Assembly: GCF_003367375.1 (NCBI RefSeq)
Contig: NZ_CP031416.1
Location: 2,053,501 to 2,117,500 of the forward strand
Direction: 5' to 3'
Source: Gallaecimonas mangrovi
GTDB lineage: Bacteria; Pseudomonadota; Gammaproteobacteria; Enterobacterales; Gallaecimonadaceae
Length of the DNA stretch: 64,000 nucleotides
Part shown: positions 1 to 64,000 of the stretch, one piece after another
How positions within the stretch are numbered: the stretch's first letter is position 1
Layout: each line of letters begins with the position of its first letter
Notes under the pieces: model-generated
What the model was told of the DNA's origin: nothing
Database searches by the model: none
Seen by the model: the letters and a program-made list of their open reading frames with translations, nothing else
Position numbers and translations under genes: made by a program

Positions 1-1316
1 TTGTGCTTTTTGGTGCCTTATTACAGGTAACCGGCGCCGGTCAGTTTTTTATCGACTGCGCCTTTGCGGTGGCGGGTCGCTACCGTGGTGGCCCGGCCAA
101 GGCCTCGGTTTTGGCATCGGCGGCGCTCGGTTCCATTTCCGGCTCTGCTATTGCTAACACAGTGACCACTGGTGCCCTAACCATCCCGATGATGAAAAAG
201 CTCGGTTATAAACCCGAGCAGGCTGCCGGTATTGAGGCCGCTGCATCCACCGGTGGGCAAATCATGCCGCCGGTAATGGGGGCCGGGGCCTTTGTTATGG
301 CGCAGTTTACCGGCCTGCCCTACTCCGAGATCCTGTTGGTGTCTATCGCCCCGGCGATTCTTTACTTCTTCTGTACCTTGCTTTACGTGCACCTGATGGC
401 GTGCAAGTTAGGCCTGAAAGGTATGGATAACGTTGAGAAGGTGCGCGTTGTTGTCAAACAAGGCTGGCATTACTTAGTGCCCTTGATCCTCATTACCGTG
501 CTGCTGTTAATGAGCTACTCACCAGTACTGGTTGGCTTAGCGGGCTGTTTGGCTATCGTACTTGCCGCCTTTAGCCGCCGTAAAACCTGGGTTAAATTCT
601 CAGCGCTTATCGCCGGTTTACGCGACGGTGCTTTGATGATCCTGCCTATCAGTGCCGCCTGTGCAACAGCGGGTCTTGTGGTGGGCGTTGTGGGGCAAAC
701 TGGGATTGGTTTGCAATTTACCCAAGCGCTGTTGGCATTGTCTGGCGGCTACTTGTGGGGCGCATTTATCCTTATCGCCCTGGCTGCGGTTGTACTGGGT
801 ATGGGCTTGCCGGTAACGGCAGCCTACATTGTGCTGTCGATTATGGCGGTGCCGGCACTCAATGAATTTGGTGTGCCAATCTTAAGTGCTCACCTGATCG
901 TATTCTGGCTGTCGCAAACCTCAAACGTCACACCGCCTATCGCACTAGCAGCCTTCGCCGGTGCCGGTATTGCAGGTGCGTCGCCAATGAAGGCATCACT
1001 GCAAGCGTTTAAATTAGCCTTCGGCTTTTTCATTATTCCGCTGATGATGGCCTACTCAGGTCTGCTTTGGCGCGCTGATGAAACCGCGTTTGATTTCATC
1101 GTTGCCATCAGTGCCACCATTGGCCTAATCATCGCCTTTGCATGCGGTATTGAAGGTCTTTTGGCTAATAGGCTGAACCTGGTAGTTCGCGCGGTATTGC
1201 TTGTCATTGCCGCCTTAATGCTGGTGCATAGCCCTGTGCTGCGTATTGGTGCCTTGATTGTTCTGGCTGCCATTATCCTTTGGGATTGGCGACGTAAGGT
1301 CCCCGCCGTTGCATGA
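1..1316 (+). CDS. TRAP transporter fused permease (DctM-like), 5' end missing
   Basis: This is the C-terminal 437 residues of a very hydrophobic protein; the reading frame is already open at the left edge of the window, so the true start lies outside. The sequence fits the large (DctM/12-TM) subunit of TRAP transporters in the fused 4TM-12TM form, with the glycine- and alanine-rich membrane loops SISGSAIANTVTTGA, STGGQIMPPVMGAGAF and GMGLPVTAAYIV typical of the family. TRAP permeases import organic acids by sodium coupling together with a periplasmic binding protein, which is not visible here. About ten membrane segments can be counted. The gene ends 10 bases before a strong hairpin terminator. 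The substrate cannot be read from the sequence. Confidence 0.85.
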   Translation, partial: VLFGALLQVTGAGQFFIDCAFAVAGRYRGGPAKASVLASAALGSISGSAIANTVTTGALTIPMMKKLGYKPEQAAGIEAAASTGGQIMPPVMGAGAFVMAQFTGLPYSEILLVSIAPAILYFFCTLLYVHLMACKLGLKGMDNVEKVRVVVKQGWHYLVPLILITVLLLMSYSPVLVGLAGCLAIVLAAFSRRKTWVKFSALIAGLRDGALMILPISAACATAGLVVGVVGQTGIGLQFTQALLALSGGYLWGAFILIALAAVVLGMGLPVTAAYIVLSIMAVPALNEFGVPILSAHLIVFWLSQTSNVTPPIALAAFAGAGIAGASPMKASLQAFKLAFGFFIIPLMMAYSGLLWRADETAFDFIVAISATIGLIIAFACGIEGLLANRLNLVVRAVLLVIAALMLVHSPVLRIGALIVLAAIILWDWRRKVPAVA

Positions 1317-1326
1317 TGGTCCCTCT

Positions 1327-1355
1327 AAAAAAGCCGGCTTTAAGCCGGCTTTTTT
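1327..1355. terminator. Rho-independent terminator, probably bidirectional
   Basis: The sequence contains AAGCCGGCTT twice around a one-base centre, flanked by A6 on the left and T6 on the right. It sits between the permease (plus) and the ModF-like gene (minus), so it can stop both converging transcripts. Confidence 0.85.
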
Positions 1356-1372
1356 GTTTTAAGCGTTAGCTG

Positions 1373-2779
1373 CTAAAGCGGCATTTGTTGGTAATGCCAC
1401 CCTTCCCCTTCGGGCACAAAAAGCAACTGATGGGTAATGCCTTTTGGGCAATCATCTTGATGATGGGTAACCAGTAATAACTGGCTTTCACCTTTTTCCA
1501 TTAAATGGTTCAAAAAGCCGTTGATACGCAACCGATAGTTTTCATCTATGCCTTGGTAAGGCTCGTCCAAAATCAACAAAGGCGGATGTTTAACCATGGC
1601 TCTGGCAATAAGTAACAAACGTTGTTCGCCGTAGGACAATGCCAAAAAAGCGTGGTCGGCTTTGTTCGCCATGCCAATGATACCTAGCCACTGTCTTGCG
1701 AGCTGCCGAAGGTTATCACCGGCATTTTGATAGAGCCCTATCGAGTCAAAAAATCCTGATAAAACCACATCCAACGCCGAACAATTTACTCGATAGGCGC
1801 CGTGCAGTGCTGGTGAAACTAAACCTTGCGATTGGCGAATATCCCATAGCGTTTCGCCGGAACCTCGGCGTTTGCCAAATAGATACACCTCGTTGCTAAA
1901 CCCTTGCGGGTTCTCACCGGTGAGCACGGAAAGTAATGTCGACTTTCCGGCACCATTTGGCCCGGCGATTTGCCAGTGTTGGCCAGGTGCCAAGGTCCAG
2001 CTAAGGCCATCGATAATGGTATTCCCCTGATAGCGGATCGTCAGATCCACCACTTTCAAAAGAGGCCTCGCCACAGCAGCTGGCGCTTTTGGCGGTGCCG
2101 GTAACGCAATATCAGCTGCAGGCTTTACGTCGCCAAGCAACTGGTCGGGGGAAACAAGCTCATTAAGCTGACAATCGGCCAGCTTGGCAATTTGCTCGCA
2201 AAAATCAGGAATTTCATCGCGCCGGTTAACCACCAAAACCAATGTGGTGCCTGCCTGATGTAACTCGGTTAAGCGCTGCATCAAAACCTTTCTCGCTTGA
2301 ATGTCCAGGCCACTAAACGGCTCGTCCAATAGTAAAATTGGCTCATTACCTACTAGCGCCTTGATCAGCAGCAATTTGCGCCCTTCCCCACTCGATAACA
2401 CGGTAAAGGGCCTGTCTAGCGCATGGTCAAGGCCAAAAGCCGTTGCCAATGACAATGCATCCGGAAAATCAGCAAGTAGCTGCCGGCCTGTCGGCACCAA
2501 CTCTTCGCCGTCTTTAACCAAGTCCGTATTTGCTGCCTTAAGTGCTTTGTCCCACAGCAAAAGTTGCTCGTCCATTGACACTAAGGCATCAGACACAGGT
2601 CCCGAACGGTTACCCTTTACCAGCTTAAGCTTGCCAGCAATTGCCCGCGCCAGAACCGTTTTTCCCGAACCGTTGCCGCCAGTAATAACCAAACAACTCC
2701 CAGGCGAAATACGCAGCTGTGGCACCGTTAGTGTTTTATCTTCCGAAAGGTAAAACTCAGCGTTTTCAAGGCTCCACAT
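1373..2779 (-). CDS. modF: ModF-like protein with two ABC ATPase domains
   Basis: The 468-residue protein has two ABC nucleotide-binding domains and no membrane segment. Domain 1 has Walker A GGNGSGKT and Walker B ILLLDEPFSG; domain 2 has Walker A GPNGAGKST, a signature-like LSYGEQR and Walker B LLILDEPYQG. The second half (around GSGETLWDI, SGFFDSIGLYQ and THQLLFVPEGE) closely resembles E. coli ModF, a soluble double ATPase linked to the molybdate locus and of unknown biochemical role. No modABC genes are nearby. A GTG codon lies four codons upstream of the chosen ATG, but GGAG sits six bases before this ATG, which supports the shorter start. Signature motif 1 reads LSSGEGR, slightly off consensus. 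Confidence 0.8.
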   Translation of the reverse strand: MWSLENAEFYLSEDKTLTVPQLRISPGSCLVITGGNGSGKTVLARAIAGKLKLVKGNRSGPVSDALVSMDEQLLLWDKALKAANTDLVKDGEELVPTGRQLLADFPDALSLATAFGLDHALDRPFTVLSSGEGRKLLLIKALVGNEPILLLDEPFSGLDIQARKVLMQRLTELHQAGTTLVLVVNRRDEIPDFCEQIAKLADCQLNELVSPDQLLGDVKPAADIALPAPPKAPAAVARPLLKVVDLTIRYQGNTIIDGLSWTLAPGQHWQIAGPNGAGKSTLLSVLTGENPQGFSNEVYLFGKRRGSGETLWDIRQSQGLVSPALHGAYRVNCSALDVVLSGFFDSIGLYQNAGDNLRQLARQWLGIIGMANKADHAFLALSYGEQRLLLIARAMVKHPPLLILDEPYQGIDENYRLRINGFLNHLMEKGESQLLLVTHHQDDCPKGITHQLLFVPEGEGWHYQQMPL

Positions 2780-2949
2780 CAACAACTCCACTGGGAAATA
2801 ACAACGAGGTTGTTGGTTTTGTCACAAAGTATCGCCACCTTCAAGCCCTCATTGACCTTTGGTAGCCGTTATCCCCTTGAGAAACTTAAAAACGGCGGGC
2901 GCAAAGCGGTGAGGCGAACAAGCAAAAGGGGCTTTTCATTCCCAGAACT

Positions 2950-3459
2950 TCAGGGGGCTGGGGAATTAAGCACAAGCTGGCCATTTTTGACGGGAATAGT
3001 GCCATTTGGCCGTTGGTTCATCGTTACCGAACCCAGTTGACCATGCCACTGGTAGCGCACGTCAAAGCCTAATAGCTTTTGATAACGGTCGAACACAACA
3101 TGGCATTTGCGTTCAGTTATTGTCATTAACGACTGTTTTTGTAGAGGATTGAGCTCTGTAGGTTCAAGCTTTCCGGCAGACCCTGCTGATGACGTTTTTG
3201 TCACTAACGTTGCAGTGCGAGCATTTGCGTTGGGTTCTGACGCGCGCTCAGAATGCCGTTCTTTATTGTTACCAGAAGGCCTTACAGTCACTGTTACATC
3301 TTGGCAGACATGACGAGGCTTGCGAGCATCGGTCAGTATCGGTTTTACCGACAACACTCGCGCTTCATCGCTAGTAGGATATAAATGCAAAAAAATACCA
3401 CCAGCTACGGCAAGTGATAACACACCACCGATGCTTCCTAGCAGAATTGACTTGTTCAT
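2950..3459 (-). CDS. YcfJ/UmoD-like envelope protein without the glycine zipper
   Basis: The 169-residue protein has an N-terminal hydrophobic segment (residues 4-25) that could be a signal anchor or signal peptide. Two blocks recall the YcfJ/UmoD family of gammaproteobacteria: PRHVCQDVTVTV near residue 49, and the C-terminal RKCHVVFDRYQKLLGFDVRY followed by MNQRPNGTIPVKNGQLVL. In that family a Gly-rich zipper that inserts in the membrane lies between the two blocks. Here that part is a polar linker rich in Ser, Glu and Lys, so the zipper has been lost or replaced. The two cysteines (in HVCQD and KCHVV) may form a disulfide. Function is unknown; relatives affect envelope stress and swarming. 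The family call is by pattern only. Confidence 0.6.
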   Translation of the reverse strand: MNKSILLGSIGGVLSLAVAGGIFLHLYPTSDEARVLSVKPILTDARKPRHVCQDVTVTVRPSGNNKERHSERASEPNANARTATLVTKTSSAGSAGKLEPTELNPLQKQSLMTITERKCHVVFDRYQKLLGFDVRYQWHGQLGSVTMNQRPNGTIPVKNGQLVLNSPAP

Positions 3460-3614
3460 CGCTGACCCTCTTGTTGCAAGAGACAGCTAAAGCTTAGAGG
3501 GTAAGGGCTGGGTAAAAAATGAACGGGGCGAGTGAGGCCGTCTTATTCCGCCGTTACATTCAGCCTCGGCGCAGTTACTGTTTTAAAACTGAACAAAGCA
3601 ATGGGGTTAGTCAT

Positions 3615-3644
3615 AAAAAAGCCCGGCAATTGCCGGGCTTTTTT
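3615..3644. terminator. Rho-independent terminator, bidirectional
   Basis: A perfect hairpin, GCCCGGCAATTGCCGGGC, is flanked by A6 and T6. On the minus strand it overlaps the stop codon of the membrane protein gene at 3643. On the plus strand no gene runs into it. Confidence 0.85.
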
Positions 3645-4302
3645 AGCGAACCAAAGCACTATCAGCGTCTGCCGGGGGCGCCTCACTATCGAAAACTTCA
3701 TCCATAAACGGCGTGTTCGATAACATAAAGTCGGCTAAGTGATACAGATCAGGCAGTACTTGGTGAAATTGCTGTCTTCCCCTCACCAGAGTGACCGCCA
3801 CGCCCTTTTTCATCAGCTGGGCTTTCAGGTCATAACCCAAGGTGAAAAGGTGCAACTGACCTTCTTCATCAAAGTGCTCAATTAACCACTTGGCACAACG
3901 CCCTTTCGGGCTTTTAAACCAGGCTGGATGCCGCCAGTCGCCATAGCGCAGCATCAACGCTACCCAAGGCAGTAGCAGTAACATTTGCAGAAAAAAGGTA
4001 GCCAGACTTTCGCTGTCACTAAAGTCATACCAGTTGCTGTTGGTTGCCAAAATATGGTGCTGCCATGCGGTCAGCCCCTGGAATAACAGCAAAATAACTA
4101 AGGCGACGGCTAAAGACTGCCAAATGCCCGGCAACAACAAAGGCACTTGCTTGGCGTGGCCATAAAGGCCTAGCCACAATACCACCAACATCACCGCAAA
4201 TAACGGATTAAAGGCCATCTCAGGCAGCAGCAAAGCGGACAGGGGATACAATCCCAAAATCAGTCCGTAGCAAACAAAGGTTACGGTTCTCATCATGATC
4301 AA
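3643..4302 (-). CDS. Unknown inner-membrane protein, 219 residues
   Basis: I do not recognise this protein. It has four likely membrane segments in its first 120 residues (about 5-25, 29-48, 57-78 and 102-118), followed by a soluble C-terminal half of about 100 residues. A periplasmic or loop stretch WQHHILATNSNWYDF separates segments 3 and 4. The C-terminal half (LIEHFDEEGQLHLFTLGYDLKAQLMKKGVAV) looks like a small folded domain and the tail is acidic. Two starts three codons apart are possible (MIM and MRT). The gene stands alone on the minus strand between a terminator and the tyrA gene, which starts far upstream. Confidence 0.65.
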   Translation of the reverse strand: MIMMRTVTFVCYGLILGLYPLSALLLPEMAFNPLFAVMLVVLWLGLYGHAKQVPLLLPGIWQSLAVALVILLLFQGLTAWQHHILATNSNWYDFSDSESLATFFLQMLLLLPWVALMLRYGDWRHPAWFKSPKGRCAKWLIEHFDEEGQLHLFTLGYDLKAQLMKKGVAVTLVRGRQQFHQVLPDLYHLADFMLSNTPFMDEVFDSEAPPADADSALVR

Positions 4303-4423
4303 GTCCTTGATTGTTAAGGCACCTTCCTAGCGCCGGGGGCGGAATATTAACCAAATCTAGCTATTGAGGTAAAGCTTAAGTAAAGATAGACCACCTGCCG
4401 TTATGAGTTTATTCATCCGCCTT

Positions 4424-5533
4424 TCAGTTTGCTCTTCCATCTTTACTCTTGGCTAAGAGTAGCTGACTTTCTTGCATGAATTCGTCAGCCAAAGGCCCAA
4501 AATAGTCACAGACATCTCTGAATCGTTCGACAAAAGCCGCTTTGTCTTTTGCCTCTAACATGTCGATGACGGTATCGAGGCTTTCCCTAAAGCCTTTGAT
4601 GACACCAAGGTGTTGACTATTCGAAAGAATAATATCGGCATATAAATTGGGATCTTGGGCAAAAAGGCGGCCTACCATCGCCAGTTCCAGCCGGTATATA
4701 GGCGAACTCATGGTTAGCAGTTTATTGATATCAACATGGCTGCTTTGCAAATGCAGACCATAGGCAAAGCTGTTGAAATGTCGCAGCGCTTGGATAAAAC
4801 CCATGCTTGCATCATGTTCAGCGGCGTCAACACTAACGAGGCGCGCCCCCCACAATCGCATTTGCTCCACAAGCCACTCGTTATCGCCCCTACCTTGGCA
4901 ATACAGAATCACTTCCTTGGCAAAACTGGATGTGTCTGGCCCAAACATCGGATGCAACCCAAGCACAGGGCCGCGATGTTTTTTCATCATCCACTCTAAG
5001 GGCTGCTCTTTAATTGAGGTTAAGTCGACTAAGGTGCAAGTGGCGGGTAATTCAGGTAGCGCATTAATCACTTCCTGAGTGTTATGAATAGGCACACTCA
5101 GCACCACCATGCCAGCCTTGGCTAACTGCTGTGGGGCTGTTGCCCAATCATTCTTTTCAAGTACCTCAACCTGGTAACCGGACGCTTTAAAATAGTCGAC
5201 AAAGCGCTTGCCTAAACGTCCAGCCCCACCGACCACAACAATGGGCCCAAGCGCAGGCTTCAAGCACTTACTGCCAGCGCCCACTTCCTGGTGATAAGAC
5301 TCGCGCATACAACGGCGGAGAATATCTTCGATAAGATCGGGGTTTAAACCGCGGCTTTGTGCCTCTTCACGGCGAGAGGCCAGCATGCTGGCCTCTCGCT
5401 CTGGAACATAGATAGGCAGCCCGTGTTCACGCTTAACCTCGCCAACCTCTTTTACTAACGCCAAGCGCTGCTCCAAGAGATCAATCAGGGCCTTATCGAC
5501 AGCATCTATTTTATTGCGTAACGCTTCCAACAT
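4424..5533 (-). CDS. tyrA: Bifunctional chorismate mutase/prephenate dehydrogenase (T-protein)
   Basis: This 369-residue enzyme converts chorismate to prephenate and then, with NAD+, to 4-hydroxyphenylpyruvate, the last steps before tyrosine. Residues 1-90 are an AroQ-type chorismate mutase helix bundle (LRNKIDAVDKALIDLLEQRL; ERE near 46). Residues 98-369 are the dehydrogenase, with the dinucleotide-binding loop VVVGGAGRLGKRF and the motif LGLHPMFGPD. Its length matches E. coli TyrA (373). The ATG overlaps the stop codon of aroF by one base (TGATG), so the two are translationally coupled as in the enteric aroF-tyrA operon. Confidence 0.97.
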   Translation of the reverse strand: MLEALRNKIDAVDKALIDLLEQRLALVKEVGEVKREHGLPIYVPEREASMLASRREEAQSRGLNPDLIEDILRRCMRESYHQEVGAGSKCLKPALGPIVVVGGAGRLGKRFVDYFKASGYQVEVLEKNDWATAPQQLAKAGMVVLSVPIHNTQEVINALPELPATCTLVDLTSIKEQPLEWMMKKHRGPVLGLHPMFGPDTSSFAKEVILYCQGRGDNEWLVEQMRLWGARLVSVDAAEHDASMGFIQALRHFNSFAYGLHLQSSHVDINKLLTMSSPIYRLELAMVGRLFAQDPNLYADIILSNSQHLGVIKGFRESLDTVIDMLEAKDKAAFVERFRDVCDYFGPLADEFMQESQLLLAKSKDGRAN

Positions 5534-6594
5534 CAGCTTGCCGCCTCAACCCTTAACATGCCTTCAAATAATTCATCGATAAGTTGCACTGTGGTTTCCC
5601 AGCCCATGCAGGCATCTGTTATCGACTGACCATAAACCAGATTTTGTGGCTCTGCGGCACCCTGAGCACCTTCAACCAAGTTGGACTCAAGCATCACGCC
5701 CATGATGGCGCCATTACCGTTTTGGCGTTGTCGCAACACGTCTCGTGCCACCATCGGCTGGCGACGATGGTCTTTACCTGAGTTGGCATGGGAACAATCG
5801 ACCATAATGGCTTCATTTAATTTTGCTTTTTGAAGGGTTATTAACGCCTCACCAACACAGGCTTCATCATAGTTCGGCTTACTGCCGCCGCGAAGAATAA
5901 CATGGCCATGGGGGTTACCTTCGGTCTGCATTACCGCCACTTGCCCGCCTTGATTTATCCCCATAAAACAATGGGGTTGTGACGCGGCTTGTAAGGCATT
6001 AACCGCCGTTGACAGACTGCCATCAGTCCCGTTTTTAAAACCCACCGGCATCGACAAGCCTGAAGCCAGTTCTCGGTGTGTCTGTGATTCTGTGGTACGA
6101 GCACCAATAGCAGACCACGCAAAAAGCTCAGCAAGGTACTGAGGACTAATGGGATCAAGCGCTTCCGTTGCCACTGGTAGGCCGAGTTCAGCAAGCCAAA
6201 CCAACAGTTCTCTTGCCATACGTAAGCCAGTTTCTAGCTCAAAGCTGCCGTCGAGATAAGGGTCGTTAATGAGCCCTTTCCAGCCAACCGTGGTACGCGG
6301 CTTTTCAAAATACACCCGCATCACGATATAGAGGCGATCTTGGTATTGGTCATGAAGTGCTTTAAGGCGAGTTGCGTAGACCTTGGCGGCATCAATATCG
6401 TGAATAGAACAAGGGCCACAAACCACCAACATCCGTTGGTCTTGCCCATGAATAACATTGGCAATGGTGGCTCTAGCCTCGGCAATTTTTGCCAGGGCGC
6501 TCTCAGAAACCGGGATCTGTGCCTTCAGTTGGGCGGGGGAAACTAAAACCTGTTCACCACGGATATGAACGTTATTCAGCGCATCTTTTTGCAT
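5533..6594 (-). CDS. aroF: DAHP synthase, class I, tyrosine-type
   Basis: This 353-residue enzyme condenses phosphoenolpyruvate and erythrose 4-phosphate to DAHP, the first step of the shikimate pathway. Family hallmarks are VVCGPCSIHD (metal-ligand Cys near residue 59), RVYFEKPRTTVGWKGL and GSKPNYDEACV. E. coli has three feedback-specific copies; the linkage to tyrA and the length point to the tyrosine-inhibited AroF form, though the inhibitor specificity is inferred from context. A ribosome site AAGG lies 8 bases before the ATG. A possible TyrR box sits just upstream. Confidence 0.95.
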   Translation of the reverse strand: MQKDALNNVHIRGEQVLVSPAQLKAQIPVSESALAKIAEARATIANVIHGQDQRMLVVCGPCSIHDIDAAKVYATRLKALHDQYQDRLYIVMRVYFEKPRTTVGWKGLINDPYLDGSFELETGLRMARELLVWLAELGLPVATEALDPISPQYLAELFAWSAIGARTTESQTHRELASGLSMPVGFKNGTDGSLSTAVNALQAASQPHCFMGINQGGQVAVMQTEGNPHGHVILRGGSKPNYDEACVGEALITLQKAKLNEAIMVDCSHANSGKDHRRQPMVARDVLRQRQNGNGAIMGVMLESNLVEGAQGAAEPQNLVYGQSITDACMGWETTVQLIDELFEGMLRVEAAS

Positions 6595-6607
6595 TACAAA
6601 TACCTTG

Positions 6608-6625
6608 CTTAAACTTATCTTTACA
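6608..6625 (-). promoter_or_regulatory. Possible TyrR box upstream of aroF
   Basis: Read on the minus strand the site is TGTAAA-N6-TTTAAG, against the TyrR consensus TGTAAA-N6-TTTACA: ten of twelve defined bases match. It lies 14-31 bases before the aroF start, so a bound TyrR would block transcription or its early steps. TyrR regulates aroF-tyrA in enterics; whether this organism has TyrR cannot be seen in the window. Confidence 0.4.
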
Positions 6626-6910
6626 CTTTACGGCAAGGTTTTAATTAAAGGTGAAATTGACTTTGACTAAAACCAGCCTACGCAACAGTGCGAACATTAC
6701 CATTCAAGCCGCGTTGTGCATAGGGTGGCAGGGGATTTTGTTTTTTTCTATGGCTGACGGTTTTACGCGATAAAACCGTCGGTCTTGATGCGCCCTACTT
6801 TGATGAATCTCACAAAAAATAAATTAACCAGTTAATTCAATTAATTAATTGCGATCCCACCAAAAAGTGGCCTTAGAGAAACCAAGACAAACGTAAACTT
6901 TTAATTACAC
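6626..6910. other. Intergenic stretch between aroF and the CDF exporter
   Basis: I find no convincing gene here. The stretch is AT-rich with many stops in all frames. The only clear structure is an inverted repeat at 6756-6780. TTAATTAATT-type runs lie at 6826-6850. It should hold the aroF promoter on the minus strand and the 3' end of the CDF transcript. Confidence 0.5.
6756..6780. repeat. Inverted repeat with 10-bp perfect arms
   Basis: The arms are GACGGTTTTA and TAAAACCGTC around a CGCGA loop. No U-run follows directly in either direction, so it is not a standard terminator. It could be a protein-binding palindrome, an RNA hairpin in the 3' region of the CDF transcript, or a dispersed repeat unit. 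Confidence 0.55.
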
Positions 6911-7816
6911 TCAATGGGAGTGTTCATGCCGATGTGCCATGCGGCAAGACTCGTCGACATATTCAATTTCAAACGTGGTGTGAGATATGGGATGGCGCTG
7001 GCAGATCTCTGCCAAGGCGACTTTTAACGCAGCATAGTTATCTGGAGACAATTGGCGGTCAGCGACCACGTGAGCAGTTAAAACATGGCTCTCGCCATCA
7101 AAGGACCAAGCATGCAGCTGGTGGATATCAGCCACACCATTGACTTGTCTTAATTCCTCTTCAATCACCTTAAGGTCCAAATCATCAGGGGTAGCCTGTA
7201 AAAAGATAAGCAAGGTGTTCCAAAGATTTTTGATGACGTTATAAAGAATAAACAGCATGTAGCAGACGCTAAGGAGTGGGTCGAGAATAGGCCAATCAAC
7301 AAAGAGCAGCGCGATGGCAACGGCAAGTACCATCACCCATCCCAATACATCTTCCAAAAGATGTAGGCTAACCACCTTGGCATTTTGCGTTTTAGCGCCT
7401 TTTAGTCGGAAAACGGCGGCGCCGTTGGCAGCGATACCCAATATGGCTAGCCAGATCATGCCTTGGGCGTGCGGCATTTGTGGTGCCCATAAACGCGGAA
7501 TTGCTTCACTGAGCACCAATACGGAACCGGTTATCAACACTAAAGCATTGATCAATGCAGCTAACAGGCTCAGCCGCTTGGGACCATAGCTAAATCGCGG
7601 GGTTGGCTGAGCTTTGGCTTTGTTGCCAAACCACCAGCTTAACCCTAGCGATAGGCTGTCGCCTAAGTCATGTACGGCGTCACTTAATATGGCAACTGAA
7701 TTAGTGAGTACACCACCCACAATTTCTATCAGCGTAAAGGCAAGATTTAGAAAGAATGCAACTTTGATGTTGGCTACATCATCGTGATGATGATGGTGGT
7801 GATGATCATGACTCAT
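6911..7816 (-). CDS. Cation diffusion facilitator (Zn/Co-type efflux)
   Basis: This 301-residue member of the CDF family exports divalent metals, most often zinc, from the cytoplasm in exchange for protons. The N-terminus carries a run of eight near-consecutive histidines and the C-terminus ends HRHEHSH, both likely metal-sensing or metal-loading tails. Six membrane segments follow the ZitB/CzcD pattern. The transport-site motifs H-x3-D are present in TM2 (DAVHDLGD, His49/Asp53) and TM5 (LHLLED). A cytosolic C-terminal domain follows from about residue 205. The gene is monocistronic with no MerR-type metal operator that I can see. Zn versus Co specificity cannot be settled; the two H-x3-D sites favour zinc. 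Confidence 0.9.
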   Translation of the reverse strand: MSHDHHHHHHHDDVANIKVAFFLNLAFTLIEIVGGVLTNSVAILSDAVHDLGDSLSLGLSWWFGNKAKAQPTPRFSYGPKRLSLLAALINALVLITGSVLVLSEAIPRLWAPQMPHAQGMIWLAILGIAANGAAVFRLKGAKTQNAKVVSLHLLEDVLGWVMVLAVAIALLFVDWPILDPLLSVCYMLFILYNVIKNLWNTLLIFLQATPDDLDLKVIEEELRQVNGVADIHQLHAWSFDGESHVLTAHVVADRQLSPDNYAALKVALAEICQRHPISHTTFEIEYVDESCRMAHRHEHSH

Positions 7817-7959
7817 AAAAGCGCCTTATTTCAATCAATTACCTAAGCTTGCCTGTTGAGTACAAATGATACAACCCAGCCAGCTCCTGGCGGAATAAAG
7901 AAGCAAAATGCAGCATTAGCAGCTAAATTGCGTCAACAACCACGGTTAAAAAAACGGCG

Positions 7960-8259
7960 ATGGTATTTTCCAGCATCCTGCTCTCACTGCATGTCATAGC
8001 AAATCCGGTCAGTCCCTTTACTGTACCGGCTAAAAGGCAATGTGAAATGGCGGTTAGAGCAAGACTGGGCATGGTGCGTACCGATAATGTGCGTGTTAAG
8101 CAGCAAGACAGCGTTGTTTTTACCATTGGCGATGCCCTGACGACTCAGGGCGTTATTCATTTTGTCTGTCGGTTTTCTATCGATAAAAGGCAAAATCTTC
8201 AGCTGGCTCACTTAGATTTATTAACCCTAAAGCAAGAGGCCACCAAAGAAGAAAAGTAA
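7960..8259 (+). CDS. Unknown small exported protein
   Basis: I do not recognise this protein of up to 99 residues. After a hydrophobic N-terminus ending in LLSLHVIA it continues as a soluble domain of about 80 residues with two cysteines (KRQCEMAV and HFVCRFSI), suggesting a disulfide in the periplasm. The ATG at 7960 gives a signal peptide with no positive charge. Starting at the in-frame ATT at 7927 would add the residues TTVKKTA and make a proper signal peptide, so the real start may be non-canonical. A weak A-rich stretch precedes the ATG but there is no clear ribosome site. The minus-strand frames across it look like shadows. Confidence 0.5.
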   Translation: MVFSSILLSLHVIANPVSPFTVPAKRQCEMAVRARLGMVRTDNVRVKQQDSVVFTIGDALTTQGVIHFVCRFSIDKRQNLQLAHLDLLTLKQEATKEEK

Positions 8260-8572
8260 CTTTCCGGCAGTTACGGTCGCCCAAGGGGTCTAGGCATTAC
8301 AGCATTTTTAAGTAGACAATTTGTAGTTATTTATCAGGGTGATACTCAGGAATATAAGTCTGAACGCCTATTAAACAATCAGCCTATAGAAGCTTTCCAA
8401 GCCAATACTTATCAGTAGAATCCGTTTTGCAAGCAAGGTAATCGACCCTGTCGAGACCCCTCTTATTCAGGCCGCTTTTCCCACCTCTGCGGCCTTTTTT
8501 TTCGCCTCGAATTTATCGGCCCCTTAGCAGAGCTGCCGCATTGCGATAGACTGGCCTTTTCACCTCAATAGC
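8260..8572 (+). other. Gap between the small exported protein and sbcB; open frame without start, then terminator
   Basis: There is no start-bearing gene here. In the same frame as the upstream gene, immediately after its TAA, 52 codons stay open to a TAG at 8416-8418, with a protein-like stretch including YQGDTQEY and LLNNQPIEAFQ. It has no ATG, GTG or TTG. Codon use (AGA, AGG, CTA, ATA) is unlike the neighbours, so it may be chance or the remains of a longer protein. A terminator follows at 8469-8502. Confidence 0.35.
8469..8502 (+). terminator. Rho-independent terminator
   Basis: The arms AGGCCGC and GCGGCCT enclose a 13-base loop and are followed by eight T. The element ends a plus-strand transcript, either that of the small exported protein or an RNA from the 8260-8460 region. 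It lies about 70 bases before sbcB. Confidence 0.75.
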
Positions 8573-9997
8573 ATGCTTATGACCGCCAGCCTCCTCTTTC
8601 ACGACTACGAGACTTTTGGTGCAGACCCCAAAAACGATCGTCCCTGCCAGTTTGCGGCCATCCGCACCAATGAAAATCTCGAACCGATAGAAGAGCCCAA
8701 GGTGTGGTTTTGCCAGCCCACAGACGATTACCTGCCCCACCCTATGGCCTGCCTTATCACTGGCATCACCCCGCAGCAGGCCCTCGCGCAAGGCATGGCA
8801 GAACCCGAGTTTATTCGCCTGATCCACGGCCAAATGAGCCAGCCCCAAACCTGTACTTTGGGTTACAACAGCTTACGGTTTGACGATGAAGTCACGCGTT
8901 TTACGCTCTATCGTAATTTCTATGACCCTTACGAGCGTGAGTGGCAAAACGGCAATAGCCGCTGGGATCTTATTGACATGGTGCGTGCCACCTATGCCTT
9001 GCGTCCAGACGGTATCGAGTGGCCCATCAATGAAGAAACCTGCGCTGCGAGCTTTAAATTAGAAGCGCTGTCAAAAGCCAACAACCTTGTGCATGACAGA
9101 GCCCACGATGCCCTTTCTGATGTAGAGGCAACCATTGCCATGGCTCGCCTCATTCGCGACCGCCAGCCGAAATTGTATGACTACTTTTTTAAGCTGCGGC
9201 GCAAGCAAGCGGTGGCCCAGTTAATTGACGTTATCAACTTACAGCCACTGGTACACACCTCTAGCCGCTTTCCCGCCGCACAGGGCTGTACAACTTATGT
9301 TGTGCCATTAGCTTGGCACCCGGTGAATAAAAATGCGGTCATTGTGGTGGATTTGAACGGCGATTTAACACCGCTTTTAGAACTGGACGGTGAAGCGCTT
9401 ATTGAACGCCTTTATACAAAAACGGCCGAACTCGAGGCTGGGCAGTCTCGACTACCCGTCAAGCTGGTACACATTAATAAATGCCCTATTCTGGCGCCGG
9501 CTAAAACCCTGAGTCCAAAGCGCGCTGAGGAATTGGGTATTGACCGCGATCGCTGCCGGCACAATTTAGAACAACTTAAGGCGCAGCCGCAGCTGCGTGA
9601 AAAATTACTGGCACTCTTTAGTAACGAGAGAGACTTTGCTGATGTCGACGCCGAAGAAGCCCTTTATAACGGTTTTATCAGCGACGCCGACAAAGCCACC
9701 ATGGCACTGGTAAGAGAGTCCCAACAGCCCTACAACCTTGGCCAATTAACCTTTAAAGATAACCGGCTTAATACCCTGCTATTTCGTTATCGGGCCCGCT
9801 ATTATCCGCAAACACTAAGCGAACAAGAGCAGCTACGCTGGCGACAATACCGCGAAGAGGTGTTAATGCACGGTGCCCGCGGCTTTGGCATCCAGGCGTT
9901 CATGCAAGAGCTTGAACAGTTAGCACAAGAACGTAGCGACGATGAAAAAGCCATGGCCATACTGCAGTCGCTCTATCAGTACGCACAGAACCTTTAA
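8573..9997 (+). CDS. sbcB: Exodeoxyribonuclease I
   Basis: This 474-residue enzyme degrades single-stranded DNA 3' to 5' and acts in recombination and mismatch repair; E. coli SbcB has 475 residues. The DEDDh nuclease domain is at residues 8-190, with FHDYETFG (Asp and Glu of motif I), the GYNSLRFDDE motif II, and HDALSDVEA (motif III). The rest is the SH3-like and helical domains of ExoI (KRAEELGIDRDRC; VLMHGARGFG). Two ATG codons lie two codons apart (8573 and 8579) and neither has a good ribosome site. The gene appears to be alone. Confidence 0.95.
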   Translation: MLMTASLLFHDYETFGADPKNDRPCQFAAIRTNENLEPIEEPKVWFCQPTDDYLPHPMACLITGITPQQALAQGMAEPEFIRLIHGQMSQPQTCTLGYNSLRFDDEVTRFTLYRNFYDPYEREWQNGNSRWDLIDMVRATYALRPDGIEWPINEETCAASFKLEALSKANNLVHDRAHDALSDVEATIAMARLIRDRQPKLYDYFFKLRRKQAVAQLIDVINLQPLVHTSSRFPAAQGCTTYVVPLAWHPVNKNAVIVVDLNGDLTPLLELDGEALIERLYTKTAELEAGQSRLPVKLVHINKCPILAPAKTLSPKRAEELGIDRDRCRHNLEQLKAQPQLREKLLALFSNERDFADVDAEEALYNGFISDADKATMALVRESQQPYNLGQLTFKDNRLNTLLFRYRARYYPQTLSEQEQLRWRQYREEVLMHGARGFGIQAFMQELEQLAQERSDDEKAMAILQSLYQYAQNL

Positions 9998-10121
9998 AGG
10001 GATTTTTACGGAAAATGCAGCCCGGTTCACAGTCTGCCAACCTGAGCTTAAAATCCTGCAATATCAATTACTTTGTTAAGTAAATGTAGTAGGAATTGAG
10101 GCGTGAACTGCGCTCGGAAAT

Positions 10122-10661
10122 ATGCTTTACTCAAGCTTTAATAAAGACAATAAAACGCAACCGATGGAAACCAATGCACAAGAAAATAACGAAGGTCGAT
10201 GGCTGGCACATCTGTTGCTGGTCCCCTTCGTTATTTTTGCGATCATTGCGGTATTGATGACCGTAAAGTTCAGCATGTCGATACACGACAGGTTGCACTG
10301 GATTGAACATGCCGATAAAGCCCGGGGCGTGGTTAAGCAACACCTCATCAAACATCTGCCGCTACGTTTTGGCATGAAAGAAAAGCTACAGTTGGCCGTT
10401 TATTACACCGATCACAAAGGCCACTGGCATGAATTCATTACCAAAAGTGACTTAACCGAATACAACCCCTTTGCCCGGCCCCCGCAAGTGGGCGAAAGGC
10501 TGTGGCTTTATTATCTACCAAACACCCCCGACAAAGCGCGACTGGCCGGTTTTAACGCTTTTTGGTTGCCGGTGGTTTTGGAAGGTATTTTCTTGTTGTT
10601 TTCCGCTCTGCTTGGCTTTGCCCCGCTGCTATACATCTGGTTAAAACGCCATAACGACTGA
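10122..10661 (+). CDS. DUF3592-like membrane protein
   Basis: The protein of up to 179 residues has a membrane segment near residues 31-50, a soluble central part (about 60-140) and a second membrane segment near 147-170. The central part with ARGVVKQHLI, LAVYYTDHKGHWHEF and VGERLWLYYLP has the layout of DUF3592 proteins: a small beta-rich domain between two helices. The role is unknown. The ATG at 10122 has a weak GGAAAT before it; the next ATG at 10164 (METNAQ) would also keep both membrane segments. It lies upstream of efpL on the same strand, 58 bases away. Confidence 0.6.
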   Translation: MLYSSFNKDNKTQPMETNAQENNEGRWLAHLLLVPFVIFAIIAVLMTVKFSMSIHDRLHWIEHADKARGVVKQHLIKHLPLRFGMKEKLQLAVYYTDHKGHWHEFITKSDLTEYNPFARPPQVGERLWLYYLPNTPDKARLAGFNAFWLPVVLEGIFLLFSALLGFAPLLYIWLKRHND

Positions 10662-10719
10662 TTGTTGTTACTAAGGTCCTGGCATAAGATGCGCCATCAA
10701 ATAAAGACAGGGGCAACTA

Positions 10720-11289
10720 ATGGCCAGGGCAAACGAAATCAAAAAAGGCGTGGTAGTTGAGCTTGATGGCAAACTGCTGATCGTGCGCGACATTGACGTG
10801 CAAAACCCCAGCGCGCGTGGGGCGGCAACCCTTTATAAAATGCGTTTTTCAGATGTAAAAACCGGCCTTAAAGTCGAAGAACGCTTTAAAGGTGATGACA
10901 TTGTCAATGTGGTTGATATGGAAAAGGCCAACGTGGTGCTGTCTTACATTGACGGCGACGAACACATTTTCATGGACGAAGCCGACTACACCCAGTACCC
11001 GTTAAAATCAGCAGACATTGCCGATGAGTTGCTGTTCATTGATGAAAACACCAAAGGGGTGATGCTGCTGCTGGTTGAGGGCCAAGTCGTGGGTATTGAA
11101 CTGCCGCAATCGGTAGAAATGGTGGTAGCCGATACCGCGCCGGAAATGAAAGGCGCCTCGGCAACAGCGCGAACCAAACCGGCCAGCTTTGCCACCGGTT
11201 TAAGCGTACAGGTACCGGAATACATTAAAGTGGGTGAAAAGGTCAAAATTCACACCACTGAACGGCGCTTTATGGGACGAGCTGAATAA
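10720..11289 (+). CDS. efpL: Elongation factor P-like protein EfpL (YeiP)
   Basis: This 189-residue EF-P paralogue is nearly colinear with E. coli YeiP (190). It begins ARANEIKKG and has [14 protein letters not shown] and [14 protein letters not shown] in domain I, followed by two OB-like domains. The tip loop reads NPSARGA, with the Arg typical of EfpL instead of the modified Lys of EF-P, so no EpmA-type modification is needed. Recent work shows EfpL rescues ribosomes stalled at proline-containing motifs. A strong hairpin terminator follows directly after the stop. Confidence 0.95.
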
Positions 11290-11321
11290 AACCAAGGCCG
11301 CTACTGCGGCCTTGGTTTTTT
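11287..11321. terminator. Rho-independent terminator, bidirectional
   Basis: The arms ACCAAGGCCGC and GCGGCCTTGGT pair around TACT, with A-rich and T-rich flanks. It ends efpL on the plus strand and the YbaK-type gene on the minus strand. Confidence 0.9.
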
Positions 11322-11805
11322 AGTGCCAGCGTGGCTGCTCGTAAGAGATAGCGCCAACTATGGCATTTGGCAGTAAGGCGCGGAAATGTTCACCTTTGAT
11401 GTGCAGCAAGTCTTTATGGTCGCCACTTTCCATAAAAACGTCTTCCCGTTGCCAAAGCACTTCTTCTACCACGGTTTCCATGGCAAAGGCTTCCCCCATT
11501 GCGGGAATGGCACCCAGTTCACAGTCACGAAACCGCTGCGCTAATTCTCGTTCGGTAACCAACCGGCAATCTTTTTCCAATAATGCAGAGAGTCTCGACA
11601 GGCTCAACTTGTGACTGGCAGGCACAACCGCCATGACTTTGTGACCTTCGTGGTCCTCGAGGATCACCGCTTTTGCCATGTATTTCACTGCCACCTGGCT
11701 GGCGATGGCGCTTTGCAACGCCCCCTCACTATAGGGATGATGGATATGCTCAGCCCTGATGTTGCGTTGCGCCAAATACTGACGCAACGATTCTGACATG
11801 CTCAT
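11320..11805 (-). CDS. YbaK/EbsC-family aminoacyl-tRNA deacylase-like protein
   Basis: The 161-residue protein is a single YbaK/ProX-type editing domain. Family members hydrolyse mischarged aminoacyl-tRNAs in trans. Visible features are the central Lys region AVKYMAKAVILED, the strand MAVVPASHKLSLSRL and the GAIPAMG loop near residue 105. The amino acid handled cannot be told from sequence alone. The chosen ATG has GGAG six bases upstream; an in-frame TTG two codons earlier touches the GGAG and is unlikely. It ends against the shared terminator with efpL. Confidence 0.8.
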   Translation of the reverse strand: MSMSESLRQYLAQRNIRAEHIHHPYSEGALQSAIASQVAVKYMAKAVILEDHEGHKVMAVVPASHKLSLSRLSALLEKDCRLVTERELAQRFRDCELGAIPAMGEAFAMETVVEEVLWQREDVFMESGDHKDLLHIKGEHFRALLPNAIVGAISYEQPRWH

Positions 11806-11891
11806 ATGCAACTCCTCTTATCGCACTCGCTGTCAGTATAGGTGGCAAACCTTAGCTAAAACCGAGCCTGTTAAGATTCAACAGCTTAGTT

Positions 11892-12392
11892 TTACTGCCC
11901 TTCCCAAGGTTCTTTAGGGAGCTTTTGCCGCCAGTTTTGATAGCGTTGATGCACGCCTCGGCGCAGCGACTGAAAACTCCCTTCCAGGATGTCTACCCCA
12001 AGCAATACCGCTACCACCACCAAGCTGAGTTTTAACGCGGTCAAGTCATGGTGCAATGAAATCACCACGCCGATGCTGGCTAATGACCAAATAGCCGCAG
12101 CGGAGGTAACGCCTACCACCACACCATCGCGAGACATCATCACACCTGCCCCTAAAAAACCCACACCGGTAACCACCTGACCAATGATCCTTGATGGGTC
12201 CGAGCTTTCATTGGTGACCGACAATGCCGCCGCCACAAAAAAGTAGGTGCCCAGCACCACCAGCGATGAGGTACGAATACCAACCGGTTTGCCTCTTAGC
12301 TGCCTTTCAAGGCCAATAATGGCGCCGCACACTATTGCCATAACAATGTCGCCCCAACGAAATGGCGCAATATTGATAAGCTCTTGCCACAT
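11892..12392 (-). CDS. MgtC/SapB-family inner-membrane protein
   Basis: The 166-residue protein has about four to five membrane segments and the conserved MgtC core GAIIGLERQLRGKPVGIRT, GVGFLGAG and SAAAIWSLASIG. MgtC proteins help growth at low magnesium and inside hosts, in part by acting on the ATP synthase. This form is short and lacks the C-terminal ACT-like domain of Salmonella MgtC, as is common in environmental bacteria. It ends RRGVHQRYQNWRQ, a basic cytosolic tail. No magnesium-sensing leader is evident upstream. Confidence 0.88.
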   Translation of the reverse strand: MWQELINIAPFRWGDIVMAIVCGAIIGLERQLRGKPVGIRTSSLVVLGTYFFVAAALSVTNESSDPSRIIGQVVTGVGFLGAGVMMSRDGVVVGVTSAAAIWSLASIGVVISLHHDLTALKLSLVVVAVLLGVDILEGSFQSLRRGVHQRYQNWRQKLPKEPWEGQ

Positions 12393-12475
12393 CCTGAAAA
12401 CCCTCTTTGCAAACCCGGCCTGACCCTCTGCGCGCTAATGTACGCCTGTTTTTAAATGAGAAATAGACTTTCCCC

Positions 12476-12503
12476 TAACGTTATAAAAGGGCGGTGTCGA
12501 TAA
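12476..12503 (+). promoter_or_regulatory. FliA (sigma-28)-like promoter for the first chemoreceptor
   Basis: TAACGTTA, 12 bases, GTCGATAA, compared with the enteric flagellar consensus TAAAGTTT-N11-GCCGATAA. The -10 matches seven of eight. It lies 33 bases before the ATG. The same arrangement and spacing occur before the second receptor. Confidence 0.55.
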
Positions 12504-12535
12504 GCGGATTTATATGACATAGCCCGGATAACAAC

Positions 12536-14431
12536 ATGAAAAACTGGTCGATGCGTATGAAAATTCTGGCCGTTACAGGTCTTTGTTTTCTCGTATTTTT
12601 TGTAGCGGTACTCTGGCAAAGCCTGTCCGCTTTTCAGAGCAACATTAATCAATCCTTGCAAGATGAAGTGACGCTGTTTTCCAACACCTTTAGCATGAGT
12701 GTCAGTGACTGGGTACAAGACCGGCAGCATGCAATGGAAGAAGCAGCAAACTCCATTGCCAATAACCCTGATGTGCCGCCGTACCTGTTTCTGGCCCAAG
12801 CCAAAACATCAATGGGGTTTGCCCTCACCTATTTTGGCAAAGCCGATGGCACCATGATACGAAACGACCCCAGTATCCCCAGTAACCCAAACTACGACCC
12901 AAGAGTTAGAGGTTGGTACAAAGGTGCAGTTACTGCCAAGGGCAATTACATCTCAACTCCCTTTGTTTCCTCTACCACCAAAAGCTATGTGGTGACCATT
13001 GCCACTCCCGTGGTCAAAAATGGCAACATCGTTGGCGTTGTGGGTGGCAACCTGCCGTTGGACGTACTAACCCAACATGTCAATGCTCTGAAGATCCCAG
13101 GCAAAGGCTATGCGGTACTGGTAGATAAAAGCGACCAGGTCATTGCCCACCCGGATAAAAGCCGCCGCTCAAAAAGGGCATCTGCCATCACCCCCGAATT
13201 TGCCGGGGCGCCGTTAAACACCTTGGTTAATGACCATCAACTCGAAGAACGTCGCTTAGATAACCGCCAGCGTTACCTTTTTGCGCAGCAGATCCCCCAT
13301 ACCCAATGGGTGCTGATTTTAGTGATGGATAAAGACACGCTGATGGCACCGGTGCGCAAACAGCTCTACACCCAAGTGGGTATTAGTGTGCTGATCCTGA
13401 TACTGGTGGCAGTGGTACTCTCGGTGCTCATTAAAATGCTGCTCAGCCATCTAAGTGACATCACCCGCAACTTAGATGCCATCGCCAATGGTAACGGTGA
13501 CCTGACTATCCGTTTAGCGGTGAAAAGCCAAGACGAAATTGGCCAACTAGCCCATAGTTTTAACCGTTTCGTTGAGCAGCTACACGGTATTATTACCCGC
13601 TTAAGTGCTGCCTCTACTCAGCTTCAATCAGAAGCAGAGCAAAGTACCATTAGCACTCAGCAGCAAAACCTGCGTATTCAGCGGCACCAAAGCGAAATAC
13701 ACATGGTGGCCTCCGCTATCACTGAAATGGCATCAGCCACCCAAGAAATCGCTGGCAATGCCGAACAAACGGCTATTTCCTCGCGAAATTGCGTCGAGCT
13801 TGGCGAAACCGGCCGCAGTCAGGTGGCAACCAGCCAACAGTCAATTGAGCAGCTGGCCAACGAGGTTTCCCACGCCAGCAATATCATTGGTGATTTAAAT
13901 AGCCACGCCCAGAACATTACGTCCATTCTTTCCACCATTAGTGGTATTGCCGAGCAAACCAACCTGTTGGCGCTTAATGCCGCCATCGAGGCGGCTCGCG
14001 CTGGCGATCAGGGCCGCGGCTTTGCGGTGGTTGCTGACGAGGTACGAGTGCTGTCACAACGCACTCATAGCTCCACGCAAGAAATTCAAACCATGATTGA
14101 GTCCTTGCAAAGTGCCGCCATAAAAGCCGTTGAGGCCACCGACAAAGGCAGCATCATGGCCGAGCAAAGCGTGGCTGATGCCGAAGCGGCCAACCAAAGC
14201 CTGGGGGAAATTCTCACCGCTATTCATCAAATTAACGACATGGCGGCGCAAATTGCTTCAGCCGCTGAAGAGCAAACCTCTGTCACACAAGAGATCAGCA
14301 AAAACACCGAGGTTATTCGCCATGTGGGGGATGAAATGTCTAGTGCCAGCACCGAGGCCGCTGACCGGGCAACCGAACTCAACAGTCTCGGCCAACAGGT
14401 GGCGTCAGAAGTCGGTAAATTCACGATTTAA
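12536..14431 (+). CDS. Methyl-accepting chemotaxis protein, dCache sensor (copy 1)
   Basis: This 631-residue chemoreceptor has TM1 at about 8-29, a periplasmic double-Cache domain (about 35-275), TM2 at about 280-302, a HAMP domain, and a signalling hairpin whose tip [32 protein letters not shown] lies near 470-505 (residue runs split across the CheA/CheW contact). The Cache domain keeps [10 protein letters not shown], part of the amino-acid-binding motif, but the positions usually Tyr/Asp and Asp read PFVSS and GGNLPL, so the ligand is probably not a standard amino acid. No CheR-tethering pentapeptide is present at the C-terminus. The receptor is paired with a same-length paralogue directly downstream. 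Confidence 0.93.
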
Positions 14432-14432
14432 G

Positions 14433-14463
14433 AAAAAAGGCACCCGCGGGTGCCTTTGTTATT
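14433..14463 (+). terminator. Rho-independent terminator after chemoreceptor copy 1
   Basis: AAAGGCACCC and GGGTGCCTTT form a hairpin around CGC, followed by a T-rich run. It separates the two receptor genes into independent transcripts. Confidence 0.8.
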
Positions 14464-14533
14464 TTCTTTTGTCGCGCTCGCCGCGTCATAGCTGCGCTGG
14501 CAGACGCATACAAAATAAAAACAATAGTTAATA

Positions 14534-14561
14534 TAAAGAAAACAGAATGTTTGACCGATAA
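14534..14561 (+). promoter_or_regulatory. FliA (sigma-28)-like promoter for the second chemoreceptor
   Basis: TAAAGAAA, 12 bases, ACCGATAA, a near match to the flagellar sigma consensus (-10 seven of eight, -35 with the full TAAAG). It lies 31 bases before the ATG at 14593 and overlaps the more upstream in-frame TTG, which argues for the shorter start. Confidence 0.65.
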
Positions 14562-14592
14562 TAAGGTGTCCTTTCTCTGTATGGGTAACACC

Positions 14593-16488
14593 ATGAAAAG
14601 TTGGTCTCTTCGTTTAAAAATCCTGGCCGTCACTGGCCTCTGCTTTTTCTTGTTTTTTGTCGCTGTTACATGGCAAAGCCTTTCTGCCTTACAGCAAAAC
14701 ATCAATAAGTCATTGGAAGACGAAGTAAACCTGTTCTCTAACACCTTTAGTAGCAGCGTTGGTGATTGGATCAGCGACCGCCGCCAAGCCATGATCAAGC
14801 TGGCAGACTCCATCGCCCAGCACCCGGATATTCCAAGTTATGTATTCTTGGACCAAACCAAGGAAGGACTCGGTTTTTCACTCACTTATTTGGGGACGCC
14901 CGCTGGCGACATGTACCGTAACGATCCCAATTTAAAAAGTAAGCCCGGCTATGACCCTCGCGTACGCAGTTGGTACAAGGGCGTTATGGAAACCAATGGC
15001 AGCTTTTTAACAGCCCCTTTTGTCTCGGCCACTAACAATCAATACGTTGTCACCCTGGCCGAGCCAGTGCGCCGCGACGGCCAAATCGTCGGTGTGGTGG
15101 GCGGTAACTTGCCCTTAGACCAGTTAACCAAACACGTGAATGCACTCAAAGTACCGGGTGACGGCTACGCGGTATTGGTCGATAAAAGCGATCAGGTTAT
15201 CGCTCACCCAGATGAAAGCCGCCGCTCAAAAAAGGCGTCTGACATTACTGCTGATTTTGCCGGTGGCCCACTGGAGGCATTGGTGAAAGACCATCGTCTT
15301 AACGAGCGCAAACTCGATGGCCGCTCCCGCTACATTTTTGCTGAAGATATTCCCAACTCCAGTTGGACACTTATCTTGGTAATGGATAAAGACACCTTAA
15401 TGGCCCCGGTGCGTAAGCAGCTCTACACCCAGGTGGGTATCAGCGTGCTGATACTGGTGGTGGTGGTGCTGATTTTGTCCTGGCTGATAAAAATGCTGCT
15501 TAGCCACTTGGACGATATCACCCGTAACCTTGATGCCATTGCTAACGGTAATGGTGACCTGACCATCCGCCTGAAAGTACAAAGCGAAGATGAAATTGGC
15601 CGCCTGGCCATCAGCTTTAACCGTTTTGTTGAACAGTTGCATGGCATTATCAGCCGCCTTAAAGGCGCCTCGCAGCAGCTATTAAGTGAAGCGGAACAAA
15701 GCTCCATCGGCTCTAAGCACCAGAATGAGCGCATCCAGCGCCACCAGAGTGAAATACACATGGTGGCCACCGCTGTAACAGAAATGGCATCGGCCACTCA
15801 GGAAATTGCCTCTAACGCCGAACAAACTGCCGTGTCGGCACGTAACTGTGTGGGGTTAAGTGAATCGGGCCGCCGCCAGGTTGAGCAAAGCCAGCGTTCA
15901 ATTGAAAGCCTGGCCGCCGAAGTTGCACGAGCCAGCAGCATTATTGGCGACCTAAACGGCCATGCCCAAAACATCAACTCCATTCTTTCTACCATCAGTG
16001 GCATTGCCGAACAGACCAACTTACTGGCACTTAACGCCGCCATTGAAGCGGCTCGCGCTGGCGATCAGGGCCGCGGTTTTGCGGTGGTTGCCGACGAAGT
16101 GCGGGTGCTTTCACAGCGCACCCACAGTTCAACGCAAGAAATTCAAACCATGATTGAATCCTTGCAAGGGGCCGCAACCAAGGCGGTAGAAGCCACCGAT
16201 AAAGGCAGCGCCATGGCCGATAAAAGCGTTACCGACGCCGAAGCGGCGAACCAAAGCCTGGGTGAAATTCTCTCCGCCATCCATCAAATCAATGACATGG
16301 CCGCACAAATTGCCTCAGCGGCCGAAGAGCAAACATCGGTAACCCAAGAGATCAGTCAAAACTCTGAAGTGATCCGTAGCGTCGGTGATGAAATGTCGGT
16401 CGCCAGTAACGAAGCCACAGAGCGCGCCGACGAGTTACGTAGCCTTGGCATGCAAGTGTCAAAAGAGGTGGATAAGTTCAAACTCTAA
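14593..16488 (+). CDS. Methyl-accepting chemotaxis protein, dCache sensor (copy 2)
   Basis: At 631 residues it is exactly as long as copy 1 and colinear with it: TM1, dCache, TM2, HAMP and signalling hairpin. The HAMP and signalling parts differ at only scattered positions; the Cache domain is more diverged (for example [10 protein letters not shown] and AEPVRRDG), as expected for a tandem duplication with new ligand range. Like copy 1, it has PFVSA and GGNLPL where amino-acid sensors have acidic residues. The frame is open further upstream, but the promoter at 14534-14561 and the alignment with copy 1 ([15 protein letters not shown]) fix the start here. Confidence 0.93.
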
Positions 16489-16494
16489 CTCGCT

Positions 16495-16521
16495 AAAAGG
16501 CTCCTTCGGGAGCCTTTTTTA
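16495..16521 (+). terminator. Rho-independent terminator after chemoreceptor copy 2
   Basis: AAAAGGCTCC, loop TTCG, GGAGCCTTTT and T-run: a classic tetraloop terminator seven bases after the stop codon. Confidence 0.9.
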
Positions 16522-16571
16522 TTTGTCTGTAATACCCTAGCCTGACAGCACCTTTCAAAGGATATCGAGCA

Positions 16572-16988
16572 ATGGCAAGAAGCCCGCTGCAGTTTCCCAG
16601 CAAAGTACTTTTTGAATGCCCGCTTTCCCTGCGCATTAGTGACATTAATTATGGCCAGCATCTTGGCCACGATACCTTGGTGAGTCTTTGTCATGAAGGG
16701 CGTTGTCGCTGGCTGGCAGCGCATGGCATGACAGAAGGCAACATTGATGGCGCCGCGCAAGTGGTTGCCGAGCTAAGCGTGAATTACCTTGCCCAGGCTT
16801 TTTACCCAGAGCAACTGACCATGGCACTCGCCGTTGGTGACCTTAGCAGCAAAGGAGCTGAAATTTTTCAGCAGCTTCGCCGTGAAGACGGTGTCATCGT
16901 TGCTATCAGTAAAGTGTCGGTGGTGTTTTTTGATGTTAAAGCCCAGGCACCGGTGGCGATACCTGAGGCGTTTAAAGCACTGCTTTAA
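16572..16988 (+). CDS. Hotdog-fold acyl-CoA thioesterase (4HBT family)
   Basis: This 138-residue single hotdog domain of the YbgC/FadM class hydrolyses acyl-CoA thioesters. The family catalytic region reads SDINYGQHLGHDTLVSL, in which Asp24 and the following His and Asn/Gly pattern resemble the D-x(2)-G-H-V-N motif, though less canonically than in the fadM gene of this window. AELSVNYLAQAFYPEQL is the conserved central strand. The substrate is unknown. Its stop overlaps that of the converging cupin-like gene. Confidence 0.75.
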   Translation: MARSPLQFPSKVLFECPLSLRISDINYGQHLGHDTLVSLCHEGRCRWLAAHGMTEGNIDGAAQVVAELSVNYLAQAFYPEQLTMALAVGDLSSKGAEIFQQLRREDGVIVAISKVSVVFFDVKAQAPVAIPEAFKALL

Positions 16989-17503
16989 ACCGGCGTGAGT
17001 GTAAGAGGACGAGGGTCGATATCACTTTGCGGGTGATGATGGCCCTGCCGCCCCGCTTCTATTAATGCCAAAGCGGCGAGGCTGCCCGTAACAGGCCAGC
17101 TAAGGGCTGCCCCTAAGGCTGCCGGTTTTATCTCGGTCAGTTCTTGCGCCAGTGCTTTGAGTAGCAGCCGCTGCCCGTCACCGCTGCGCTGCGCGGCTTT
17201 ATTCAGGCTTTCTTTGCACCATGTATCGTTAATCATCCCCACTCGCCCAGGCACCAACAGGCCGAGCCGTTTTGACAACCAAAGGCCGCAATAGCCACTG
17301 TTATCGCCCGCGCCCAGCGCAAAGAGCGTACCGGCTGGCAACCACAATAAATCCCCCTGGTTAAGGCGGTAATAGGCCTTACCTAGGCGCACTACGCCCT
17401 GCCCTTGTTGCCAAAGCACCAATAAGTCGGTGTCCAGGCGCTGGCGCGCCGACAAGCGCGCTTTAGCGACGGCGACATTGGCAAGAGTCAGGGGTAGATA
17501 CAT
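16985..17503 (-). CDS. Cupin-like protein resembling an AraC sensory domain, no DNA-binding part
   Basis: The 172-residue protein begins with strands typical of a cupin barrel (LLVLWQQGQGVVRLG, YYRLNQGDLLWLPAG), the pattern found in the N-terminal half of AraC-family regulators. A helix-turn-helix domain does not follow: the second half is Ala/Leu-rich with RLLLKALAQELTEI and a short tail containing GHHHPQ. It may be a stand-alone small-molecule-binding protein or a shortened regulator. Three bases separate its start from the stop of the upstream methyltransferase, so they are co-transcribed. I cannot assign a function. Confidence 0.55.
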   Translation of the reverse strand: MYLPLTLANVAVAKARLSARQRLDTDLLVLWQQGQGVVRLGKAYYRLNQGDLLWLPAGTLFALGAGDNSGYCGLWLSKRLGLLVPGRVGMINDTWCKESLNKAAQRSGDGQRLLLKALAQELTEIKPAALGAALSWPVTGSLAALALIEAGRQGHHHPQSDIDPRPLTLTPV

Positions 17504-17506
17504 TGT

Positions 17507-18670
17507 TTATATTCCTTTTCGAGCATCAATAAGGGCGTTACGCGGCGTTGTGTTTCTGTCGGTAAAAGCCCCCAAACGGACTTGATAGCCGGCTTCTTCT
17601 AAAAAGCAGACTCTATCGAGCAGCAACCAAAATTCTAAGGGCCAGCGATACCAGTGGCGCACCCAATCAAGGCGCGCTACAACCGCTTGACGCTGGCGGC
17701 CGGCATCAAGGTAGCGTTGCCAAGCAACTTTCGCTGGCAGGGTTAGCTGTTTCTGTGCGGCCGCCCACTGCGCAAACACACTAAAGTCGTTGGTTAACAG
17801 CGATTTGGGAATGTTGGGCACGCTCAGGTAAGCATCAGTTCCGGTTAGCTCTCTCTGCAAGCAGTCAAAAGCTAACCGGAACCATTGTTCGGTGTGGCGC
17901 AGCCGCTCTGCGCGCTGGCCGCCGGTAACCTGTTGTTGCAGTGGCAAGCGCAAATCAAAGGTGCTGAGCGCTAAGTCAAACCCTTGGCCTGCTTTTGACA
18001 GCGGCTGATATTGCGGGCTGCGAATAAGGTGGTAACAACAGGGCGAAATACTGATAGCTGGCGCCTTGTTCTTTACAGCCTGCTGTAAAAGCGTGCAGTG
18101 TAAATCGCCGCAAGCATGTAGCGCCATGGCATGGTGATTGGCTGTAATAAGGTGCTGACTTTTGTCAGCAAAGGCATCGGCGCATTCAAAGTGCTGACTA
18201 AAACCGCCCTTGGTAGCTAATGCCTGGCCTTGCTGGCAAAGCTCGGCTTGCCATTCAAGGGACGTTACTGGGTGGCCTTTTGATGCAAATACTCGGCCCA
18301 AGTGGCCTTTACCAGCGCACCACTCCAGTACCGGGTGTTCTACCGGCACCGCGGCCGAAAAGTCTTTTATTTGCTGCCATTTACGGCCAGCGATACCCAC
18401 CCCAAGACGCGAGTCGATATTGCACTGTTGGTGGTCGTAGGCCGGTAATGTCGGTGTTAGCCACGCAGGTAATCCAGGACGGTACTGCGCCACCAAAGCA
18501 CTGATTGCATCGCTGTCCATCGCCTCGAGTGTTTGCGGTTCAAGGTCCTGTAAAAAAGCCAATTCAGGCCACGGCCAATGCGCAGTGGCAAAGGGCACAA
18601 ATTGCCAGTCAGCCCGGTTGGCTGACAGCAATTCGGTTAAGGCTTTGAACGTATCAATATGGCGCTGCAT
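17507..18670 (-). CDS. SAM-dependent methyltransferase (Methyltransf_32/METTL25-like)
   Basis: The 387-residue protein has a SAM-binding Rossmann fold in its middle: VLEWCAGKGHLGRVFA (motif I, near residue 115), LHACGDLHCTLL (near 183) and SPCCYHLI. The Cys-rich CGDLH plus PCCYH combination is typical of the Methyltransf_32 family, which includes eukaryotic METTL25 and RRNAD1-like proteins; bacterial members are uncharacterised. The N-terminal 100 and C-terminal 120 residues are additional helical parts. It begins 33 bases after the end of the eleven-gene photolyase operon and may belong to the same transcript. Confidence 0.8.
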   Translation of the reverse strand: MQRHIDTFKALTELLSANRADWQFVPFATAHWPWPELAFLQDLEPQTLEAMDSDAISALVAQYRPGLPAWLTPTLPAYDHQQCNIDSRLGVGIAGRKWQQIKDFSAAVPVEHPVLEWCAGKGHLGRVFASKGHPVTSLEWQAELCQQGQALATKGGFSQHFECADAFADKSQHLITANHHAMALHACGDLHCTLLQQAVKNKAPAISISPCCYHLIRSPQYQPLSKAGQGFDLALSTFDLRLPLQQQVTGGQRAERLRHTEQWFRLAFDCLQRELTGTDAYLSVPNIPKSLLTNDFSVFAQWAAAQKQLTLPAKVAWQRYLDAGRQRQAVVARLDWVRHWYRWPLEFWLLLDRVCFLEEAGYQVRLGAFTDRNTTPRNALIDARKGI

Positions 18671-18703
18671 GGCGGCGCATTATACGTAATGGCCGCCGGT
18701 TTT

Positions 18704-19222
18704 TTACTGCTTTTCAAAAAACAGCGTGACTTCACCCACCGGCAAGCCGAATTTATGCATGGTAGTACGGTTCATCAGATGCTTGGCGTCCAGTTGATAC
18801 ATCCAATCATCCATACCGACATTCATGGTGGAGCCGTCATCAAGGGTCAGTTTTAAGGTGTAGGACCATTGAAACGCCAGGCCAACGGCTTTGCCTTTGG
18901 CGGTGCCGATAACATCGCCCGCCGTGCCTTGGTAATGGCCATCAGGGAGCTTTTTTAGGGTCCAGACTCGGCGCTGTTTGCTGCCATCACTATAAGTAAA
19001 GTCCTCGTCCAAGGTACCGGTATCGCCTTGCCAGTGGCCTTCAACCACCACCGTAAAACGTTTAATGACCTTGTTGTGATAGTCCTGAAACATACCGTGG
19101 GCTATCACCTTGCCATTAAAAAACTGCTCTAATTTCAGTTGTGGTTGGCTACCTTGGTAATCCTCTACGCCCGCGGCGCAGCCACCTAGCATCAGGCAAA
19201 ATACCAACATTAAGGTACGCAT
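18704..19222 (-). CDS. DUF3833 lipoprotein
   Basis: This 172-residue lipoprotein has signal MRTLMLVFCLMLGG and lipobox LGGC (Cys15). The mature part is the DUF3833 domain: LEQFFNGKVIAHGMFQDY, FTVVVEGHWQGDTGTLDEDF and DDWMYQLDAKHLMNRTTM. Family members sit next to Cfa-type methyltransferases and photolyases in many gammaproteobacteria; the function is unknown. The beta-rich sequence and lipid-facing context suggest lipid binding or handling, which is inference. The ATG overlaps the upstream stop by one base. Last gene of the overlapping operon. Confidence 0.88.
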   Translation of the reverse strand: MRTLMLVFCLMLGGCAAGVEDYQGSQPQLKLEQFFNGKVIAHGMFQDYHNKVIKRFTVVVEGHWQGDTGTLDEDFTYSDGSKQRRVWTLKKLPDGHYQGTAGDVIGTAKGKAVGLAFQWSYTLKLTLDDGSTMNVGMDDWMYQLDAKHLMNRTTMHKFGLPVGEVTLFFEKQ

Positions 19223-19668
19223 TATTCCTCCTTGCCCAGCAATTTTTGCCGAAGCGCTGGTGCCCGGGTTTTATCGGATAACCAGATAGCCAAAAAGGCA
19301 GGGCCAAATTGCGGATCGGTGTTGGTGGCCAAAAGCTGGCCGTTTAACAAAAAGCGGGTTTGCTTGGGGCTGACATCCATTCGTAAGACATCGCCCTTTT
19401 TAACGTTTGGACAATAGCGCTTAAACCAGTCAACCCAGGGTTGTTGGTAAAGACCGAGGTGGCGCCACTCTTTGCCGGTTTGCTCGACAATGTCCTGGGC
19501 ATCAATGTTGCGAAGATAGGTCAGCGATAGCGCTTGAGAGCTACCGTCGGTGAAATAGCGGGCGTCGTAGATATCCCAAAAAAGATATTCAAAGCGCCCC
19601 TCGCCTTTTAGCTGCCATTGGCCAACGGCAGGTAGTGCAATGAGTAACAGCACCCAGAGCTTTTTCAT
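19222..19668 (-). CDS. Exported chalcone-isomerase-like protein
   Basis: The 148-residue precursor has a signal peptide KKLWVLLLIALPAVG and a mature domain matching the chalcone-isomerase-like family (Chalcone_3): GEGRFEYLFWDIYDARYF, LSLTYLRNIDAQDIVEQT, FGPAFLAIWLSD and ending RQKLLGKEE. Bacterial members are not known to isomerise chalcones; related folds bind fatty acids. A longer frame exists upstream but ATG 19668 has AGGAG at a 7-base distance and gives a clean signal peptide. It overlaps the upstream DUF2878 gene by four bases and the downstream DUF3833 gene by one. Confidence 0.85.
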   Translation of the reverse strand: MKKLWVLLLIALPAVGQWQLKGEGRFEYLFWDIYDARYFTDGSSQALSLTYLRNIDAQDIVEQTGKEWRHLGLYQQPWVDWFKRYCPNVKKGDVLRMDVSPKQTRFLLNGQLLATNTDPQFGPAFLAIWLSDKTRAPALRQKLLGKEE

Positions 19669-20144
19669 GCCAGGCTCCTTAGCGCTTGGCGCATTAAAAA
19701 CGGCCACAGCAATGCCCAAACAGCGGCGAGTGTCAGCAGGCTTAGCCAAAGCGGCCAACCAAACTGCGCCGCCCCCAGCCGTACGCCAGCCCAATAAGCA
19801 AGGGGCCCGCCAATGGCGCCAAAAACAGCGTTAAGCCACAGCCGGCCTTTGAGCCAAGCCAAACTGTGGTTTGGCAACATGGCAAGGGCTGCCCACAGCG
19901 CCACCAGCCAGAGCGGAATAAATAGCGGCCCGACGGCAAACTCAAAGAGCCCCAAAAGACCTAGACTGCCGTCTACCACTACCCCGGCAGCCATAAACAG
20001 CAACATTAGCTTGCCATCAGCTTTTTTCAGCGGCGTTAAATACAGGTGCAGGGCCAATAGCGCCAGCACTGGCCAGGGGCTTTGTAAAACAACCGCTGCC
20101 AACCAGGCCAGCTGGTAAAAAACCAGATTTAGCAGCCAATGCAC
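19665..20144 (-). CDS. DUF2878 membrane protein
   Basis: The 159-residue protein has five or six hydrophobic segments and matches the DUF2878 pattern: NLVFYQLAWLAAV at the start, GVVVDGSLGLLGLF in the second quarter, and FIPLWLVALWAAL. Function is unknown. The family recurs beside Cfa-type methyltransferases and DUF1365 genes. It overlaps the end of the cfa-like gene by 16 bases, a strong sign of translational coupling. Confidence 0.85.
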   Translation of the reverse strand: MHWLLNLVFYQLAWLAAVVLQSPWPVLALLALHLYLTPLKKADGKLMLLFMAAGVVVDGSLGLLGLFEFAVGPLFIPLWLVALWAALAMLPNHSLAWLKGRLWLNAVFGAIGGPLAYWAGVRLGAAQFGWPLWLSLLTLAAVWALLWPFLMRQALRSLA

Positions 20145-21382
20145 TGGCGGTTACCGGGCCGGGTAGCAACCAGATGCACCACCGAAATGGCCCGCTCCCA
20201 AAATCCGCCTTCGCAATAGCAAAGGTAGTAATCCCATAACCGTTTAAAGCGGTCGTCAAAACCGTGGCGGCGCAGCTCGTCAAAAGCGCCATGAAAACGT
20301 TCACGCCACTGGCAAAGGGTACGGGCATAGTCAAAGCCGAAGTCGTGCAGGTCACGCACCACAAAGTCGGTGTGCTTGGCCATTAACCCCAGCATGCGGC
20401 TGTTAGAGGGCAAGCAGCCCCCGGGGAAGATGTAACGCTGAATAAAATCAACCGACCGGGCATAGCTGTCGTAGCGTTGATCGCTAATGGTGATCGCTTG
20501 GATAAGCATCACCCCATTGGGTTTGAGTAACGATTGGCACTTTTTGAAAAAGCCCGGCAGGTATTTATGCCCTACCGCTTCAATCATCTCGATGCTCACC
20601 AGTTTGTCGAACTGGCCGCCAAGGTCCCGGTAGTCATCTTTTAACAGCACAATGCTGTCACTAAGGCCTGCCCTTGCCACCCGTTCAAAGGCCTCTTGAT
20701 ACTGCGCATCGGAGATGGTGGTGGTGGTAACATGGCAGCCATAATGCTTGGCCGCATGAATGGCAAGCCCGCCCCAGCCGGTACCAATCTCCAACACTTT
20801 ATCGCCGGGTTTTAAATCAAGCTTTTTACAGATCTGTTCTAAGCGGTAGTGCTGAGCATCTTCCAAGGTGGCATCGGGATGCGGATAGATAGCCGCGGAA
20901 TACATCAGGCTGTCATCCAAGAAACTTTTATAAAGGGTATTGCCCAGGTCGTAGTGCGCCAAAATGTTCTTTTTAGAACCGCTGCGACTATTACGATTGG
21001 CAAGATGTTTAATGCGCTGCACGGGCCATGTCAGCCAAGCAAGGCGCCGTTCCAGTTGGTCGAGCAGCGGCAGGTTTAGCACCATAATACGCACTAAAGC
21101 CGTTAAATCATCGCAGTGCCAGTGCCCTTCAATATAGGACTCGGCAGCACCAATACTTCCCCCAAACAGGGCTCGCGAATAGAACTGGCCATCGGTAATT
21201 TTAAGGGTGGCTGACGGCAGAGCGTTTCCGAACACAAACTGGCCTTCAACATCTTCAATGACTAGCCGCCCTTGTTGCAGATGGCTAAATAAACCGAACA
21301 TGGTTCTGCGCGCCAGACGCTGAGCAAAAGTCAGGCTGTAGGTAAAAACGCGCCGCTGTGATTGGCTTACCGGTTCCGTCAT
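20129..21382 (-). CDS. Cfa/UfaM-type fatty-acid methyltransferase
   Basis: This 417-residue enzyme of the cyclopropane-fatty-acid-synthase family transfers a methyl group from SAM to the double bond of a phospholipid acyl chain. The SAM site is VLEIGTGWGGLAIHAA; further hallmarks are NILAHYDLGNTLYKSFLDDSLMYSAAIY, LVSIEMIEAVGHKYLPGFF and IFPGGCLPS. The N-terminal 120 residues form the usual lipid-binding part. Given the flavin oxidase and DUF1365 partners, it may make methylated or furan-precursor fatty acids (UfaM-like) rather than cyclopropane rings; this is inference from the neighbourhood. The start overlaps the DUF1365 stop by four bases (ATGA). Confidence 0.92.
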   Translation of the reverse strand: MTEPVSQSQRRVFTYSLTFAQRLARRTMFGLFSHLQQGRLVIEDVEGQFVFGNALPSATLKITDGQFYSRALFGGSIGAAESYIEGHWHCDDLTALVRIMVLNLPLLDQLERRLAWLTWPVQRIKHLANRNSRSGSKKNILAHYDLGNTLYKSFLDDSLMYSAAIYPHPDATLEDAQHYRLEQICKKLDLKPGDKVLEIGTGWGGLAIHAAKHYGCHVTTTTISDAQYQEAFERVARAGLSDSIVLLKDDYRDLGGQFDKLVSIEMIEAVGHKYLPGFFKKCQSLLKPNGVMLIQAITISDQRYDSYARSVDFIQRYIFPGGCLPSNSRMLGLMAKHTDFVVRDLHDFGFDYARTLCQWRERFHGAFDELRRHGFDDRFKRLWDYYLCYCEGGFWERAISVVHLVATRPGNRQCIGC

Positions 21383-22107
21383 TTTGAGTCCTTGGAGTAG
21401 CTGTAAAATTTCACGCCTTTAAGGGCTAATTTCAGTGCCTGCCAGTAAATGCCCAGTACCACTGTTGCTGTCATAACCGGCTTTGCCAGCAGTTGCCGGC
21501 GCACCGTTTTGCGCTCCAGAGCCTTTCGCTCAAGCGCAAGGGTTGCATCAAATACGTGCCCGCGGCCGTCATGGTTTTCTAAATGCACTAAAAGTTGTTT
21601 GCCAGGTGCAATGAGTCGCCACCGATACTGCTGTTCGATAGGGTTAAACGGGGACACATGAAAGTTTTTCTGATGAGCAGCCACCTCACCGTCTACCACG
21701 TTAAAGCAGTAACAGTGCCGCTCGTTCCAGGGCGTGTTAGAAACCTCGGCCAAGAAATGGGTCCAATTGCCCGCCTCATCAAAACCGTAGTAAAAGTTCA
21801 CCGGACTAAAATAAAGGCCCAGAGTGCGAAGATTTAAAAGACCAAATACCTTGCCGGAAGGTGCCGTTCCTAACTGTTCTCGCCACTGTCTTCGCGCGCT
21901 GGCAGACAGTGATTCACGGCTGTCCCCCAGATAGTCAGGGCGATAAAAGCGGGCCAAGGCGAAACGCGTGCTCGAAAACCACCGCCCCTGGTCGGCAGGC
22001 ATTTCATCTAAGTCCAAATACCACATAAAAAACGGATAACTAAAGCGGTGGCTTTTGGGTAAGTGACGCCGATGCCTGACGTGCCCCACGTAAAGCGCGC
22101 TGGTCAT
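21379..22107 (-). CDS. DUF1365 protein
   Basis: This 242-residue DUF1365 protein has the family block SALYVGHVRHRRHLPKSHRF at its start, FSPVNFYYGFD, EVSNTPWNERHCY and FHVSPFNP. The family is repeatedly linked to Cfa-type methyltransferases and flavin amine oxidases; in Rhodobacter the corresponding set takes part in making furan fatty acids. The chemistry of DUF1365 itself is unproven. An eight-codon extension is possible, but the ATG at 22107 overlaps the stop of the upstream gene as ATGA, the pattern used throughout this operon. Confidence 0.9.
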   Translation of the reverse strand: MTSALYVGHVRHRRHLPKSHRFSYPFFMWYLDLDEMPADQGRWFSSTRFALARFYRPDYLGDSRESLSASARRQWREQLGTAPSGKVFGLLNLRTLGLYFSPVNFYYGFDEAGNWTHFLAEVSNTPWNERHCYCFNVVDGEVAAHQKNFHVSPFNPIEQQYRWRLIAPGKQLLVHLENHDGRGHVFDATLALERKALERKTVRRQLLAKPVMTATVVLGIYWQALKLALKGVKFYSYSKDSK

Positions 22108-23336
22108 GGTGTAACACCCAGCGCATCGCAAACTCGAAGCGCACTTTTAACGCCGTCTTCATGAAAGCCGCTAAACCAGTAGGCCCCGCAGTAATGGATG
22201 CCATCAACACCGGAGATTTTTTGCCATTTTTCTTGCGCACCAATGGCAGCCAAAGTGTAAACCGGGTGTGCATATTGATAACGACCCAACACCGTATCAG
22301 CCGCGACTTCATCATTTAAGGTCACCAAATAGTGCTGCTTTTTATTAAGCCGCTGCAGAATGTTCATGTTGTAGGTCACCACCGCTTTATCGCGGCTGCG
22401 GCCCATTCGGTAATTCCAACTGGCCCACGCCGCCTGACGTTTCGGCAGATGGCCGATATCGCAGTGCAACAGCACGCTGTTTTCGCTGTAGCCAAGCTGG
22501 CCCAACACCTGCTGTTCTAATGCCGTTGGCGAGGCCAGCATTTTTAACGCCTGGTCGGAGTGACAAGCCAGTACCACTTCATCAAATACCCAGTCTTGGC
22601 CGTCACTAATCAGCCTGACTTTGCCTTCAAAACGCTCGATTCGGTGAATGGGGGTATTTAAGTGAATGCGCTCTTTAAAAGGCGCGACTAAGGGGGCGAT
22701 ATACTGGCTTGAACCCCCTGCAATGGTGAACCACTGCGGACGGTTAGCGACATCAAGCAACCCATGGTTTTCAAAGAATTGGGCGAAAAACTGCAGCGGG
22801 AAGCCGCGCATGTCATCAAGCCCCATCGACCAAATAGCAGCGCCCATCGGTAATAAGTAATTTTCGATAAAAAGCGGCCCATAGCCGCCCTTTTCCAAAA
22901 AGGTGCCAAGGGTTTGGGCGCTGGGGTTATTGATCTCCTGCTTGGCAGCCTTATTAAAACGCAGAATGTCACGAATGAGCCGCCAAAACGCCGGCCGCAA
23001 CAGGTTACGCTTTTGGGCAAACAAGGTAGCGAGGCTATGGCCGTTGTATTCGAGGTTGGCTTTATCGTTACGTACCGAAAAACTCATCTCAGTTTCTTGG
23101 TAAGGCACCTTCAGTTCGGCTAACAAACGCTGGAAATTGGGGTAAGTTCGGTCGTTAAACACAATAAACCCAGTATCAATAGCGCTTTTTTCCCCAGCGT
23201 GTTCGATATCCACGGTGTGAGTGTGGCCACCCAAGTAGTCAGCCGCTTCAAAAAGCGTGACTTCATAGTGGCGAGATAAGTAATAAGCGCTACACATGCC
23301 GGCAATGCCGGAACCAACAACGGCAATACGTTTCAT
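22104..23336 (-). CDS. FAD-dependent amine-oxidase-like desaturase/oxidoreductase
   Basis: This 410-residue flavoprotein has the N-terminal FAD-binding signature RIAVVGSGIAGMCSAYYLS and the following acidic residue in FEAADYLGGHTHT; the C-terminal FAD contact is DGIHYCGAYWFSGFHEDG. It belongs to the NAD(P)-binding/amine oxidase group that accompanies Cfa-like enzymes. In Rhodobacter a homologue desaturates the methylated acyl chain (UfaD-like); that role is transferred here by context only. The start overlaps the SDR stop by four bases and its stop overlaps DUF1365. Confidence 0.88.
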   Translation of the reverse strand: MKRIAVVGSGIAGMCSAYYLSRHYEVTLFEAADYLGGHTHTVDIEHAGEKSAIDTGFIVFNDRTYPNFQRLLAELKVPYQETEMSFSVRNDKANLEYNGHSLATLFAQKRNLLRPAFWRLIRDILRFNKAAKQEINNPSAQTLGTFLEKGGYGPLFIENYLLPMGAAIWSMGLDDMRGFPLQFFAQFFENHGLLDVANRPQWFTIAGGSSQYIAPLVAPFKERIHLNTPIHRIERFEGKVRLISDGQDWVFDEVVLACHSDQALKMLASPTALEQQVLGQLGYSENSVLLHCDIGHLPKRQAAWASWNYRMGRSRDKAVVTYNMNILQRLNKKQHYLVTLNDEVAADTVLGRYQYAHPVYTLAAIGAQEKWQKISGVDGIHYCGAYWFSGFHEDGVKSALRVCDALGVTP

Positions 23337-24052
23337 GATTTGCTGATCCTTTTGGCAAGCAGCCGCCAGCAGTGCTGAGGCAATAGCCCCAGCACTTTTA
23401 ATGGCCAGGTAAAAGGTTTGGGAAAGTGAATGTGCCGCTGCCCTTTTTCAATGCCGCGGCGGATGGCCACTGAAGCCGCTTGAACACTGACTTGCATCGG
23501 CATGGGGAAGTCGTTTTTATCGGTCAGCGGCGTTTTGACAAACCCCGGAAAGACACTGGTTACCGCCACGCCAAAAGGCGCCAGGGTAATATCGAGGGTG
23601 TCAAGCAGATAACGGATAGCCGCTTTAGATGCCCCATAAGCTTCCGCCCGTGGCAGCGGTACGAAAGCCGCCGCAGAGGCCACACCAACCAACCTCGCGC
23701 CCTCGGTTTGCCTAAGGGCTGGTAACACCGCTTCAATGCAATGGGCCATGGATTCAACATTGGCCCTTAACACCCGGCTAAAGGCTGCCGAGTCAAACAC
23801 CGGCATGTCCAGGTATTCACAGGTACCAGCATTAAGAATGGCCAAATGCAGCCCACTTTGGCCCGACAGCGAGGCCAAGACGGCCTGACGGTCGGTTAAA
23901 TCGACGCTAATAGTGCGAATGCCATTGGCGGCCAGCTCGCTAAGCGCGTCAGGGTTGCGGCCAACAGCAATGATATCGTGGCCCTCGGCGGCATAATCGA
24001 GCGCCAGTTGTTTGCCAATACCCGAGGTGGCGCCGGTTATCAGTATCTTCAT
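23333..24052 (-). CDS. Short-chain dehydrogenase/reductase
   Basis: This 239-residue classical SDR has the cofactor loop TGATSGIGK, NAG at LNAGTCE, the catalytic Ser in GVASAAAF and the Tyr/Lys pair YGASK. The C-terminal part (PFTWPLKVLGLLPQHCWRLL) is amphipathic and basic, which could bind membranes, matching a lipid substrate. Homologues occur in the same place in Vibrio, Shewanella and Rhodobacter-type photolyase/Cfa clusters. The substrate is unknown. Overlap of one base with the NTF2-like gene and of four bases with the flavin oxidase gene. Confidence 0.9.
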   Translation of the reverse strand: MKILITGATSGIGKQLALDYAAEGHDIIAVGRNPDALSELAANGIRTISVDLTDRQAVLASLSGQSGLHLAILNAGTCEYLDMPVFDSAAFSRVLRANVESMAHCIEAVLPALRQTEGARLVGVASAAAFVPLPRAEAYGASKAAIRYLLDTLDITLAPFGVAVTSVFPGFVKTPLTDKNDFPMPMQVSVQAASVAIRRGIEKGQRHIHFPKPFTWPLKVLGLLPQHCWRLLAKRISKS

Positions 24053-24480
24053 TACCCTAGCCTCCTTTTAACGAAACGCACCAAGCCGCCAATAACAGGC
24101 AAACGCTCGTAAAGCATGGCGCCAAGGTCAAAATAGTCGCGGTGGTGAGTCACCTGCCCTTGGCTGTTAAAAACCAAATGGCTGGCGCCTTCGAAGCTGT
24201 ATTTTTCGCCGCGATTAAGGCGAGGATGGCGTAATTCCAGAGTCCATTGCACCCAGGCCTGAACCCCTTGTATTTGGGTACTTTGATAAACAAAAGTCAC
24301 CGCATCGACGTTGTCGTATAGCTGCTCAAAGTAATGAGTAAGCGCCGCGCGCCCGGCAATTTTTTGCGCCGGATCTTCAAACGCCACGTCATGGCTGTAC
24401 ATTTTTTCCAGCAGGTGCAGATTGCGCCGGTTAAGCTGCTGATAGTGGCTTAAAAACTGATACAGTGCCGCCTGCATCAT
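24052..24480 (-). CDS. NTF2/SnoaL-like protein
   Basis: The 142-residue single-domain protein has the nuclear transport factor 2 fold pattern: an N-terminal helix pair (FLSHYQQLNRRNLHLLEKMYSHDVAFEDP is split between helix and first strand), then strands with AGRAALTHYFEQLYDN, ATQ-like STQIQGVQAWVQWTLEL and SFEGASHLVFNSQGQVTHHRDYFD. Such proteins are ketosteroid-isomerase-like enzymes or binding proteins. It lies between photolyase and SDR with 4-base and 1-base overlaps, so it belongs to the light/lipid operon. No specific role can be assigned. Confidence 0.82.
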   Translation of the reverse strand: MMQAALYQFLSHYQQLNRRNLHLLEKMYSHDVAFEDPAQKIAGRAALTHYFEQLYDNVDAVTFVYQSTQIQGVQAWVQWTLELRHPRLNRGEKYSFEGASHLVFNSQGQVTHHRDYFDLGAMLYERLPVIGGLVRFVKRRLG

Positions 24481-25868
24481 GCCTCCTTAACCGCTTTAAA
24501 CATGGCCAGGGTTTTTAGCCGCGCTTCCTTGTGTACCACTATCGGCGCCGGATAAGCGTCAGTGGCGCGCACACCACTTGGGTCAAAAATGGCGCTGTCA
24601 CTCAGCGGCGCAAGTTCTGGGATCAAGTTACGGATAAAGCGGCCCTTGGGATCAAAGCGTTTGGCCTGTTCTGTGGGGTTAAAAATACGAAAATAAGGCG
24701 CGGCATCGGTGCCGGTGCTGGCTGCCCATTGCCAGCCACCGTTGTTAGCAGCAAAGTCGCCGTCGATAAGGTGGCGCATAAAAAAGGCTTCACCGCGCCG
24801 CCAATCGAGCTGTAAATCTTTAACGAGAAATGACGCCACTATCATCCGTAACCGGTTATGCATCCAGCCGGTCTCTAGCAGCTGACGCATGGCGGCATCG
24901 ACAATGGGATAACCAGTGCGCCCTTGGCACCAAGCGTTAAAAGCCGACTCATCCTGGCTCCAGGCAATGGCATCGGTTTCGGTTTGAAAAGCCTTCCCTT
25001 TGACCACCTGCGGAAAATGAAAGGCAACGTGCTGATAGAAATCACGCCAAACCAGCTCGCTAAACCAGGTTCCGGCACCGCTGGCGTCGGCCCAGACCTG
25101 GTCGCCATGTTCGTGCAGCAGTCGCCACAGGCACTGGCGCACCGAAATCAGGCCAATCGATAGCGCTGCCGACAGCTTGGAGGTCATGTCTAATTCGGGA
25201 AAGTCACGCTGACTTTTATAATCGGCCACCCTTTCAGTAACAAACTGGCGCATGGCGGCCAAAGCTTGCACTTCATCCCTTGGCCAGGGCGCTAACTGCT
25301 GGTCCCATTTGGCGTCTGAAAACACCGGCACCGGCGGGGCTGCTATCGCTTGGCCCTTTATTCTTGCTGACACCTCGGGAATGCCCGTCAGCAACTGGTT
25401 TTTTAGCTGCTTTTTAAAGGGGGTAAACACCCTATAGGGCTGCCCCTGGCCGGTAAGTACCGTGCCGGGCGCCGTCAATAGGCTGTCGTGATAAAAGTGG
25501 CAGGCAACATCAAGGGCGGCGCGCACGGCTTCATCGCGGGCAATTTCGTTAACTAAATACTCGTGGTTGGCATAAAGCGCCGTAACGGTGTTCTGGTGGC
25601 AATACTGAGCCAGGCACGCGGATACCCCAGCAAAATCCTCAACGGACAGCACATCAAGGGCGATACCTATTTTTGCCAACTGCAGCGCCAATGCTTCCAG
25701 CGCCTTGTTAATCAGCCGCACTTTCACCGGCGCCATGTGGTGACGCTGCCATTGCTCTGGCGTCACCACAAAGACGGCCCGCACCGGCATGCCGCTGGCA
25801 ACAGCCGCGCAAAGCGCTTTGTTATCGATGCTGCGAAGATCGTTTCGAAACCACATCAGTGCCGTCAT
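24477..25868 (-). CDS. phrB: Deoxyribodipyrimidine photolyase (CPD class I)
   Basis: This 463-residue photolyase uses blue light to split cyclobutane pyrimidine dimers. It has the N-terminal antenna domain (LMWFRNDLRSIDNKAL) and the C-terminal FAD domain with WRDFYQHVAFHFPQ, GRTGYPIVDAAMRQL, TGWMHNRLRMIVASFL and the strongly conserved region FAANNGGWQWAASTGTDA with YFRIFNP. Length fits E. coli PhrB (472). The ATG overlaps the stop of the MerR gene by four bases, so photolyase is made from the same message as its probable regulator. Confidence 0.96.
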   Translation of the reverse strand: MTALMWFRNDLRSIDNKALCAAVASGMPVRAVFVVTPEQWQRHHMAPVKVRLINKALEALALQLAKIGIALDVLSVEDFAGVSACLAQYCHQNTVTALYANHEYLVNEIARDEAVRAALDVACHFYHDSLLTAPGTVLTGQGQPYRVFTPFKKQLKNQLLTGIPEVSARIKGQAIAAPPVPVFSDAKWDQQLAPWPRDEVQALAAMRQFVTERVADYKSQRDFPELDMTSKLSAALSIGLISVRQCLWRLLHEHGDQVWADASGAGTWFSELVWRDFYQHVAFHFPQVVKGKAFQTETDAIAWSQDESAFNAWCQGRTGYPIVDAAMRQLLETGWMHNRLRMIVASFLVKDLQLDWRRGEAFFMRHLIDGDFAANNGGWQWAASTGTDAAPYFRIFNPTEQAKRFDPKGRFIRNLIPELAPLSDSAIFDPSGVRATDAYPAPIVVHKEARLKTLAMFKAVKEA

Positions 25869-26575
25869 AGCGCCTCCTTAAGAGAAAAGGCCCCCGGTAG
25901 CACCGACATACTGGTTTCAGGAGGATGTTTGATAGCACCAATGAAACACTGCGCTGGGGCCAATGCCGCTAATGCTAATTGCAGTTGTGAAGGGGATAAC
26001 TGCTCACCTAAGTCCACAAGGTTATAACGCTGGCAAAGCAGCGCTTTTACCATGAGCCGCCAAAGAGTGGGCAATGGGCCAGCCAGAACCGCAAGGGGCC
26101 TTTTTTGTGGCTGGGCAAGGCGGCAGATACCGGCCAAGCGCAAGCTTAACTCGCTTTCTAAAAGACTACGGGCAGCCAATGAAAAAGGCCCCTCTGGCCA
26201 ATGCTCCAGCTGCTGCCAGAGCGCGTCACAAGCGATACCCAGCGGATGCTCTTTTAGCAATACATCCAAAGACTGGCGCAGCGCGCCGGCATTAAGGCTT
26301 TGAGCTTGTGCCAGAATGGGTGTGGCAATGGGGGCTGCAACAGGCTCACCAATGCCTTTTAAAAGCTGCTTGATGTCCTTTAGACCCACGCCCATGGCGA
26401 GATAACGACGAATTTTGGCAATCTTATCCAGCTCCGTTACCGGATAAAGCCGATGCCCTTTTGGCGTGCGCTGCGGCTTTAACAGCCCATAGCGGCGCTC
26501 CCAGGCTCGTAAGGTAACGGGCAATACGCCGCTACGTTCGGCTAGCTCGCCGATTTTTAACAGTTCAGAGTCCAT
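25865..26575 (-). CDS. CarH/LitR-like MerR regulator with degenerate B12 domain
   Basis: This 236-residue regulator has an N-terminal MerR winged helix (KIGELAERSGVLPVTLRAWERRYGLLKPQRT, residues 6-75 in two blocks) typical of the light-responsive CarH/LitR group. The C-terminal half follows the layout of a cobalamin-binding module, but the key residues are gone: the W-x9-EH motif has W126 followed by Arg-Ser where Glu-His is expected, and the loop that normally holds the cobalt-binding His reads LAGPLPTLW (164-172). It therefore resembles class II LitR proteins, which do not use B12 and respond to light through a separate LOV protein. ATG 26575 overlaps the upstream gene by 11 bases; a TTG further up has no ribosome site. 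Confidence 0.85.
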   Translation of the reverse strand: MDSELLKIGELAERSGVLPVTLRAWERRYGLLKPQRTPKGHRLYPVTELDKIAKIRRYLAMGVGLKDIKQLLKGIGEPVAAPIATPILAQAQSLNAGALRQSLDVLLKEHPLGIACDALWQQLEHWPEGPFSLAARSLLESELSLRLAGICRLAQPQKRPLAVLAGPLPTLWRLMVKALLCQRYNLVDLGEQLSPSQLQLALAALAPAQCFIGAIKHPPETSMSVLPGAFSLKEAL

Positions 26576-27509
26576 AACGTAATTTAAGGTCAGCAGGATA
26601 AGGGTGCAGATAACTTTGCTCGGCAAGGTAAGGCACCGGATGCAAACGCAAGTGATGGTTGATAAGGGTTAAAGGCGCCATCAGCGGCACCAGGCCCTGA
26701 CGGTAGTCGTCTATGAGGCTGGCCAGTTCCTGCTTTTCTGCACCACTTAGCACTTTCTTAAAAAAGCCCTGCAAGTGCATCAAGGTGTTGGCGTGGTCTT
26801 TTTTACTGGCGGGGTGTTTGAGCGCCGCCATAAAGCGGCCGATATATTGCTCCGCCACCGCCATTACGTCGTCTTTGCTGGCACTGGCGATAAGCGGGCC
26901 AAGCTGGCGGTAAAGCGGCTGGTTATGGGCCAACAACAAGAACTTATGTTGCCGGTGAAACGCCATCAGGTCAGAGGTTGTTAAGCCCTTCGCCTTAAGC
27001 TGCTGCCATTGGTGATATGCCATCACCCGCATCACAAAATTTTCGCGAAGCAATGGGTCATGTAAACGGCCGTCTTCTTCAACCGGTAAATTGGGGTAAA
27101 ACGCCATTAGCGCTTTGGCATAAACCCCTACCCCTACCTTCCCCAAACCGTCGCCATTTTCACGGTAAACCCGCACCCGCTCCATACCGCAAGTGGGGGA
27201 TTTGGCACAAAGAATGTAGCCGCACAAGTTGGCCAGCTTAGGTAAGGTTTGCTGAGTAAAGGCATTGAGTTGGTCGGTAACATCCAGGGCCAAGTCTTTT
27301 GTCCCTTGCACCCTTGGCCTGTCAGGGTGACCGACCAAACGGATAGTCGGCCTGGGAGTGCCCATGCCGATAGCCATTTCCGGGCAGATTGCAACGAAGC
27401 GAAAGTGCCGGCCTAATTCGTCAGCAATAAAGCGCGACAGCTTGTGGCCGCCGTCAAAACGTACTTTTTCACCCAGCACGCAGCTGCTAACACCCACCGG
27501 TATCGTCAT
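26565..27509 (-). CDS. ybgA: DUF523-DUF1722 protein (YbgA-like, TudS-like N-terminal half)
   Basis: This 314-residue two-domain protein begins with DUF523 (residues 1-150) with three family cysteine sites: SSCVLGEKVR, ICPEM and SPTCGMERV. The DUF523 family includes TudS, an iron-sulfur thiouracil desulfidase. It continues with DUF1722 (about 190-305), seen in FHRQHKFLLLAHNQPLYRQLG and the C-terminal LRLHPVPYLAEQSYLHPYP. E. coli ybgA lies directly upstream of phr, the same partnership as here. A role in handling photodamaged or thio-modified nucleobases or tRNA fits the family but is inference. First gene of the overlapping operon; GGAG precedes the ATG. Confidence 0.9.
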   Translation of the reverse strand: MTIPVGVSSCVLGEKVRFDGGHKLSRFIADELGRHFRFVAICPEMAIGMGTPRPTIRLVGHPDRPRVQGTKDLALDVTDQLNAFTQQTLPKLANLCGYILCAKSPTCGMERVRVYRENGDGLGKVGVGVYAKALMAFYPNLPVEEDGRLHDPLLRENFVMRVMAYHQWQQLKAKGLTTSDLMAFHRQHKFLLLAHNQPLYRQLGPLIASASKDDVMAVAEQYIGRFMAALKHPASKKDHANTLMHLQGFFKKVLSGAEKQELASLIDDYRQGLVPLMAPLTLINHHLRLHPVPYLAEQSYLHPYPADLKLRYGL

Positions 27510-27524
27510 CCTCGCTCCAAAATC

Positions 27525-27548
27525 TATACAGCGTTTTATAAATGTATA
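27525..27548 (-). promoter_or_regulatory. Class II LitR-type operator, TATACA-N12-TGTATA
   Basis: The perfect inverted repeat TATACA, 12 bases, TGTATA lies 16-39 bases before the first operon gene. From memory, the consensus bound by Pseudomonas putida PplR1 (class II LitR) is T(G/A)TACA-N12-TGTA(C/T)A, which this matches at every defined base. A further TGTACA is at 27575-27580. -10-like TATACAT and TATAAA elements lie within the site on the minus strand, so binding would repress in the dark. The site also faces the divergent DUF1853 gene. Confidence 0.65.
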
Positions 27549-27632
27549 AGTTTTATCTTGTGAGCTTAGCTACGTGTACAAGAACTGCCAGGATCAATCC
27601 GCTAAAAAATTTCCCGTGGTAATCTCTAGTGC

Positions 27633-28400
27633 ATGGAAAAAATCCGCTTTCCCCCTGACGATGTCCAAGGGATGCTCAATTGGCTCTGCCATTCTCCAGC
27701 GCTACTTAGCATTGGTGATAGCGCCTGCCTGCCAAACCCTGGCCATATTGACCTTGAGCGTTTAGCCGAAGACTTAGCCAAGACCGCGCGCTTGGGTAAA
27801 CGCTTTGAGTTATTGGTCAGTGCTGTGGTTGAAAGCAGTGGCCAATACCAAATACTGGCCAGGGACCAAGCCATTACGGTTAACAAACGCACCGTCGGCG
27901 CGCCGGATTTACTGCTCAAAAATCTCAGTAATGGCCAACTTGAACACTGGGAGCTGACGGTAAAATTTTATTTAGGATTAGAAAAAGGTTGGCTTGGACC
28001 GGGACAAAAAGACTGGCTGGAGAATAAGGCTGCACATTTGGCCCAGCAGCAGCTGGTATTGCTAAACCGGCCTGAGACGCAGCCTTGGCTAAAACAATAC
28101 GGTGACAAGGTGAGCAGCACCCGGCTTTTAAGCCGCGGCATACTGTTTGGAGAAGGTCCTGACTACGGTTGGCTGGCTAAGGGTTATCGCCACGGAAATT
28201 GGTACAAACCCAGTACCTTGCCGCAAAGACCCTGGCGGCAACTTAGCCGCTGGCAATGGATAAGCAATACCAACGATGTTGCCCTGCCCTTACTGGCCAT
28301 GCCAATTCAGGCACCGATTATGCTACAAGATCCCCAGAGCCAGCAACGACACATGCTGGTACCTGAAAATTGGCCTGACAACGTAAAAGGAGAGCCCTAA
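27633..28400 (+). CDS. DUF1853 protein
   Basis: The 255-residue protein of the DUF1853 family has the conserved core GAPDLLLKN followed by EHWELTVKFYLG, an Asp/Glu-x-Lys arrangement reminiscent of PD-(D/E)xK nuclease-like folds, and GWLGPGQKDWLENKAAHL. Function is unknown. It is transcribed divergently from the photolyase operon and shares the 123-base intergenic region with the LitR-type operator. The stop lies inside a terminator hairpin. Confidence 0.85.
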   Translation: MEKIRFPPDDVQGMLNWLCHSPALLSIGDSACLPNPGHIDLERLAEDLAKTARLGKRFELLVSAVVESSGQYQILARDQAITVNKRTVGAPDLLLKNLSNGQLEHWELTVKFYLGLEKGWLGPGQKDWLENKAAHLAQQQLVLLNRPETQPWLKQYGDKVSSTRLLSRGILFGEGPDYGWLAKGYRHGNWYKPSTLPQRPWRQLSRWQWISNTNDVALPLLAMPIQAPIMLQDPQSQQRHMLVPENWPDNVKGEP

Positions 28401-28418
28401 GGCTCTCCTTTTCGTTTT
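28385..28418. terminator. Rho-independent terminator between DUF1853 and ihfA
   Basis: AAAAGGAGAGCC, loop CTAA, GGCTCTCCTTTT. It can end DUF1853 on the plus strand and the long translation operon ending with ihfA on the minus strand. Confidence 0.85.
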
Positions 28419-28707
28419 ATTGCCCAATCTCTTCAACTCGGCTTTTAAGTTTCTGGCCGGGACGGAATGTCACCACCCGTCTGGCAGAAATGGGGATGTC
28501 TTGACCGGTTTTTGGATTACGGCCGGGACGTTGATTTTTGTCCCTGAGTTCAAAGTTACCGAAACCGGACAACTTCACTTGCTCACCGTTTTCCAATGCC
28601 TGGCGGATCTCCTCAAAGAACGACTCCACCAGTTCCTTGGCTACCCGTTTGTTGATCCCAAGCTTGGTAAAGAGGTGCTCGGCCATTTCTGCTTTGGTCA
28701 GCGCCAT
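28417..28707 (-). CDS. ihfA: Integration host factor, alpha subunit
   Basis: This 96-residue DNA-bending protein of the HU/IHF family forms the IHF heterodimer with IhfB, also encoded in this window. Typical features are [16 protein letters not shown], the [11 protein letters not shown] helix, [12 protein letters not shown] and the DNA-minor-groove arm [18 protein letters not shown] with the intercalating Pro. It follows pheT by three bases, as in enterics. Confidence 0.97.
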
Positions 28708-28710
28708 AGA

Positions 28711-31089
28711 TCACTCCCTTAAGGATGCGTTGAACTGGCTTTTCAGCGCGTCAATAACTTTGGCAAGCACGTCGGCAATTTCGCCGTCTTCCAAAGTACG
28801 CGCCGGGTCCTGAAGCGTGAGGCTTACTGCAAGGCTCTTATGGCCTTCGGCAACGCCCTTCCCGCTGTACAGGTCAAACAAGTTTACGTCAACTACTTGT
28901 TTTCCGCCAATTTTTTGCACTACTTCGAGAATATTTCCTGCAGAAATCTCGTTTTTCACCACCAGAGCGAGGTCACGGCGGTTCGCAGGGAAGCGAGAAA
29001 CCGGTTTTGCTTCGGGAATTTTGCGCTCACCGAGCATTTCCCATTGCAATTCAAAGACCAAGGGCTGGGACTTCAAACCAAGGGCTTTCGCAGCGGCAGG
29101 GTGCAAGACACCAAAATGGCCGACCAGCTCATCACCGCGCAAAATCTTGGCACTTTGCCCCGGATGCAGCGCGCCAAGGTCGCTACGTTCAAAACGAAAT
29201 TCATCAGTTGCCGCCGTCATGGCCAGCAGCTGCTCGATATCGCCTTTGAGGTCGAAAAAGTCGCTACCGCGCTGCTCCATGGTCCAGTGCTCACCAAAAG
29301 CACTACCGGTGATAACACCGGCCAGCATTTTTTGCTGTTTGAGTTCACCATCACGGGTAATAAAACGCAGGCCCGACTCAAACAACCGTACCCGGCCTTG
29401 CTGGCGGTTCTGGTTATAAAGCACCGCTTGCAAGAGGCCCGGCAACAAAGACACCCGCATCGCTGACATATCGGCAGAAATGGGATGCGGCAGAATTTGC
29501 GCTTGTTCGGTTGGGAACAGGGTCGCCTGCGCTTTAGGTTCAACAAAGCTGTAGGTAATGGCTTCTTGATAACCTAAATCAACCAGCAGCGTTTTCACCC
29601 GCTGCAGGTTAAGCTCGGCCTCGCGATGGCGATTCATCAGCAACTTCGCTTCTGGCGCTTTATTGGCAATGTTGTTGTAACCGTAAACCCGCGCCACTTC
29701 TTCGATAAGATCTTCTTCAATGGCCATATCGAAGCGATAACTTGGCGCCGTTACCGTCCACTTTTCGCCATCAAATTGCGGCTTGGTGCCCAAACGCGAC
29801 AAAATTTCTGTGACTTTATCGTCGCCAATCTTTGCGCCCAGCACTTTCGCTAAACGCGCTTTTCGCAGCACAATTTGCCCGCTCTTGGGCAAGTGCTCTG
29901 CAGAGACAGCCTCAACCACAGGCCCGGCTTCACCACCGACGATATCCAGCAGCAAGGCCGTAGCGCGTTCCATTGCCTTATTAGTCAGCGCAGGATCAAC
30001 ACCGCGCTCGTAACGGTGCGAGGCATCGGTATGCAAACCATACTGACGCGCCCGGCCGGTAATAGCGTCAGGCGCAAAAAACGCGGCTTCCAAGAAAATA
30101 TCCTGGCTGCTGCTGGTGACCCCGGAGTGCAAACCGCCAAAGATACCGGCCATGGCCAGTGCCTTGTTATCATCAGCGATCACTAGGGTATTTTCACTTA
30201 GCTCAACTTCCGACTCGTCCAACAAGGTGAGCTTTTCACCTTTGGTTGCCAGACGCGCGTGAATACCACCGTCAATAGCTGCTAAATCAAAGGCATGCAG
30301 CGGATGGCCGAGCTCAAGCAGCACGTAGTTGGTGACATCGACAACGGCATCGATGCTGCGAATACCACTGCGGCGAAGGCGCTCAGTGAGCCACAGCGGG
30401 CTTGGGCGGCTTAAATCTACACCTTTAATGACCCGGCCCAGATATTTAGGGCAAGCATCAGCGGCTTGCAGGCTAATGGCCAGTTTGTCGCTAATGCTGG
30501 CGGCAACCGGAGTGCAGGCAACCTCGGTAACGTCGAGGTTATTAAGTACACCCACTTCGCGAGCCAGGCCCAAAAGCCCCAGGCAGTCGGCGCGGTTAGG
30601 GGTTAAATCCACTTCGATAGCGTTATCGTTCAGATCCAGGTAGTCGCGAACATCACTGCCAATTTCAGCATCTGCTGGCAGTTCAATAATGCCATCGGCT
30701 TCGATATCAATACCCAGTTCGGTGAAAGAACAGAGCATGCCGTGGGAAGGCTGGCCACGTAATTTCGCTTTTTTAATTTTAAAATCGCCAGGCAATACCG
30801 CGCCGACTTTGGCAACCGCCACTTTCAGCCCTTGGCGGCAATTAGGCGCGCCACAAACGATATCCAGCAGCGCTTCTTCGCCGACATTGACCTTGGTTAC
30901 ACGCAGTTTATCGGCGTCAGGGTGTTGGCCACATTCAACCACTTCCCCAACCACTACGGTGTGAAAAGCACCGGCAACAGGTTCAATACCGTCAACTTCC
31001 AAGCCCGCCATAGACAACTGCTCAGACAGCGTCTGGGTATCAATTGCCGGATTTACCCACTGGCGCAGCCAATTTTCAGAAAATTTCAT
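28711..31089 (-). CDS. pheT: Phenylalanyl-tRNA synthetase, beta subunit
   Basis: This 792-residue beta chain of the heterotetrameric enzyme compares with 795 in E. coli. The N-terminal EMAP-like tRNA-binding domain ([20 protein letters not shown]) is at about 45-150, the B3/B4 editing domain in the middle, the B5 domain ([14 protein letters not shown]) near 405, the catalytic-like module, and the C-terminal anticodon-binding FDX-ACB domain ([14 protein letters not shown]). It starts 15 bases after pheS. Confidence 0.97.
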
Positions 31090-31104
31090 GACTCTCTCCC
31101 TGCC

Positions 31105-32100
<996 letters not shown>

Positions 32101-32108
32101 TCACAAAC

Positions 32109-32134
32109 AAAAAAGCCTCCCGTTTGGGAGGCCC
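32109..32134 (-). terminator. Attenuator hairpin upstream of pheS
   Basis: On the minus strand GCCTCCC, loop AAAC, GGGAGGC is followed by six T. An upstream pair of ten-base complementary segments (32196-32205 and 32143-32152, CTTTAGCTTC/GAAGCTAAAG) links the leader-peptide codons to the region before this hairpin and can act in pausing or choice of structure, as in classic Phe attenuation. Confidence 0.85.
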
Positions 32135-32180
32135 TGATTTTCCTTTAGCTTCGTCTTCACCAAAGTAAGGCCCCCTGAAT

Positions 32181-32222
32181 TCAGGAAGTAAAGAAGAAGC
32201 TAAAGAAAAACGGATTTTGCAT
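32181..32222 (-). CDS. pheM: pheST operon leader peptide, 13 residues with six Phe
   Basis: The peptide MQNPFFFSFFFTS is encoded by ATG CAA AAT CCG, then three Phe codons, AGC, three more Phe codons, ACT TCC TGA. It matches in position and kind the E. coli PheM peptide between rplT and pheS. Ribosomes stalling at the Phe codons when charged tRNA-Phe is scarce would prevent the attenuator at 32109-32134 from forming and raise pheST expression. Confidence 0.9.
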   Translation of the reverse strand: MQNPFFFSFFFTS

Positions 32223-32239
32223 GGGGTTTAGTCTCAATT

Positions 32240-32264
32240 AAAAAAAGGGGGCCGGAGCCCCCTC
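32240..32264 (-). terminator. Terminator after rplT
   Basis: On the minus strand GGGGGC, loop TCCG, GCCCCC is followed by seven T, a few bases after the rplT stop. It lies before the pheM start, so most rplT transcripts should end here and pheMST probably has its own promoter or depends on read-through. Confidence 0.85.
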
Positions 32265-32268
32265 CGTC

Positions 32269-32622
32269 TTAAAGTGCTGCCTTGGCTTTTTCAACCAGTG
32301 CAGTGAAGGCGGCTTTATCGTGTACAGCGATGTCAGACAAAATCTTACGATCGATTTCCACGGAAGCTTTCTTCAGACCGTTAATGAAACGGCTGTAGGA
32401 CAGACCGTTCTGGCGGGAAGCCGCGTTGATACGGGCAATCCACAGCTGACGGAACTGACGTTTTTTGGCACGACGGTCACGGTAAGCGTATTGACCGGCT
32501 TTGATCACGGCCTGGAAGGCAACGCGATAAACACGGCTACGGGCGCCATAGTAACCTTTGGCGGCCTTCATTACCTTCTTGTGACGGGCGCGAGCAGTTA
32601 CACCACGTTTTACTCTTGGCAT
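32269..32622 (-). CDS. rplT: 50S ribosomal protein L20
   Basis: This 117-residue ribosomal protein is nearly identical in form to E. coli L20 (118): the basic N-terminal helix [20 protein letters not shown] and the C-terminal globular part [21 protein letters not shown]20 binds 23S rRNA early in assembly and in E. coli represses its own operon through the rpmI leader. Confidence 0.98.
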
Positions 32623-32638
32623 CTCAAATCCCTCTCAA

Positions 32639-32836
32639 TTACAGGTTAGGCAGCATACGGTCGACCAGCGGCTTATCCGCAGCGGTCACCTGATGAGAAT
32701 TACGCAGCTGACGCTTACGCTTGGTGGATTTTTTAGTCAAGATGTGGCGCAGATGAGACTGCTTGAACTTATAGCCACCAGATGCAGTTTTTTTGAACCG
32801 CTTGGCAGCGCCACGATGGGTCTTCATTTTAGACAT
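32639..32836 (-). CDS. rpmI: 50S ribosomal protein L35
   Basis: This 65-residue protein has the same length as E. coli L35, with [20 protein letters not shown] and [17 protein letters not shown]. The frame is open further upstream, but this ATG gives the standard family length and has GGAG nine bases before it. It lies between infC and rplT as usual; the 78-base gap to infC is where the L20 autoregulatory structure would be expected. Confidence 0.97.
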
Positions 32837-32914
32837 TACGAATAACTCCGCATTGTTAATAACCAACAACCAGGGCGAACGGGCCGAACTGACCCGCTAC
32901 TTGTGGGCGCCTGA

Positions 32915-33460
32915 TTATTTCTTTTTGGGTGCCAGCACCATCACCATCTGGCGGCCTTCCATTTTCGGGAAGGACTCAACAACAGACAGTTCTTCAAGAT
33001 CAGCCTTGATCCGCTCAAGCAGGTCACGACCGAGCTCTTGGTGCGCCATTTCACGCCCGCGAAAACGCAGTGTGATCTTGGCTTTGTCACCTTCTTCCAG
33101 AAAACGAACCAGGTTGCGCAGTTTTACCTGGTAGTCGCCTTCATCTGTGCCAGGGCGGAATTTGATTTCCTTCACCTGGATCTGTTTCTGCTTTTTCTTT
33201 TGTTCTTTTTGCGCTTTCTGTTTCTCGTAGAGGAACTTGCCGTAATCCATGATCTGGCAAACTGGCGGCTCTGCGTTTGGACTGATCTCTACGAGGTCCA
33301 TTTGGGCAGTTTCGGCCTGAGCCAGAGCATCTTGGATTTTAACGACACCAAGCTGCTCGCCTTCGGCGCCAATAAGGCGTACCTCAGGGATACGAATGAG
33401 GTCGTTGATACGGTGTTTCGGTTTCTGCTGGACCACTGGGCCCCGTCTTCCGCCTTTAAT
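32915..33460 (-). CDS. infC: Translation initiation factor IF-3, ATT start
   Basis: This 181-residue IF-3 binds the 30S subunit and checks start-codon pairing. Both domains are clear: [13 protein letters not shown] with [14 protein letters not shown] in the N-domain, and [38 protein letters not shown] and [16 protein letters not shown] in the C-domain. The first ATG/GTG-type start is a GTG eight codons in. Upstream of it the sequence reads GGAGGAATAACGT-ATT-AAA-GGC-GGA, matching the E. coli infC start, where AUU is used for autoregulation. The start is therefore placed at ATT 33460, three bases after the thrS stop. Confidence 0.96.
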
Positions 33461-33463
33461 ACG

Positions 33464-35392
33464 TTATTCCTCCACGGTTTGTTTGCCTCGGCTGGCAATT
33501 TCGCCTTTAAGCTGGGTAATAAAGTCTTCCAGCTTGAACTTGCCGAGATCTTGTCCTTTGCGCGTACGGACGGCGATTTCGCCGGCTTCCCGTTCTTTAT
33601 CCCCCACAACCAGGAGATAGGGGACGCGCTTAAGCGTGTGCTCGCGGATTTTAAAGCCAATCTTCTCGTTTCTCAAGTCGGCTTTTGCACGAATGCCCGC
33701 GCTTTCAAGGGTTTTTACAACTTCTTGCACGTAATCTGCCTGTGCATCGGTGATATTCATCACCACGGCTTGGGTTGGTGCAAGCCATGCAGGGAAGAAA
33801 CCGGCGTACTCTTCAATGAGAATACCGATAAAGCGTTCCAAGGAACCCAGGATGGCTCGGTGGATCATTACTGGGATTTTACGCTCATTATCTTCTGCTA
33901 CAAAACTGGCACTTAAGCGCCCTGGCAGTGCAAAGTCGAGTTGCACAGTACCACATTGCCAAGCCCGATTCAGGCAGTCATGCAAGGTAAATTCGATTTT
34001 AGGACCATAAAAAGCGCCCTCGCCTGGCTGCAGGTCGTATTCAATACCTTTGGCGGTTAGCGCTTCAGCCAGACCTTTTTCGGCTTTATCCCAAATGGCA
34101 TCAGAGCCGATGCGCTGTTCAGGACGTGTTGACAGTTTAACCTTGATGTTTTCAAAGCCAAAGGTGGCATAGGTGCTGTAAACCATGTCGATACAGCTAG
34201 CCACTTCCGCTTGAATTTGATCTTCGGTACAGAAAATGTGGGCATCGTCTTGGGTAAAGCCCCGTACCCGCATCAGGCCGTGCAGAGCGCCACTGGGCTC
34301 GTTACGGTGGCAAGAACCAAATTCGGCCATACGCAGCGGCAGGTCGCGGTAAGACTTCAAACCTTGGTTAAAAATCTGCACATGGCCCGGGCAGTTCATG
34401 GGCTTAATGGCATAGTCACGGTTTTCAGAGCTGGTGGTAAACATCGCATCTGCGTATTTTTCCCAGTGCCCTGAGCGCTCCCAAAGTACGCGGTCCATCA
34501 TCAAGGGGCCTTTTACCTCTTGATAATCAAACTCTCGTAACTTTTCGCGGATAAAGGTTTCCAGCTGCCTAAAAATCACCCAGCCATCGTTATGCCAGAA
34601 TACCATGCCCGGCGCTTCTTCTTGGAAGTGGAATAAATCCAGCTGCTTACCAATTTTACGGTGGTCGCGTTTTTCGGCTTCTTCTAACTGCAGCAAATAA
34701 GACTTAAGGGCTTTTTTATCGGCCCAGGCAGTACCGTAAATGCGCTGCAGCATTTTATTTTTGGCATCACCACGCCAATAGGCGCCGGCAACTTTCATCA
34801 ATTTAAAATGATGGCAAAACTTCATGTTGGGTACGTGCGGGCCACGGCACATATCCACATATTCTTGGTGATGGTACAGGCCGGGCTTGTCATCATGGCT
34901 GATGTTTTCATCCAAGATGGCCATTTTGTAGTTTTCGCCACGCGCCTCAAAGGTGTCACGCGCTTCCTGCCAGCTCACTTTTTTCTTGATGACGTCGTAA
35001 TCTTTTTCAGCCAACTCGTGCATACGCGCTTCGAGCTGATCTAAGTGTTCCTGGGTAATGGGAAAATCCAGGTCAACGTCATAGTAAAAGCCGTTATCGA
35101 TCACCGGGCCGATGGCCATTTTGGTTTGTGGCCAAAGTTGTTTAATGGCGTGGCCTAACAAGTGCGCACAAGAGTGGCGCAGAATTTCAAGGCCGTCTTG
35201 GTCTTTGGCGGTAATGATAGAAAGCTTGGCGTCATTTTCGATGATGTCGCTGGCGTCCATCAGCTCGCCGTTAACACGGCCAGCAATGGTGGCTTTTGCA
35301 AGGCCAGGGCCGATGTCCTGAGCCACATCCATAATGGAAACGGGATTATCAAAATGACGAACGGAACCGTCAGGCAGGGTAATAGCAGGCAT
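33464..35392 (-). CDS. thrS: Threonyl-tRNA synthetase
   Basis: This 642-residue protein has exactly the length of E. coli ThrS. It carries the N-terminal TGS domain ([18 protein letters not shown]), the N2 editing domain with the HxxxH site HSCAHLLGH, the class II catalytic core with the zinc-ligand Cys in [12 protein letters not shown] and motif 2 [22 protein letters not shown], and the anticodon-binding domain from about 535. ATG 35392 has AAGGA before it; an in-frame extension of 14 codons upstream has no support. Confidence 0.98.
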
Positions 35393-35664
35393 GAATTGTC
35401 CTTTGTCAGTGGTGACCCGCACCAAGGGCCACATGAAAGTGAATGTATTGCAAAGTCAGTTGCTTACCACCCAAACCAAGGGCGTCTCGGCAGCGGGAAC
35501 CCCGCCCTGACTAAAAAAGAGTGGCAATAATAGCGGTGTTAAGGGCGGTCACGCAATGGCCACTGCCACTTTCCTGTTTTTAGTCGCATCGCCAAGGCAT
35601 AACAGCGCGCTGTACAACGCAAAAAAACAACGGAATGATAACGTGCCGTTAAAAAGGAGGGATT

Positions 35665-37014
35665 ATGTTTAAACCAATGCTCGTTGCCGCCGCCTTATTG
35701 CCAAGCTTGAGTTTCGCCCAGACCACACCGCCAGCCAGTAAAAGTGACCTTTATGATATCGCCTCGGCAATATCGGCACCGCGCATGAAAGCCGATGTCA
35801 CCAAATTAGTCGGCTTTGGTACACGTCATACCCTTTCCAGCCAAACCTCAAAAAGCCGTGGTATTGGGGCCGCCACCGATTGGATAGAAGCGCAGTTTAA
35901 CGCCATCAGTAAAGAGTGCGGCGGGTGCCTGGAAGTGATCCGGGTATCTGACACCATTAGCGGCGAAAAACGCATACCCAATGCCACTAAGGTCACCAAT
36001 GTTATCGCCATAAAATGGGGAACAGAAGATAAGCTGCGGATGGCCATGCTGTCAGGGGATATCGACTCAAGGGTGACAGACGTCATGAATGCCGATGCCT
36101 ATGAGCCAGGCGCTAATGACAATGCCTCTGGCATTGCCGCCACCTTGGAATCGGCCCGGGTATTAAGCCACTACGATTTTCCCGGCACCGTTGTTTTTGC
36201 CGCGCTATCGGCCGAAGAACAAGGCCTTTTTGGCGGTAAAATTTTGGCTAAATATGCCCGCCAGCATCATTGGCGTATTGAAGGGATGATCAACAACGAC
36301 ATGATAGGCAATACCTCCGGTATTGATGGCATCAAAGATAACCATACTGTGCGGGTGTTTTCGGAAGGTACTCGCGCTGTGGAAACCGAAAAAGAAGCCC
36401 GTATTCGCCGTTTCACCGGAGGAGAGTTAGATTCGCCATCAAGAAATTTAGGGCGATACATCAAGGCGCTGGCCCATTTATACATGCCCAGGCTTGATGT
36501 AATGATGGTCTACCGTTTAGATAGGTTTGGCCGTGGTGGCCACCATAGCCCGTTTAACGATGCCGGCTATCCCGGGGTGCGGTTGATGGAAGCCCATGAA
36601 AACTACAACCGCCAACACCAAGATGTTCGTACCGAAAATGGCATACATTACGGTGACGTTTTGTCCGGTGTCGACTTTGACTATGCCCGTAAAATTACCG
36701 CACTGGACGCCGTAACACTGGCTTCCATGGCCTGGGCTCCCGCTGCACCACAACAGGTTGCCATTAAAGGTGCGGTAAGCCCTGACACTACCTTGTCTTG
36801 GCAGTTGGGTACGGACAAACAATTGGCGGGATATAAGGTATATTGGCGCTTGACCACAGAGCCGACCTGGACACACAGTCGCTATGTTGGAAAAACGGAT
36901 ACTTTTACTCTCAAGGGAGTGGTCATTGATAACTATTTCTTCGGCGTTGCCGCCGTCGCGAAAGATGGCACCGAAAGCCCGGTGGTATTCCCCGGTGCGG
37001 CGGGCGCCTTCTAG
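35665..37014 (+). CDS. Secreted M28-family metallopeptidase with fibronectin-like C-terminus
   Basis: The 449-residue precursor has signal peptide MFKPMLVAAALLPSLSFA. The peptidase domain spans about 40-360: PGANDNASG (zinc-bridging Asp), SAEEQGLFG (catalytic and ligand Glu), NNDMIGN (Asp) and HHSPFNDAG (last His ligand). The first ligand, usually His in a G-H-x-D motif, is Asp132 here (SGDIDSR), a change seen in one M28 subgroup. Residues 365-449 look like a fibronectin type III domain (KGAVSPDTTLSWQLG, GYKVYWRLTTEPTW, FFGVAAVAKDGTES). It probably acts as an extracytoplasmic aminopeptidase. AAAAAGGAGGG gives a strong ribosome site. The START gene overlaps its end. Confidence 0.88.
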   Translation: MFKPMLVAAALLPSLSFAQTTPPASKSDLYDIASAISAPRMKADVTKLVGFGTRHTLSSQTSKSRGIGAATDWIEAQFNAISKECGGCLEVIRVSDTISGEKRIPNATKVTNVIAIKWGTEDKLRMAMLSGDIDSRVTDVMNADAYEPGANDNASGIAATLESARVLSHYDFPGTVVFAALSAEEQGLFGGKILAKYARQHHWRIEGMINNDMIGNTSGIDGIKDNHTVRVFSEGTRAVETEKEARIRRFTGGELDSPSRNLGRYIKALAHLYMPRLDVMMVYRLDRFGRGGHHSPFNDAGYPGVRLMEAHENYNRQHQDVRTENGIHYGDVLSGVDFDYARKITALDAVTLASMAWAPAAPQQVAIKGAVSPDTTLSWQLGTDKQLAGYKVYWRLTTEPTWTHSRYVGKTDTFTLKGVVIDNYFFGVAAVAKDGTESPVVFPGAAGAF

Positions 37015-37663
37015 TTGGCTGTTGGGGCTGTTACTGGCCCCGACACTGGCCTTTGGACAATGGCAGCAACAAGACACCAAGGATGGTGTGCAGCTCTGGA
37101 CGCAGCGTTCTGCTTCGGGGCAACTGCAAATAAAAGCACAATGCCAAGCGGTTACGCGTCTATCCGCCTTTGTTGCGGTAATGAATGACCTACCCGCAAT
37201 TCCGAAATGGATGGCGTTTGTATCTTCTGTCGTACAGTTAGATAAACCCAGCTCAACTCAAGATATTGTGGCAACCCAGTTTGACCTGCCCTGGCCTGCT
37301 AAGAACCGCGACATGATAACCCTGTCGACCTGGCACCAGGACCCTGATCTGACTCTGCACCTCACCTTTACTGACCAAGGCGGCGATTACCCTCTCGCCC
37401 CGGGCTTTATCAGAATGAAGAAAGTGTCTGGCGAGTGGACCTTAACGCCACAAAGCCAGGGAATGACACAAATACAGTATGTTGGCAGCGCTGACGCCGG
37501 TGGTTGGCTTCCCCATTGGTTAGTTAATCATTTAAGCCTTCGTTCCACCGCCAAGACCATGGCCAGCTTGTGTTCTCGAATCACTAAACTTGAATACCAA
37601 GATGCACAGTATCCCTTTGTGACAGAGCCCGCCGCCACGCGCACCCGTAGTGAACAGCGCTAA
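36995..37663 (+). CDS. Exported START-domain protein
   Basis: The 222-residue precursor has a signal sequence RRAPSSWLLGLLLAPTLAFG and one StAR-related lipid-transfer (START) domain: DGVQLWTQRSASGQLQIKAQ, VMNDLPAIPKWMAFVSSV, FDLPWPAKNRDMI and a helix WLVNHLSLRSTAKTMASL near the end. START domains bind lipids or other hydrophobic ligands in a deep cavity. The GTG at 36995 gives the cleanest signal peptide and overlaps the end of the peptidase gene by 20 bases; ATG 36965 is an alternative. The two appear co-transcribed. Confidence 0.78.
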   Translation: MRRAPSSWLLGLLLAPTLAFGQWQQQDTKDGVQLWTQRSASGQLQIKAQCQAVTRLSAFVAVMNDLPAIPKWMAFVSSVVQLDKPSSTQDIVATQFDLPWPAKNRDMITLSTWHQDPDLTLHLTFTDQGGDYPLAPGFIRMKKVSGEWTLTPQSQGMTQIQYVGSADAGGWLPHWLVNHLSLRSTAKTMASLCSRITKLEYQDAQYPFVTEPAATRTRSEQR

Positions 37664-37722
37664 ATGGCTGGTTTTAAGGCAAAAGGCTAATCTTATGATG
37701 AGCCGTTCAACCGGAGGTGGTT

Positions 37723-38598
37723 ATGTGGCACAGCTTGCAGGACGAAATAGGCGCCTTTATCGGTCATCCTTTTCACATCACCGAGCGGCGTTTGCATCAA
37801 ACCGGGCCAAGGTGGCAAAGCTACATTATCGGTGACGGCCAGCTGCGCCTGTACGTCAAACTCAGTGAACTCACTTTTGCAGAACAACTGCACGCAGAGG
37901 CATTTTGCCTGGCGGAGTTATCGCGCTTTGGGCCGCTGCGGACACCGGAAGTCGTCTGTGGGGGGGCGACCACCGGCTTTGCCTACCTGGTGATGGAGTA
38001 TTTGCCTTTTTCTGCTCCCAGCCGCCGAGGCTGGCAGCGTTTGGGCGAAGGTTTAGCGGCGCTGCATCAACGCCAAGACCAAGCCATGTATGGCTTTGAC
38101 GAAGATAACTTTATTGGCAATACGCCACAGCCAAACCCTTGGCATAAACATTGGTACCGCTTTTTTACAGAGCAGCGGCTGGCCTATCAGTTAAGCTTGT
38201 TGGCAGAAAAAGGCCAGGGCCTAGACGACAGTGACCATCTCCTTGATTGCGCAGTGAAATTACTCAAACATCACCAGCCTACGCCCTCGCTACTCCATGG
38301 CGACCTTTGGCGAGGCAATGTCGGGTTTATAAACGATCAACCGGTGATTTATGACCCAGGAAGCTATTATGGGGACAGGGAAGCCGACATTGCGATGACT
38401 GAACTATTTGGCCGTTTTGACCCTGATTTCTATGCCGCCTATGACGACACCTTGCCCTTAGATGAAAGTTACGAAAGCCGGCGCGATCTGTATAACCTCT
38501 ATCACCTCATCAACCATGCCAACCTCTTTGGTGGCACCTATCTGTTGGAAGTTAAAGAGGCCGCAAGCCAGCTACTGGGCAGATTTGGTCAACGTTAG
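37723..38598 (+). CDS. Fructosamine kinase family protein
   Basis: The 291-residue protein has the aminoglycoside-phosphotransferase fold of fructosamine-3-kinase-like enzymes, which phosphorylate glycated amines. Motifs are ERRLHQTGPRWQSYII near the start, the catalytic loop LLHGDLWRGNVGF, YDPGSYYGDREADIAMTELF with the metal-binding Asp, and the C-terminal LYHLINHANLFGG. It resembles E. coli YniA in length. GGAGG lies five bases before this ATG, favouring it over an in-frame GTG two codons upstream. Confidence 0.9.
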   Translation: MWHSLQDEIGAFIGHPFHITERRLHQTGPRWQSYIIGDGQLRLYVKLSELTFAEQLHAEAFCLAELSRFGPLRTPEVVCGGATTGFAYLVMEYLPFSAPSRRGWQRLGEGLAALHQRQDQAMYGFDEDNFIGNTPQPNPWHKHWYRFFTEQRLAYQLSLLAEKGQGLDDSDHLLDCAVKLLKHHQPTPSLLHGDLWRGNVGFINDQPVIYDPGSYYGDREADIAMTELFGRFDPDFYAAYDDTLPLDESYESRRDLYNLYHLINHANLFGGTYLLEVKEAASQLLGRFGQR

Positions 38599-38612
38599 GG
38601 ATTAAGGTCAGT

Positions 38613-38640
38613 AAAAAGCCCTCCGATGGAGGGCTTTTTA
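38613..38640. terminator. Rho-independent terminator, bidirectional
   Basis: AAAAAGCCCTCC, loop GAT, GGAGGGCTTTTT. It ends the fructosamine kinase gene and touches the stop of the converging exported-protein gene. Confidence 0.9.
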
Positions 38641-39162
38641 TCAATAACGCGGCTGCACCACCACAAACTGGCTGCCACCATCTACCGGTAAATACCAAAC
38701 GCCATTAGCGATGTAATAAAGACGACCTTGATAAGCCACTTTCTTGGTTTGGCCTACAATCTCGTCAACCACAGTACCCGGCGTTAAGCCGCCACTCCCT
38801 TTTACCACGGTTGTGGTGGTCGGGTTGTTTACCACGGTATAACTACCGGCTGGCGGGTTTTGTACATAAACGTACTTGTTACCCTGCTGACGATAATAAG
38901 TGTTATCAACAATGGCGTATGTGACACCGGCAAAAATAGCAAAGGTGGCCAAGTCGGCCAACGCATTACCATGGTAATAGCGCACCGGCGGCGGACCAGG
39001 GTGATGATAGCCATGATGCACCACAATCACACTGCCCGGCGGCGGACCACCATGAGGGCCGCCATGGGGATCTCCCGGCGGTGGCCCACCGTCAGCTCGC
39101 GCTAACGTGGGTAGCAATGCCAAACTTAAAAGGGTAAAACCAGTTACAAGTACCTTGTTCAT
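38641..39162 (-). CDS. Exported DUF6515-like protein with Gly-Pro-His-rich segment
   Basis: The 173-residue precursor has signal peptide NKVLVTGFTLLSLALLPTLARA followed by a low-complexity stretch of GGPPPGDPHGG-type repeats and HHGYHHPGPPP (about 24-62). After a hydrophobic part (LADLATFAIFAGVTYAIV) comes a small beta-rich C-terminal domain with YVYVQNPPAGSYTVV, KKVAYQGRLYYIANGVWYLPV and VVVQPRY, typical of DUF6515-like outer-surface proteins. The His-rich repeats could bind metals. Function is unknown. ATG 39162 has GAGGA upstream; an in-frame TTG five codons earlier overlaps that site. Confidence 0.7.
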   Translation of the reverse strand: MNKVLVTGFTLLSLALLPTLARADGGPPPGDPHGGPHGGPPPGSVIVVHHGYHHPGPPPVRYYHGNALADLATFAIFAGVTYAIVDNTYYRQQGNKYVYVQNPPAGSYTVVNNPTTTTVVKGSGGLTPGTVVDEIVGQTKKVAYQGRLYYIANGVWYLPVDGGSQFVVVQPRY

Positions 39163-39299
39163 AACAGCATTCCTCAATGAACTGCTTGAGAACTATTATG
39201 CTCGGCTTAGTTAAACCACGCCGAGATCTCACCGGTAAATTATCGTAAACGCGCTTTTATTACCGTCATACTTTGTAACAGCAAAGCAATGGGGGCGAT

Positions 39300-39500
39300 A
39301 TGGAACAGGTAAAGCAGGTGCAGGTAACCTGCCCTAGCTGCGGCCAGCCTACTTATATCACCGTTGAACCGGCTGATATTGGTGAGGATTTTATTGAGGA
39401 CTGCGCAAATTGCTGCAGCCCTATTCATATCCAAGTAACCGAATTAGACGATGGCGAATGGTCGGTACAAGTTGATGGCGATGATGAGCAGCTCTATTAG
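39300..39500 (+). CDS. CPXCG-motif cysteine-rich small protein
   Basis: The 66-residue protein has CPSCG near the N-terminus and CANC around residue 35, a four-cysteine zinc knuckle, followed by an acidic tail (DDGEWSVQVDGDDE). It belongs to the small CPXCG family found across gammaproteobacteria; the function is unknown. It stands alone, converging with rlmJ with a one-base gap. GGGGG lies four bases before the ATG. Confidence 0.85.
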   Translation: MEQVKQVQVTCPSCGQPTYITVEPADIGEDFIEDCANCCSPIHIQVTELDDGEWSVQVDGDDEQLY

Positions 39501-39501
39501 G

Positions 39502-40338
39502 CTATTCGCCCACCAACCACTGACATTGATACTGCCCGGCACCTGCCGCTAACACTTTATCAAGCCAAGGTAAGGTTTCATCCATTGCGGCTTTGAGTGT
39601 CCAAGGCGGGTTAATCACCAACAAGCCAGCACCGGTCATACCATGCTGGTCGGTATCAGGTCGCAGGCTTTGCTCAATGCGTAACTGTTTCTTAATGCCT
39701 GTCGCCTTAAAAGCGGCCAGCATGCTTTCAACCTGCGCTCGGTCAACTACCGGATACCACAAAACATAGGTGCCATTAGCAAACCGCCGATATGCGTCAC
39801 TAATAGCGCTAACCACCGCCTGATAATCGTCTTTTAGCTCATATGGCGGGTCCATGACCACCACACCGCGTTTCTCTTTCGGCGGCAGCTTTGCAATCAA
39901 GGTTTGGTAGGCGTCGGCCTTTTCAATGCGTACCTGGCGGTCTTTGGTAAAGGTCTGCTCAAGGAGCGCTACATCAGCTGGATGCAGTTCGGTAAGGAAA
40001 AGCCGGTCTCCTTCACGCATTAAGGCTTTTTCCAAATAAGGGGAACCCGGGTAATGACGAAGCTCGCCGCTATTCATTGCCTTGACCACCGCAACATAGG
40101 GCTTCAGTGCTTCAGGAAGCGTTTTTTCGGCCAACACCTTGGCAATACCGTCTTTATACTCACCGGTCTTTTGCGCCTTTTCAGCACTGAGTAAGTAGCG
40201 GCCCGCCCCGGCGTGGGTGTCATGTACGTAGAAAGGCTTATCCTTTTGTTTTAGGTAATCAAGGATATAAGCGACAACGGCGTGTTTGAGTACATCGGCA
40301 TAATTGCCAGCGTGAAAGGCGTGACGGTAACTGAGCAT
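39502..40338 (-). CDS. rlmJ: 23S rRNA (adenine-2030-N6)-methyltransferase
   Basis: This 278-residue enzyme methylates A2030 of 23S rRNA; E. coli RlmJ has 280. Signatures are LSYRHAFHAGNYADVLKHA, YVHDTHAGAGRY and the N6-adenine methyltransferase motif DPPYELKDDY. The frame is open for 15 more codons upstream, but the chosen ATG gives the conserved start LSYRHAFHAGN. Confidence 0.96.
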   Translation of the reverse strand: MLSYRHAFHAGNYADVLKHAVVAYILDYLKQKDKPFYVHDTHAGAGRYLLSAEKAQKTGEYKDGIAKVLAEKTLPEALKPYVAVVKAMNSGELRHYPGSPYLEKALMREGDRLFLTELHPADVALLEQTFTKDRQVRIEKADAYQTLIAKLPPKEKRGVVVMDPPYELKDDYQAVVSAISDAYRRFANGTYVLWYPVVDRAQVESMLAAFKATGIKKQLRIEQSLRPDTDQHGMTGAGLLVINPPWTLKAAMDETLPWLDKVLAAGAGQYQCQWLVGE

Positions 40339-40412
40339 AACGGGTGTCTTAGCAGGGTAAAGAAGCAGGCATTCTAAAACCATGAAAGGTCAAGATCACC
40401 TGCTTGTTGTGA

Positions 40413-41105
40413 TTAACCTAAGGCGGCAACTTCACTGGCAGTTAAAGGACGATACTCCCCTTCTGCCAGGTCAGGGTCTAACGCCACACCACCAATGGAT
40501 TCTCGGTGCAAGTCCACCACCTTGTTGTCGACGGCGGCGAACATTCTTTTCACCTGATGGTATTTCCCCTCGGAAATGGTGAGCAGCACTTCGGTGTCAT
40601 CAATGCGTTCCAAGGTGGCCGGTTTCGTCAGGTGCCGCTCGCCGTGCAGCTGCACACCGTCCAAAAACCGTTGCTCGACATCGTCAGCCAAGGGCTCATC
40701 CAACCATACCCGATAGCGTTTAGGGCAATCATGCTTAGGGCTGGTAACGCGGTGCGACCACTGGCCGTCATCCGTTAACAGCACTAAACCGGTGGTATCT
40801 AAATCCAGGCGACCTGCCATATGCAAACCAAAACGATCTTTTTCATCCAGCAGTGTCAGCACCGACATATGTTCTGGATCGTCCGTGGAGCAGACATACC
40901 CTTTGGGTTTATGCAGCATAAAGTAGCGAAGGCCGATACTTCGCATGGTCTGCCCTTCTAAAACCACGTTGTCTTCGTCACTGACTTTAACGCTAGGATC
41001 TTTAACCACGACGCCGTTAACCGTTACCTCTTCCCGATGCATCAGTCGTTTAATTTGAGCACGGGAATACTGGGAATTATCAGCAAGAAATTTGTCGAGA
41101 CGCAT
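40413..41105 (-). CDS. rsuA: RsuA-family 16S rRNA pseudouridine synthase
   Basis: This 230-residue enzyme has an N-terminal S4 RNA-binding domain (RLDKFLADNSQYSRAQIKRL, about 1-60) and the pseudouridine synthase core with the catalytic Asp in AGRLDLDTTGLVLLTDDG and the C-terminal motif SEGKYHQVKRMFAAVDNKV. Length and start fit RsuA, which modifies U516 of 16S rRNA; RluE/RluF-type paralogues are less similar in start and size. Confidence 0.9.
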   Translation of the reverse strand: MRLDKFLADNSQYSRAQIKRLMHREEVTVNGVVVKDPSVKVSDEDNVVLEGQTMRSIGLRYFMLHKPKGYVCSTDDPEHMSVLTLLDEKDRFGLHMAGRLDLDTTGLVLLTDDGQWSHRVTSPKHDCPKRYRVWLDEPLADDVEQRFLDGVQLHGERHLTKPATLERIDDTEVLLTISEGKYHQVKRMFAAVDNKVVDLHRESIGGVALDPDLAEGEYRPLTASEVAALG

Positions 41106-41238
41106 AAAGTCGGCCTAGCGGAAAAAAAAGAAGGCCATTCTAACGGTATTTGATGGCTTTACCCACTTAACCTTCGGGCCTATTTGGCTTAGGCTTAGGG
41201 GAAAAGATCTTACGCCCACTCTTTTGGAACAACCAACC

Positions 41239-42423
41239 ATGTTTGAAAGCCTGCAAGCCCTGCCCGCCGACCCTATTTTAGGCCTGTCCATCGCCTACAA
41301 AAATGATAGCAACCCGAAAAAAGTTGACCTCGGTGTTGGGGTTTATAAAACCGAAACCGGCGAAACGCCGATTTTAAAAGCGGTAACACTGGCCCAGCGC
41401 CAACGTATTGAAACTGAAACCACCAAAACCTATATCGGCTCTGCAGGCGATCCTGGCTTTAACGATAAACTGGCCAAGCTGGTTTTTGGCCACGACAACC
41501 CGGTACTTAGCCGCCAATTTACCGTGTCGACCCCCGGTGGCACAGGCGCCCTGCGTATGGCTGCCGAGTTTATTAAACGCTGCAATCCCGGCGCCACCAT
41601 CTGGGTAACAGACCCGACTTGGGCCAACCATACTGCGCTGTTTAACGCTGCGGGTATTCAGGTTAAGCCTTACCGCTACTTCGACAAAGCAACGTCGTCA
41701 GTCGACTTTGATGGCATGATGAACGCACTGCAATCCGTACCGAAAGGTGACGTGGTGCTGGTGCATGGTTGCTGCCATAACCCGTCAGGCGCAGACCTTA
41801 ACCAACAGCAATGGCAAGCCTTTGCTGATTTAGCCAAAGAAAAAGGCTTCACACCTTTGGTTGATATGGCCTATCAGGGTTTCGGCGACGGCCTGGAAGA
41901 AGACGCGTTTGGCCCTCGGACCCTGGCAGAAAAACTGCCTGAGTTTTTGCTCACCACGTCCGGCTCTAAAAACTTCGGTTTGTATCGCGAACGTATTGGC
42001 GGCTTTACTGTGGTTGGCGAGTCTTCCACTAAAGTGGCCATTTTATCCAGCGTGATGCAAAACGTGGCTCGTTGCATTTATTCCATGCCACCGGCCCATG
42101 GCGCGGCGATCATTGACATTATTCTGGGTTCAAATGAACTAACCGCACTGTGGAAAGACGAACTCGCCGAAATGCGTGGCCGTATTCATGAGCTGCGCTC
42201 ACTGCTGGTTGAAAAACTTCATGCCCGTCAGGACAAAAAAGATTTTTCCTTTATTACTCGCCAATATGGGATGTTCTCTTTCCTGGGGATCAGCAAAGAA
42301 CAAGTACATCGCCTGAAAGATGAGTTCTCGGTGTACATGGTTGATTCAAGCCGTATGAACGTTGCCGGTATCAACCACGCTAACGTCGACTACTTGGCAG
42401 ACGCCATTACCAAAGTACTGTAA
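41239..42423 (+). CDS. aspC: Aspartate/aromatic aminotransferase (AspC/TyrB family)
   Basis: This 394-residue class I PLP aminotransferase is colinear with E. coli AspC (396): MFESLQALPADPILGL, TPGGTGALRMAAEF, VLVHGCCHNPSGADL, the PLP-lysine region SGSKNFGLYRERIG, and a C-terminal RMNVAGINHANVDYL with the substrate-carboxylate Arg. AspC and TyrB cannot be separated with confidence by eye; either would support aspartate or Tyr/Phe transamination. An in-frame TTG five codons upstream has no ribosome site. Confidence 0.9.
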   Translation: MFESLQALPADPILGLSIAYKNDSNPKKVDLGVGVYKTETGETPILKAVTLAQRQRIETETTKTYIGSAGDPGFNDKLAKLVFGHDNPVLSRQFTVSTPGGTGALRMAAEFIKRCNPGATIWVTDPTWANHTALFNAAGIQVKPYRYFDKATSSVDFDGMMNALQSVPKGDVVLVHGCCHNPSGADLNQQQWQAFADLAKEKGFTPLVDMAYQGFGDGLEEDAFGPRTLAEKLPEFLLTTSGSKNFGLYRERIGGFTVVGESSTKVAILSSVMQNVARCIYSMPPAHGAAIIDIILGSNELTALWKDELAEMRGRIHELRSLLVEKLHARQDKKDFSFITRQYGMFSFLGISKEQVHRLKDEFSVYMVDSSRMNVAGINHANVDYLADAITKVL

Positions 42424-42440
42424 TTGCTGTTAGGCAAAAG

Positions 42441-42468
42441 AAAAGGCAACCCAAGGGTTGCCTTTTTT
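42441..42468 (+). terminator. Rho-independent terminator after aspC
   Basis: AAAGGCAACCC, loop AA, GGGTTGCCTTT, extended by a T-run; 20 bases after the stop. Confidence 0.9.
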
Positions 42469-42484
42469 GTTTCACGTAATGCAT

Positions 42485-42583
42485 CTAGCAAAGATGAGCA
42501 TCTTCTTCCAACTCCAGCGGCAGTTCTGAGACCACTTCATCTTGGAGCTGATAGTAAGGCTCATGGGTGTCATGGTATTCCAT
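42485..42583 (-). CDS. Possible small acidic protein, 32 residues
   Basis: The frame starts with ATG at 42583 and ends at TAG 42485. The product begins MEYHDTHEPYYQLQDEVVSE and ends LPLELEEDAHLC: strongly acidic, no membrane segment. A GAG four bases before the ATG is a plausible ribosome site. It fills a gap between aspC and fadM that has no other explanation. I do not recognise it; it could be a real conserved microprotein or chance. Confidence 0.45.
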   Translation of the reverse strand: MEYHDTHEPYYQLQDEVVSELPLELEEDAHLC

Positions 42584-42635
42584 GCTACTCAGGCCTCATT
42601 TGTAGGGTCGGCGCATTGTAACGTTTTCGTTGCAG

Positions 42636-43043
42636 TCACTCTAGGTGTTTTTGTAAGAAAGTGGCTAATTCGCCATCAATATTAATGGCTTTGCCGGTGC
42701 GCTGGTCCATACAAACAAAGGTGATATCTGCATCGGCAACCAAGGTGTCGCTGCCATGAAAATAGACTTCCTGGCGCACCACCCCTGAGCGTTCCTTCAA
42801 TTCGCTAAGATAGGTTTTAATTAATAAGGTATGGCCCAGTGTTGCTGCCGCACGGTAGTTGATATTGATGTTAACCACCACAAAGGCCAATTTATGCTCT
42901 TGAAACCAAGCCAACTCACCAGAGTCTTCAAGCCAGCCCCAACGTGCCTCTTCGAGAAATTCCAAATAACGGGCGTTATTAACGTGCTGATATACGTCAA
43001 GATGGTAACCGCGCACCTTTATTAGGGTTTGATGTGCTGCCAT
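42636..43043 (-). CDS. fadM: Long-chain acyl-CoA thioesterase FadM
   Basis: This 135-residue hotdog thioesterase is strikingly similar to E. coli FadM/YbaW: KVRGYHLDVYQHVNNARYLE, with the catalytic Asp in HLDVY, then FVVVNININYR and LVADADITFVCMD. It hydrolyses long-chain acyl-CoA side products of fatty acid oxidation. Located upstream of a DTW-domain gene in reverse order, nine bases apart on the same strand, so the two are probably co-transcribed. Confidence 0.93.
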   Translation of the reverse strand: MAAHQTLIKVRGYHLDVYQHVNNARYLEFLEEARWGWLEDSGELAWFQEHKLAFVVVNININYRAAATLGHTLLIKTYLSELKERSGVVRQEVYFHGSDTLVADADITFVCMDQRTGKAINIDGELATFLQKHLE

Positions 43044-43052
43044 ACAGTGTCC

Positions 43053-43622
43053 TTATTCATAGTGTTGGCGGGCGGCTAACGGCAACCGTGCCATCGCCCG
43101 CTGAATGAGACCATCAAAAGCGTGGTCTAACGGTTCGAGACAAAGCCCAGGCTCTAATAAAGCAAGGGCTCTGCTTATTGCTTCAACAGTGCTCAGTGCC
43201 CCTTGTTTACGGCTTCTGCGCAAACGATAACGGCTAACGGTTCCTTGTGGTAAAGCAACCGTTGGTAACGACTTTAACGCCGGGCTTTGCTCATATAGCC
43301 TCAGCGCTTTTCGCCAGGTGCCATCAATGACCACCAGATGTGAAGGTGGCTTTACGAGGGAGCTAAGGCACTTAGCATCATCGGCAGGGAACAGCAGCGC
43401 AGTGTCGTCAGGCCAATACGAAGGACGGCTTAGTAGCTGCTCGGTGCGTATCAATGGGCACCCCAGACAATGCTCTACCAATGCAGCGGTTCCTAACGGA
43501 TGCAGTTCTTCGCCGGGATATTGCACTAAGGTCAGCAGGGTTCGCGCTGTGATGGGCGTTACCAGTTCACAAATACAATGCAGCATCAACCGTTGGCATT
43601 TCGGACAACTTGCTCGCGCCAT
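43053..43622 (-). CDS. tapT: DTW-domain tRNA-uridine aminocarboxypropyltransferase
   Basis: This 189-residue DTW-domain protein has a zinc-binding N-terminus CPKCQRLMLHCIC, the strand LTLVQYPGEELHPLGTAALVE, the DGTW signature in HLVVIDGTWRKALRLYEQ, and RLRRSRKQGALSTVEAI. Family members such as E. coli TapT transfer the aminocarboxypropyl group of SAM to a uridine of tRNA (acp3U47). The protein is shorter than E. coli TapT (about 230) but keeps all motifs. Its ATG lies only 14 bases from that of the divergent rhombosortase gene. Confidence 0.85.
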   Translation of the reverse strand: MARASCPKCQRLMLHCICELVTPITARTLLTLVQYPGEELHPLGTAALVEHCLGCPLIRTEQLLSRPSYWPDDTALLFPADDAKCLSSLVKPPSHLVVIDGTWRKALRLYEQSPALKSLPTVALPQGTVSRYRLRRSRKQGALSTVEAISRALALLEPGLCLEPLDHAFDGLIQRAMARLPLAARQHYE

Positions 43623-43636
43623 GACTCCCCCTTAGG

Positions 43637-44239
43637 ATGAAGGCCCATTCTAAAAAGAGTTATCAGTCGATGCCACAGCTGGTCGGAGCTTTGACCTTAG
43701 TTTTTGTTTGTTTTTGTTTGATGTTCTTGCCTGAAAGTGCACAAAACTGGCTGGTATACCAACGAAACGACATCTTGCACGGTCAGCTGTGGCGGGTTCT
43801 TACTGGCCACTTGATGCACACCAACTTTTGGCATTTTGTGATGAATGCAGCCGGCGCCTTAGCCATAGCCTGGCTCCATGGCCGCTATTACAGCGTCTTA
43901 GGTTGGTGGTTAAGATTGACCTACCTAATGGTGATGACCAGCTTAGGGTTACTGGTGTTTTGCCCCCATCTGGTTTGGTATGTAGGCTTGTCGGGGATAT
44001 TGCATGGCTTGATGGTGATGGGCGCGCTCGAAGATGTACGGCGGCATGAAAAAACCGGCTGGCTGCTACTCATCGGCGTGGTTGCGAAAATAACCTTCGA
44101 ACAGTGGCATGGTCCAGCGAAGGAGACAGCGATACTGATTAATGCTCCCGTGGCGGTAGATGCGCATTTATTTGGGGCAATTGCCGCCCTACCCGGCTGG
44201 CTGTTCTGTTTATGGTTAATGAAGAAAAAAGGGGCCTGA
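43637..44239 (+). CDS. rrtA: Rhombosortase (rhomboid-family protease)
   Basis: The 200-residue membrane protease of the rhomboid superfamily has six or so membrane segments, HLMHTNFWHFVMNAAGAL in the second helix, the serine nucleophile in YVGLSGILHGLMVMG and the catalytic His in VAVDAHLFGAIAA. The short size and these motifs fit rhombosortase, which trims proteins carrying a GlyGly-CTERM tail before their export to the surface. No such target gene is visible in this window. The start is uncertain: ATG 43670 (MPQLVGAL) is an alternative that would leave more room for the divergent promoter. Confidence 0.85.
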   Translation: MKAHSKKSYQSMPQLVGALTLVFVCFCLMFLPESAQNWLVYQRNDILHGQLWRVLTGHLMHTNFWHFVMNAAGALAIAWLHGRYYSVLGWWLRLTYLMVMTSLGLLVFCPHLVWYVGLSGILHGLMVMGALEDVRRHEKTGWLLLIGVVAKITFEQWHGPAKETAILINAPVAVDAHLFGAIAALPGWLFCLWLMKKKGA

Positions 44240-44252
44240 CGGCCCCTTTTTT
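44225..44252. terminator. Rho-independent terminator, bidirectional
   Basis: A6, GGGGCC, loop TGAC, GGCCCC, T6. It overlaps the stop of the rhombosortase gene (plus) and ends the ComEA-like gene (minus). Confidence 0.9.
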
Positions 44253-44571
44253 ATTTAAAGCGAATTTTATCGGCGTTCGCGCTGAGAAGTTTGTCACCAA
44301 TGCCTTTTACCTTCTTGAGATCCTCAAGATTTTTAAAAGGACCATGGGCCTCTCTGTATTCAATAATAAGCGCTGCCTTCTTCGCTCCAACGCCCTTGAG
44401 ATTGTGGGCGATATCCTCTGCCGAGGCAGAATTAATATTGATTGCTTTGGCGACGTCTTTTACAACCCCTTGTTCAGTTGCCGCCTTATCGACGTTAGCT
44501 GTTGCCAAAACACCATTACAGACCAAAGCACTGGCCACAAATAACAAAGCTTGCAAAAAAGTCCTTTTCAT
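44251..44571 (-). CDS. ComEA-like exported helix-hairpin-helix protein
   Basis: The 106-residue precursor has a signal peptide KRTFLQALLFVASALVCNGVLA and a mature domain of two helix-hairpin-helix units: ININSASAEDIAHNLKGVGAKKAALIIEYR and FKNLEDLKKVKGIGDKLLSANADKIRF (both shown in part by these key turns GVG and GIG). ComEA-type proteins bind incoming DNA in the periplasm during natural transformation; short forms like this are common in gammaproteobacteria such as Vibrio. It is alone and its job in DNA uptake is inferred. Confidence 0.88.
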   Translation of the reverse strand: MKRTFLQALLFVASALVCNGVLATANVDKAATEQGVVKDVAKAININSASAEDIAHNLKGVGAKKAALIIEYREAHGPFKNLEDLKKVKGIGDKLLSANADKIRFK

Positions 44572-44630
44572 CGGCGTTCCATCTCCACGTTGAGTCCCTG
44601 TGAGCTATCCATCGCTCAAGCTAAGTATAG

Positions 44631-45332
44631 TCAGCTTTTCAGGCTGTCATTGATTTGCTCAAGAACGGCCCTAGGGTCAACAGCTTGGGTAATGGGGCGC
44701 CCGACCACAAGATAGTCAGAGCCTGCAGCAATGGCCTCAGCAGGCGTCATCACCCGGCGCTGATCGCCAGCGTCACTGCCTGCCGGGCGAATACCGGGGG
44801 TTACCAACTTAAAATCTTGCCCTAACGTGGATTTCAGCAATGTCGCTTCTTTAGCTGAACAAACGACGCCATCAAGGCCTGAGGCTTTGGCTAGCGTTGC
44901 CAGTCGCAGCACTTGTTGTTGTGCGCTACTGGCCTCCACGCCTAATTCTTTAAGTTCATCATCGCCCATGGACGTGAGCACCGTCACCGCAATCAATAAT
45001 GGCGCGTTATCACCATAAGGTGCCAAAGCCGCCTTGGCGGCACTCATCATTCGCGAGCCACCGCTGGCATGCACGTTAACCATCCACACCCTAAGCTCCG
45101 CAGCCGCAGCTACCGCTTTGGCAACAGTATTGGGAATATCATGGAATTTCAGGTCAAGGAAAACATCAAAGCCTTTATCTACCAGCGTTTTTACCCAGTC
45201 TGGGCCAAACAAGGTGAACATTTCTTTGCCCACTTTTAAGCGGCATTGCTGTGGGTCAAGCTGGTTTACCAGCGCCAGTGCCTTGGCTTTATCGTCAAAA
45301 TCCAGGGCGACCAGTACAGGTTTATTTGGCAT
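44631..45332 (-). CDS. pyrF: Orotidine 5'-phosphate decarboxylase
   Basis: This 233-residue TIM-barrel enzyme makes UMP from OMP, the last step of pyrimidine synthesis. Key residues: LVALDFDD, the Lys in [13 protein letters not shown], the catalytic [10 protein letters not shown], and [20 protein letters not shown] near the phosphate site with the Arg in VVGRPITQA. It follows lapB by nine bases, with AAGGAG before the ATG, as in E. coli. Confidence 0.97.
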
Positions 45333-45341
45333 AAGGGCTCC

Positions 45342-46511
45342 TTAGTCACCATCCAAGCCGCGGATGGGTTTGATTTGCCCCCACTGATGGCATGACGGAC
45401 AGAGCCAATAGCGCTTATTGGCACTAAAACCACAGTGGCGACAACGATAGGTTGGGCGAATTCGAATTTGTTGCTCAACTAGCTCGGCTAGCAAGTTCAG
45501 ACTTTCTTTCGCAGACGGCTCCGCCACTTTCTCCCGTTGATACTGAATCAGACGGCGAAAACCTTTTAAGGTGGGGTGGCGTTTTAGCTCATCAAGCAAT
45601 AGTGATTCAGCACTGCTAAGCCCCGCTTGTGACTGGGTGAGGTCAGCCAATGCCAACACCACCGAAACGCCACTATCACGCACGACTGCGCGGGTTAAAA
45701 ATTGCTGATAACCTTCGCTGTCTTCCAGGCGGCTAAAAAGGTCAGCGATAACAGGCAACACTTCAGATGCGTTGTCAGGGTCAGTGTTGATAACGGGGAT
45801 CAGTACCGCGAGGGCTTCATCGAATTTACCGGCCTCTCGATACTGTTTTGCAAGCCCTTCTCTGGCTCGGGTACAACCGGCATCAACGTCCAGTGCCTTT
45901 TTGTATTCTTTAACAGCTTCACCAGCATTGCCTTTATCCAACGCCAATTCAGCCAGCTGGCAATAGAAATGACTCAAGGCACGGGTCATGGCAGGCGGCC
46001 TGTCTTTACCCATCGACTTAGCCACTTTAATGGCTTGCTGCCAGTCTTTAGTTTGTTGGTAGATGGCCAACAACTGCTCTCGCGCTTGCTGGCTATGGTC
46101 GGGGTCGTCTTTTAATTCTTCAAAGATGTTTTCGGCTCTGTCATAAAGCCCTGCCACCATAAAATCCTGCCCGAGTTCGAGCATCGCTAAACGCCGGTCA
46201 TCTTCGCTGATGGATGGCCTGGCAACCAGATTTTGGTGAATACGAATGGCCCTATCGACTTCACCTCGCCGGCGAAACAAATTCCCCAAGGCAAGGTGCG
46301 TTTCTAAGGTGTCGGTGTCCACAGCCAGCATATCAATAAATAAATCGACAGCTTTATCTGGCTGGTCAGACAGTAGGAAATTTAGGCCTTTAAAATAACG
46401 CTGAGACAGACGGTTACGATGTACCTCCCGTTCCTGGCGTACACTACGGCGGCCCATATACCAGCCGTAAGCGGCCGCAATGGGCAAGAGCAGGAACAGG
46501 AGTTCTACCAT
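45342..46511 (-). CDS. lapB: LPS assembly regulator LapB (YciM)
   Basis: This 389-residue protein has exactly the length of E. coli LapB. An N-terminal membrane anchor (VELLFLLLPIAAAYGWYMG) is followed by nine or so TPR repeats (for example LETHLALGNLFRRRGEVDRA) and a C-terminal rubredoxin-like metal knuckle with CRHCG and CPSCH, ending IKPIRGLDGD. LapB guides FtsH to degrade LpxC and so sets LPS synthesis. It starts three bases after lapA. Confidence 0.97.
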   Translation of the reverse strand: MVELLFLLLPIAAAYGWYMGRRSVRQEREVHRNRLSQRYFKGLNFLLSDQPDKAVDLFIDMLAVDTDTLETHLALGNLFRRRGEVDRAIRIHQNLVARPSISEDDRRLAMLELGQDFMVAGLYDRAENIFEELKDDPDHSQQAREQLLAIYQQTKDWQQAIKVAKSMGKDRPPAMTRALSHFYCQLAELALDKGNAGEAVKEYKKALDVDAGCTRAREGLAKQYREAGKFDEALAVLIPVINTDPDNASEVLPVIADLFSRLEDSEGYQQFLTRAVVRDSGVSVVLALADLTQSQAGLSSAESLLLDELKRHPTLKGFRRLIQYQREKVAEPSAKESLNLLAELVEQQIRIRPTYRCRHCGFSANKRYWLCPSCHQWGQIKPIRGLDGD

Positions 46512-46514
46512 AAA

Positions 46515-46772
46515 TCAGGCGTCTTTGTTTTTAGCATTCAGCTTACGCTTTAAGCTGTTAATTTTGCGCTTTTGCACCCAGCACAGACTACCCAATACCA
46601 CAAAAGCCAATAGCGCCCCTAACGCAAAAGCGATACCGAGCCACTGGCCTACAGAAAAGGTTTTCTGCGCAATCAAATAATTAACCGTTACCGGCTGAGC
46701 ATTCTCAGCTCCTACCGCTAGCGCCAGAATAAAAATAGCAATGGCAATCAGCCATTTTATGAGGGTGAACAC
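46515..46772 (-). CDS. lapA: LPS assembly protein LapA domain protein
   Basis: This 85-residue protein has two membrane helices (about 3-22 and 41-65), with the conserved GAENAQPVTVNYLIAQ loop between them and a basic cytosolic coiled tail (KRKINSLKRKLNAKNK). It works with LapB in controlling LPS synthesis. The start is a GTG at 46772 with AGGAGG four bases before it. A longer open frame upstream would cross the ihfB terminator and is rejected. Confidence 0.9.
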   Translation of the reverse strand: MFTLIKWLIAIAIFILALAVGAENAQPVTVNYLIAQKTFSVGQWLGIAFALGALLAFVVLGSLCWVQKRKINSLKRKLNAKNKDA

Positions 46773-46833
46773 CGCACCTCCTGTGGGCCAAAGGCGAACG
46801 CCGCTATTATTGCCTAAAAAGGGGTTCAGACAC

Positions 46834-46863
46834 AAAAAAGGCATGCTTTCGCATGCCTTTTTT
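46834..46863 (-). terminator. Terminator after ihfB
   Basis: GGCATGC, loop GAAA on the minus strand, GCATGCC, flanked by A6 and T6. It separates ihfB from lapA, so lapAB-pyrF should have a separate promoter or rely on read-through. Confidence 0.88.
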
Positions 46864-46875
46864 CTTAAATACTTC

Positions 46876-47166
46876 TCAGGAACCAGCGCTCAGATTGACC
46901 CGTTCCCGCAATTCCTTACCCGGTTTGAAGTGAGGTACCTGCTTGGCAGGTAATTCAACAGACTCGCCGGTTTTGGGATTGCGTCCCACTCGGGGGGCGC
47001 GGTAATGCAGAGAAAAGCTGCCAAACCCTCGGATCTCGATGCGTTCCCCTGATTCCAGGGTCCCAGCCATCTGTTCCAGAATTTCTTTAACTGCCAATTC
47101 CAGATCACGCGCAGGCAGATCAGCATATTTAGCAGTCAAACTCTCGATGAGTTCTGATTTGGTCAT
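46876..47166 (-). CDS. ihfB: Integration host factor, beta subunit
   Basis: This 96-residue HU-family protein forms the IHF heterodimer with IhfA. It shows [40 protein letters not shown] and the DNA-binding arm [19 protein letters not shown] 14-codon extension in frame is not supported; this ATG has GAGG eight bases upstream. It follows rpsA, the standard gammaproteobacterial order. Confidence 0.97.
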
Positions 47167-47189
47167 TTGGTTTTCCTCAGCGCCATGGT

Positions 47190-47209
47190 GGTGGGGCAAA
47201 AGCCCCACC
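47190..47209 (-). other. Hairpin between rpsA and ihfB
   Basis: GGTGGGGC, loop TTTT on the minus strand, GCCCCACC: perfect eight-base arms, no U-run behind. It may be a processing or stability element that sets the ratio of rpsA to ihfB message. Confidence 0.5.
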
Positions 47210-47216
47210 TGCCTGA

Positions 47217-48890
47217 TTAGTCTTCGCTCTTAGCAGCTTTGAAAGCTTCAGCCATTGCGTTCGGGATAACCAAATCTTCCTGGTTGTTCAGGTGATCGAT
47301 GGCATCACGCTCGTCTGCTTCATCCTTAGCACGGATGGACAGAGAGATGGTGCGGTTTTTACGATCAACACCCATGAACTTGGCTTCAACTTCTTCACCT
47401 GCTTTCAGCACGGTGGAAGCGTCTTCTACGCGCTCACGAGCTATATCAGAGGCACGCAGGTAACCTTCAACACCTTCACCCAGATCGATGGTAGCACCTT
47501 TGGCGTCTACTGCGATCACGGTACCATTAACGATAGCACCTTTCTTCTTATCGTTCAGGTAGTTGTTGAAAGGATCAGCTTCAAGTTGCTTCACGCCCAG
47601 GCTGATGCGCTCACGCTCGGCATCCACTTGCAGAACAACAGCGGTGATTTCTTCGCCTTTTTTGTACTCACGTACGGCTTCTTCACCAGCAGCATTCCAG
47701 GAGATGTCGGACAAGTGAACCAGACCGTCGATGCCGCCATCCAAGCCGATGAAGATACCGAAGTCAGTGATTGACTTGATCTTACCGGACACTTGGTCGC
47801 CTTTGTTGAACTTACCAGCGAACTCTTCCCATGGGTTCTGTTTGCACTGCTTGAGACCCAGGGAGATACGACGACGCTCTTCGTCGATGTCCAGAACCAT
47901 AACTTCCACTTCGTCACCCAGGTTAACAACCTTGGAGGGGTGGATGTTTTTGTTGGTCCAGTCCATTTCAGAAACGTGTACCAGACCTTCAACGCCTTCT
48001 TCGATTTCAACGAAGCAGCCGTAGTCAGTCAGGTTAGTCACGCGGCCTTTAAGCTTGTGACCTTCAGGATAGCGCTCGGCAATGGAAACCCACGGATCGG
48101 CACCCAGTTGTTTCAGACCCAGTGATACGCGAGTACGCTCACGGTCAAACTTCAGTACCTTAACGGTGATTTCGTCACCTACGTTGACGATCTCGGAAGG
48201 ATGCTTAACGCGTTTCCAAGCCATGTCGGTGATGTGCAGCAGGCCGTCAACGCCGCCCAGATCAACGAAGGCACCGTAGTCAGTCAGGTTCTTAACGATA
48301 CCTTTGACTTCCATACCTTCTTGCAGGTTTTGCAGCAGTTGCTCACGCTCAACGTTGTTTTCAGATTCGATCACGGCGCGACGGGAAACAACAACGTTGT
48401 TGCGCTTCTGGTCCAGCTTGATGACTTTGAATTCCAGGTCTTTGTTTTCCAGGTGAGCAGTGTCACGGATTGGACGAACGTCAACCAAAGAACCAGGCAG
48501 GAAGGCACGGATGCCGTCCAGATCAACAGTGAAACCGCCTTTAACTTTACCGTTAATGATACCGATAACAGTGGCGTTTTCTTCGTAAGCTTTTTCGAGA
48601 ACCAGCCAGGCTTCGTAGCGCTTAGCTTTCTCACGAGACAGGATAGTCTCGCCGAAGCCGTCTTCTACGGTGTCCAGCGCAACGTCAACAACGTCACCTA
48701 CGTTAACGGTGATTTCGCCGTTGGCGTCTTTGAACTGCTCGGCAGGGATAGCGGATTCAGATTTCAGACCAGCGTCTACCAGTACGATGTCCTTTTGAAC
48801 GCGAACAACGGTACCTTTAACGATGGAACCCGGGCGGGTTTCGATCTCTTTCAAGCTTTCTTCGAACAGTTGAGCAAATGATTCAGTCAT
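47217..48890 (-). CDS. rpsA: 30S ribosomal protein S1
   Basis: This 557-residue protein has the same length as E. coli S1, beginning [20 protein letters not shown]. It contains six S1 repeats, the first two adapted to the ribosome, the rest binding mRNA (for example [25 protein letters not shown] and [20 protein letters not shown]). The open frame extends 59 codons upstream with no family similarity, so the start is set here. It lies 91 bases after cmk. Confidence 0.98.
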
Positions 48891-48981
48891 GTGTGTCTGC
48901 TTATTTAACAAACCATGTGGCATCCGTCCGACATGGGGTTGTTGATGTTTTCCGCACCATCCGTTGGCACAGAACGATGAA

Positions 48982-49671
48982 TTAAGTAGCCAGTGCCGGT
49001 AGCTTGGCACAGACCTCCTGCCAAGCGGCATCAAGCACTTGCTCGATGGAAAGAGAGCTGGTATCAATCACCAAAGCATCTTCCGCTGGCTTAAGTGGCG
49101 CCACGGCACGATTCGCATCGCGCTCGTCACGTTCACGTATCTCGGTTAAAAGGCGTCCGATTTTAGCATCCTGCCCGGACGCCAGCAACTGCTGGAAACG
49201 GCGCTCGGCACGAACTTCGGCACTGGCGGTCAAAAACAGCTTCACTTGCGCCGTTTTAAACACCACTGTGCCCATGTCTCGGCCATCGGCGACAAGGCCT
49301 GGCGCTTTTTGGAAAGCACGCTGGCGGCGCAACAACGCTTCCCGTACGCGAGGAAACGCCGCTACCTTGGAAGCGGTATTAGCCACTTCTTGGGTGCGAA
49401 TGGTTTTGGAAACATCTTCGCCTTCCAAAATCACCTTCACACCTTCTTCCATTGGCGCAAATTGCACATCAAGATGAGCTGCCAATGGCACCAATGCCTC
49501 TTCATCATCCAAAGGGCACTGATGATGCAATGCCGCCAGCGCCAGCACGCGGTAAATGGCACCGGAATCAAGGAAGTGCCAGCCCAGCTTATCGGCCAGT
49601 TGCTGACACAAGGTGCCTTTGCCTACGCCGCTTGGTCCGTCAACGGTAACGACGGGTACCAGTTCAGCCAT
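48982..49671 (-). CDS. cmk: Cytidylate kinase
   Basis: This 229-residue kinase phosphorylates CMP and dCMP. It has the P-loop [24 protein letters not shown], the CMP-binding insert typical of bacterial enzymes, [12 protein letters not shown] and [17 protein letters not shown]. The ATG at 49671 has GGAGG five bases before it; another ATG four codons earlier overlaps that ribosome site. Confidence 0.97.
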
Positions 49672-49743
49672 AAAATCCTCCATGTCTGCGGATGCGAGCC
49701 AAAGCCCACAGGCGTCGGGCGCGCATTATAGGGCAAAAGCTTT

Positions 49744-51015
49744 TCAATTACTTTGCCGTATTGCCGCAAAACGATTAAAGAAATCCGGAAAGGTTTTGGC
49801 CGTGCATTTAGGGTCCAAGATCCCCATCGGGCTTTCACCAAGCGCCAACAGGGCAAAACACATCGCCATGCGGTGATCGTTATAGGTGGCTATTTCAGCG
49901 TATTGAATGGCGCTGCCACGACTCACCTTTATGTAATCTTCGCCCTCTTCTACCTCGGCGCCGACTTTTTTCAGCTCAGTTGCCATGGCATGTAAGCGGT
50001 CAGTTTCCTTAAGGCGCCAGTTATAAATGTTGCGTATAACAGTTTGCCCTTCGGCAAACAGCGCCGTGGTGGCAAGTGTCATCGCGGCATCAGGAATGGC
50101 ATTAGCATCAATGTCGATGCCTTTAAGCGCGGCCTTTTTAATCCGCACTTGATGATCGCCCCACTCCACCTCAGCGCCCATATCCTCCAGCGCATCAATA
50201 AAGTCCACGTCCCCTTGCAGCATGCCTTTAAAAAGGCCCTTGATGGTCACATCGCCGGCGATAGCGCCTGCCGCCGCAAAGTAAGACGCCGAAGAGGCAT
50301 CGCCTTCCACATAATACTGCCCGGGGCTTTGATACTGGCTGCCCGCTTTAATCACAAACGTGTTTACATCAGGGCGCTCGGCTTTTACCCCAAAAACCGC
50401 CATCAGTCCTAACGTCAGCTCAACATAGGGTTTGGAAACCAGCTCACCTTCTACTTTCAGGGTCACGTCGCCTTCACAAAGCGGCGCCGCCATTAGAAGG
50501 GCCGACAAAAACTGGCTAGAAAGGTCACCCCTTACGTTAACAACACCGCCTGCCAGCTTTTTACCCTGGATGTTTAAAGGTGGGTAACCTTCTTCACCAA
50601 GGTAATCAATCTGTGCGCCCAACTGACGCAGGGCATCAACCAAATCGCCAATCGGTCTTTCATACATCCGCGGCTCGCCGGTTAACTGGTAAGTACCGGG
50701 CGTAAGGGCTAAAGCGGCGGTAAGAGGCCGCATGGCGGTGCCGGCATTACCGAGAAAAATCGCTTCACTCGGACTTTTCGGTTGCCATGGGCCGGTAACC
50801 GACAAGCGCTCGCCCTTATCTTCAACCGCCACACCCAGCGCCTTGAAAGCGCCGCGCATATAGCGAATGTCATCGGCATCAAGCACGTTGCTAAGTAGCG
50901 TCGGCTCGCGACAAAAAGCGCTTAACAGTAGCGCCCGATTAGACAGTGATTTACTACCCGGCATTGCCAAGGTACCAGCCACGGCTCCGCCCGCTGCCAG
51001 TTTAAGAAGTTCCAT
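49744..51015 (-). CDS. aroA: EPSP synthase (3-phosphoshikimate 1-carboxyvinyltransferase)
   Basis: This 423-residue shikimate-pathway enzyme compares with 427 in E. coli. It has [19 protein letters not shown], the PEP site [14 protein letters not shown] (class I, glyphosate-sensitive type), [17 protein letters not shown] and [17 protein letters not shown]. The chosen ATG aligns with the E. coli start and begins one base after the stop of the chorismate mutase gene; ATG codons a little upstream lie inside that gene. Confidence 0.97.
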
Positions 51016-51016
51016 A

Positions 51017-51595
51017 CTATTCATCCGAGAGTAACGGCCAAACATCAAATTGATGCCCGGTCACTAAAAACCAGTTATCGCCCACCGCTTGCCCCGGAGG
51101 TTGGTGCTGCAATGCCCAGGCGCCTGATTTAGCGCCATCAGCGGTGAGTAAAAAGCCGGGTTGGTCATTGTGAAAAAAGGCCGCGGCTGGCAGCAGCCCG
51201 GCTAAGCTAGTCGGCAAGGGACCTAGCCAAAGCACGCCCTGGGCAGTTCCTTCAAATACCGCTTTAAAAGGCTCGGGGGTCTGCAGGGTTTGGGTATAAC
51301 GGCCCAGCAGTGCATCCACCCAAGCGGTATCCGTTGCAGCAATACGAAACGGCCCCTGGTGGGCCCGGCACAATGACACCCAGTCACGGCAAAATTGCCG
51401 CACCACTGGTGCAGCAAGGGCGCTGTGCTGCTTGACATGGCCTTCCACCAGCGCAAATTCGCGGGCCGGATCAAAGACCCGGCCACCTTTTAATTCGCCA
51501 ACGCTGTCGGCAAGCTGCAAACGTTTTGCCAGCAAGGACAGCAAACTGTTGTCAATGTCTTCTATTTGCTGGCGTAGCGCTTTGAGATCAGCCAT
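51017..51595 (-). CDS. Chorismate mutase (AroQ) with an unusual C-terminal part
   Basis: The 192-residue protein has an N-terminal AroQ chorismate mutase helix bundle at residues 1-85 ([30 protein letters not shown] in two helices; the Lys in [18 protein letters not shown]), which makes prephenate. The remaining 107 residues (from [16 protein letters not shown]) are not a working prephenate dehydratase or ACT domain; they recall the C-terminal part of stand-alone mutases in alphaproteobacteria. The place between serC and aroA is where pheA lies in Pseudomonas. ATG 51595 overlaps the serC stop by eight bases. Confidence 0.8.
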
Positions 51596-52661
51596 GGCGT
51601 TTGGCAAAGTCGTCAAGAAATGCCACCAAAGCCTGAGTGCCCTCAAGGGGCATGGCGTTATACATAGAAGCGCGCATGCCACCCACCGAACGGTGACCTT
51701 TTAATGCCAGCAGGCCAAGGGCGTTCGCTTCGGCTAAAAAGTCGGCGTTTAAGCTATCGTCTTTTAGTTGCCACACCACATTCATGCGCGAGCGGCAACT
51801 TGGGTCAACCTGGTTTTGGTAGAGATCCAGCCTATCAATAGCGCTGTACAACAGTTCTGCCTTCGCGGCGTTGCGTTTTTCCATGGCGGCAACGCCACCA
51901 AAGTCTTTTAGCCACTCAAACACCAATCCCGCCAGATACCAAGAATAGGTTGGTGGCGTATTGAACATAGAGTCTTTGCTGGACTGCAGGCGGTAGTCCC
52001 AAATGGCCGGGACGGTAACATCGTCACGCAACAAATCGTCACGCACTATCACCACCGCCAAGCCTGAGGGGCCAATGTTCTTCTGGGCACCGGCATAAAT
52101 AACGCCGTATTTGCTGACATCAATTTGCCGCGACAAGATACAAGACGACATATCCGCAACCAGCGGTACATCTACCTCTGGCTCGGCAAACATTTCAACG
52201 CCGTCAACGGTTTCGTTCGGGCAAAAATGCAGGTATTTGGCATCTGGCCGCACCTTGATATCGGTGGGCAGCTTGATGGGCTTTTGGCTGAAATCAATTT
52301 CACCCGCAATGGCGACATCGCGAAAGCGTTTTGCTTCATCAAAGGCTGATTGTGACCACTGGCCGGTAATAAGGTAATCGGCCTTCTCGCCTTCTTTTAA
52401 CAGGTTCAGTGGCACTGCCGTAAATTGGCCACGGCCACCACCGGCCAAAAACAGCACTTTATAGTTGTCGGGAATGGCCATTAATTCACGAAGGTCCGCT
52501 TCGGCTTTCGCGGCAACCGCCATAAAGGGCTTGTCGCGGTGCGACACTTCCATGACCGACACGCCACTGTCTTGCCAGTCAACAAACTCTTGCTGGGCAC
52601 GTTGCATTACCGCCGGGGGCAGCATGGCGGGACCGGCGCAAAAATTAAATACTGTTTTCAT
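51588..52661 (-). CDS. serC: Phosphoserine aminotransferase
   Basis: This 357-residue PLP enzyme acts in serine and pyridoxal phosphate synthesis. It begins with the family motif FNFCAGPAMLPPAVMQRAQ, has the PLP-lysine in YAGAQKNIGPSGLAVVIV, and RSRMNVVWQLKD plus GHRSVGGMRASMYNAMP at the C-terminus. First gene of the serC-(chorismate mutase)-aroA run. Confidence 0.97.
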   Translation of the reverse strand: MKTVFNFCAGPAMLPPAVMQRAQQEFVDWQDSGVSVMEVSHRDKPFMAVAAKAEADLRELMAIPDNYKVLFLAGGGRGQFTAVPLNLLKEGEKADYLITGQWSQSAFDEAKRFRDVAIAGEIDFSQKPIKLPTDIKVRPDAKYLHFCPNETVDGVEMFAEPEVDVPLVADMSSCILSRQIDVSKYGVIYAGAQKNIGPSGLAVVIVRDDLLRDDVTVPAIWDYRLQSSKDSMFNTPPTYSWYLAGLVFEWLKDFGGVAAMEKRNAAKAELLYSAIDRLDLYQNQVDPSCRSRMNVVWQLKDDSLNADFLAEANALGLLALKGHRSVGGMRASMYNAMPLEGTQALVAFLDDFAKRHG

Positions 52662-52677
52662 ACAACCCTATCAACAT

Positions 52678-52703
52678 AAAAAAAGCGGCCAATCGGCCGC
52701 TTC
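52678..52703 (-). terminator. Terminator after gyrA
   Basis: On the minus strand AGCGGCC, loop GATT, GGCCGCT and seven T, just after the gyrA stop and before serC. Confidence 0.88.
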
Positions 52704-52707
52704 TGAC

Positions 52708-55281
52708 TTACTCGTCGGCACCTTCGCCTTCAGCTTCCGGTAGAACCTCTTCGTCCACCTCAGCGATGCGTTGTAGGCCAACAACCTTTTCATCCGTCGC
52801 GGTTCGGATAATGGTCACACCCTGGGTGTTACGGCCAACACGGGATACTTCATTAACCCGTGTTCGTACCAAGGTGCCACGGTTGGAGATAAGCATAATT
52901 TCATCTGTATCTTCAACAGCAACTGCGCCAACCACTTTACCGTTACGCTCAGAAACCTTGATAGAGACCACCCCTTTAGTGGCGCGGCTCTTCGCGGGGT
53001 ATTCGTCCTGAGCGGTACGCTTGCCATAACCATTTTCGGTCACAGTAAGGATATCCACGTTTTCATTCGGGATAACCATTGACACCACAGACTGACCTTC
53101 CTCGAGGTTAATGCCCCGAACACCGGTCGCACCGCGGCCCATGGCCCGCACTTGGCCTTCACTAAAGCGCACCACTTTACCTTCATCGCTAAACAGCATG
53201 ACTTCGTTGCTGCCGTCGGTGATGGTAACGCCAATCAGTTCGTCCCCTTCGTTGAGGTTAACAGCAATAATGCCGTTAGAACGGGGGCGGCTGTACTCGG
53301 TCAGCGAGGTTTTCTTCACGGTACCAAAAGCGGTAGCCATAAAGATGTACTTGCCTTCTTCGTACTCACGTACCGGCAAAATGGCGGTAATGCGTTCGTC
53401 AGCTTCCAGTGGCAGCAAGTTAATAATGGGGCGGCCACGGGCGGTGCGGCTAGCCAGTGGCAGCTGATACACCTTCAGCCAGTACAACCGGCCACGGCTG
53501 GAGAAGCACAAAATGGTGTCGTGGGTGTTGGCTACCAGCAACTGTTCAATGAAGTCTTCATCCTTCATCCGCGTTGCGGCTTTACCTTTACCACCACGGC
53601 GCTGCGCCTCGTAGTCAGTCAGGGCTTGATACTTAACGTAACCTTCGTGGGACAGCGTCACCACTACGTCTTCTTCGGCAATCAAATCCTCAATGGAAAT
53701 GTCGGCAGAAGATTCGCTGATCTCGGTGCGACGGTCGTCGCCGTATTGCTCGGAGATAGCCACCAGCTCTTCGCGGATGACTTCCATCAAGCGCTCAGGA
53801 GACGCCAAAATGTGCAGCAGTTCCTTGATGATGTCCAAAAGACCTTTGTATTCATCAAGAATTTTGTCGTGCTCAAGGCCGGTCAAGCGGTGCAGGCGCA
53901 GGTCCAAAATGGCCTGGGCCTGTACTTCGGTCAGGTAATATTTGCCGTCGCGAATGCCGTATTGCTCTTCCAAACCTTCAGGGCGGGCAGCGTCAACGCC
54001 GGCGCCTTCCAGCATGGCCGCCACATTACCCAGCTCCCACGGCGTGCTAACTAAGCCCGCTTTGGCGTCGCTCGGGGTCGGGCTGCGGCGAATAAGCTCG
54101 ATAACCGGGTCGATGTTGGCCAGGGCAATGGCCAAGCCTTCCAGCACGTGCGCGCGCTCACGGGCTTTACGCAATTCATAAATGGTGCGGCGGGTAACCA
54201 CTTCACGGCGGTGGTTAATGAAGCACTCAAGGGCATCTTTGAGGTTAAAGAGGCGCGGCTGATTTTGGTCCAGCGCCACCATGTTGATGCCAAAGACCAC
54301 CTGCATCTGCGTCAGCGAGTAGAGCTTGTTGAGCACCACTTCACCGGCTTCGCCGCGTTTGAGCTCGATAACCACCCGCAGGCCGTCTTTATCGGACTCG
54401 TCACGCAGAGCGCTAATGCCTTCAATGCGTTTTTCTTTTACCAGCTCGGCGATTTTTTCAATCAACCGCGCCTTGTTCACCTGATACGGCAACTCGTGAA
54501 CAACAATGGTTTCACGGCCAGTATCTTCGTTAATTTCAACTTCGGCGCGGGCACGAATATAAATTTTGCCGCGGCCGGTATGGTAGGCATCACGAATACC
54601 GGCTTTGCCGTTAATGATGCCATGGGTCGGGAAATCGGGGCCCGGGATAAATTCCATCAGCTCGTCGATGGTCAAATCCGGGTTATCAATCAAGGCCACA
54701 CAGCCGCCAACCACTTCTTTTAAGTTATGTGGCGGAATGTTGGTTGCCATACCCACGGCAATACCGGCAGCGCCGTTAACCAACAGGTTGGGCACCCGGG
54801 TCGGCAGCACGTCGGGAATTTGTTCGGTGTTGTCGTAGTTGGGAACGAAATCGACGGTTTCTTTATCCAGATCAGCCAAAAGCTCGTGAGAGATTTTGGC
54901 CATACGCACTTCCGTATAACGCATTGCCGCGGCGGAGTCGCCGTCGACAGACCCGAAGTTGCCCTGGCCATCTACCAGGGTGTAGCGCATGGAGAAAGGC
55001 TGGGCCAGACGCACAATGGTGTCATAAACCGCGGAATCACCATGGGGGTGATACTTACCTATAACATCCCCTACTACACGGGCCGATTTTTTATAAGGCT
55101 TGTTCCAGTCGTTGCCCAATTCATTCATGGCAAATAGAACGCGCCTGTGTACCGGCTTGAGGCCGTCGCGAACATCGGGCAGTGCCCGGCCCACGATAAC
55201 GCTCATGGCGTAGTCAAGGTAGGAGCTCTTGAGCTCGTCCTCGATACTGACCGGTACAATTTCTTTGGCCAGATCGCTCAT
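52708..55281 (-). CDS. gyrA: DNA gyrase subunit A
   Basis: This 857-residue type II topoisomerase subunit compares with 875 in E. coli. It has the N-terminal breakage-reunion domain with catalytic Tyr122 in [10 protein letters not shown] and a C-terminal six-bladed DNA-wrapping domain that includes the GyrA-box QRRGGKG. In the quinolone-resistance region GDSAVYD both Ser83 and Asp87 are present, the susceptible form. The acidic C-terminal tail [13 protein letters not shown] is typical. Divergent from ubiG. Confidence 0.98.
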
Positions 55282-55407
55282 CTAAGTCGTCCCTATTAAA
55301 GGTCTTCCAACAAAGTAAGGCACTATACCACATCGATTGACGTTGACCATGAAAAGGCAACGCAGTCAGGGCTATAATGCCCCGGCTCCCCATCTAGGAA
55401 GGTGAAG

Positions 55408-56112
55408 ATGAATAACAACGTTGATACTGCCGAAATTGCCAAGTTCGAAGCCATGGCTCACCGCTGGTGGGATAAAGAAGGGGAATTCAAACCCTTGCAC
55501 CAGCTTAACCCGGTGCGCCTGAGCTTCGTTGAAGAAATGGCAGACGGCATTGGCAATAAACGGATTGTCGACATCGGCTGTGGCGGCGGCATTTTGGCCG
55601 AATCCATGGCGCGATTAGGCGCAGTGGTAACCGGCGTTGACATGGGTACAGAACCGCTGAATGTGGCCCGCGCCCATGCCGCTGAAGTGGGGGTTGAACT
55701 CGAGTACCGGCAAATTACTGCCGAAGCCCTGGCCGAAGAACTGCCCGAGCAATTTGATGTGGTGACCTGCATGGAAATGCTCGAGCACGTACCGGACCCG
55801 CAGTCGGTGGTTTCGGCCTGTGCCAAGCTTTGTAAACCCGGCGGCATGCTGGTGTTTTCCACCCTTAACCGCACTCCCAAAGCCTGGGCGTTAGGTGTTT
55901 TTGCCGCAGAGCGCATTTTGCGCTGGCTGCCCGCCGGCACCCACGACTACCACAAGTTTTTAAAGCCAGCCGAGCTAATGGGCTTTTGTGATGTGGCAGG
56001 CTTAATTCCCAACAAAGCCGTTGGCATGAGTTACAACCTGCTGACCGGCCAGTTTAGCCGCTCTGAAAACCTGGACATGAATTACTTGGTTGCCGCCAGG
56101 AAGCCAGCATGA
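55408..56112 (+). CDS. ubiG: Ubiquinone biosynthesis O-methyltransferase
   Basis: This 234-residue SAM enzyme performs both O-methylations in ubiquinone synthesis. It shows IAKFEAMAHRWWDKEGEFKP, motif I VDIGCGGGILAESMAR and TCMEMLEHVPDPQSVV, all close to E. coli UbiG. AAGG lies five bases before this ATG; a GTG two codons upstream is less likely. Its stop overlaps the start of the HAD phosphatase gene (ATGA). Confidence 0.97.
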   Translation: MNNNVDTAEIAKFEAMAHRWWDKEGEFKPLHQLNPVRLSFVEEMADGIGNKRIVDIGCGGGILAESMARLGAVVTGVDMGTEPLNVARAHAAEVGVELEYRQITAEALAEELPEQFDVVTCMEMLEHVPDPQSVVSACAKLCKPGGMLVFSTLNRTPKAWALGVFAAERILRWLPAGTHDYHKFLKPAELMGFCDVAGLIPNKAVGMSYNLLTGQFSRSENLDMNYLVAARKPA

Positions 56113-56762
56113 CCGCGGTGCTGTTTGATCTTGACGGCACCTTGTTAGATACCGCCCCGGATCTTTGCCGGGCACTTAACGAGGTGTTGGCGGCGCACAA
56201 CATGCCCCTTAAAACCCTGGCAGAGGTGCGCCCGCACGCTACCCACGGTACCCGCAGTCTGTTGACCTTAGGTTTTGGCGAAGGCGCCTTTGAGCAGGAA
56301 GATTTACGCCAAGCATTTTGGGACGCTTACTTAAGTGACATCTCGGCAAAAACCCGTTTGTTTGAAGGCGTACCGCAACTGCTTTTGGCGCTCAACAAGG
56401 CAGGCATTGCCTGGGGCATCGTCACCAATAAGGTCACCCACTTAACGGTGGCCGCCCTGCCCCATTTTCCAGAACTTGACGCCTGCCAGGCACTGGTGTG
56501 TGGTGATACCCTAGAAAACCGCAAACCACACCCGGCGCCACTGTTACACGCCGCCACCCTGATGGGCGTTGATGCCAAAGACTGCCTGTATTTGGGCGAT
56601 GCCTTAACCGATATGCAAGCAGCGCGCGATGCCGGCATGCAAGGCTTTGTGGCCAGCTGGGGTTATGTGGATGAAAACTACCCTTCCTGGCCGGCCAGGA
56701 GTATCCTGACTCAGCCACAGGATCTGGCGGATTGGTGCAAGATCACACGATCGAACATTTGA
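56109..56762 (+). CDS. HAD phosphatase (Gph/MupP type)
   Basis: This 217-residue HAD-superfamily phosphatase has motif I VLFDLDGTLLDTAPD, the helical cap typical of phosphoglycolate phosphatases, motif II VTNK, the Lys in NRKPHP and motif IV YLGDALTDMQAARDAG. In Pseudomonas the gene at this position after ubiG is mupP, which acts on MurNAc 6-phosphate in cell wall recycling; in other bacteria the relative is gph. Sequence alone does not separate the two. It is translationally coupled to ubiG, and its stop lies within the terminator. Confidence 0.88.
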   Translation: MTAVLFDLDGTLLDTAPDLCRALNEVLAAHNMPLKTLAEVRPHATHGTRSLLTLGFGEGAFEQEDLRQAFWDAYLSDISAKTRLFEGVPQLLLALNKAGIAWGIVTNKVTHLTVAALPHFPELDACQALVCGDTLENRKPHPAPLLHAATLMGVDAKDCLYLGDALTDMQAARDAGMQGFVASWGYVDENYPSWPARSILTQPQDLADWCKITRSNI

Positions 56763-56774
56763 TCGTGTTTTTTT
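56743..56774 (+). terminator. Terminator of ubiG operon
   Basis: ACACGATC and GATCGTGT pair around an 8-base loop, then seven T. It overlaps the last codons of the phosphatase gene. Confidence 0.85.
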
Positions 56775-56882
56775 GCAAGGGGCTTGTATTTTATCAAGGA
56801 CGGCCACAAGCCCGGCCCCCTGTTAGTGAACACTAACCGGGTTAAAAAGACGTCAACATTGATGCTTGAAAGAAGCCCCATA

Positions 56883-56930
56883 CCTCACTATCTTGTTCCT
56901 CAGACTCGAATTGAACCCAATATGTTGTGT
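56883..56930 (+). promoter_or_regulatory. Two probable NrdR boxes before nrdA
   Basis: The box at 56915-56930, ACCCAATATGTTGTGT, matches 14 of 16 positions of the NrdR palindrome ACAC(A/T)ATATAT(A/T)GTGT. A weaker one at 56883-56898 (about 10 of 16) lies 32 bases upstream, the usual spacing of paired NrdR boxes. NrdR represses ribonucleotide reductase genes when dATP is plentiful. Just downstream, TTGTGTAT-CTA-ATACACAA (56924-56942) is a perfect palindrome that also includes a -10-like element. Confidence 0.55.
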
Positions 56931-57009
56931 ATCTAATACACAATAGACACTACGCGCCCTGCTCGATTTTCGCGGGCGGTACTTATGGAAAAGTCTGATA
57001 AGGTAAGTC

Positions 57010-59331
57010 ATGAACAAGCACCTCCTCGTCACCAAGCGTAACGGTCAGCAAGAATCCATCGATCTGGACAAGATCCATCGCGTGGTGACCTGGGCCGCTG
57101 AAGGCCTCAATAACGTCTCTGTTTCCCAAGTTGAACTTCGCGCCCAGATCCAGTTTTATGAAGGGATCAAGACGGCCGACATTCACGAGACGTTGATCAA
57201 GGCCGCTGCCGACCTTATCAACGAGGAAGCGCCTGATTACCAGTATCTGGCGGCACGTTTAGCGGTTTTCCACCTGCGTAAAAAGGCCTACGGCGAATTT
57301 GAACCGCCGCACCTGTTTGACCATGTCAGCAAGATGGTGGAACTGGGTAAATACGACAAACATCTGTTAAGTGATTATTCTCGCAGTGATTTCGACGCTT
57401 TAAACGGCTTTATCGATCACAATCGTGATATGAACTTTTCCTACGCAGCGGTGAAGCAGCTGGAAGGCAAATACTTGGTACAAAACCGGGTAACGGGTGA
57501 GATTTATGAATCCGCCCAGTTCCTTTATATCCTGGTGGCAGCCTGCTTGTTCGCGGATTACCCGCATGATACGCGCCTTGATTACATCAAGCGTTTCTAC
57601 GACGCGGTATCCACCTTTAAGTTGTCACTGCCCACGCCCATTATGAGTGGCGTTCGTACCCCGACCCGCCAATTTAGCTCTTGCGTGCTGATTGAAACCG
57701 GCGACAGCCTGGACTCCATTAACGCCACGGCCGCTGCCATTGTGCGTTATGTTTCCCAGCGCGCCGGTATCGGCATCAATGCTGGCCGCATTCGCGCTTT
57801 GGGTAGCCCCATTCGCGGCGGTGAAGCCTTCCACACCGGTTGTATTCCTTTTTATAAGCATTTCCAAACCGCGGTAAAATCCTGCTCGCAAGGCGGCGTA
57901 CGTGGCGGCGCTGCTACCCTGTTCTACCCGATGTGGCACTTGGAAGTCGAAAACCTGCTGGTACTGAAAAATAACCGCGGCGTTGAAGAAAACCGCGTAC
58001 GCCACATGGACTACGGCGTACAGCTAAACCGCTTGATGTATCAGCGCCTGATTAAAGGTGGCGACATTACCCTGTTTAGCCCTTCCGATGTTCCTGGCCT
58101 GTACGACGCTTTCTTTGCCGACCAAGCCAAATTTGAAGAGCTGTACGCCAAATACGAGCAAGACGAATCGATTCGTAAGAAAACCATCAAAGCGGTTGAC
58201 CTGTTCTCGTTGCTGCTTTCTGAGCGCGCCTCTACCGGCCGTATCTACATTCAGAACGTCGACCACTGCAACACGCACAGCCCGTTTGACCCGGCGGTGG
58301 CACCGGTGCGTCAATCCAACCTCTGTTTGGAAATTGCCCTGCCCACCAAGCCGCTGAGCGACATTAACGACGAAAGTGGCGAAATTGCCCTTTGTACCTT
58401 GTCGGCCTTTAACCTTGGCGCCATTGAAGATGTCAGCGAGTTTGAAGAACTGGCCGACTTGGCAGTGCGGGCCCTTGATAGCCTGCTCGACTACCAGGAC
58501 TACCCGGTAAAAGCGGCGCACATTGCCACCATGGGCCGCCGTACCTTGGGTGTGGGCGTAATTAACTACGCCTATTACTTGGCCAAACACGGCGTAAAAT
58601 ATTCCGACGGTTCTGCCAACGCCTTGACTCACCAAACCTTTGAGGCAATGCAGTATTACCTGCTCAAAGCCTCTATGGAGCTGGCCAAAGAGCGCGGCGC
58701 TTGCCCGATGTTTGAAGAAACCACCTATGCCAAAGGTGTGTTGCCCATCGACAGCTACAAAAAAGATTTGGACAAAATCGTTGCCGAACCCCTGCACATG
58801 GATTGGGAACAGCTGCGCAAAGACATCGTTGAATTTGGCCTGCGTAACAGCACCCTTTCCGCTTTGATGCCGTCTGAAACCAGCTCGCAGATCTCCAATG
58901 CCACCAACGGCATTGAGCCGCCGCGCGGCCACATTTCGGTGAAAGCGTCTAAAGACGGCATTTTGCGCCAGGTGGTACCCGATTACGAAAACCTCAGAAC
59001 CGCATACGAGCTGCTGTGGGATATCCCCAACAACGACGGTTACCTGCAGCTGGTCGGTATTATGCAAAAATTCATCGACCAATCTATCAGTGCCAACACC
59101 AACTACGATCCGGCGAAATTCCCCGGCGGTAAGGTACCGATGCAATCGATGATCAAAGATCTGCTCACCGCGTATAAATACGGTGTGAAGACCCTTTACT
59201 ACCACAACACCCGTGACGGTGCGGCGGACGCCCAAAAAGACTTCACCGTCACCGCCGCCTCCCTGCCACAAGCAACCGTGGCCGTGGAGGAAGAAGACGA
59301 CGGCTGTGCCGGCGGCGCTTGCAAGATTTGA
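57010..59331 (+). CDS. nrdA: Class Ia ribonucleotide reductase, alpha subunit
   Basis: This 773-residue catalytic subunit reduces ribonucleotides to deoxyribonucleotides. The N-terminal ATP-cone (LLVTKRNGQQESIDLDKIHR) senses dATP. Active-site cysteines appear in RQFSSCVLIETGDS, RQSNLCLEIALP (with Asn and Glu) and ALCTLSAFNLG; the C-terminal redox pair is in DDGCAGGACKI. It is slightly longer than E. coli NrdA (761) because of an Ala/Thr/Val-rich segment before the tail. Followed after 47 bases by nrdB. Confidence 0.98.
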   Translation: MNKHLLVTKRNGQQESIDLDKIHRVVTWAAEGLNNVSVSQVELRAQIQFYEGIKTADIHETLIKAAADLINEEAPDYQYLAARLAVFHLRKKAYGEFEPPHLFDHVSKMVELGKYDKHLLSDYSRSDFDALNGFIDHNRDMNFSYAAVKQLEGKYLVQNRVTGEIYESAQFLYILVAACLFADYPHDTRLDYIKRFYDAVSTFKLSLPTPIMSGVRTPTRQFSSCVLIETGDSLDSINATAAAIVRYVSQRAGIGINAGRIRALGSPIRGGEAFHTGCIPFYKHFQTAVKSCSQGGVRGGAATLFYPMWHLEVENLLVLKNNRGVEENRVRHMDYGVQLNRLMYQRLIKGGDITLFSPSDVPGLYDAFFADQAKFEELYAKYEQDESIRKKTIKAVDLFSLLLSERASTGRIYIQNVDHCNTHSPFDPAVAPVRQSNLCLEIALPTKPLSDINDESGEIALCTLSAFNLGAIEDVSEFEELADLAVRALDSLLDYQDYPVKAAHIATMGRRTLGVGVINYAYYLAKHGVKYSDGSANALTHQTFEAMQYYLLKASMELAKERGACPMFEETTYAKGVLPIDSYKKDLDKIVAEPLHMDWEQLRKDIVEFGLRNSTLSALMPSETSSQISNATNGIEPPRGHISVKASKDGILRQVVPDYENLRTAYELLWDIPNNDGYLQLVGIMQKFIDQSISANTNYDPAKFPGGKVPMQSMIKDLLTAYKYGVKTLYYHNTRDGAADAQKDFTVTAASLPQATVAVEEEDDGCAGGACKI

Positions 59332-59334
59332 TTT

Positions 59335-59360
59335 AAAAAAGGGGCCAATCGGCCCCTTTA
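59335..59360 (+). terminator. Hairpin between nrdA and nrdB
   Basis: AAAGGGGCC, loop AATC, GGCCCCTTT, followed by ATTC rather than a full U-run. It may be a weak terminator that lowers nrdB relative to nrdA, or an mRNA end-protecting element. Confidence 0.6.
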
Positions 59361-59378
59361 TTCAGGGAGTTATTTCGA

Positions 59379-60509
59379 ATGCGTTACACCACATTTAGCC
59401 GGGTTAACAATAACGCACTGACCGAGCCGATGTTTTTCGGCCAGCCGGTTAACGTCGCCCGCTATGACCAGCAAAAATACGAAGTCTTTGAAAAGTTGAT
59501 AGAAAAGCAGCTGTCGTTCTTCTGGCGCCCCGAAGAAGTCGACGTTTCCAAAGACCGCGTCGATTTTGCCCAGTTGCCCGAACACGAGCAGCACATCTTC
59601 CTGTCCAACCTGAAATATCAAACGCTGCTGGACTCCATTCAAGGCCGTAGCCCCAACGTGGCCCTGCTGCCGCTGGTATCAATACCCGAGCTGGAAACCT
59701 GGATTGAGACCTGGTCTTTCTCTGAGACCATTCACTCGCGCTCCTACACCCACATCATTCGTAACATCGTTGCCGACCCCTCCAAGGTGTTCGACGACAT
59801 CGTGATGAATGAAGAAATTCAAAAGCGCGCCGATGAAATCGCCGGCTATTACGACGTACTGATTGAGTACACGCAAATTTGGCAGTTGCACGGCGAAGGC
59901 AACCACCAAATTGCTGGCAAGAGCTATGACATTAACCTGCGCGATCTGAAGAAAAAGCTCTATCTGTGCATGATGGCGGTTAACGCCCTGGAAGCCATTC
60001 GCTTCTATGTGAGCTTTGCTTGCTCCTTTGCTTTTGCTGAGCGCAAGTTGATGGAAGGTAACGCCAAAATCATCAAGTTCATCGCCCGTGACGAAGCACT
60101 ACACCTCTCTGGCACCCAACAAATTCTTAACCTGATGCGTGACGGTAAAGAAGGCAACGAGTGGGCCGAAATTGCCATCGAGTGTAAGGCCGAATGCGAG
60201 GAACTCTTTAAACGTGCCGCCGAGCAAGAAAAAGCCTGGGCCAAGTATCTGTTTAAAGACGGCTCCATGATTGGCTTGAACGAATCCATCCTCAGCCAAT
60301 ACGTGGAATACATCACCAACGTGCGGATGAACGCAGTGGGCCTTATTCCCGCCTTTAGCACTACCTCCAACCCTATTCCTTGGATCAATGCCTGGTTGGT
60401 ATCAGACAACGTGCAGGTGGCACCACAAGAATCAGAAATAAGCTCCTACCTGGTGGGCCAAATCGACGCCAACGTCGACCTTGGCGACTTGGACGACTTC
60501 GACCTCTAA
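59379..60509 (+). CDS. nrdB: Class Ia ribonucleotide reductase, beta subunit
   Basis: This 376-residue protein has the same length as E. coli NrdB. It houses the diiron-tyrosyl radical cofactor: [17 protein letters not shown] holds iron ligands Glu and His and the radical Tyr (about residue 122-123), and further ligands are in [12 protein letters not shown] and [13 protein letters not shown]. The C-terminus ([11 protein letters not shown]) docks to NrdA. GGGAG precedes the ATG. Confidence 0.98.
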
Positions 60510-60513
60510 ACCA

Positions 60514-60538
60514 AACCCCGCTTCGGCGGGGTTTTTTA
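60514..60538 (+). terminator. Terminator after nrdB
   Basis: AACCCCGC, loop TTCG, GCGGGGTT and six T, a few bases behind the stop. Confidence 0.92.
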
Positions 60539-60621
60539 CAACTCCTCCGCGCTGTTGATCCAGATCCTGTGCTTTAGCCAATAACTGGTTACACTATGGG
60601 CAAATTGCGGCTGGGCTCTTC

Positions 60622-61179
60622 ATGATCAACGTCAGGCACTACCTTTCCTTTGACCGTATGAAAGACGGCACCCCCGTCTTTGTCCGCGCCATCCGCCGGG
60701 AAGACAAATACGCGCTGCTCAAAGCCTACGAGCACATGTCAGACCGCTCCATTTATTACCGTTTTATGCGGCCAAAATGGCAGATGAGCCTGGATGAAGC
60801 CGCCCGTTTTACTGACGTCGACTTTGATAACCACGTCGCCATTGCTGCCGGCCATTACAGCCAAAAAGGTGAGGAAGAAGCCCTCGGTATTGGCCGCTAT
60901 ATTCTGATGCCAGGCGGTAAGGTAAAAAGGGCGGAGTTTGCCTGCGCCGTGCTCGATAGCCTGCAAAACCTCGGCGTTGGCAGTATTCTTTTTCATCACT
61001 TGCTAAAGATCGCCCGCGAACAAGGCGTTGAAGAGTTTATTGCCGAAGTGCTGCCGCAAAACCGCGGCATGATAGGGGTGTTTCGAAAGGCCGGCCTACC
61101 CACCCGCACCATTATGGAAGATGGTCTGTTGCGGGTGAATATGGATCTGAGGCAACGGGAAGTATTAGAGTCAGACTAA
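60622..61179 (+). CDS. GNAT-family acetyltransferase
   Basis: The 185-residue single GNAT domain starts with VRHYLSFDRMKDGTPVFVRAIRR and has SDRSIYYRFMRPKW and the acetyl-CoA-binding loop LQNLGVGSILFHHLLKIAREQG. It resembles the C-terminal acetyltransferase half of the large Pat protein lysine acetyltransferases, without their acyl-CoA-synthetase-like half. The target is unknown. Its stop overlaps the converging lipoprotein gene by four bases. Confidence 0.85.
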   Translation: MINVRHYLSFDRMKDGTPVFVRAIRREDKYALLKAYEHMSDRSIYYRFMRPKWQMSLDEAARFTDVDFDNHVAIAAGHYSQKGEEEALGIGRYILMPGGKVKRAEFACAVLDSLQNLGVGSILFHHLLKIAREQGVEEFIAEVLPQNRGMIGVFRKAGLPTRTIMEDGLLRVNMDLRQREVLESD

Positions 61180-61595
61180 CGCTTTTGGGTAAACACCAGA
61201 GGCGTTGCATAGCCGTCGGAATACAGTTTTAACGTGCTACCGTCTTGTTCTATCCAGTTACTCTTTTGCAAACGATTGAGATAAAGCCCTTCCGCTTGCA
61301 TCAGCTCGCCGGTACAGGCCCTTTTGGTGCTGCCAAGCTTCGCCACTTCAATGGCAGCGCCATTAACCAACCGATAGCTGCCAAAGTAGCGGTTACAGGC
61401 GCTGTTGCCACTGAGCTTGCCATCTGAGGTCAGCATTAACGAAATGCCTTTGGCGCTAACAGCACCGCTATGCATAGGGCCGTTAACGGTGCTGCCATCA
61501 AGGTACCAAAGGTTGTCAAAAAAACCGGGTTCACCATTGTTTTGGCAACCAGCCAAGCTAAGGGTACCAAGCAATATCACCAGCCGTCTGTCCAT
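61176..61595 (-). CDS. META-domain lipoprotein (HslJ-like)
   Basis: The 139-residue lipoprotein has signal RRLVILLGTLSLAG and lipobox LAGC (Cys17). The mature META domain has WYLDGSTVNGP, LTSDGKLSGNSACNRYFGSY and a C-terminal TPLVFTQK. The conserved SGNSACNRYFG motif is that of HslJ and related stress proteins of the envelope. Function is not defined. Confidence 0.88.
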   Translation of the reverse strand: MDRRLVILLGTLSLAGCQNNGEPGFFDNLWYLDGSTVNGPMHSGAVSAKGISLMLTSDGKLSGNSACNRYFGSYRLVNGAAIEVAKLGSTKRACTGELMQAEGLYLNRLQKSNWIEQDGSTLKLYSDGYATPLVFTQKR

Positions 61596-61635
61596 GCCGA
61601 AAACCTCCCTACCGCTCCGGCACGAAGGCCGGACT

Positions 61636-62043
61636 TCAGTGACTGCCAGCCGCTGTTGGCTCAGGCGTTAGCTTCCAGCATAGCTTAGGATCGCCCTGCC
61701 AGCGGATCCGGCTAACCTTGCCGTCATTACCGATAACAACCTGCCGGGTACAACCAGTGGTACTGGGGCCTCCGCCCAAGGTGGTACCTAATGAACCGAA
61801 CACGTTGCCGGAACCGCCGCCAACCCCAAGCCCAATCGTGGGTTTGGCGCTGGTTTGGGTGTTGCGATAGACCAGCCAATCTTGGCCTTCAACTTTAGTG
61901 GTCTGAGAAGGAACGCCCCATTTATCCATCAACGCCTCAGCACTGACGCCCTGCCACATCGCCATTCGGGCATCTACCTTGGCGGGCGGTACAGAAGCGC
62001 AGCCGCCAAGGCACAGTAGCGCAATAAAAGCCCACTTTTTCAT
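61636..62043 (-). CDS. Small lipoprotein of unknown function
   Basis: The 135-residue precursor has signal KKWAFIALLCLGG and lipobox LGGC (Cys14). The mature part has VSAEALMDKWGVPSQTTKVEGQDWLVYRN, similar in pattern to BamE/SmpA-type small lipoproteins, then a Gly-rich stretch IGLGVGGGSGNVFGSLG and two cysteines (TGCTRQVV and PKLCWKL) that may pair. I do not recognise the family. ATG 62043 has AAAGGAG eight bases upstream; the 21-codon extension is unlikely. Confidence 0.78.
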   Translation of the reverse strand: MKKWAFIALLCLGGCASVPPAKVDARMAMWQGVSAEALMDKWGVPSQTTKVEGQDWLVYRNTQTSAKPTIGLGVGGGSGNVFGSLGTTLGGGPSTTGCTRQVVIGNDGKVSRIRWQGDPKLCWKLTPEPTAAGSH

Positions 62044-62118
62044 GGTGCTATCTCCTTTGCTTTTGCATTTTACTCTGACATGCACCCTGGTATTTCGCCA
62101 CGCCAAAGGCGTAACGGT

Positions 62119-63366
62119 TCAGCCGGCTTTACAGATCTGCGCTAGCGTGCGAAGGCGCCGCTTTGATTCGGCCACATAGGGATTCGTTTTGTCCCAGGCG
62201 TAGCCAGCGAGAATAGAACACACCATGCGCTTTATCTTTGGATCAGGGGCCGGATAGAAGATAACGTCCTGAAAGCTGCCTTGATACCAGCCTTCTACAT
62301 AGGTACGAAATACATCCACTCCGCCTTGCAGCGGCTCGGCAAAGTCGCGCTGCCAGTCAACGGTTTCACCGGCAAACTGGCGAACCAACGCTTTGGCCGC
62401 CAGGCTGGCCGAGGTAAAGGCGATGGTGACACCAGAGGAAAAGACGGGATCAAGAAACTCACCGGCATTACCCAACAGGGCGTAGCCCGGACCATAAAGG
62501 CTTTTCACCTTGGCCGAGTAGCCTTTAAGGGTATTAACAGGCTGGGGAAATTCTGCTCTTACCAACAACTTGGCAAGGCCAGGCTCAGCAAACACCAGTT
62601 CTTTTAAGATGGCTGCGTGGTCACCAGACATTTGTTCAAAGAAGGCAATCTCTCCGACAACGCCTAACGAACAAGTGCCATCGGCAAAGGGAATAAGCCA
62701 ATACCAAACCGCAGGGTGTTCTGGGTGAACGCTAATCAGGATCTTATTGCGGTCAAAGATATCAGGGTCGATACCATCCACCACATGGGTAAAAAAGGCT
62801 TGTCGCGGCGCAAGCTCTGAGGGCATTTCCAAATCAAAGAGCCTTGGCAGCACCCGGGCAAAACCCGAGGCATCCAGCACAAAGTCGGCGTTGAGCTGGT
62901 ATGACTGGCCGCTGGCATCGGTGCCCAGAAGGCATGCGCCCTGCTCCGTCATATCGACCTTATCAACGCTGTGCTCAAAGCGAATATCCACGCCTTGGGC
63001 CATGGCTTCGTCCGCCAGTAGCTTATCAAAGGCCGCACGTTTTACCTGGAAGGTGGTGCCAGGGCCGGGGCTGAATTTATCGGTGAAATCAAATTGGGCC
63101 TCTTGGCCCTGATAGCCAAAAGCGGCACCATTTTTAAACTGAAAACCCATTGCATCAGCCTTTGCTGCCACCGCCTGGGCAAGGCCGGCTTCTTCGAGAT
63201 AAACCATCGATTGCGGCAACAAACTTTCGCCGATAGAAAACCGCGGGAAACGGTTTTTTTCTAGTACCCGCACCTTAATACCCTGGCGGTGCAGTAACGT
63301 TGCCACCAGTGCCCCTGAAGGCCCGGCACCGATAACGGCCACCTGGACACTGTCATCCTTTTGCAT
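62119..63366 (-). CDS. Halogenase-like FAD-dependent oxidoreductase (aryl-polyene-type cluster)
   Basis: This 415-residue flavoprotein has the FAD loop VAVIGAGPSGALVATLL, the RFSIGESLLPQ motif seen in the tryptophan-halogenase/geranylgeranyl-reductase group, LDASGFARVLPRLF and the second FAD motif YALLGNAGEFLDPVFSSGV. The W-x-W-x-I-P motif of true flavin halogenases is replaced by the region AVWYWLIPFADG, so halogenation is not assured. Together with the ketosynthase gene that starts beyond the window edge, it fits the oxidoreductase of aryl polyene pigment clusters. Five bases separate it from that gene. Confidence 0.82.
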   Translation of the reverse strand: MQKDDSVQVAVIGAGPSGALVATLLHRQGIKVRVLEKNRFPRFSIGESLLPQSMVYLEEAGLAQAVAAKADAMGFQFKNGAAFGYQGQEAQFDFTDKFSPGPGTTFQVKRAAFDKLLADEAMAQGVDIRFEHSVDKVDMTEQGACLLGTDASGQSYQLNADFVLDASGFARVLPRLFDLEMPSELAPRQAFFTHVVDGIDPDIFDRNKILISVHPEHPAVWYWLIPFADGTCSLGVVGEIAFFEQMSGDHAAILKELVFAEPGLAKLLVRAEFPQPVNTLKGYSAKVKSLYGPGYALLGNAGEFLDPVFSSGVTIAFTSASLAAKALVRQFAGETVDWQRDFAEPLQGGVDVFRTYVEGWYQGSFQDVIFYPAPDPKIKRMVCSILAGYAWDKTNPYVAESKRRLRTLAQICKAG

Positions 63367-63371
63367 TGTTG

Positions 63372-64000
63372 TTATTCCTGATAACGATTAAAAATCAACG
63401 AAGTATTAATGCCACCGAAGGCAAAGTTATTACTCATCCAGCAGTCGATATTCATTTGGCGACCACGGCCCGTTAGGTAGTCCAACTCACCACAACGGGG
63501 GTCAAGGTCGGTCAAATTTAGGGTGGGTGCAAACCAGCCGTCGTGCATCATCTCGATGCCCAACCAGGCTTCCAAGGCGCCGCAGGCACCAAGGGTATGG
63601 CCAAAATAGCTTTTCAATGAATGTACCGGCACTTGCTGGCCAAATAGCTTGGCGGTGGCCTGGCTTTCAGCAATGTCGCCCTGCTCGGTCGCGGTGCCAT
63701 GCGCACTGATGTATTGAATGGCGCTGGCGTCTAAATCGGCGTTATCCAGCGCCAGCTGCATGGCCACTTCCATGGTCTCACTGGTGGGAGATGTAACATG
63801 GGCACCATCGCTGTTGGTACCAAAGCCAACAATTTCGGCGAGAATAGTGGCACCGCGCGCCTTGGCGTGTTCTAAGGATTCCAGAACTAAGGTTGCAGCC
63901 CCTTCGCCGATGACAAGGCCATCACGGTCACGGTCAAAAGGTCTTGGGGTTTGACTTGGCGTCGCGTTTTGGGTCGAGGTGGCGTAAAGCGTGTCAAATA
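63372..64000 (-). CDS. Beta-ketoacyl-ACP synthase, C-terminal part (cut by window end)
   Basis: The frame is open through the right window edge, giving about 209 residues of a FabF/KS-type ketosynthase. Visible hallmarks are RPFDRDRDGLVIGEGA, the catalytic His in YISAHGTATEQGD, and KSYFGHTLGACGALEAWLG with the second His. The active-site Cys lies outside the window. The end MNIDCWMSNNFAFGGINTS is typical of the family. Next to the halogenase-like flavoprotein, it suggests an aryl polyene or similar type II polyketide cluster. Confidence 0.92.
   Translation of the reverse strand, partial: FDTLYATSTQNATPSQTPRPFDRDRDGLVIGEGAATLVLESLEHAKARGATILAEIVGFGTNSDGAHVTSPTSETMEVAMQLALDNADLDASAIQYISAHGTATEQGDIAESQATAKLFGQQVPVHSLKSYFGHTLGACGALEAWLGIEMMHDGWFAPTLNLTDLDPRCGELDYLTGRGRQMNIDCWMSNNFAFGGINTSLIFNRYQE

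Follow-up and report, generated by a model that had tools for sequence, protein, structure and literature searches.

Within the window (the whole 64-kb stretch of DNA analysed), a perfect inverted repeat lies immediately ahead of a photorepair operon, raising the question of which regulator lands there and which promoter that regulator controls. Very probably the repeat is a true target of a regulator that the following operon itself encodes and, judging from sequence, it seems likely that this MerR-type protein is a repressor acting at an ECF11 promoter, with both inputs needed for expression. The operator and the genes of the operon are:

27525–27548, no strand assigned: inverted repeat TATACA-N12-TGTATA, proposed MerR operator (exact consensus match and conservation)
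26565–27509, minus: rudS, operon gene 1, TudS (2-thiouracil desulfurase)-DUF1722 fusion (PF04463 and PF08349)
25865–26575, minus: merR, 236-aa class II LitR/CarH-like regulator, proposed repressor (PF13411, CarH match)
24477–25868, minus: phrB, deoxyribodipyrimidine photolyase (NF007955 over cut-off; PF03441, PF00875)
24052–24480, minus: SnoaL-like protein (PF12680)
23333–24052, minus: SDR-family oxidoreductase (PF00106)
22104–23336, minus: flavin-containing amine oxidoreductase family protein (PF01593)
21379–22131, minus: DUF1365 protein (PF07103)
20129–21382, minus: cyclopropane-synthase-family methyltransferase (PF02353; NF008686 below cut-off)
19665–20144, minus: DUF2878 protein (PF11086)

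A divergent DUF1853 gene (27633–28400, plus strand) shares a 123-bp intergenic region with the operon. RudS has been described as a tRNA s4U desulfidase (PMC11417400; this and the other papers cited are represented here by parts of their text).

The repeat (TATACAGCGTTTTATAAATGTATA; 27525–27548) fits T(G/A)TACA-N12-TGTA(C/T)A exactly, a consensus that the initial annotation had given for PplR1 of Pseudomonas putida and that is indeed quoted as the PplR1 operator in PMC9758184. Its position ahead of the first gene of the operon is also as annotated, 16 positions from the rudS ATG (27509; 15 bases between), with half-sites at -39 and -21 relative to this codon. No second exact match exists in the window (mean of 0.00 in 100 dinucleotide shuffles) or in the whole genome (4,071,977 bp), and the repeat remained the single site when N11–N13 spacings and all half-site combinations were allowed (reversed controls 0 and 2). 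The genome-wide search suggested in the initial annotation thus found the site to be unique, yet the reversed control pattern also matched once and one-mismatch sites were about as frequent as for the control (six vs five), so that motif count alone is not above chance and the case for the site is one of position and conservation. Further exact sites, expected near other light-induced genes, were not present in this genome with the exact consensus or with any of these spacings and half-site combinations, and a genome-wide regulon based on operator count was rejected.

Conservation was examined first in five genomes of the genus (G000, the window genome; G015; G040; G060; G078), in all of which the operator lies 40 to 11 bases before the rudS ATG. 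G000, G015 and G040 match the consensus exactly, whereas G078 departs from it at one position (TGTACA-N12-CGTATA) and G060 has N11 spacing; the half-sites persist while the inner 12 bases and the flanks diverge. Two N12 sites are found in a more distant relative (L033). For a broader view, 300 bp upstream of rudS were scanned in the best 80 of 594 confirmed rudS loci, taken from one genome scan, a non-random sample in which Shewanella and Aeromonas predominate. In these 80 best loci T[AG]TACA-Nd-TGTA[CT]A occurs with N11 (6 loci), N12 (12) and N13 (28), with a second peak at N25 (10) and N26 (3), while N3, N10, N14, N21, N24 and N27 are represented by one locus each and the remaining spacings between 0 and 30 by none. 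An N11–N13 operator is present in 42 of the 80, compared with a mean of 0.025 and a maximum of 1 in 200 mononucleotide shuffles. Start-to-start distances between half-sites within 200 bp lie near 17–19, 29–33 and 48–52 in the 38 loci with MerR; in the 42 MerR-less loci the only distances are 18 (4 loci), 19 (3), 20 (2) and 38 (2).

Presence of the operator follows presence of the regulator gene. Among the 80 best loci, an N11–N13 operator was found in 30/32 with merR directly after rudS and 12/48 of the others (Fisher 4.5e-10), the latter group including Aeromonas L063 only through an early frame start, as its MerR match is at the usual place. When MerR anywhere in the locus is counted and the five genus genomes are added, the operator accompanies 39/43 loci with MerR and 7/42 without. 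The Shewanella loci within the 80 give the same picture (12/13 merR-positive, 0/9 merR-negative) and on the rudS tree a rough parsimony reconstruction places 16 operator changes, with nine of the 11 MerR changes that it infers falling on the branch, and in the direction, of one of these. MerR without an exact operator was identified in Shewanella L069, Motilimonas L084, L068 and G078 (one mismatch). The converse, an operator with no MerR in about 9 kb, is confined to seven enterobacterial loci (L077, L078, L098, L105, L107, L118 and L122), from Rahnella (3), Erwinia (2), Mixta and one further member of the Enterobacterales, where a MerR encoded elsewhere likely acts on the operator. That the repeat is a chance, functionless one, as the single match of the reversed control might suggest, is extremely improbable against its conservation, the spacing peaks and the co-occurrence with MerR. 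The same three observations strongly support assignment of the operator to the operon's own MerR, as initially annotated, although the accompanying reading of the promoter was incomplete and the light signal was an assumption.

The initial annotation placed the operator over -10-like sequences. However, a sigma-70 promoter scan of 27300–27800 scored no site, leading to rejection of a sigma-70 promoter at the operator, and the conserved promoter is of ECF11 type, a TGATCC-N16-CGTA pair on the minus strand (27571–27596) that had been overlooked:

27591–27596, minus: -35 box TGATCC of the ECF11 (RpoE-ChrR type) promoter (N16 spacing; conserved in the genus)
27571–27574, minus: -10 box CGTA of the ECF11 promoter (pairs with TGATCC; published motif)
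27575–27580, no strand assigned: third half-site TGTACA, inside the ECF promoter spacer, 32 bases start-to-start from the operator

With this as the conserved promoter, the operator begins 26 nt downstream of the CGTA start and not over the -10. The third half-site completes an array at -71, -39 and -21 from the rudS ATG (32 and 18 apart), matching the spacing in MerR-positive loci, but is degenerate in G015 and G040 (TTGTACC/TTGTACG only) and therefore weaker than the main site. The promoter motif corresponds to TGATC-N16-18-CGTAW of V. cholerae sigma-E/ChrR (PMC5241685) and to the TGATCC and CGTA motifs described for RpoE2 in S. oneidensis (PMC4336711) and for targets of PSPTO_1043 in P. syringae (PMC5507510). 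ECF11/ChrR systems elsewhere respond to singlet oxygen or photo-oxidative stress.

Within the genus, G015 and G040 (N16) and G078 (N17) share the TGATCC/CGTA pair at the equivalent position. ChrR (TIGR02451) scores over the cut-off in G000 (172.2 bits, cut-off 124.5), G015, G040 and G078, and promoter and ChrR thus occur in the same four of five genomes; G060 retains the N11 operator but has neither a TGATCC-CGTA promoter upstream of rudS nor a ChrR over the cut-off. All four genomes with ChrR also have an ECF11-type promoter ahead of the presumed rpoE beside chrR; in the window genome, a sigma-70 r2/r4 protein is encoded just upstream of ChrR and TGATCT-N16-CGTA, a putative autoregulatory promoter, precedes the sigma gene. 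Across the 80 best of 594 loci, TGATC[CT]-Nd-CGTA was found with N16 (21 loci) or N17 (6), other spacings from 8 to 27 being limited to single occurrences of N8 and N27, and the strict promoter is present in most of the Aeromonas and Shewanella loci in this sample. ChrR was sought in 50 of the 80, hand-chosen for genera and within-genus contrasts (18 of 27 strict-promoter loci, 32 of 53 others), and scored over the cut-off in 18/18 genomes with the strict promoter vs 17/32 others (p 2.9e-4 for these chosen loci). None of the 15 ChrR-less genomes among the 50 has even a one-mismatch promoter site, while 17 of the 35 ChrR-positive genomes lack the strict promoter, 11 of them having a one-mismatch site in the 300 bp (some perhaps by chance) and six none. 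ChrR-less Aeromonas simiae (L136) and Shewanella fodinae (L069) retain MerR, and L136 also the operator.

These data bear on an alternative explanation, class II LitR control alone as known from Pseudomonas, whereby the operator would overlap a sigma-70 promoter kept silent in darkness, ECF input would be lacking and TGATCC-CGTA would be coincidental. Such an arrangement has a precedent in P6650 of P. mendocina, a sigma-70-like promoter with two such sites (PMC9758184), and loci from Pseudomonas (L135), Stutzerimonas (L088) and Oceanimonas (L127) have MerR without a strict ECF promoter. For this operon, however, it appears improbable: TGATC[CT]-CGTA peaks solely at N16/N17 and tracks ChrR both among the tested genomes and in the genus, the sigma-70 scan was empty, and RpoE2 dependence has already been listed for the orthologous ybgA promoter of S. 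oneidensis (PMC4336711).

A scan of the window genome for TGATCC-CGTA gave 11 matches vs 2 for the reversed control, only two of which, upstream of rudS and of a DPRP gene (L040), are within 61 bases before a gene that they could drive; seven of the others are inside long frames and two have no ORF nearby that was found. Given this context, and a reversed control that is perhaps biased low, no enrichment is claimed, nor a regulon, as only 2/11 matches fit a promoter by context. At the L040 site (G000:C1:1156796-1156821, minus) the motif is TGATCC-N16-CGTA and stands 32 bases ahead of a DPRP (PF04244) gene related to photolyases, with no MerR operator; this gene is probably a second ECF11 target in the window genome.

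How operator and promoter are superimposed varies. The operator encloses the -35 TGATCC in every one of the 12 Shewanella loci that have both elements in strict form, while in the seven such Aeromonas loci it begins 19–20 nt past the CGTA start (26 nt in the window). Enterovibrio L071, Motilimonas L084 and Photobacterium L126 show a third way of overlapping both signals, TGATCC-N16 running into a TGTACA half-site at the -10, where TGTA replaces CGTA. Both signals are therefore retained, with an overlap arranged differently by lineage, and the most straightforward interpretation is an ECF promoter locked by a repressor. Many MerR proteins activate transcription, and MerR might instead do so here from a site downstream of or inside the promoter. 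The V. cholerae authors were themselves undecided between suppressor and enhancer (PMC5241685). Nevertheless, activation is quite improbable, given that the site covers the sigma -35 box in the 12 Shewanella loci and that PmlR2 was reported as a repressor in run-off assays (PMC9758184).

The proposed repression by the operon's own MerR raises the question of what this protein senses. Pfam identified only the HTH in the 236-aa MerR, and no B12 domain; among 34 aligned MerR proteins, B12-binding_2 was detected in seven and B12-binding in two (E up to 1). A sequence search of solved structures matched CarH/LitR over residues 6–155 and 6–160 (CarH E 4.6e-10, 6–155), and the MerR family profile matched CarH at 1.8e-33. 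In the AlphaFold2 model (34-row alignment; pLDDT 92.7, pTM 0.87) the protein is predicted to have an HTH, a four-helix bundle and a shortened Rossmann part, with residues 82–236 resembling the CarH B12 domain (Z 11.7, 3.2 A, 153 residues, 15% identity), although the AppA SCHIC domain (Z 11.3) ties with it by the rule of the tool. Model and sequence together indicate a C-terminal CarH/LitR-like B12-domain fold with a weak or lost B12-binding signature. The first ~75 residues, containing the HTH, have 49% identity to MerR of Pseudomonas L135 (PplR1-like by rudS-phr context only). The 13 invariant columns among the 34 proteins are all at or before residue 62, and MerRs from outside the genus have 43–58% identity over the HTH part and 12–22% over the rest (L088 is included in the alignment, A3, but excluded from the identity table), a contrast that would fit a common operator and an altered sensor.

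The B12 ligands of CarH, which we take to be E-H in the bundle plus a lower His, are absent from the window MerR, which in the alignment has AARS and PLPTL where L068 and L114 have AEEH and PGEHE. The MerRs of these two loci (L068:480-1388 and L114:2779-3672, both minus), encoded near rudS, keep E-H and the lower His and are possibly true B12 photoreceptors; L114 also has an N13 operator. Neither an exact LOV motif (NCRFLQ-type DNA pattern) nor BLUF was found in any of the five genus genomes. The LOV pattern is loose enough to accept some F and S codons, and it picked up LOV-like proteins at other loci (L137, L138 and L140; of 10 loci inspected these three were LOV-like and the others chance frames), but it found none in the Pseudomonas L135 genome and non-canonical LOVs escape it, so the LOV negative in the genus is not final. 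Light as the signal for MerR, as proposed in the initial annotation, was therefore ahead of the evidence.

MerR might bind the operator but use a degenerate CarH/SCHIC-like domain to sense redox state, heme or a metabolite, light acting through ChrR only. We regard this as possible but the less likely option: the missing CarH ligands, the lack of an exact LOV motif or BLUF and the tie between AppA SCHIC and the CarH B12 domain are all in keeping with it, while photorepair genes within the operon, the part played by the class II relative PmlR2 in a blue-light switch (PMC9758184) and the blindness to blue light of a V. cholerae chrR merR double mutant (PMC5241685) argue for a light-linked MerR. 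If MerR is light-linked, it would point to a sensor yet to be recognised in a genus where canonical LOV/BLUF were not found (5 genomes).

What the analysis shows is a pair of conserved DNA elements, one coupled to MerR and the other to ChrR, together with a CarH-like predicted fold, and two light-linked signals appear to govern one repair gene set. In the proposed mechanism, the class II LitR/CarH-like MerR, product of the second gene, would bind the operator ahead of rudS, and ECF sigma freed from ChrR would drive the operon from the RpoE-ChrR (ECF11) type promoter just upstream. MerR, at roughly +15 to +40 from the inferred start site and possibly contacting the half-site in the -35/-10 spacer, would block RNA polymerase. 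Transcription of rudS-merR-phrB and the lipid-type genes, presumably as a single transcript, would then need two events, release of sigma from ChrR and release of MerR from the operator, the latter presumably in response to light. As merR is inside the operon, the system would reset through negative feedback. A more far-reaching and tentative reading is of a two-key promoter widespread among gammaproteobacteria, with a CarH/LitR-derived repressor on an ECF11 singlet-oxygen promoter, positioned at the -35 in Shewanella, at the -10 in L071/L084/L126, at the spacer and downstream in the window genus and downstream in Aeromonas, where the light key of the window genus would be not B12, LOV or BLUF but an unrecognised sensor on a degenerate B12 fold. 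If true, the genes for tRNA s4U removal, photolyase and lipid modification would be expressed only under light combined with photo-oxidative damage.

Several known systems share parts of this arrangement. Closest to the MerR part are the class II LitRs of Pseudomonas (PplR1-3 of P. putida KT2440 and PmlR2 of P. mendocina), with the same operator consensus in multi-site arrays (PMC9758184), the same PhrB-LitR-RudS linkage (PMC11417400) and likewise a MerR HTH plus a B12-domain-like C-terminal part. In contrast, the window MerR is shorter (236 aa vs 318/321 for PmlR1/PmlR2), the window genome has a single exact operator, the promoter is ECF11 rather than sigma-70-like as for P6650, and PmlR2 is controlled by a short LOV photoreceptor (PMC9758184), whereas no canonical LOV motif was found in the five genomes of the window genus. 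Class I CarH/LitR, the B12 photoreceptor of Thermus thermophilus, shares an HTH, a four-helix bundle and a Rossmann-like part with the window MerR as modelled, but its B12 ligand residues are not conserved in the window protein. RudS operons similarly combine the TudS-DUF1722 gene with MerR and photolyase, and light-inducible s4U removal has been suggested for them, with LitR/MerR control named, but not ECF sigma input, in the available text (PMC11417400).

On the sigma side, RpoE-ChrR (ECF11) regulon systems and the window genome alike encode ChrR. Promoters of the same TGATCC-N16-CGTA type precede the rudS operon of S. oneidensis (ybgA/SO_3386, RpoE2; PMC4336711) and phrB of P. syringae (PSPTO_1043; PMC5507510). 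The S. oneidensis table gives the ybgA-phrB-cfa operon with TGATCCTTGTACAAGAATGGTCCGTAAT, and the ybgA promoter contains TTGTACAAG, yet MerR occurs 0 times in the available text of that paper (PMC4336711). The methyltransferase and oxidoreductase of the window operon resemble in kind, by description, the R. sphaeroides enzymes for furan fatty acids (UfaM, UfaD and UfaO), whose product builds up further on chrR deletion (PMC7380195). In V. cholerae, MerR (VCA0056) is beside phr, as in the window operon, and deletion of chrR and merR together abolishes the blue-light response, the authors leaving unsettled whether both belong to one pathway (PMC5241685). The available text of that paper gives no operator for MerR. 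In the available parts of the open-licence PubMed Central literature no description of a MerR operator on an ECF11 promoter was found; MerR has no occurrence in the corresponding text of an ECF11 review (PMC6852236) and one, in a reference, in PMC11976125. Class II LitR repression and ECF11 control of this operon are thus each known separately, and their overlay is described in none of these texts; its layout seems to vary among lineages while both inputs are kept. It joins in one promoter two literatures, on class II LitR repression in Pseudomonas and on RpoE-ChrR activation in Shewanella, Vibrio and P. syringae, and its testable geometry bears on the V. cholerae question of whether MerR and ChrR share a pathway (PMC5241685).
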